Source of the DNA: a virus
Virus record (IMG/VR): IMGVR_UViG_3300021131_000061
Location: 1 to 21,330 of that record
Length of the DNA: 21,330 bases
Reading direction: 5' to 3' (one strand)
The notes beneath the pieces are model-generated. The model ran no database searches and was not told the origin of the DNA. It worked only from the letters and a program-made list of their open reading frames with translations. A program made the position numbers and the translations under genes. Shown in pieces: positions 1 through 21,330 of this stretch (positions are counted from its first letter, which is position 1; each line of letters opens with the position of its first letter).

Positions 1-793
1 CTTTTTTGTATGAATCACGCTCATCAACTACGGTCAAACCGGATAAGGCCATGCGCTCTTTCATGTCTTTATCCATAAATCCTTGCGTGCCATCGGACAG
101 TTTGACCAACTTGGCAGGCTCGCGCACGGTGTAGAAATACTCGGCAATGCGAATATCCTCTTTGGTAATCCATTCGGATTGGCTGTCGCCTGTGCCGCGC
201 TGGGTAAAGCTGCTGCCATTGTCGCAGTCAGGGTACAACTCGCGGAATTTGGCCTTGCTCATCATGGTGGTGATAAGGCAACGGTCAGCATCCGACCCGT
301 CTACGGCTTCAGAATTCGGGTCAAAGTAGACGGTGAACGGGTTTTGGATAGCTTCAATAAATATTTCTTGGTCAAAGCTGTCCTGCTTTACATAGTCGGT
401 TGTAACGCGCCAAAAGCCCCAGCCCATACGCACGGCGTGGTCAAAAGCGGTGTCGTAAGCGTTGTCGGCGTTGGAGTTAATCTCGATATGGCGGCAGATG
501 CCCTCAATGATTTGGGCGGTTTTAACGTCAGCTTGGGTGTTTGTTGGGTGAACCTTAATGCGTGGGCGTTGCTGGCGCTGCTGATTGGTCACCTGGCGGC
601 AGTATCCATCCAACTTGTTGATTGTCAAAACAGGGCGCGATTCAAGATTACGGGAGTTTTGTAGGTCAACCGGCCATTGGTCGCCGCCCGAGACGAATTT
701 AAGGTCTTCCAATGCCTCTTGGCGGTTCATTGTGTCCGCGTCGTTGCAAAGTTTTAGGAAATCCTTTGCTTCATCAATGATTGATTCGTCCAT
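1..793 (-). CDS. P22-type portal protein, N-terminal part (cut by window edge)
   Basis: The minus frame opens with ATG at 793, directly after the large-terminase stop (TAAATG), and stays open for 264 codons to the left edge, so the C-terminus is missing. The translation begins MDESIIDEAKDFLKL and contains GGDQWP near residue 37, RPVLTINKLDGYCRQVTNQQ near 53-72 and AVRMGWGFWRV near 122-132. This pattern is typical of the P22-like portal family, the dodecameric ring at the capsid vertex through which DNA is packaged and ejected. Its place just after TerL is the usual packaging order. P22 portals exceed 700 residues, so roughly a third is visible. A long plus-strand frame opposite it is a shadow. 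Family assignment is confident; only the ring oligomer state is assumed from the family. Confidence 0.9.
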   Translation of the reverse strand, partial: MDESIIDEAKDFLKLCNDADTMNRQEALEDLKFVSGGDQWPVDLQNSRNLESRPVLTINKLDGYCRQVTNQQRQQRPRIKVHPTNTQADVKTAQIIEGICRHIEINSNADNAYDTAFDHAVRMGWGFWRVTTDYVKQDSFDQEIFIEAIQNPFTVYFDPNSEAVDGSDADRCLITTMMSKAKFRELYPDCDNGSSFTQRGTGDSQSEWITKEDIRIAEYFYTVREPAKLVKLSDGTQGFMDKDMKERMALSGLTVVDERDSYKK

Positions 794-2089
794 TTAGCCC
801 ATCCAATTCTGTGGTTGAACGTAAGTTGGCTTTGACACTCGTTTGCGCGGCTCGTTTACCACCAGCCCAAGCATACGGAAAGCATCCGCACCGTGCGAAA
901 ACTGGTCATGCAGCGGGTTTTTGCTGAACGCTTTAGTGTCGGGGTCAACCTCGTAGCGGTAATGCCGCAAACATTGTAACCCATCGTAACAGTTTTCCCT
1001 GTCAAACCAGCAATTACGAAATAAGGTACGCGAGGCGTTAATACTGTCCACAATCGGCGTGCGTGGAATGATTTTGGTCTTATATCCTGCGCCTCTGACG
1101 ATTTGGTCAATGCTCCGACCGGCGGCGGCCAACGTTTTGTTCTCAGCGTCGTGAGGCAACCACAGCGTATCGTAGACGTAGCCGTAGGTCTGCATCTTGG
1201 CCAAGTAGTCGGATATGGTCTTTTGGTTGTCCTCATGGTAGCGGATTAGCCTGGTCTCCATCCCAATGAACTGGACAAACCATATTGCAGTCGCATCCGA
1301 CCATCCAAGGTCAAACACAGCGTGAACCGGCTTCATGGGGTCATATCCAACCTTGGTGATGCGGCCTTCTAACTCGGCCATTTGCATTTCACGGGCAAAG
1401 ATAGCCCCGTCAACAGTTTGGCGGCAGATTCCTTCCCATACGGTGTTATATGCCTCAATGTCGCGCATCTTGAGCGCGTCTTTCTCTAGCATCAACGTTT
1501 CAGGGAACCAGGGGTTGTCCGACCAGTTGATTTTTTGGACGACGGAGTTCTCGGGTGGATGCAGCACAAACCGCTGATAGGTCTCGTCGGTTTCCAACTC
1601 AGGGTTAAACGTGACCCATATCTCGCTGCCTTCCTTGCGGATGGTCGGAATCAAGATGTTCCACGACAGGCGGCTGGTAGTCTGCGCTTCTTCTACCCAG
1701 CAAATATCCACGCCTTCGTAGGATTTGACATTGGCAACGTTGTTTTTGAGGCCAACAAAGGCGAACTCAGTCCCGTTCTTACCCCGAATGCTTGCCTGGG
1801 TGATTTCGTAAAAGCCTTCTAGCCCCAAGTCAATGATTTGGTCGCACAGCAGCTTGTGGACGGAATCCTTGATGGAGGTTTGAAACTCACGGGCGCAAAG
1901 GATACGCAAGCTGCGTTGTGCGCCCTTTATGAGCAATGCTCGAGCAACGCCCCAAGACTTAGCCCCGCCACGTCCACCGTACAAGATTCGGTAACGGCTT
2001 TTCTCAGGCTGGAACAGGCACTCCAGCTTGACCGGAAACTGTGCCTTGGCTACTGCGTCTTTAACTTGGCTTGACAAAGCTGACTTCAA
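794..2089 (-). CDS. terL: Terminase large subunit (PBSX/Terminase_3 type)
   Basis: Packaging motor ATPase and headful/cos-cutting nuclease, 431 residues. Walker A is GGRGGAKS at residues 38-45, Walker B is VDICWVEEA at 127-135 and the coupling motif TFNP lies at 160-163. The RNase-H-like nuclease half shows HAVFDLGWSD (Asp260), LPHDAEN (Asp314) and the C-terminal HDQFSHGADAFR (Asp395 and Asp402). Length is normal for the PBSX branch. The start is unusual: the frame is closed by TAA shortly upstream and there is no ATG before the conserved QFPVKL region, so TTG at 2089 is the best start (another TTG lies at 2077). The gene overlaps the end of terS by 29 nt, which suggests translational coupling. 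Confidence 0.95.
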   Translation of the reverse strand: MKSALSSQVKDAVAKAQFPVKLECLFQPEKSRYRILYGGRGGAKSWGVARALLIKGAQRSLRILCAREFQTSIKDSVHKLLCDQIIDLGLEGFYEITQASIRGKNGTEFAFVGLKNNVANVKSYEGVDICWVEEAQTTSRLSWNILIPTIRKEGSEIWVTFNPELETDETYQRFVLHPPENSVVQKINWSDNPWFPETLMLEKDALKMRDIEAYNTVWEGICRQTVDGAIFAREMQMAELEGRITKVGYDPMKPVHAVFDLGWSDATAIWFVQFIGMETRLIRYHEDNQKTISDYLAKMQTYGYVYDTLWLPHDAENKTLAAAGRSIDQIVRGAGYKTKIIPRTPIVDSINASRTLFRNCWFDRENCYDGLQCLRHYRYEVDPDTKAFSKNPLHDQFSHGADAFRMLGLVVNEPRKRVSKPTYVQPQNWMG

Positions 2090-2462
2090 TGCCGGTTAGT
2101 AAAGGTGCGCCATCTGCGCCTGTAATCTCTTGTTTGACACTCTCGCGGTACTTCTTAGGGAATCGTGCGGCCATCGAGCGTGACCAAATTGAGGCGTTAA
2201 TCTTGTCCGATTCCTTGTTCTCAATCATGTGCGCTTGGGCAATGTCTTCCCACCATTGAAGTTCATATTCCTTTGCCAACTCCAAGGCGTGTAAAAAATC
2301 GGGATGTTCATCCCTCCAGTTATATAGAGTCTTAGTGCCTACGCCCAAAATAGCAGCAATCGCCTCAGTAGACTTACCAATCTTGCCAAGTTCTATTACT
2401 TGGTCAAGGTAGGCGGGGTCGTAGAGGCTAGGGCGACCAACGGGGCGTTTTTCTTCGGTCAC
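2061..2462 (-). CDS. terS: Terminase small subunit
   Basis: 133 residues. The N-terminus has GRPSLYDPAY followed by a helix-turn-helix (about residues 26-52, TEAIAAILGVGTKTLYNWRD), the layout of small terminases that recognise the packaging site and regulate TerL. The C-terminal half carries WSRSMAARFPKKYRE and a variable tail. Translation starts at GTG 2462; this forms a GTGA overlap with the stop of the 45-residue gene upstream, and the 3' end overlaps terL by 29 nt. The family is inferred from the HTH architecture and position next to TerL; sequence conservation among TerS proteins is low, but the pairing is convincing. Confidence 0.88.
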   Translation of the reverse strand: MTEEKRPVGRPSLYDPAYLDQVIELGKIGKSTEAIAAILGVGTKTLYNWRDEHPDFLHALELAKEYELQWWEDIAQAHMIENKESDKINASIWSRSMAARFPKKYRESVKQEITGADGAPLLTGIEVSFVKPS

Positions 2463-2596
2463 TTTTTCTTCTTCTCTGCTTCGCGCTTTACGGCGTAACC
2501 AATCGCAACCGCTTGTTTAGGCGGTTTGCCAGCCTTGATTTCGGCTTTGATGTTCTCACTCAGCGCTTTGGGTGTCGGCGATTTCTTTAGGGGCAT
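2459..2596 (-). CDS. Small basic phage protein, 45 aa
   Basis: ATG at 2596, stop TGA at 2459-2461 inside the GTGA junction with terS. The product is 45 residues and very lysine-rich (MPLKKSPTPKALSENIKAEI ..., ending REAEKKKK). It carries the motif GKPPKQAVAIGYAVKRE, which I recognise from small uncharacterised proteins of many environmental phages, commonly near packaging genes; I cannot name a verified function. High positive charge suggests nucleic-acid binding or a minor virion component. The gene overlaps the end of the 56-residue coding frame upstream (2556-2596 shared in another frame). It is too short for most gene callers, but the tight coupling on its 3' side supports it. Confidence 0.7.
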   Translation of the reverse strand: MPLKKSPTPKALSENIKAEIKAGKPPKQAVAIGYAVKREAEKKKK

Positions 2597-2726
2597 TTTG
2601 CTTCTCCAGTTCGGTTAGCATCCATTGGCATTGTTGCAGCGCACCATTTACTTGGTGAATCTGCGCTTCCAGTTCACGGCCTTTAGCCATGAGGTCTTGA
2701 ATTCTGAGAGTGATTAGGTCTTTCAT
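2556..2726 (-). CDS. Small coiled-coil protein, 56 aa
   Basis: ATG at 2726 overlaps the stop of the preceding gene by one base (TAATG). The translation begins MKDLITLRIQDLMAKGRELE and continues as a heptad-like amphipathic helix rich in Leu, Gln and Glu to about residue 45, then ends KEIADTQSAE. No enzyme motif is present. It sits in the block of small genes between the co-chaperonin and the terminase. Coiled-coil accessory proteins of this size occur in phage head modules, but no function is claimed. The reading frame is supported by tight spacing on the 5' side and by its helical composition. Confidence 0.65.
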   Translation of the reverse strand: MKDLITLRIQDLMAKGRELEAQIHQVNGALQQCQWMLTELEKQNAPKEIADTQSAE

Positions 2727-2995
2727 TAGCAGTTCCAGTTCTTGAGTGATGCTTTAGCGCGTTCGGCTGGGCCTTTGGCATTCTTTACCACGCCTTCCAT
2801 TCGCGCACAAAATGATGCCTTGCGGCCTTCGTCCTTCTTTGTCTTAGGATTCGGCGCAGGCGGCTTTAGGTTTGAGCCGTTCTTGGCGTTGTATTCAGCG
2901 CGGCCCTTGGCGGTCATGCCAGCGCCTTTGTCCGTCGGGTTGTAGGTCTTGCCCTTACCCGTCGTTTTATGCTCAATGGGCTTGTCGTGCTTCAT
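2726..2995 (-). CDS. Conserved small basic phage protein (DUF6321-like), 89 aa
   Basis: 89 residues, rich in Lys, Gly and Ala. Two landmarks stand out: GAGMTAKGRAEYNAKNGSNL (about 24-43) and RKASFCARMEGV near residue 58, with a C-terminal KASLKNWNC. This combination is familiar from an uncharacterised family of phage proteins (I recall it as DUF6321, unverified). The Cys in the SFCAR motif and the terminal Cys are the only cysteines. It starts with ATG at 2995 in an ATGA overlap with the stop of the 52-residue gene upstream and ends in a TAATG junction with the next gene. The charge suggests DNA contact; no activity is known to me. Confidence 0.82.
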   Translation of the reverse strand: MKHDKPIEHKTTGKGKTYNPTDKGAGMTAKGRAEYNAKNGSNLKPPAPNPKTKKDEGRKASFCARMEGVVKNAKGPAERAKASLKNWNC

Positions 2996-3150
2996 TTTTT
3001 GGCCGTTTTAGCTGATTGCTTGAATGCCTCGGCGGTAGGCGCGCCCTTAGAGCCAGGTTTACGCATCTTTTCTACGGGTTTACCCTCGGCTTTTTCCTGC
3101 TTGATGCGTTCCTGCTTGGCGTGAATGTTGGCGTAAAGTCCTGCTTTCAT
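2992..3150 (-). CDS. Small lysine-rich conserved phage protein, 52 aa
   Basis: The start is ATG at 3150, not the in-frame upstream codon at 3180: a strong GGAGG lies four bases before it and the ATG forms an ATGA overlap with the stop of the GroES-like gene. The product is MKAGLYANIHAKQERIKQ..., ending with RKPGSKGAPTAEAFKQSA and a TAKK tail. The same MKxGLYANIHAKxERIK ... KPGxKGAPTAxAFKxSAKT pattern recurs in many aquatic phage genomes as a short hypothetical protein. It has no cysteines or membrane segment. The function is unknown; a basic, probably disordered virion or DNA-associated protein is one reading. Confidence 0.82.
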   Translation of the reverse strand: MKAGLYANIHAKQERIKQEKAEGKPVEKMRKPGSKGAPTAEAFKQSAKTAKK

Positions 3151-3428
3151 ACTTCCTCCACGAAACAAATGTCTTGCCAACTCATGCGGAGATGGCGCTG
3201 GTCGTCTATGGTAATGGTATCAAATTTAAGGTATTCGTCTTTGTAATCTTTTGCAAGATGCCCAAAGTGAACTTTATCGCCGACCTTTAAGCCTTCGGCG
3301 GCGGCTTCGTCACCTACGGCTGTAACATAGCCAACCGTATCTGCTTCTTGCATCATGCTTAAATCAAGCGTAGATTTAATGCGCTGCTCGGGCTTGACGA
3401 TGATTTTGTCTTTAAGCGGCTTGAACAT
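3147..3428 (-). CDS. GroES-like co-chaperonin (Cpn10 fold)
   Basis: 93 residues, close to the ~95 of bacterial GroES. It opens MFKPLKDKIIVKPEQRI, matching the GroES first strand (xPLxDRIIVK), then has an acidic mobile-loop region (STLDLSMMQEADTVG), the GYVTAVGDE strand, the KVGDKVHFGH strand and ends SWQDICFVEE, matching the GroES xDIxxV terminus. Phage co-chaperonins of this kind (T4 gp31 is the functional precedent, with no obvious sequence similarity to GroES) work with host GroEL to fold the major capsid protein. Its place just upstream of the terminase and portal genes suits a role in head assembly. The first 17 nt overlap the end of the four-cysteine gene upstream. Confidence 0.88.
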   Translation of the reverse strand: MFKPLKDKIIVKPEQRIKSTLDLSMMQEADTVGYVTAVGDEAAAEGLKVGDKVHFGHLAKDYKDEYLKFDTITIDDQRHLRMSWQDICFVEEV

Positions 3429-3609
3429 CGTTATCCTTTCGGAGTTTGAGTGTTATTTTTGGCTTGCGCTTAACTACAGGGCCATCTTCCCAAAACTCGC
3501 CGCACCACTCACTTTCGTGCTTGGTTACGAATTGCGGATAACGCCGACATTGACCGATGCGGTCGATATTAGCGAAGTAAATGCATAACTTACAATTGCT
3601 CTCAGCCAT
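3412..3609 (-). CDS. Four-cysteine small phage protein, 65 aa
   Basis: ATG at 3609 has AAAGGG four bases upstream. The cysteines are at 6, 9, 21 and 36 (C-x2-C-x11-C-x14-C), with the landmark QCRRYPQF around the third and SEWCGEFWED around the fourth. The pattern CxxC ... CRRxP ... WCGEF/W is familiar from small uncharacterised phage proteins and fits a single zinc or other metal site. The C-terminal third is basic (KRKPKITLKLRK). It overlaps the GroES-like gene by 17 nt, so the two are probably co-translated. No function is assigned. Confidence 0.78.
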   Translation of the reverse strand: MAESNCKLCIYFANIDRIGQCRRYPQFVTKHESEWCGEFWEDGPVVKRKPKITLKLRKDNDVQAA

Positions 3610-3636
3610 ATAGCCCTTTCTATGTGGTCAGGGAAA

Positions 3637-3658
3637 CCGAGAAGTTACCGCTTCTCGG
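3637..3658 (-). terminator. Perfect 8-bp hairpin, possible weak terminator or attenuator
   Basis: CCGAGAAG (3637-3644), loop TTACCG, CTTCTCGG (3651-3658): a perfect inverted repeat in the only gap between the 109-residue gene (ends 3667) and the four-cysteine gene (starts 3609). Read on the minus strand it is followed by TTTCCC, so the U-tract is short. It could terminate part of the transcription from upstream or protect the 5' end of the packaging mRNA. Confidence 0.5.
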
Positions 3659-3666
3659 AGACCCGC

Positions 3667-3996
3667 TTACTTGTCTTGTGCGTGTTCCATGCGCTCGTGG
3701 CTGTAGCACTCATGTTCTTTGCTACCGCCTTTGAACTCACCGGCAAAACCGTCCATCTTGCCCACGTCGTGACGGGTGGGGCTGTCTTTCACACCCATAG
3801 CGACACCGCCAACAATCTTAGCGCGACGCTCACCAGTCGTATCGGAGGCCAAAACGCCTTTGGGCATGGTCTCGCCGGACATACCGCTGCGGTAGGTCTC
3901 TTTGTCCACTTTGCTTGTGCCGACGTTTTTCATACCAGTCTTATCCGACGCCATCACTTTAGCGGGGATTTTTTCCATTTTTGGATAGCCCATCAT
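3667..3996 (-). CDS. Unknown phage protein, 109 aa
   Basis: Starts ATG-ATG at 3996, with AAGGA just upstream; the second ATG (3993) has the better spacing. The sequence is polar, Met-, Gly- and Lys-rich, with two related segments, VMASDKTGM (about 14-22) and VLASDTTGE (about 48-56), hinting at an internal repeat. The C-terminus is His/Glu-rich (SKEHECYSHERMEHAQDK) with a single Cys, the last segment being a possible metal-binding tail. No family is recognised. It is the first gene of the leftward packaging block, separated from the next gene by a 57-nt gap holding a hairpin. A plus-strand frame over the same DNA looks like a shadow. Confidence 0.68.
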   Translation of the reverse strand: MMGYPKMEKIPAKVMASDKTGMKNVGTSKVDKETYRSGMSGETMPKGVLASDTTGERRAKIVGGVAMGVKDSPTRHDVGKMDGFAGEFKGGSKEHECYSHERMEHAQDK

Positions 3997-4051
3997 TTAG
4001 TCCTTGCAAGGTTGATGTAAAATGCTGTCACCATTCTAACAGGATTTTCCT

Positions 4052-4261
4052 ATGGCAACAAACTTCAAAATCACCGCCGAGAAAGCAAAACACTCTACGC
4101 CCTCGAACTATGTGATTGAGCGTGAGTATAAAGCAGAACGCCGCAAAGTCATGGAATTGGAAAAAGAACTCAAAGCCCATGAGCGTACGGACGCGGCCCA
4201 TGCCCATCCTATGCACGCAAGCCATCAGGCACAAGCCCCGCTTCCGTCAATGCGGAAATAG
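4052..4261 (+). CDS. Lone rightward small gene, 69 aa, unknown
   Basis: ATG at 4052 is preceded by AGGA with 7-nt spacing. The product is MATNFKITAEKAKHSTPSNY..., highly charged, with a predicted helix (residues 20-46, Glu/Lys/Arg-rich) and a His/Ala/Pro-rich tail (DAAHAHPMHASHQAQAP). It is the only plus-strand gene between two leftward blocks: divergent from the 109-residue gene, and convergent with the YbcO-like gene, whose last 53 nt it overlaps. The minus frame opposite it encodes an implausible Phe/Cys-rich peptide, so the plus reading is preferred. Function unknown; its isolated orientation fits a separately transcribed accessory gene. Confidence 0.6.
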   Translation: MATNFKITAEKAKHSTPSNYVIEREYKAERRKVMELEKELKAHERTDAAHAHPMHASHQAQAPLPSMRK

Positions 4262-4547
4262 TCCTTTCGTGGGCGGCTTGCCACATGGCTTGTCGCTCAC
4301 TTTTAGACAAGGTCGCGCCCTGGTCTAAGTTCCAATGACACCGAAAGCACAAGCTGGCGATTAAATCGTCCGAGGCTTTTATCCCCCGGCCCTTACCGCC
4401 GCCCCAGTTTGTGTGCGCGGCCACCACAGTCCCGTCGTCAATCCCGCAATGTTGGCATGGCAGGCTTCGCGCCGCTTTTAGCAGGCTTTTGCTTCGCACA
4501 TACAACTGTTTCGAGCGTCCCAAACCGGTGTTCATTGGCACATTCAT
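4209..4547 (-). CDS. YbcO-like (DUF1364-type) HNH endonuclease
   Basis: 112 residues. After a basic N-terminus (KSLLKAARSLPCQHCG, Cys31 and Cys34) come VVAAHTNWGGGKGRGIKASD and SLCFRCHWNLDQG, the Cys-Cys / AHxN / CxxCHxxxD arrangement of the YbcO/DUF1364 phage nucleases (lambdoid prophage ninG/ybcO neighbourhood). These are small zinc-containing HNH-like DNases linked to recombination. The N-terminal start ATG 4547 has AAGGA nine bases upstream. It overlaps the preceding zinc-ribbon gene by 110 nt in another frame, and this overlap includes the first Cys pair of the HNH domain. Together with NinB and the nuclease upstream it forms a recombination cassette. Confidence 0.82.
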   Translation of the reverse strand: MNVPMNTGLGRSKQLYVRSKSLLKAARSLPCQHCGIDDGTVVAAHTNWGGGKGRGIKASDDLIASLCFRCHWNLDQGATLSKSERQAMWQAAHERTISALTEAGLVPDGLRA

Positions 4548-4626
4548 ATCGTCTTTTCCTTGTGTTGTCTTCTCGTACTACTGTTTGCTTTACAAATGTC
4601 CACGACCCGCATACAGGGCATTTCAT
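4438..4626 (-). CDS. Zinc-ribbon protein, 62 aa
   Basis: Starts ATG at 4626 in an ATGA overlap with the NinB stop. The N-terminus reads MKCPVCGSWTFVKQTVV..., then TRKRRYECANEHRFGTLE. Cys3, Cys6, Cys29 and His33 could form one zinc site; the CPxCG ... RRRYxC ... RFxTxE layout resembles the zinc ribbon of NrdR and the Ogr/Delta-type phage regulators. After residue 40 the sequence is Lys/Ala/Pro-rich and probably flexible. It overlaps the YbcO-like gene by 110 nt. A DNA-binding or transcription-factor-like role is possible but not shown. Confidence 0.75.
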   Translation of the reverse strand: MKCPVCGSWTFVKQTVVREDNTRKRRYECANEHRFGTLETVVCAKQKPAKSGAKPAMPTLRD

Positions 4627-5024
4627 ACGTCGATTCCCTTATTAGTTGCCCAGGCAATTAAAAATTCTATGAACTCGCTTGAGTCCTCTACCGTGAATTT
4701 GTGAGACTGTAGACCAAGCTGCACAATCCGTTCACCATCCAGGCTTGGCGCGACCTTGCCAATCTTGCGGCCAGTTTCATGCGCCCATTGGTCTATCAGC
4801 AGGCGTTTCCAATCGTCGGCTGTCCATGTTGACCCCGCAGTCGCCATTTGCTTGGCAATTTTCTCAATGATGGAGTGAAACATATCGTTTTGTTCGGTGC
4901 TACGCCTGCTTTGCTTTATTTCCAAACGCATTTTTTTGCCAAGCGCAAGCGATTCCTTGACCTTGGGCCATAAATCTTTCATAACCGTCGTGGCTTGAGT
5001 TGGGCTATACAGATGAACTATCAC
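4623..5024 (-). CDS. ninB: NinB-family recombination mediator
   Basis: 133 residues, close to the ~146 of lambda NinB (Orf). Recognisable segments are RLEIKQSRRSTEQNDMFHSI (33-52, matching the RSxxQN motif of the family), ADDWKRLLIDQW near 69-80 and EDSSEFIEFLIAWATNKGI at the C-terminus. Lambda Orf binds single-stranded DNA and assists Red recombination as a recombination mediator. Here the start is GTG at 5024: TGA lies immediately upstream in frame and AAGGA sits at good spacing. It overlaps the nuclease gene by 20 nt and ends in an ATGA junction. In this phage its likely partner is the ERF annealing protein at 7988. Confidence 0.9.
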   Translation of the reverse strand: MIVHLYSPTQATTVMKDLWPKVKESLALGKKMRLEIKQSRRSTEQNDMFHSIIEKIAKQMATAGSTWTADDWKRLLIDQWAHETGRKIGKVAPSLDGERIVQLGLQSHKFTVEDSSEFIEFLIAWATNKGIDV

Positions 5025-5298
5025 TCATCATCCTTATCAGGTTTTGCGCGGCTTCCACCGAGTCAACCAAGGCAACCGTCCCACCTTGCCAGCCCATCAG
5101 AAACGCGCTTTGCTTTTGGTTTAGCCCCTTTTTGCCGTAGGCGCTGGTTGGGTCTTTGACTTCAACTAGGGCCGTTTTCCCCGCATAGCCTACCAAGAGG
5201 TCTACCGGCAGCTTTAGAACGAATACAGAGGCTCCTGATGCCCTTAATGCGGCCACTATTTCGGCCTGATTCCCGTCAACTCTAGCGGCATGGCGCAC
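5005..5298 (-). CDS. Small PD-(D/E)XK nuclease, VRR-NUC/resolvase-like
   Basis: 97 residues with a compact restriction-type core: VFVLKLPVDLLVGYAGKTAL then VEVKDPTSAYGKKGLNQKQ, giving Asp33, Glu46 and Lys48 as the catalytic D...ExK. A conserved Gln follows the core (QKQSAF). Standalone nucleases of this size in phages are often annotated VRR-NUC or Holliday-junction-resolvase-like and act on branched DNA. The start is GTG at 5298, immediately adjacent to the TAA of the overprinted frame (TAAGTG). The first 17 nt overlap the methyltransferase 3' end. Adjacent to a methyltransferase it could be mistaken for a restriction partner, but the recombination neighbours favour a resolvase role. Confidence 0.82.
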   Translation of the reverse strand: MRHAARVDGNQAEIVAALRASGASVFVLKLPVDLLVGYAGKTALVEVKDPTSAYGKKGLNQKQSAFLMGWQGGTVALVDSVEAAQNLIRMMSDSSSV

Positions 5299-5998
5299 TT
5301 AAGATTCTCCAAGCTGTTGCTGCACACAAGGGAACTTGTCCATTTCCAATGGCTTTAAGTCTGTCCACCCTAGCGGCCACCCCATCAGCCATTCGTACAG
5401 GTTCGGGTTGATTGAATGAGGTATCCAGGTTCCATTCTCTTTTGCTATGCGCCTTCCATTTGCTCCGCCTGCATTGCCGCCGCCTTCTGAGGCTTTGGGA
5501 GTTGGCCACAATCCAGATTCTGTCTCTTTGATGGTTTGCTCCAACGTCCGCTGCTCCCAACACTCCCCATCTCGCATCAAACCCCATTGAGGCCAAGTCT
5601 CCGAGAACGGTTCCAAGTCCCCTAGAAGTGAGCATTGGGCTGTTCTCCACGAACACGAATCGGGGTCGTACTTCGCAAATGATGCGTGCCATTTCTCCCC
5701 ACATTCCTGAACGCTCTGCATCAATCCCTGCACCTTTTCCTGCTGCGCTGATGTCTTGGCATGGAAAACCTCCCGATACAACGTCAACAATTCCTCGCCA
5801 CGGATGTCCATCAAAGGTTTGTACGTCATCCCATATCGGGAAAGGCGGGAGAAGCCCGTCATTTTGTCGGGCGCACAATACGCTTGCTGGGTAAGGTTCC
5901 CATTCAACGGCACAGACTGTTCGCCATCCAAGGAGGTGTCCCCCAAGTATTCCTCCACCAGCGCCTGCGAAAAGAGCCAACTCATTTAACTGCTCCAT
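5282..5998 (-). CDS. dcm: C5 cytosine-specific DNA methyltransferase (phage Dcm type)
   Basis: 238 residues; transfers methyl from SAM to cytosine C5 in DNA. Motif I is FAGAGG (10-15), motif IV GGFPCQDIS with catalytic Cys80, motif VI VENSP (117-121), motif VIII QRDRIW (157-162) and motif X GNGQVP (218-223). The target-recognition region (~165-212) is much shorter than in host enzymes, giving a compact phage form. Likely roles are protection against host restriction and marking of phage DNA. ATG at 5998 lies inside the 3' end of the 58-residue gene and has only a weak upstream purine tract. The whole C-terminal 96% is also open in a second frame (5299-5985). Confidence 0.95.
   Translation of the reverse strand: MEQLNELALFAGAGGGILGGHLLGWRTVCAVEWEPYPASVLCARQNDGLLPPFPIWDDVQTFDGHPWRGIVDVVSGGFPCQDISAAGKGAGIDAERSGMWGEMARIICEVRPRFVFVENSPMLTSRGLGTVLGDLASMGFDARWGVLGAADVGANHQRDRIWIVANSQSLRRRRQCRRSKWKAHSKREWNLDTSFNQPEPVRMADGVAARVDRLKAIGNGQVPLCAATAWRILSAPCR
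5299..5985 (-). CDS. Overprinted frame inside the methyltransferase gene, 228 aa
   Basis: A second minus-strand frame lies wholly within the methyltransferase gene. It starts ATG at 5985 in an ATGA overlap with the 58-residue gene's stop, has GGAG seven bases upstream, and ends TAA directly against the nuclease's GTG. These junctions fit an operon gene better than those of the methyltransferase itself. The product is Trp-rich: MSWLFSQALVEEYLG, SCSWRTAQCSLLGD (110-123), SETWPQWGLMRDGECWE (128-144), SGLWPTPKASEGGG (157-170), NPNLYEWLMGWPLGWTDLK (193-211). I recall similar phage hypothetical proteins, unverified. It may instead be an artefact of methyltransferase codon patterns: motif X of the enzyme underlies the WLMGWPLGWTDLK segment. 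No function is assigned. Confidence 0.5.
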   Translation of the reverse strand: MSWLFSQALVEEYLGDTSLDGEQSVPLNGNLTQQAYCAPDKMTGFSRLSRYGMTYKPLMDIRGEELLTLYREVFHAKTSAQQEKVQGLMQSVQECGEKWHASFAKYDPDSCSWRTAQCSLLGDLEPFSETWPQWGLMRDGECWEQRTLEQTIKETESGLWPTPKASEGGGNAGGANGRRIAKENGTWIPHSINPNLYEWLMGWPLGWTDLKPLEMDKFPCVQQQLGES

Positions 5999-6158
5999 TT
6001 TTCATTTCTTTCAAAACATGGGCTTTGATGCCCTTGAACAAGTCGTCTTCATCCATGCGCTTGACTTCAGCCCATGCCCATTCTTTCCACTCGGGTAATC
6101 GGCAAAGGCGCACATATTCCGCAAAAGTTGCTTCACGGATTTTTTCAATGTCAAACAC
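5982..6158 (-). CDS. Small Trp-rich protein, 58 aa
   Basis: GTG at 6158 overlaps the end of the replication-type gene by eight bases, and the stop TGA (5982-5984) forms an ATGA with the overprinted frame. The product is MFDIEKIREATFAEYVRLCR, then LPEWKEWAWAEVKRMDEDD and LFKGIKAHVLKEMKNGAVK: one mixed-charge helical protein with three Trp and one Cys. I recall similar short proteins in phage replication operons but know no function. It lies between the replication-type protein and the methyltransferase, so a replication accessory role is a reasonable guess only. Too short for standard gene calling, yet tight packing on both sides supports it. Confidence 0.72.
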   Translation of the reverse strand: MFDIEKIREATFAEYVRLCRLPEWKEWAWAEVKRMDEDDLFKGIKAHVLKEMKNGAVK

Positions 6159-6507
6159 GGCGGCCGCGCAATTCGTTCAAGCGTTCTCGAATGTGGCTAG
6201 GCATAGGGGCGGTTTTTTTGTCATCCTCATAAATCTTCTTCAATGCGGATTCAACTTTGACCGGCTCAGGAATTTCAGCCCCATCCCAGCGTTGTTGATT
6301 AAGGTAGACAAGAGGCGCAGGAATGAATGCACCGTCTGACTTGAGCCATTGCTCGGTAGTCTTCATCCACTCAATGTGTTTGATGATTTGGTCGGCTTGG
6401 GTCTCACAGTAAAACTTGACCCATTTTTTTTGACATTCAGACTTTGCGCCTTTGCGGGGAGTCCTTGGGTAAGAACTCCAAAACTTATCAAATCCTGATT
6501 CAAACAT
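6151..6507 (-). CDS. Replication-type protein: FxxFWxxYP...FIPxPxxYLNxxRW domain, 118 aa
   Basis: Starts ATG at 6507 with GGAAG six bases upstream and an in-frame TAG immediately before it. Residues 5-24 read GFDKFWSSYPRTPRKGAKSE, then KKWVKF, IEWMKTTEQWLKSDGAFIP and APLVYLNQQRWDGAEIP. This FDxFWxxYPRK ... W ... FIPxPxxYLxxxRW layout is the usual C-terminal domain of phage replication initiators and helicase-loader-like proteins (O-like, DUF1376-type). Those proteins usually carry an N-terminal winged helix and run to 200-300 residues; here the domain stands alone. Its position downstream of cro matches lambdoid replication genes. Whether it loads host helicase on its own is inference. Confidence 0.75.
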   Translation of the reverse strand: MFESGFDKFWSSYPRTPRKGAKSECQKKWVKFYCETQADQIIKHIEWMKTTEQWLKSDGAFIPAPLVYLNQQRWDGAEIPEPVKVESALKKIYEDDKKTAPMPSHIRERLNELRGRRV

Positions 6508-6549
6508 CTAGAACTTCCTTATTTGCTTTTTGGTGAATGTTGGAGCAAA

Positions 6550-6590
6550 GCACAGCCTTACCGTGGTCAAAACCAAAGTTCGCTCTGTGC
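6550..6590 (-). other. Imperfect stem-loop upstream of the replication-type gene
   Basis: GCACAG (6550-6555) pairs with CTGTGC (6585-6590), and an inner TGGT/ACCA hairpin with a four-base loop lies at 6564-6575. It lies 43-83 bases upstream of the replication-type start. It could be a leader structure, but six-base stems of this kind also arise by chance. Confidence 0.3.
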
Positions 6591-6744
6591 CGTGACTTGC
6601 TTTTCGGAGCCATGTCATCGCATCGCACTGGACAGACTATTTCAACCACCGCGCTCTATCCTTAGCCCACGCTCCCTGCCTTGGCTTGCTCGTGCAGCAG
6701 GGTATCTCAGACGCAACCACCGACGTACCGCATTGCGTTGTCCA

Positions 6745-6905
6745 AAAGCAAAAACCCCGCAAGATGCTCTGTGGTCTTGGCTCTTGGCGAGAGCAACAGC
6801 GAAGCGATTGAAGCAACTCAAAAGTCTCGCTTGCCGTACGACAAGACCACACAGTACCCTGCGGGGTTCATTGGTTGCTTCATCGCCCAGATGCCACTCT
6901 AGACG
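6745..6905 (-). ncRNA. Structured RNA candidate: 27-bp closing helix, three-way junction, T-tract
   Basis: On the minus strand the arms 6842-6868 and 6753-6779 form a 27-bp helix with two G-U pairs and two mismatches; the mismatches are fewer than on the plus strand. Inside are two hairpins: AAGCGA/TCGCTT (6802-6807, 6827-6832) and GCTCT/AGAGC (6780-6784, 6790-6794), the latter stacked directly on the helix. The 3' arm ends GCGGGGTTTTTGCTTTT, a terminator-like T-tract. A perfect TATAAT sits on the minus strand at 6917-6912, overlapping the cro stop, and would start transcription near 6905, though no good -35 is visible. It could be an independent sRNA, a C4-type antisense/immunity RNA or an operon attenuator. 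The fold is seen; the transcript is inferred. Confidence 0.55.
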
Positions 6906-6912
6906 GTTTGGA

Positions 6913-7074
6913 TTATACATCAACTTTAAACCACTCAGGCCGCATAGCTTTAAGCTGCCACAACCTAGCTTGCGGAATGTGTATCCATTGCGATACAGCA
7001 GACCGGCTCACGCCCAGAATTCTAGCCAAGGCGCTTGCCGAGCCAGCCCGCTTGATTGCTTCTCTTTTGTCCAT
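6913..7074 (-). CDS. Cro-like helix-turn-helix repressor, 53 aa
   Basis: ATG at 7074, TAA at 6913-6915. The product is MDKREAIKRAGSASALARIL, GVSRSAVSQWIHIPQARLWQ and LKAMRPEWFKVDV. The HTH (SASALARILGVSRSAVSQW, residues 12-30) followed by IPQ and a short C-terminal helix with RPEWF is the signature of Cro/YdaS-like small phage repressors. It is the first gene of the leftward operon and faces the rightward operon across a repeat-rich control region, so it most likely represses one or both early promoters. No good ribosome site precedes the ATG; a TACAAT hexamer ends six bases before it. No CI-type partner is in the window. Confidence 0.9.
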   Translation of the reverse strand: MDKREAIKRAGSASALARILGVSRSAVSQWIHIPQARLWQLKAMRPEWFKVDV

Positions 7075-7220
7075 CCGCGAATTGTAAGCTAGCTTAACAA
7101 CTTTGTGGCATTAGGGTTTGCCCTATAGCATTTCGCAACTTTAGTGCATGAAATAGTGTTTAGAACGCTTAACATACGCCTATCGCAACAACGCGATGTT
7201 TTGACCAAAGAAAGGTTTTT
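7075..7220. promoter_or_regulatory. Divergent early control region with operator-like repeats
   Basis: The 146 bp between the divergent cro and rightward operons hold several symmetrical sites: TAAGCTAGCTTA (perfect palindrome, 7085-7096, with outer TTGT/ACAA), TAGGG-TTTG-CCCTA (7112-7125) and ATCGC-AACAAC-GCGAT (7182-7197). A direct repeat CAACTTT(A)GTG(G)CAT occurs at 7098-7111 and 7136-7149. These are candidate Cro operators. On the minus strand TACAAT (7086-7081) would place a start site at or next to the cro ATG. No clean consensus promoter was found for the rightward operon. Confidence 0.6.
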
Positions 7221-7313
7221 ATGTCTAAAGAAACGTGGGATTCCATCATCACAACGGTGGCAATTGCCATCATCCTCTACACCATCGGTTACTTTGTCGG
7301 AGGCGGCGTATGA
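7221..7313 (+). CDS. Single-TM micro-protein, 30 aa
   Basis: ATG at 7221 with AAAGG five bases upstream; TGA at 7311-7313 overlaps the next ATG (ATGA). The product is MSKETWDSIITTVAIAIILY followed by TIGYFVGGGV: a short polar N-terminus and one hydrophobic helix over about residues 9-28. It is the first gene of the rightward early operon. Single-helix phage peptides of this size can modify the host membrane or exclude superinfecting phage, but nothing in the sequence decides this. The good ribosome site and the coupled downstream gene support translation. Confidence 0.68.
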   Translation: MSKETWDSIITTVAIAIILYTIGYFVGGGV

Positions 7314-7522
7314 CTGTATACGACACCACCCGCCTAGTCGAATGGGATTTGAAAGACGATGGCGAATATGCCAATCTAGAAGTCACCTACGAATGGGACA
7401 CCGAACTGGATACCTTGGTTGTCTACTCTGTGCGCTACGGTGGCCTGGAATGGATTGACTATCTGAACGATTCCACCCGCGAATACTTGACCAACTACAT
7501 CAACGAAAGACTTGAGCCATGA
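7310..7522 (+). CDS. Acidic small protein, 70 aa, unknown
   Basis: The start is ATG at 7310 (ATGA with the previous stop); an in-frame upstream start at 7235 would bury the preceding gene and adds an implausible His/Arg-rich leader. The product MTVYDTTRLVEWDLKDDGEY... is acidic with many aromatic residues, alternating in a way that suggests beta strands (ANLEVTYEWD, TLVVYSVRYGG), then a C-terminal helix (DYLNDSTREYLTNYINERLE). No cysteines, no recognised family. It is followed by another ATGA overlap. Confidence 0.72.
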   Translation: MTVYDTTRLVEWDLKDDGEYANLEVTYEWDTELDTLVVYSVRYGGLEWIDYLNDSTREYLTNYINERLEP

Positions 7523-7716
7523 ACGCCGACGAACTTATCAAAGCTGCCGAGACGCACTCCATGAAATACAACGCTGACCAAGCTGACCGGCTGGCGTACG
7601 AAGTCGGAGCGTTGCGGGCCTACATCCGCGACGTTTGCGACATTTTGGAAAACACGCAAGCCGAAGTGAAACAACTGCAAGCCGAATTGATGTGGGAGCG
7701 CAAACATGGTCACTAG
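7519..7716 (+). CDS. Coiled-coil small protein, 65 aa
   Basis: ATG at 7519 in an ATGA overlap with the preceding gene. MNADELIKAAETHSMKYNAD... is largely helical; residues 22-60 (ADRLAYEVGALRAYIRDVC, then ILENTQAEVKQLQAELMWER) have coiled-coil heptad character. One Cys, no enzyme motif. It may pair with a partner in the same operon; function unknown. Its last 11 nt overlap the next gene. Confidence 0.72.
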   Translation: MNADELIKAAETHSMKYNADQADRLAYEVGALRAYIRDVCDILENTQAEVKQLQAELMWERKHGH

Positions 7717-7864
7717 CAACAACCATGAAGAAATCATTGCGGAATGCAATTCTAAATGTGACCCAAAAGGTTTTTTAGAACTGTACGTCTGGTATTTGTG
7801 TCAACAACTGGAGCATAAAGATGAACGAATCGAATGGCTTAAAGAACAACTCAAAAGAGTGTGA
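7706..7864 (+). CDS. Small helical protein, 52 aa, unknown
   Basis: ATG at 7706, TGA at 7862-7864, not reported by size-limited gene calling. MVTSNNHEEIIAECNSKCDP is followed by an aromatic stretch (LELYVWYLCQQLEHKDERI) and a basic end (EWLKEQLKRV). Three Cys occur at positions 14, 18 and 32. The gene overlaps the previous by 11 nt and the zinc-finger gene by 44 nt. Codon usage in the overlap cannot say which start of the next gene is used. Existence is plausible from packing; no function is known. Confidence 0.58.
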   Translation: MVTSNNHEEIIAECNSKCDPKGFLELYVWYLCQQLEHKDERIEWLKEQLKRV

Positions 7865-7991
7865 AGACTATGAATGCCCTGAGTGCGGGCGTGACTGTGG
7901 TGAATTAAGTCGCCACGCTTTTGATGATGTGACTGTGCTTTGGTACTTCACTTGTGAACATTGTGGAATAGATTTTGGAGGTGATTTATGA
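7821..7991 (+). CDS. Zinc-finger micro-protein, 56 aa
   Basis: ATG at 7821 (overlapping the previous gene by 44 nt), TGA at 7989-7991 in an ATGA with the ERF gene. After a polar leader, residues 19-26 read CPECGRDC and residues 45-48 CEHC, separated by a hydrophobic strand (DDVTVLWYFT): a CxxC...CxxC zinc-ribbon pattern, as in small DksA-like or rubredoxin-like phage proteins. A nucleic-acid or protein-binding role next to ERF is plausible but unproven. Confidence 0.72.
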   Translation: MNESNGLKNNSKECEDYECPECGRDCGELSRHAFDDVTVLWYFTCEHCGIDFGGDL

Positions 7992-8596
7992 AGAATATTG
8001 CATCAGCGTTAGTACGCGCCCAGCGCGGATTTGCACCGGCCTTAAAAACGTCTACAAATCCACACTTTCGCAGCAAATACGTTGACCTTGCTGGTTGCAT
8101 TGAAGCGGTTGTAGATGCCTTAAATGCCGCAGGAATAGCCCTTGTGCAGCGAACATCTGAGGACAGCACCGGCGTGACTGTGGAAACGGTGTTTGTCCAC
8201 GAATCAGGCGAGACTTTGGAGTGCGGCAAGCTGCACGTTCCCGCGGCCAAACAAGACCCGCAAGGATATGGCTCGGCATTGACATACGCCAGGCGCTACA
8301 GCTTGATGGCGGCTTGTGGGATAGCACCGGAAGATGATGATGGCAATGCAGCATCCAAGACCCCAACGCCAAAGGTGTCGGCCACCAAGACTGATTTGGT
8401 TTCATCACACCGCATGGCAATCATTGCGGATGTGGCAGCGGCAATCAATGAGCGCATGAGCGCCAATGACGTAATCGGTGCGGTTGAGGAATATTCGGGC
8501 CTCACCGATGTAGAAGAAAAAACCGCTTTGTGGGGAATGCTTGACAGCAAGACCCGTAGCGCAATTAAGAAACAAGCAGAAACTTTGAAAGGTTAA
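7988..8596 (+). CDS. erf: ERF-family single-strand annealing protein
   Basis: 202 residues, matching P22 Erf in size. The family hallmarks are present: FAPALKTSTNPHFRSKYVDL (15-34), VVDALNAAGIALVQ (41-54) and QDPQGYGSALTYARRYSLMA (89-108) followed by GIAPEDDDGN. ERF proteins form rings, bind single-stranded DNA and anneal complementary strands, promoting genome circularisation and recombination. The C-terminal third is helical and variable, typical of the partner-binding tail. It starts in an ATGA overlap, and the SSB-like gene follows after two bases. With NinB, the nucleases and SSB it completes a recombination module. Confidence 0.93.
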   Translation: MKNIASALVRAQRGFAPALKTSTNPHFRSKYVDLAGCIEAVVDALNAAGIALVQRTSEDSTGVTVETVFVHESGETLECGKLHVPAAKQDPQGYGSALTYARRYSLMAACGIAPEDDDGNAASKTPTPKVSATKTDLVSSHRMAIIADVAAAINERMSANDVIGAVEEYSGLTDVEEKTALWGMLDSKTRSAIKKQAETLKG

Positions 8597-8598
8597 TC

Positions 8599-8853
8599 AT
8601 GGCAGTTGTATACGACATCACGGTAATGGATGGCACTTACCAAAACAACAAGGGCGAGACTAAGAAGTCCTACAGCCGCATCGGTGTGGTTCTTGAGACC
8701 AAGGCAGGCTTGATGATGAAGCTGCGCTCTATGCCCATCATTGAGGGCGGCTGGAATGGTATGGCATACCTTAACACGCCACGTCCTAAAGATGGGTTTC
8801 CCAAAGATGATGGATTCCCCAAAGACGAATTTGACGACAAAATTCCATTTTGA
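8599..8853 (+). CDS. SSB-like single-stranded-DNA-binding protein, 84 aa
   Basis: 84 residues beginning MAVVYDITVMDGTYQNNKGE. The first ~58 residues look like a compact beta fold (KSYSRIGVVLETKAGLMMK, WNGMAYLN), followed by a linker with a duplicated DGFPKD/DGFPKDE unit and a C-terminus EFDDKIPF. The acidic DDxIPF tip is the hallmark of bacterial SSB, which uses it to recruit partners. The N-terminal part lacks clear bacterial SSB sequence, so this is probably a phage-type SSB with a mimicked tip. Two bases separate it from ERF, which fits a joint role in annealing. Confidence 0.7.
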   Translation: MAVVYDITVMDGTYQNNKGETKKSYSRIGVVLETKAGLMMKLRSMPIIEGGWNGMAYLNTPRPKDGFPKDDGFPKDEFDDKIPF

Positions 8854-8950
8854 TTAACGGGGGAAAGCGGATGCTGGGAAGCGTGATGCACATCAATGAG
8901 CCGCCAAGCGCGCCAGACGCAGCGAGTACCCCACCTTTTAGGAGAAATAT
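8854..8950 (+). promoter_or_regulatory. Short intergenic gap with strong ribosome site for the MazG-like gene
   Basis: The longest gap in the rightward operon, 97 bp. AGGAG lies six bases before the ATG at 8951. A frame running through the gap into the MazG-like gene (start 8850) was judged a shadow. No terminator hairpin is evident. Confidence 0.5.
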
Positions 8951-9262
8951 ATGGCTACATATCAAATGCTTGAGTTGGACATTATTCGTTGGGCAGAAGC
9001 CCGTCAAATCATTCCCAATGCCGAGTCTCATACCCAGTTGCTAAAAGCAGTAAGCGAGATGGGTGAATTGGCAGATGCAACCATCAAAAATGACATGGCC
9101 GAAATTGAAGATGGCGTTGGCGATGTGATGGTGTGTTTGATTATTTACTGCGCTTTGCAAGACATTAACCTGGTCAATTGCATGGCCGCTGCTTACGAAA
9201 CCATAAAAAACCGCAAAGGTATTTTGTTGCCTAACGGTGTATTTGTGAAAGATGCAACATGA
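8951..9262 (+). CDS. MazG-like nucleotide pyrophosphohydrolase
   Basis: 103 residues, the size of a single MazG domain. The core is KAVSEMGELADATIKNDMA and EIEDGVGDVMVCLIIYCALQ: Glu36/Glu39 (ExxE) and Glu51/Asp54 (ExxD), with Asp58 further on, match the metal-binding residues of the MazG/dUTPase-like all-alpha NTP pyrophosphohydrolases. These cleave NTPs to NMP and PPi. In phages MazG-like enzymes are thought to adjust nucleotide pools or alarmone levels during infection. Strong AGGAG precedes the start; the stop shares ATGA with the HTH gene. Confidence 0.85.
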   Translation: MATYQMLELDIIRWAEARQIIPNAESHTQLLKAVSEMGELADATIKNDMAEIEDGVGDVMVCLIIYCALQDINLVNCMAAAYETIKNRKGILLPNGVFVKDAT

Positions 9263-9465
9263 CACAAACCGAATGGGTACTCAAAAGATTGCGTTTTGGC
9301 TTACCACTCACGCCGATTGATGCGCTTAACGGGTGTGGGTGCTTTCGCCTGGCGGCCATTGTTTTTGACCTTAAAAAAGTCGGCTGGAACATTGAGACCA
9401 TTATTGTCAAAAAAGACAAAAAACGATACGCCAGCTATGTCATGCAAACACCGGAGAGGCTATGA
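9259..9465 (+). CDS. Helix-turn-helix protein (HTH_39-like), 68 aa
   Basis: ATG at 9259 in an ATGA with MazG. MTQTEWVLKRLRFGLPLTPI is followed by DALNGCGCFRLAAIVFDLKK and a beta hairpin (WNIETIIVKKDKKRYASYVM). The layout (TQxxxVLxxLxxGxxLTxxDAL...GxxRLAAxIxDLxxxGxxI) is that of the small winged-helix HTH_39 family common in phages. It may be a transcription factor or a helper of replication; target unknown. The stop again overlaps the next start (ATGA). Confidence 0.85.
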   Translation: MTQTEWVLKRLRFGLPLTPIDALNGCGCFRLAAIVFDLKKVGWNIETIIVKKDKKRYASYVMQTPERL

Positions 9466-9599
9466 AATACGTTGCTGATTTTTTTGCGTTAATTGGGCTG
9501 GTTTCCACAATTATTGTGGTCGGGTTTACGATTGGATACAAGTCTTGTGAACCATCGTGCCACAGCATGAAAGCACTTTTTACGGAGAAATGCAAATGA
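9462..9599 (+). CDS. Single-TM micro-protein with cysteine tail, 45 aa
   Basis: ATG at 9462, TGA at 9597-9599, both in ATGA overlaps. The product MKYVADFFALIGLVSTIIVV continues GFTIGYKSCEPSCHSMKALF and TEKCK: one hydrophobic helix over about residues 5-26 and a short tail with three Cys (29, 33, 44). The tail could be periplasmic with disulfides, or cytoplasmic. This is the first of a run of small membrane-type genes in the operon. Function unknown. Confidence 0.7.
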   Translation: MKYVADFFALIGLVSTIIVVGFTIGYKSCEPSCHSMKALFTEKCK

Positions 9600-9724
9600 A
9601 CGACGACGATACCGACGCTGGTGGTGATTTCTTTGTTGACTTCATTAAGACAGCCATTGCCATCTTTTTCTTTGTTTTATTTGTTGCAGTAATTGGCAGC
9701 GTTGTATGGAGGTTAGTAGCATGA
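9596..9724 (+). CDS. Single-TM micro-protein with acidic N-terminus, 42 aa
   Basis: ATG at 9596, TGA at 9722-9724. The N-terminus MNDDDTDAGGDFF is strongly acidic; residues 17-39 (IKTAIAIFFFVLFVAVIGSV) form one hydrophobic helix, ending WRLVA. Such charge distribution suggests an N-out orientation, as in some pinholins and exclusion proteins, although the size alone decides nothing. It is coupled on both sides by ATGA overlaps. Confidence 0.68.
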   Translation: MNDDDTDAGGDFFVDFIKTAIAIFFFVLFVAVIGSVVWRLVA

Positions 9725-9933
9725 TTCAAACTATTTTTATTCCAATTTTGTTTGTGTGTATGAATGGCAATTGCGAATTCATGCAGGCTATGCGGTACTA
9801 CACACGCGAAACAGAATGCCGCGCCACACTAGATGAACAGAAAGAAAACCTACGCAAGATGGCTCTCAAAGGTGGTCAGATGGTTACCCAGATTGAGGGC
9901 ACTTGCATAACTTTGAAGAATGGAATGTTATGA
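9721..9933 (+). CDS. Small secreted-type cysteine protein, 70 aa
   Basis: The start is ATG at 9721 (ATGA; GGAGG eight bases upstream), not the in-frame ATG at 9706, which would read into the ribosome site. MIQTIFIPILFVCMNGNC begins with a hydrophobic leader; Cys at 13, 18, 33 and near 63 pair up as expected for an exported disulfide protein (CMNGNCEFM, ETECRATLD, EGTCITL). I recall similar phage proteins with an NGNCEFMQ motif. Its role is unknown; a periplasmic accessory or exclusion factor is possible. Confidence 0.72.
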   Translation: MIQTIFIPILFVCMNGNCEFMQAMRYYTRETECRATLDEQKENLRKMALKGGQMVTQIEGTCITLKNGML

Positions 9934-10034
9934 CACTTAAAGAATTGGATGATTTGCTTATGGAAATTGACAGCGTGTTATTTCCAATTTGCGTGTGGTG
10001 CGTGGCAATTTGTTTTGTGTTGAGGTTTCTATGA
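9930..10034 (+). CDS. Membrane micro-protein, 34 aa
   Basis: ATG at 9930, TGA at 10032-10034. MTLKELDDLLMEIDSVLFPI is followed by CVWCVAICFVLRFL: a short amphipathic N-terminal helix and one hydrophobic segment with three Cys. At 34 residues it is the second smallest gene listed, but both ends sit in ATGA overlaps, which strongly suggests translation. Function unknown. Confidence 0.6.
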   Translation: MTLKELDDLLMEIDSVLFPICVWCVAICFVLRFL

Positions 10035-10318
10035 AAACAGCAGAAGATGAAGCGTTTGAAAACATTGAGCGCAGACAAGGCGGCTTCCATGCCAAGCGGG
10101 AAATGGCCGTAAATAAACAACGCACATGGACAAAAAAAGATTTGGCGCTAGATAGCTTGACCCGCGTTTGCGATATTCAGCAGCGGCTAATCAATCAGTT
10201 GATTGCGGTTGAACAAAGTTCTTATGCCCGAGGATATGAGGACGGGATGGCTGCTCAAGTAGAGATTGACATATCACTTAACGAAATGGTGCAACATGAA
10301 AATCACAGCGACATTTAA
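10031..10318 (+). CDS. Conserved small phage protein, 95 aa, unknown
   Basis: The start is ATG at 10031 (ATGA); an in-frame start at 9989 would overlap the previous gene heavily. MKTAEDEAFENIERRQGGFH and AKREMAVNKQRTWTKKDL are followed by two helices with RVCDIQQRLINQLIAVEQ and a SYARGYEDGMAAQ segment. The ENIERRQGGFxAKRxMA opening is familiar from uncharacterised phage proteins. No catalytic motif. It overlaps the final operon gene by 23 nt. Confidence 0.78.
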   Translation: MKTAEDEAFENIERRQGGFHAKREMAVNKQRTWTKKDLALDSLTRVCDIQQRLINQLIAVEQSSYARGYEDGMAAQVEIDISLNEMVQHENHSDI

Positions 10319-10490
10319 CGATGAAGAAGAAGCTATCAAAGCAATCCACTCAGGATATGCTTGGCAAACGCTGCATGAAATCAATGAAATACTAAGGCAG
10401 AATAGAAAACACGACTTACCTTTTGAGCAAGTCGTGTCCCAGATTCAAGCGTCCGTAAATGACGCTTTAGCGATGATTTACCCTGATTAG
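10296..10490 (+). CDS. Conserved small phage protein, 64 aa
   Basis: The start is ATG at 10296, giving MKITATFNDEEEAIKAIHSG; an in-frame start at 10266 adds ten poor residues. The product has a beta strand (KITATF) then helices with YAWQTLHEINEILRQNRKH and a C-terminal SQIQASVNDALAMIYPD. A strand followed by acidic residues, then LxxLxEIxxxLRxxxK, is familiar from small phage proteins of unknown function. It is the last gene of the rightward operon, and its stop overlaps the stop of the leftward acidic gene. Confidence 0.75.
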   Translation: MKITATFNDEEEAIKAIHSGYAWQTLHEINEILRQNRKHDLPFEQVVSQIQASVNDALAMIYPD

Positions 10491-10750
10491 GCTTCTTCGC
10501 ACTCTTCTTCTTCGTACTCTTCCTCGTCGTCGCCCCAATCGGCTTCGTCGTCTTCAACCAAGAGCCATTCGCCGGTTTCTTCATTGAGCCAATACCAAGC
10601 CTTGTGCTCTTCGTCGTACCAACAGTAGCAATCTGCGTCTTCGTCGTACTCGTACTCTTCGCCATCTTCAAAGCAATCAGCCAACAAATCAAAATCGTCC
10701 TCAAGCATTACTTGTTCGGAACTGTTAACCAGAAATGTAAAGTGAAACAT
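10487..10750 (-). CDS. Hyperacidic protein, 87 aa, DNA-mimic candidate
   Basis: The start is ATG at 10750 (AGGAG five bases upstream), not the in-frame codon at 10807, which lies inside the phosphoesterase gene. By my count 37 of 87 residues are Asp or Glu, with one Lys, no Arg and two His, so the protein is extremely acidic. After MFHFTFLVNSS comes an acidic/aromatic core with five Trp (CYCWYDEEHKAWYWLNEETG, EWLLVEDDEADWGDD) and a poly-Glu end (EEEYEEEECEEA). Charge and size recall DNA-mimic inhibitors such as Ocr, but no family is recognised. It is the last gene of the leftward late block, eight bases after the phosphoesterase stop. Confidence 0.75.
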   Translation of the reverse strand: MFHFTFLVNSSEQVMLEDDFDLLADCFEDGEEYEYDEDADCYCWYDEEHKAWYWLNEETGEWLLVEDDEADWGDDEEEYEEEECEEA

Positions 10751-10758
10751 AAAAACTC

Positions 10759-11727
10759 CTATACGTTGATAATTTGACCCCGAAATTCGACCTGATTTTC
10801 GCTCCACTTGTGAACTAACTCAGGCCATAAAATCCTACCACCCTTGAATGTCAAGACAGCAAAGCCTGACCTGTGGTTTAATGGGTTGCCTTCTCCATAG
10901 TCAAATTGTGGGCCGTATGGCTCCGCTAGGGTTCCGGTGTCTACACCATATCGATTACCGGTGTAATCAGCAAATGGCGTGACTTTTAGGCTATGCAAAT
11001 GGCCGGTCACAATAGACACACCAGCATTAACGGTGTTGTTGTGCGCTGCATGAACGCCGTTTTTATACCGGTGCTTGATAATGCAGTCTTTGGTAGGCCA
11101 AACAGACCATGCAAATTCCCAAGCTGGTAGATGGTCTTCTAACTTAAATCCGTGAACTTCTTTGTATTGTGGAGCCTGCACCGCCAGCTTGTTGGCAAAG
11201 CGCGTGTCGTGGTTGCCCCATGTAAACAGTAGCTTGACATTGTGTCGGGCGGCTTTGGCGGTTTCCTCAATCTCGCCTAGATGCGCTTGAACTGCTTTGA
11301 GTTCTTCTATTACCGATGGCGTACGCGACCAACCAAGCGGTGGATGACGGCTGATTGATGCCCCATCAAATGCGTCGCCATTGCTGATGATGGCGTGTGG
11401 CTTGAGTTCTTTGATAGCCCACAGCAAACCACGATATGCGGTGGTGTATTCACCAGGCCAAAAGTGTGCGTCGGAAAAAACAATTATGGTCTGGTCAAGA
11501 ATGCCTAGGTCTACACGATTCAGAGATGTTTGGATAGGCTGCATATAGGCGTAAGGTCTAGCAGCTTCATGGAAACTAATAAGCGGTTGATTTGTTAGCG
11601 CTTCTATTCGCCGCCTGCGCCGATGAACAGCGCGTTTGTCCATTTCCAAGAATTCAGCTACTTTTTCGGCTGAACCAAATTGATTCCATGCGCTTATAAA
11701 TTCGCTATGAGAAACCTTAGCTTGCAT
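10759..11727 (-). CDS. Metallophosphoesterase with N-terminal HTH
   Basis: 322 residues. Residues 19-41 (SAEKVAEFLEMDKRAVHRRR) form an HTH with an Arg run. From residue 80 the calcineurin-like fold follows: SDAHFWPG (Asp86, His88), NGDAFDG (Asp118), TWGNHD (171-174), VHAAHNN (near 225-231) and TGHLHS (241-246), giving the full set of two-metal ligands. This family hydrolyses phosphodiesters or phosphomonoesters; phage members are often annotated as DNA-repair exonuclease-like or polynucleotide phosphatases. The start ATG 11727 has GGAG five bases upstream. It is transcribed from the lysis cassette. The substrate cannot be told from sequence. Confidence 0.86.
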   Translation of the reverse strand: MQAKVSHSEFISAWNQFGSAEKVAEFLEMDKRAVHRRRRRIEALTNQPLISFHEAARPYAYMQPIQTSLNRVDLGILDQTIIVFSDAHFWPGEYTTAYRGLLWAIKELKPHAIISNGDAFDGASISRHPPLGWSRTPSVIEELKAVQAHLGEIEETAKAARHNVKLLFTWGNHDTRFANKLAVQAPQYKEVHGFKLEDHLPAWEFAWSVWPTKDCIIKHRYKNGVHAAHNNTVNAGVSIVTGHLHSLKVTPFADYTGNRYGVDTGTLAEPYGPQFDYGEGNPLNHRSGFAVLTFKGGRILWPELVHKWSENQVEFRGQIINV

Positions 11728-11766
11728 AATGACTCCGCAAAGTTGCGCGAGACTAGCACAATGTTA

Positions 11767-12291
11767 TTACGCAAGCATTGATTCTGCTGCGGTCTGCACT
11801 TGGTCAACACGGGCCAGCCAGCCTTTGAGGAATTTTTGCTGGGATGGATTGGTGGTCGCAAGACCTTGATAAAACCGCTGTTTTTGGTCGGCAAAACTAT
11901 CTAATAACCGTTGCTTGTTGGTCACGGCAACTTTACCCAATGTGCCGCTGCCGATAACACCATCATCCACAGCGCCTACACAGCGCTGAAGAAACTTGGC
12001 GGCTCGAGCAACACCGGCGTTTACAGCAAAGTCAAACACGGCGTAGTCAATGCCTTTAGGTAGGTCGTCACCTTTGACCTTGTCCCAATACATTTGTCGA
12101 TAAAATGGCTTGACTGTGTCTTTTGTCAGGGCTTTCATTTCCCCTGGCTCAATCGGTCGGCCAAGATATGCGCCCCATGCGCCTGCGGTAACGCCTAAAT
12201 TTGTTTCGCCGCCTGCATCATCTTTGTCCCAAACGTAGCCACCTTCTGACTGCATTACTTTGTCAAATGATGCGTCAAAGTTGTCTTTCAT
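11767..12291 (-). CDS. GH108 endolysin (N-acetylmuramidase)
   Basis: 174 residues. The N-terminal domain shows FDKVMQSEGGYVWDKDDAGG with catalytic Glu16 in the SEGGY motif, then TNLGVTAGAWGAYLG, typical of glycoside hydrolase family 108 lysozymes. The C-terminal half (AVFDFAVNAGVARAAKFLQR, FLKGWLARV) matches the family's peptidoglycan-binding domain. It cleaves the glycan backbone to release virions. ATG at 12291 is in an ATGA overlap with the holin stop; it ends with tandem stops TAATAA. No signal peptide, so it depends on the holin. Confidence 0.93.
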   Translation of the reverse strand: MKDNFDASFDKVMQSEGGYVWDKDDAGGETNLGVTAGAWGAYLGRPIEPGEMKALTKDTVKPFYRQMYWDKVKGDDLPKGIDYAVFDFAVNAGVARAAKFLQRCVGAVDDGVIGSGTLGKVAVTNKQRLLDSFADQKQRFYQGLATTNPSQQKFLKGWLARVDQVQTAAESMLA

Positions 12292-12695
12292 TTGGATGCG
12301 ACCCCGTTGATTTTTTCAGCGGTACGCATACCACCAAGGCCAAGCATTCCCAAGAGCAAAGGCATCATCGTGCCCATGTCCATTTGCGGAAACTTGACGG
12401 GATGGCCGTAAATTGCGCTGCCCCATTCGGCAAGAGGGCCAACCACAAACTGGATGGCAAAGCCTGCACCGCAAACCCATCCAATGCCTGGCCGCCAGCC
12501 TGATACAAACACCGACGGGTTAGCAGCCTCTGCCTTGTTGATGTCCAACTGTCCAGCAATGATTGACAATTCGCCCGACTGCTGAAGTTTGAACAATTCT
12601 AGTTTTGCGGCCGCAGCTTGGGCAGGGTCAGGCCACAGCCTGTCCATTACTTTGCCACCAATGTCAAGCAATGCGGATACGGGGTCAAGCGCCAT
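12288..12695 (-). CDS. Three-TM holin (GTA_holin_3TM type)
   Basis: Starts preferably at ATG 12695 (MALDPVSALLDIGGKVMDRL), because the upstream in-frame start at 12710 lacks support. Residues 20-45 form a polar Ala/Gln helix (PDPAQAAAAKLELFKLQQ), then SVFVSGWRPGIGWVCGAGFA begins the membrane part, with further hydrophobic segments (IQFVVGPLAEW) and MMPLLLGMLGLGGMRTAEKI. PDPAQ...AANPSVFVSGWRPxIGWVC is the signature of the holin family known from gene-transfer agents and many phages. It opens the inner membrane so the endolysin reaches the wall. Confidence 0.9.
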   Translation of the reverse strand: MALDPVSALLDIGGKVMDRLWPDPAQAAAAKLELFKLQQSGELSIIAGQLDINKAEAANPSVFVSGWRPGIGWVCGAGFAIQFVVGPLAEWGSAIYGHPVKFPQMDMGTMMPLLLGMLGLGGMRTAEKINGVASK

Positions 12696-12924
12696 TTTCG
12701 TCTTTCTCAATGTGAGAGCCTACCTTTAGGCCCGAAAGCCAACCAATCAATCCACCGATGATGGTTTGAAAAGCTGGAGTGATGATTTCAAAGATGGCCT
12801 TGTTGTCTACTTCTTTGACAAACAAGCCGTGAATAAGGGCAAGGATAAGTGACAACACCACAAAACAAAGGGTCGCCGTTACCATATAAGTTACTATCGT
12901 TACCAACCGGTCTTTGTCGCTCAT
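12685..12924 (-). CDS. Two-TM membrane protein of the lysis cassette, 79 aa
   Basis: ATG at 12924 (ATGA with the upstream stop). MSDKDRLVTIVTYMVTATLC continues as a first hydrophobic helix (about 8-34), a short charged loop (VKEVDNK), and a second (IITPAFQTIIGGLIGWLSGL, about 47-66) with a charged C-terminus. This is a class II holin-like topology. Lying between a signal-peptide protein and the three-TM holin, it may be a second holin, antiholin or membrane anchor. It overlaps the holin gene by 11 nt. Confidence 0.75.
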   Translation of the reverse strand: MSDKDRLVTIVTYMVTATLCFVVLSLILALIHGLFVKEVDNKAIFEIITPAFQTIIGGLIGWLSGLKVGSHIEKDENGA

Positions 12925-13193
12925 TTTGCCCTTTCGTACAATTTTTCTATCTTTGTGCGGATTTTTACGCTGTCAGCCGTGCCTAAGATTTGCGCCAGAT
13001 TGCTGTAAATGAGTCCAAGACTTTCTTTAGTGCAGTACGGGCCTGATTCATCAAGCCAATCAAGTATTCTTTCATGTCGTTCCTTTGGGTTTGTTGTGGA
13101 AGCAATGTTTACAAAATCGGATACGCTGCACTCATGCCGAACGGTTGCCGCTGCCATCAACGACAGCAAAAACAAAACGACAAACCATTTCAT
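12921..13193 (-). CDS. Exported small protein, possible spanin-like, 90 aa
   Basis: ATG at 13193 (ATGA). MKWFVVLFLLSLMAAATVRH is a clear signal peptide; cleavage is likely after ATA or a nearby small residue. There is no lipobox (RHEC is not one). The mature part is helical and charged, with Cys22 and Cys54, and ends KIRTKIEKLYERAK. Its place in the lysis cassette suggests a periplasmic lysis accessory such as a spanin subunit, but neither coiled coil nor lipid site is strong. Confidence 0.68.
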   Translation of the reverse strand: MKWFVVLFLLSLMAAATVRHECSVSDFVNIASTTNPKERHERILDWLDESGPYCTKESLGLIYSNLAQILGTADSVKIRTKIEKLYERAK

Positions 13194-13360
13194 TTAACAT
13201 GAGTCAACAAAGAATAGGTAATGCTTCCCATGCCTGCAAGCATACCGCCTGCAAACCAAATGATTACCTTTTCCAAGCGGTCAAGGCGCAATTGAATTTG
13301 AGCGTAACGCTCCGCGCAAACGGCTTCATGGCTGTTGAGTTTTGCGAGTGTTTCGTCCAT
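13190..13360 (-). CDS. Membrane-anchored helical protein, 56 aa (XhlA-like layout)
   Basis: ATG at 13360, TGA at 13190-13192 in an ATGA with the exported protein. MDETLAKLNSHEAVCAERYA then QIQLRLDRLEKVIIWFAGGM shows a soluble coiled-coil half followed by one TM segment (about 33-52, IIWFAGGMLAGMGSITYSLL). This coil-plus-TM layout recalls XhlA-type holin-associated proteins. It is the first gene of the lysis cassette, right after the fibre gene. Confidence 0.72.
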   Translation of the reverse strand: MDETLAKLNSHEAVCAERYAQIQLRLDRLEKVIIWFAGGMLAGMGSITYSLLTHVK

Positions 13361-13361
13361 G

Positions 13362-13904
13362 TTAGGCTTTCTGAATAAACGCCAGGGCGTAATAGGTTGG
13401 TAAATTTGTACCGACGCTTGAAGTCACCGAACTGGTGAATCCACCGGTGTTGCCGACTGAGTAGGTGTTACCCGCACCAACAACAAAGGAATCTTTGAGG
13501 TTAGGCGTGCCGTTTGTACCGTCGCAGAGATAGTAACCCGATGGGATTGACCCAATAGACCCCGACCACATGATGATTCCACCCGATGGTACGGCGCTGA
13601 CCGATGGGCTTGTTCCGATGATTCCATAAAGGTTATCGTAGGTTTGGATTGTGACATTGGCGCTAGTGGTAAGAACAAACTTGTAATTTGTGCCCGAGGT
13701 GAGCCATATCTCTTGTGGAGGCCGACCATCCGTTCCAAGCTGGATAGGGTTGGTGTTTGCAGTCGTGCCGGCCGATGTGGTGTAGGTTGTCGCAGGCGTA
13801 GTGCTACCCGCTACATAGGTGTAGATATACCCACCATTAAGCGGCTGGCCGGTCGTAGTGAAAAATTGAAACCCGTTACCGATGGGTGAAAGATTGACGC
13901 TCAT
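13362..13904 (-). CDS. Collar-type tail fibre protein, 180 aa
   Basis: Residues 4-28 (NLSPIGNGFQFFTTTGQPLN, GGYIYTYVAGS) and LGTDGRPPQEIWLTSGTNYKF (about 56-76) match the N-terminal virion-anchoring segment shared by many podovirus fibres. The C-terminal part has MWSGSIGSIPSGYYLCDGTN and TPNLKDSFVVGAG, the phage tail-collar motif. At 180 residues it is a short fibre, so receptor binding may reside elsewhere or in the C-terminal tip. It starts with ATG 13904 (ATGA with the ejection gene) and AAGG upstream. Confidence 0.85.
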   Translation of the reverse strand: MSVNLSPIGNGFQFFTTTGQPLNGGYIYTYVAGSTTPATTYTTSAGTTANTNPIQLGTDGRPPQEIWLTSGTNYKFVLTTSANVTIQTYDNLYGIIGTSPSVSAVPSGGIIMWSGSIGSIPSGYYLCDGTNGTPNLKDSFVVGAGNTYSVGNTGGFTSSVTSSVGTNLPTYYALAFIQKA

Positions 13905-15439
13905 TGTTGACCTTTAGAAAGTTGTGGAAGCAAATTCATCAATGCAGTTCCCGATGTTGGGCCAAGCGGAACATTAGACAATGCTTGACCAGCAACGCCA
14001 GCGCCGCGACCAAGACCATATGCAGCTTCACCAACCAATCGAGGGCTTTGAAATGGCAACATCCCAAGAGCCATAGGATTTGCTAAACGACTTGCTATAA
14101 GGGTTCCAATTCCACCAAGTGTCGCCAATCCACGCGGCATAGTAGATTGCATAGCCTGGCCTGACAAGGCATTGATAAATGGAACGCCGCCTTGGGCTTC
14201 TAGTTGTTTTGCCAAATCCAAACGCTGCCCGTAATTAGTGCTGACATTGTTTCTAGTCAAACTTTGAAGTTTACGCAATGCAGTATCAGCAGAAAAACTT
14301 TGCTTTAACGACAATGTTTTTTCCATTTCGCGGATTTGTTCGCTTGCATCAGCGTAATTTTTCATCACGTCGGCATACGTTGGCGCTTGGTCGTTAATTG
14401 TTTTTTTGACTTTGTTGTAAACCTGAGATGCGGTAGCTGCGGCGGTGCGCTCCTCGTAAGGTATAGGGTCAGCAATACCGCCTAATGTTTGTTTAAGCGC
14501 ATCAAAACCTTCCGGCGTGTGATATTCAGCGGGGTCTAGCGTTTTCCAATTATCAACGACATCTTTCATTTTTTGATACGTTTCGTATCCGCGTTGATTT
14601 TTGATTTGGCCTTTATATGTGCTTAATTTTTGAGCATCTGCCAATGCTTGGTCTACATCTGAAAAATCCAAAATACTCTTGTCGTTTGTAATGTCCATAA
14701 TGCCGCTACGGTATTGAGCATTTTTCTTTTGCTTGATGTTTTCAAGGCCTTGTTTTGCAGCATCTAATGCGTCTTGCATAGGTACTTGGCCGCGCAAGTT
14801 TTGCATGAACGTTTGGTCGCCTTCGAGCCCCGCTTTAAAAGCGTTTGTAACGGCTTCTTTGCCCACTCCGGTAGTCATGCCTAATCCCGAGGCGGTAAGG
14901 TCTCCAGCAGCCGCCCATGGGCGAACGCCCATCTTTCTTAAACCTCCCGATACCGGCGACGCAACGGTTGCCAAGTCCATAAGAACGCCAACAGGGTCAT
15001 TGGACAAAGCTGTTTTGAATCCTTGTTCGCTTCCGTATTTTTCTTTATACGAATCAATAAGTGAGTCGTAAGTTTGATTAGCGCGGGCTGTAGCTTCGGG
15101 GTTAGATGCTTGAGACAGCGCCCCTATAGTGCCTGGAAACGCCCTATTCAATGCACCGGCGGGTATGTCAATCAATCCCTGCGCGGTTTGCAACGGGTGC
15201 ATGATTGCGTGGCCAATTCCTTGCACTTGAGATGCCGCGCTTTTAGGAAAGTTCCGCATAGATGCCTGTAATGCATCTTGCCAAGATTGTGCCTCCTCAG
15301 GCGTTTTGGCCTGTTTCAGCATTTCCTCAATGTTGCCTTGTGCCCAAACATCAAGACCCGATGGCTGCGCCGTAGGCACAGAATTCAACAATTCGTTAAT
15401 GTCTACTTCTTGAGGTGCTGCATTAAGGTCTGCCATCAT
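13901..15439 (-). CDS. Ejection/internal virion protein candidate, 512 aa
   Basis: Starts ATG-ATG at 15439 with GGAGG upstream, in ATGA overlap with the preceding gene. The protein is Ala- and Gln-rich, mostly helical, with a conserved-looking middle (ALSNDPVGVLMDLATVASPV, VSNDPVGxLxDLA is familiar from phage internal proteins) and a glycine-rich C-terminal hydrophobic region (GLATLGGIGTLIASRLANPM, EAAYGLGRGAG). No enzyme motif. Its place between the other two long helical proteins and the fibre fits P22-type ejection proteins (gp7, gp20, gp16) that leave with the DNA and form a channel; the exact homologue is unclear. Confidence 0.7.
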   Translation of the reverse strand: MMADLNAAPQEVDINELLNSVPTAQPSGLDVWAQGNIEEMLKQAKTPEEAQSWQDALQASMRNFPKSAASQVQGIGHAIMHPLQTAQGLIDIPAGALNRAFPGTIGALSQASNPEATARANQTYDSLIDSYKEKYGSEQGFKTALSNDPVGVLMDLATVASPVSGGLRKMGVRPWAAAGDLTASGLGMTTGVGKEAVTNAFKAGLEGDQTFMQNLRGQVPMQDALDAAKQGLENIKQKKNAQYRSGIMDITNDKSILDFSDVDQALADAQKLSTYKGQIKNQRGYETYQKMKDVVDNWKTLDPAEYHTPEGFDALKQTLGGIADPIPYEERTAAATASQVYNKVKKTINDQAPTYADVMKNYADASEQIREMEKTLSLKQSFSADTALRKLQSLTRNNVSTNYGQRLDLAKQLEAQGGVPFINALSGQAMQSTMPRGLATLGGIGTLIASRLANPMALGMLPFQSPRLVGEAAYGLGRGAGVAGQALSNVPLGPTSGTALMNLLPQLSKGQQ

Positions 15440-17067
15440 TGACCTCCTTTTACAGTTTGTAGCAATTGCTGGCGTTTTTGCTCTAACGCTTGTCGTTCAT
15501 TAGCAGACAACGGGCCAATCAACTTACTAAATTCTTGTTTATCTCCAGCATCCAATTTAGCAGTTTTTCCTTCTCCAACAAGAGATATGTAGCGCATCAA
15601 TTTAGGAAACTGTGGGTCTGACGAAAATTTTGTAAAGTTTGTGGTGAAGTTGGACACTCCGCCATAATTTGGGTTTTGCGGGTTTTGTAGGTTTTGACCG
15701 TTGTTCACGATTCCGGTTGAGAACAACCGCTGCTGCTCTAGCCAATCGTTATCTTGGCGAACAATGTTCATCAACGCATCTTTGTTCATATTCAATGCGC
15801 CATAAGCGGCCTTTTTGCTTGCCGTATCAGCGTCTGAACGCGGCGTAAGATTCTGAACCCGCTGTCCAAGGTATTTAACCAATTCTTGCTGTTGGGCACT
15901 CAAATTAGCCAGGTTGGTTTTCCCAGCCAAATAATCCGTGACCGAGCCTGTATCAACATTGGGGTCTTTCAACAACTTCAGAATATTGGTGTTGATAGAC
16001 TGAATGGTTGGGATGTGTCCCAATTCGCTACGCGGGTTGTTAAATTGGTCTTGCGCGCCTGCAAATGCCGACTGCGTTGCAGCCACACGAGCGTTAAAAA
16101 CCGCAGGAGATTCATTTGCCCCTTGAGCCAATTGGCCGCCACCTCTCGCTGACTGTGTAGTCATTGCGCTTGCCGCAGGCATGGCAGGCGCAACCCCTTG
16201 TGTAGTAGGCATAGAGGGCGCACCACCTTGCACACTTGGCATGGCGGGCGGCATACCTGCGGGCGCTTGTCCTCCGCCGCCGCCAAGAATTTGAGGCGCT
16301 CCAGTAATTTGATTTGGAAACACTTGAGGGGACAATGTTGTCGACGTTTTTGCGCCGACTATTGTTCCTGGTGGCACGCCAGTTAGCGCCGAATTTCCTG
16401 CCGCCATAGGCGCAACATACCCACCCAAATTTACGTTTGTAGGCGCAGGATATTTGCTGTTTAGTGCGGTGATTAGTTGCTCGTTATTGCCTCGAATATA
16501 GTCAATCAAATGCGGTTTTAATGCTTCTCCATCAACATTAGGAATTTGATTAACTGCAAGCTGAACATCCTCAGGCTTGACGTTTGGCAAATTTTTCATG
16601 TGCGCTGTTACAGCGTCAACCACTTTTTGTCGAGTCAAGTTTTTATCATCTAACAACTCAAAGGCGCGGTTGGTTCCTTGTTGGGCAAACTTCAATGATG
16701 TGCCCAATTCTGCGCCGCGAGCCTCAGCAGCAGCTTGAGCCGCAGCACTTCCTGCTTTTGCAATGGTTGGCCCTTGCGTTGCTTCCGCTGTTGCCGTGTT
16801 AATTCCCGCTAATTTTGCTTCCGATGCAATTCGAGCCGCTAAATCGGGGTTGGTTGCAAGCAATTGGCGCAGTTGTTCTTGCTCTTGTTGCAGTTTCAAA
16901 GGGTTAATTGCTTGAGCCTGTTGTACATCAAGCTGCGCCTTTTGCAAGGCTAACGGATTTACCGCTTGCGCTTGCTTGTATTGCTGCGCGGATGAGGCAA
17001 GGTTCATCATGTCCGCGAGGGACGTTTGCGGCAAAGCGTTTTGATAATTAGTAAAGTAATCAGCCAT
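15436..17067 (-). CDS. Ejection/internal virion protein candidate, 543 aa
   Basis: MADYFTNYQNALPQTSLADM opens a long Gln/Ala-rich protein. Residues 27-72 carry two copies of an A-x-NPLALQKAQLDVQQAQ-type unit (QAVNPLALQK, QAINPLKLQQ), common in phage ejection proteins. A low-complexity stretch (about 265-310: GGGGGQAPAGMPPAMPSVQG, then repeats of MPTTQG/APSMP) separates N- and C-terminal helical parts. C-terminal segment includes KNLTPRSDADTASKKAAYGA. No catalytic motif seen. It belongs to the cluster of three DNA-ejection-type genes. Confidence 0.7.
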   Translation of the reverse strand: MADYFTNYQNALPQTSLADMMNLASSAQQYKQAQAVNPLALQKAQLDVQQAQAINPLKLQQEQEQLRQLLATNPDLAARIASEAKLAGINTATAEATQGPTIAKAGSAAAQAAAEARGAELGTSLKFAQQGTNRAFELLDDKNLTRQKVVDAVTAHMKNLPNVKPEDVQLAVNQIPNVDGEALKPHLIDYIRGNNEQLITALNSKYPAPTNVNLGGYVAPMAAGNSALTGVPPGTIVGAKTSTTLSPQVFPNQITGAPQILGGGGGQAPAGMPPAMPSVQGGAPSMPTTQGVAPAMPAASAMTTQSARGGGQLAQGANESPAVFNARVAATQSAFAGAQDQFNNPRSELGHIPTIQSINTNILKLLKDPNVDTGSVTDYLAGKTNLANLSAQQQELVKYLGQRVQNLTPRSDADTASKKAAYGALNMNKDALMNIVRQDNDWLEQQRLFSTGIVNNGQNLQNPQNPNYGGVSNFTTNFTKFSSDPQFPKLMRYISLVGEGKTAKLDAGDKQEFSKLIGPLSANERQALEQKRQQLLQTVKGGQ

Positions 17068-17073
17068 AATTTT

Positions 17074-18735
17074 TTACCCCGTAAACGCTTTAATGCCTGT
17101 CAATAATTTTGCAAAATCGCTTATTGAAGTACCACCGCCAGTAGATGTTCCTGCAGTCGGCGTATTTTGTCCCAACAAAGTCGCCAAGAATGCTGTGTTA
17201 GCAGCGTTTGTAATGCCGCCCGCACCGACTTGAGCCTGTCCAAGAATGTTAGCCGATTGAGCATTTGCAAGGTTGGTATTGAGGTTGGTAATGCCTTGGC
17301 CGTAGTTAGTGCCAGCCGTTCCTGCGCCTGTGTTTGCAGTTTGTCCAATGCCTGCAATGCCCGCCAAATCCGAATAGATGTTTTGTCGTTGCGATTGGTA
17401 GTTATTAAATGCGTTCTGATACGCATTGCCTGCGTAATTTTGCGTGTATTGATTGAGGCCGGTCAGCGCATTACCACCTAACGCACCACCACCAACATTA
17501 GCCGCACGTTGATTGGCCTGTTGACCTTGTTGCAGCATGAAGTCATAGTTTGGAGCCAAGCCAGCTTGTAGGTCTGCCGCATTGAATTGATGCGTCAAAT
17601 ACGGGGTCATGCCCGCAAGTTGATTCACCGCACCAACACCAGCCGCCTGATAAGGTGCTTGATAGCCAAGTTGCTGGTTGTAGATGTTGCCTAGCGTGCC
17701 TTGAGAAGCGGCATTAGCAGCTTGTGTAGCACCAATCGCATCTTGCATAGCCTGACGGGTTGCAGAGGCGTTGTATAGCCCTGCTGCGCCTGTGCCTAAC
17801 GCGGCAAGTTGAGTGCCTGATAGATTGCCCAAAGTATTGCCAATTGCGCTACCGGCTCCACTAAGCAATCCGATTAAACCGGATGAACCTGAACTTAGGG
17901 CATCTGTCAATGCGCTTGCATTGCCTGCTGTAGCCAAACCATTTAACGCAGAGCCTGCACCAGTTGTTCCTGTGGCGGCAGCCAATTGTTCGGCGTTTAA
18001 ACCCGCTGCGCCCGTAGCACCGGCAGCGCCTGGCGACATTCCTGCGGCAACTGCTTGTTGAGCAGACATTCCTGTGGCGGGAATAGAATTACCCATAGCT
18101 GCAATGGTGGGGTCAACCGCAGCCGTAGAGCCACCAGCGCCCATTACGCCAGCCGTTGAGCCAATATTGCCCAATGATGTACCGGCAGACATAGATGGCG
18201 CACCAACTAATGAACCGCTGCCAACATAAGCAGGATTAGCACCAATTGCATTAACCACCTGTTCAGCGGAAGCATTTACACCATAACCAGGTGCGCCAAT
18301 GCCCGATTCCATCGCAGCGGGCGTAAGGTTTGCCAATGGCGTGGCAGCAGGAGTAACGGCGGCTTGCGTTGCGGCCACAGTTTGATTGGCGGCAGCAGGA
18401 GTAGATAGGTCAATCGGAGCCATCAACCTACCAGCGCCATACGACAGAACAAGCGTCTCTAGCCCTTTTTCAAGATTGCCGCCGGTCTGAGATGTTTTGT
18501 TTGCCGCTAGAAATGCTGCTGTTGCTGCGGGTGGAACACCATAAGCTGCGCCAATAGCCGTGATTGCGCCTTCTAAAGCTGGGTTATCGGCGATGGTTTT
18601 ACCTACATCGGTAATTCCTTTTGAAACAGCTTTTTCAACAGGCTGCAATGCGCCTGTTAACGCATTACTTGTATCTTGAACAACATTAGTAACAAGCGTG
18701 GAAATTGGTTGAATAATCTGACTTACTGCGCCCAT
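17074..18735 (-). CDS. DNA-ejection-type structural protein, 553 aa
   Basis: Very Ala/Gly/Thr-rich, with a low-complexity middle (~130-260). The C-terminal half has the hallmarks of the large family of phage DNA-transfer proteins: QLGYQAPYQAAGVGAVNQL, APNYDFMLQQGQQANQRAAN, GGGALGGNALTGLNQYTQNY and YSDLAGIAGIGQTA. These long amphipathic proteins are carried in the virion and enter the cell with the DNA. It is followed seven bases later by the 543-residue gene and overlaps the gp14-like gene by 13 nt. An N-terminal segment (ALEGAITAIGAAYGVPPAAT) may be membrane-active. Confidence 0.75.
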   Translation of the reverse strand: MGAVSQIIQPISTLVTNVVQDTSNALTGALQPVEKAVSKGITDVGKTIADNPALEGAITAIGAAYGVPPAATAAFLAANKTSQTGGNLEKGLETLVLSYGAGRLMAPIDLSTPAAANQTVAATQAAVTPAATPLANLTPAAMESGIGAPGYGVNASAEQVVNAIGANPAYVGSGSLVGAPSMSAGTSLGNIGSTAGVMGAGGSTAAVDPTIAAMGNSIPATGMSAQQAVAAGMSPGAAGATGAAGLNAEQLAAATGTTGAGSALNGLATAGNASALTDALSSGSSGLIGLLSGAGSAIGNTLGNLSGTQLAALGTGAAGLYNASATRQAMQDAIGATQAANAASQGTLGNIYNQQLGYQAPYQAAGVGAVNQLAGMTPYLTHQFNAADLQAGLAPNYDFMLQQGQQANQRAANVGGGALGGNALTGLNQYTQNYAGNAYQNAFNNYQSQRQNIYSDLAGIAGIGQTANTGAGTAGTNYGQGITNLNTNLANAQSANILGQAQVGAGGITNAANTAFLATLLGQNTPTAGTSTGGGTSISDFAKLLTGIKAFTG

Positions 18736-19121
18736 GACAACCTCACTAAAAATTTATAGGTTCGATATTCCCCATCGTCAATCTTTTCTGACTCATAAGG
18801 GTACTTGGAATGCACCAAAAGCGTCGTGATTTTGGGGTTGTCGTAATAGGTGACGGCGTACTTGTAACCCTTTTCTGACATTTTATCAAAGAACGCATTG
18901 CAATTTTTGACCAAGCTACCGGCTCTGTCGCCGTTCATGGCGTGGAATTCAACCCCATCTTCCACGTCATGTGCAAGAAAAAGCGTGTTGTCCTCGCGGT
19001 ACAGCTTATATTTTCCGCGCAAAGCATCCATCAGCCCGTCGTAGTATTGTTGGGCGGTAATGGCTTTCTTAGGGTAGTTTTTCCCCAAGTCAGCGGCAAG
19101 AATTTCCTGTACGGTTTTCAT
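18723..19121 (-). CDS. Virion-associated protein, 132 aa, GNAT/gp13-like layout
   Basis: ATG at 19121 (ATGA). MKTVQEILAADLGKNYPKKA..., with a mixed alpha/beta pattern: YKLYREDNTLFLAHDVEDGV, SLVKNCNAFFDKMSEKGYKY, then beta strands with ITTLLVHSKYPYE and a C-terminal EYRTYKFLVRLSW. It resembles small acetyltransferase-like internal proteins of T7-like phages (gp13 type) in layout, but I am not certain. In P22-type genomes the equivalent position is held by gp14. Virion assembly or ejection role likely. Confidence 0.6.
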   Translation of the reverse strand: MKTVQEILAADLGKNYPKKAITAQQYYDGLMDALRGKYKLYREDNTLFLAHDVEDGVEFHAMNGDRAGSLVKNCNAFFDKMSEKGYKYAVTYYDNPKITTLLVHSKYPYESEKIDDGEYRTYKFLVRLSWAQ

Positions 19122-19348
19122 AGGTTGTAGTACGGAATCTTGTACGCATTCCCGTTCACGGTCACATTGATAAACCCAACCGGATTAGCGGGCAAAGTCG
19201 CAGAGCCTGCGGTGGCCGTTGTAGCCGATGAAAAATTGAGCAAATTCAAAAAGAACTGCTGCCATGAACGGGTTGGCCGGTTAGTTGTCTTATCCAAAAA
19301 CTCAGCTTGTGGATAAGGGTTGATTTGTTGGGTGTTTGAGAGTGCCAT
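19118..19348 (-). CDS. Small virion protein, 76 aa
   Basis: ATG at 19348 overlaps the gp10-like stop by one base (TAATG), with GGAG upstream. The first 35 residues are polar (NPYPQAEFLDKTTNRPTRSW then QQFFLNLLNF); the C-terminal part (GSATLPANPVGFINVTVNGN, AYKIPYYNL) is a short beta unit seen in several podovirus structural genes. It lies between the tail hub and the ejection genes, so it is probably a tail or head-tail accessory. No motif gives more. Confidence 0.68.
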   Translation of the reverse strand: MALSNTQQINPYPQAEFLDKTTNRPTRSWQQFFLNLLNFSSATTATAGSATLPANPVGFINVTVNGNAYKIPYYNL

Positions 19349-21330
19349 TAGTTTTCTCCTGCGCTCATTTTCAAGTTGGCAGAGATGATGACCGCATTCA
19401 CGGGGTCGGTGATAGACACTTCAAAGACTCTATCCCGCGCCTGTCCAAGCCTGCGCCATATAGCACGATTGCGATATTTACCTAGTTGGCCGATGGTGAC
19501 CCAATATTCTTTTGACCAAGTGGAGCCGCCATCATTAGACCAGCGCAACATAGCCTGTGGATAAGTTGTGGTCGTGGTGTTGTTCAATGTAACTTGAACG
19601 CCAATAACGTAGGTTTCAAATGGCCCAATGGTGAATGTTGCGCTTGGGTAAATGTAATAGGGCGAATCAATAAAATTGCTTGAATTGAAAACTGTAGATA
19701 GGCCCGTTGTGCCTACGCCTGGCTGGAATTGAATTTGCAATTCTTCAAAATACTGGCGTTGTAGGTCTGTGGTCAGGTGAGGCGCACGGCGCAACCGACG
19801 GACGTTTTGACCGTTATCGGTGTAGTTCTTTTTGTCAAGTTCGTATATACAACCATTTTCATAGTCGCCAACCAACACCAAACCTTGAAAGACCGCGCAG
19901 CAGTTTCCGCGATGGCGGCTGTATGTACCATCACTTTCTGTGTATAGCCATTTGTGCCACATTTGCGTGGTGAAGTCGTATGCCCACGTCAGATTAAGCG
20001 TGGGGAATGTGCAAACGTAGACTTCGTGGCCTTCAAGCTGGTACGTCCAAGCAATCGCGTCATCAATGTATTGATTGGTGAGCGAATTCTCTACGGCGTG
20101 AGTAGAAATGCGTTGCGGGATGTACCCGTTCATCTGCATCACTTGCGCTTGACCGCGATTGTTTCGCGACACATAGGCAAACGATGGGCCAAGGCGAGCC
20201 ACAGAGAATTGCGCCGCAATGCCTTGTTGGGTAGATGTGCCTGGGATGCGCTGAAACGGGAACTGAACCGCGCCCACATCCGTCCACACTTCGGACGATG
20301 CTTCACCCATCAAATAGACTTCGCGGTGGTCAACAATGAGCGCCACTAGCTTGTCGGGCGACCCGTCTTTCAGCGAATAGGATGTGCTTGGCGAAATGGG
20401 CGACAACAGATTGGATGCGCCCCAAAGCTGTGTGCCTGGGTCGTTGTAAACAAAGTAGTTATCCACAATGTCAACAGAATTTGCGCCGCTAAACGCTCCA
20501 TCACTTGATGGCAAAACGCTGAAGTTCAGCGCATACATGGTTTGACCTACCGCAATTGTTAGCGAATTGCTGATGGTGTATGTACCCGTACCACCTGAGC
20601 CAGTTCCATATGCGGTAACGATTGTGCCCGCCGTAACGCCTGCACCTTGGATTGTTTGTCCAAGGTAAATCGTGCCCGACGCAACTGCGCTGACGGTCAT
20701 CGTTGTGCCCGCTACTGTGGCCGTAAATCGAGCGCCGACTGCGGTGCTGCTCAAAGATTGCGCAGAAACGGTTTGCGATGTGTTGAGGGTATAAGTACCC
20801 ACTCCACCCGTTCCCGTTCCCAAAGCCGTGATAACAGTCTCAGCGGTCACGCCCACGCCGGTTAGACTTTGGTTGGCCGTAATCGTGCCTGAACTAATGG
20901 CGGTAACGGTAAGAGTTGTGCCCGAAACAAAGCCGGTAAAGATGGCGTTAGATGGAGATGAAATGCGCCAGGTGTACCGATAAGCCCCATCCACAATGTA
21001 GGCGTTAATTCCGTTATCGGTGATTCCTACTCGGCCTGTGGATGAATTGAGCGTGCCGACAATGGTTGGCGTGAAATTAGATGTGAAAACATAAACGTAA
21101 ACACCGCAGACCGCAATCATTTGCGACCCGCCAGACAATGTGCGGAGTCCGCGCACTTCGGCGCTATTCAGTACAGTCTGTAAGGTTAGCCCTGGGGTTG
21201 GGTAAAGCGCAACAATGCCCCGTGTACCAGGCTGCTTGAGTGGGTCAATCTCGGGAAAGAAATTGATGCACTCCTGCGATTCTTGATAAATCGACGGTGC
21301 TTCGTAAGATGGGCCAACAAAACCAAAATC
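19348..21330 (-). CDS. P22 gp10-like tail hub / DNA-stabilisation protein (cut at right edge)
   Basis: The frame has no stop from 19348 to the window edge, so the GTG at 21156 is an internal codon, and 58 further codons ([18 protein letters not shown]..., [19 protein letters not shown]) extend it. [20 protein letters not shown], the [17 protein letters not shown] segment, [39 protein letters not shown] and [20 protein letters not shown] match the gp10/Phage_stabilise family, which plugs the portal channel after packaging. It is at least 660 residues, well above P22 gp10 (~470), because of a two-repeat insertion at 20527-20940. Confidence 0.9.
20527..20940 (-). repeat. Two tandem beta-domain repeats inserted in the gp10-like protein
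   Basis: Counting from the GTG at 21156, residues 73-137 ([52 protein letters not shown]) and 144-210 ([53 protein letters not shown]) are two copies of one ~65-residue unit. They interrupt the family fold between [11 protein letters not shown] and [14 protein letters not shown]. Such G-T-rich beta units are common on phage tail and fibre proteins. Confidence 0.8.

Follow-up and report, generated by a model that had tools for sequence, protein, structure and literature searches.

A phage C5-cytosine methyltransferase gene overprinted along nearly its whole length by a second selected frame, the predicted source of its specificity subunit

Reading frames at the locus

The window, that is, the whole stretch of DNA analysed here, is a virus record of 21,330 bases; portal, terminase, NinB and lysis genes are among its contents. 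On its minus strand lies a C5-cytosine methyltransferase gene (alpha) that holds a second complete open reading frame (beta) in the +1 frame relative to alpha, so that beta covers 228 of the 238 alpha codons (Table 1). The coordinates, length and landmarks proposed for this frame in the earlier note were recovered exactly by ORF calling, and its junctions are as described there, including a GGAG seven bases 5' of the beta ATG. An in-frame TAA stands directly 5' of that ATG (TAA ATG). Judged by sequence, the ATGA overlap between the preceding 58-codon ORF and beta is likely to permit translational coupling. Elsewhere in the window, two long minus-strand ORFs between the tail and DNA-ejection genes (13901-15439, 512 aa; 15436-17067, 543 aa) have no PHROG match.

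Table 1. Features of the overlapping locus, in coordinates of the window
Feature	Position	Strand	Description and basis
Second-frame ORF (beta)	5299..5985	minus	228 aa; ATG 5985-5983, TAA 5301-5299; probable target-recognition and motif-IX subunit; phrog_1008, E=1e-22
C5-cytosine methyltransferase frame (alpha)	5282..5998	minus	238 aa; motifs I-VIII and X, without target-recognition domain (TRD), without motif IX; phrog_363, E=4e-65
Alpha motif IV, catalytic PCQ	5756..5764	minus	Sequence; invariant in the homologue alignment
Alpha motif VIII (DRIWIVAN)	5501..5524	minus	Final catalytic motif ahead of the variable region; sequence and alignment
Variable region	5413..5508	minus	Read by beta as WPTPKASEGGGN..., with a single PTP module that is the presumed TRD, and by alpha as a near-neutral linker
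Beta motif-IX-like element INPNLYEWLMGWPLGWTDL	5356..5412	minus	Alignments; split relatives matched to canonical motif IX-X by hhalign
Alpha motif X (GNGQVP)	5330..5347	minus	Sequence and alignment
58-codon GTG ORF, 5' of beta	5982..6158	minus	Its TGA overlaps the beta ATG (ATGA); sequence, shorter than the 60-aa limit of the ORF list
Nuclease-like ORF, 3' of beta	5005..5298	minus	Its GTG abuts the beta TAA; phrog_93 endonuclease, E=9e-8

Selection on the second frame

Stop codons were counted against expectations obtained by synonymous permutation. In the window alone, the second frame has 0 stops where 6.0 are expected (P about 2e-4), and the +2 frame, serving as control, has 13 against 11.4 expected. 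When synonymous codons were reshuffled within each gene of 119 unique related loci, 651 stops were expected in the +1 frame and none was present; the +2 frame of the same loci carries 1954 against 1616 expected. Second-frame stops in close homologues, which the earlier note regarded as evidence against dual coding, are thus absent from these loci, and the frame is also complete in all 80 of the best viral loci from a scan with the methyltransferase protein alone, which were chosen without reference to the second frame.

The depletion reaches further. Sixty more distant relatives, spread over many bacterial phyla, have 22 stops against 190 expected in the +1 frame between about codon 60 and motif VIII (none in 49 of the 60), and 155 against 148 before about codon 60; second-frame starts in these relatives cluster at codons 45-65. 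A shorter nested beta is thus widespread, and the class found in the window extends beta upstream to the alpha start. Twenty canonical single-chain C5-methyltransferases, picked by profile, have 108 +1 stops for 119 expected, with no depletion. Profile matches to the second frame in distant methyltransferases carry no weight here, because shadow translations look alike; the stop counts and the canonical control took their place.

At divergence below 0.15, the ratio of substitutions at third to first codon positions was 1.4-1.8 in the methyltransferase gene versus 3.4-4.6 in flanking genes, the latter reaching 4.4-4.6 on the same contigs at divergence below 0.1. In an OLGenie-style analysis, in which each change was classed by its effect in both frames, dNN/dNS for the second frame was 0.10-0.18 and dSN/dSS 0.27-0.31, compared with 0.83-1.56 and 0.95-1.21 in flanking-gene controls under the same treatment and 1.45-2.83 and 1.09-2.33 in the +2 frame of the methyltransferase gene; the pairwise counts are not phylogenetically independent, and the gap to the controls is wide and holds throughout. 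In the methyltransferase frame, synonymous change, the measure put forward in the earlier note, is strongly reduced. Within the variable region, alpha evolves nearly neutrally (dNN/dSN 0.62, dNS/dSS 0.75) and beta is under extreme constraint (dNN/dNS 0.08, dSN/dSS 0.09), so it is beta for which the DNA there is selected. By these comparisons the second frame is confirmed to be under protein-level selection, and the dual-coding gene suggested in the earlier note, supported by both the stop depletion and the reduced synonymous change, is almost certainly real.

The beta ATG arises from the Asn codon of the methyltransferase sequence NELALFAG. That codon is AAT in 118 of the 119 loci and CAT in the other one, both of which keep the beta ATG; AAT accounts for only 40% of the remaining Asn codons in those genes. 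In 25 of 25 further phage, prophage and plasmid matches that have the NEL start, this Asn codon is likewise AAT. Constraint on the second frame is present from its codons 1-50 (ratios 0.18 and 0.27), and beta begins 13 nt after the alpha start in the window and 4 nt after it in most relatives, where the alpha N-terminus is ATGAATGAG and the start codons are hence 4 nt apart. Retention of the ATG, early constraint and close spacing of the starts argue for independent initiation of beta and not for frameshifting.

Predicted roles of the two products

Alpha carries the C5-methyltransferase motifs I, IV (PCQ), VI (ENx), VIII and X (GNGQVP). Its match to Pfam PF00145 (E=3e-31) spans profile positions 5-169 of 324 only, corresponding to motifs I-VIII, and its match to M.HhaI ends at residue 167; accordingly, neither a TRD nor motif IX (RExxRLQGFP) is recognisable in this chain.

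In beta, a WPTPxAS module precedes NPNLYEWLMGWPLGWTDL, a stretch similar to motif IX (LTPREWARLQGFP). Compared directly with canonical motif IX, beta NPNLYEWLMGWPLGWT aligns at the right site without significance (E=0.09, probability 0.6%), so that the motif IX assignment rests on a chain through split relatives, in which TRD, IX and X occupy a separate ORF (Skipitt gp78/gp77, Samy gp49/gp50). The split betas matched canonical motif IX-X by hhalign with E=2e-5 and a probability of 77%. In Skipitt gp77, Samy gp50 and Pioneer gp84, the same motif-IX-like element is followed by motif X, and the split betas match the phrog_116 and phrog_363 methyltransferase profiles C-terminal to the catalytic part. 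Samy gp50 is related to phrog_1008, a family labelled 'DNA methyltransferase' that by profile match takes in both the window second frame and the split beta ORFs. The phrog_1008 family has neither the PCQ nor the ENV catalytic motif; it is probably a specificity subunit in its own right, a non-catalytic half hidden by its label. A PDB sequence search with beta gave a chance match only (E=1.5), and a distant viral scan with the second frame of a Stenotrophomonas phage found nothing.

We therefore predict, with a probability of about 0.8, that beta is the target-recognition (specificity) subunit of a split C5-methyltransferase. Frame 0 would supply the catalytic, AdoMet-binding large domain (motifs I-VIII and X), and the +1 frame, from its own ATG, the small-domain half with the target-recognition region and the motif-IX-like segment. 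Both subunits would be made from one mRNA through closely spaced or coupled starts and would assemble into one enzyme. Such an enzyme would methylate phage DNA and probably counter host restriction. The suggestion in the earlier note that the second-frame product might be a partner of the methyltransferase is in keeping with this prediction, now narrowed to a probable target-recognition and motif-IX subunit; its alternative, a regulator, found no support.

Three other explanations were weighed. That the open frame is an untranslated shadow, by chance or composition, of a conserved methyltransferase is very improbable: although profile matches confined to the +1 frame are untrustworthy for the most distant relatives, because shadows of conserved proteins look alike, the permutation and substitution tests rule out a chance open frame, and the stop counts, the dual-frame rates with matched controls, the start-codon retention and the clean canonical control all contradict a shadow. 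The second frame might instead be reached only by a +1 frameshift from the methyltransferase, as an extension of it, with motifs I-VIII followed by TRD and motif IX in a single-chain enzyme. The layout of some relatives would fit this, since at loci such as L200, L223, L235 and L250 frame 0 stops just past motif VIII and the +1 frame has the TRD, IX and X, and in Gordonia phage MelBins the PTP modules switch frame within the array. Frameshifting would, however, require neither early constraint nor ATG retention nor clustered starts, yet constraint begins at the first beta codon, 150 codons 5' of any useful shift site, the beta ATG is preserved by codon choice, and the +1 frame of distant relatives has almost no stops between about codon 60 and motif VIII, with starts clustered at codons 45-65. 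Translation of the second frame only past a shift site, as in programmed frameshifting, is not what the constraint and start retention from beta codon 1 indicate, and we regard frameshifting as improbable.

Somewhat less improbable, but still unlikely, is that the overlapping protein is real and has another role, such as regulation of the methyltransferase or an independent anti-defence activity. Beta has no Pfam, NCBIfam or PADLOC match, AlphaFold with 83 sequences gave no confident fold (pLDDT 53, pTM 0.19), and its N-terminal half (residues 1-95) has no counterpart in the split relatives, all of which leave room for such a role. Against it, the second frame sits over a methyltransferase in the collected loci, that methyltransferase is missing exactly the parts that beta seems to supply, and the homologous actinophage TRD-IX-X ORFs directly follow the catalytic half. 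A search of 259 loci for a beta free of a methyltransferase returned two candidates (L233 and L239), both of which proved to lie at or beside a methyltransferase gene.

Relatives, known systems and annotation

The full-length overlap was found in viral contigs, in Salmonella, Klebsiella, Pseudomonas, Vibrio, Acinetobacter and Microcystis phages, in prophages and E. coli genomes, and in a Pseudomonas aeruginosa plasmid record. An E. coli prophage (strain PT62; L260 1-529 and 2501-3238) carries two different methyltransferases, both with a nested +1 frame of the beta family, and in E. coli PCP07014 (L261 2501-3262) both frames are broken at one same place. In a spring-water podovirus (L176 2497-2832), the match is confined to beta residues 1-30, which are 87% identical in an ORF of 111 codons; this ORF is probably the remnant of a deletion.

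Where the window has a single PTP module, several beta relatives have 2-6 in tandem in their variable region. Tandem WPTPxAxD modules of about 25-45 aa were seen before motif IX at five loci (L200 2942-4438, L213, L161, L206 and L217), usually one or two and at most six, and may be stacked target-recognition modules. The methyltransferases of Arthrobacter phage MidnightRain (L301 328-1782) and Gordonia phage MelBins (L302 340-1827) are single ORFs with motif IX-X in frame 0; some or all of their PTP modules can be read in the +1 frame alone, and the frame switches inside the array. A bolder and tentative proposal, for which we would give somewhat worse than even odds, is that beta is a modular specificity subunit whose array of PTP modules, a single one in the window and as many as six in a Paraburkholderia prophage, is overprinted on the catalytic gene, every module being a target-recognition unit; methylation specificities could then be added or shed by the phage, with frame 0 reading the array as mere linker. 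The overlap on the catalytic core is common to relatives in many bacterial phyla.

M.EcoHK31I has its beta nested in alpha in an alternative frame, and the window locus is similar in that its predicted small subunit likewise overlaps the large-subunit gene in another frame. PMC3404938, citing Lee et al. 1995, describes M.EcoHK31I (YGGCCR) as a large polypeptide with motifs I-VIII and X and a small one with motif IX, both of which are needed, and places the predicted TRD in the large subunit. The window alpha likewise has motifs I-VIII and X without IX. Unlike M.EcoHK31I as described there, selection in the window points to a TRD in beta instead of alpha; the overlap takes in 228 of 238 codons, and beta starts 4-13 nt after the alpha start. 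The window gene is also a phage orphan and not part of a restriction-modification system. The best explanation of the sequence evidence is that the window locus is an almost fully overprinted two-frame C5-methyltransferase, of a split, two-frame arrangement already known from M.EcoHK31I.

M.AquI is a split C5-methyltransferase with catalytic motifs I-VIII on one polypeptide and the recognition region and motif IX on the other. The split actinophage relatives (Skipitt, Samy) match its layout, but in the window motif X lies in alpha and the genes are overprinted, not consecutive; a small subunit holding both IX and X, as in the M.AquI type, was seen in L262-L264 and not in the window, where X is in frame 0. 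Multispecific phage C5-methyltransferases of the M.SPRI type carry tandem TRDs in the frame of a single chain. The beta relatives with 2-6 tandem PTP modules, putative TRDs, resemble them, except that the modules are in beta and not in a single-chain frame. A hidden HNH endonuclease, the ShiLan domain, is encoded in mycobacteriophage methylases in a frame that belongs to a homing element of about 200 aa inserted there (PMC11855218). It shares with the window an out-of-frame protein within a phage methylase gene; the window frame, however, spans the methyltransferase core itself, and profile searches gave it no HNH match. We found no description of the present overlap in the open literature, to which the search was confined.

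Long same-strand overlapping genes have rarely been established in DNA phages, and the present case comes with selection statistics, clean controls and a large family. How one enzyme's catalytic and recognition halves came to lie on the same DNA becomes a testable question. The annotated gene, if expressed alone in a heterologous host, could be misread as an inactive enzyme.

The overlap also explains why annotation at one locus flips between 'methyltransferase' and 'hypothetical protein'. Among loci of the fully overlapping class, every public record inspected shows just one of the two frames, either the methyltransferase or the second frame as a 'hypothetical protein', and the earlier note was right that the standalone phage hypotheticals it mentioned may be the same out-of-frame reading, the second frame being called in place of the methyltransferase in such records. 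One Stenotrophomonas phage, whose overlap is shorter, has its 'DNA-cytosine methyltransferase' CDS in the second frame. In Mycobacterium phage Llama (L166 2432-3191), a methyltransferase split by a frameshift is annotated as two methylases. In a Pseudomonas aeruginosa plasmid/phage record (L303 2075-2761), the 'hypothetical protein' is the second frame, and the overlapping methyltransferase is absent from the gene table used.
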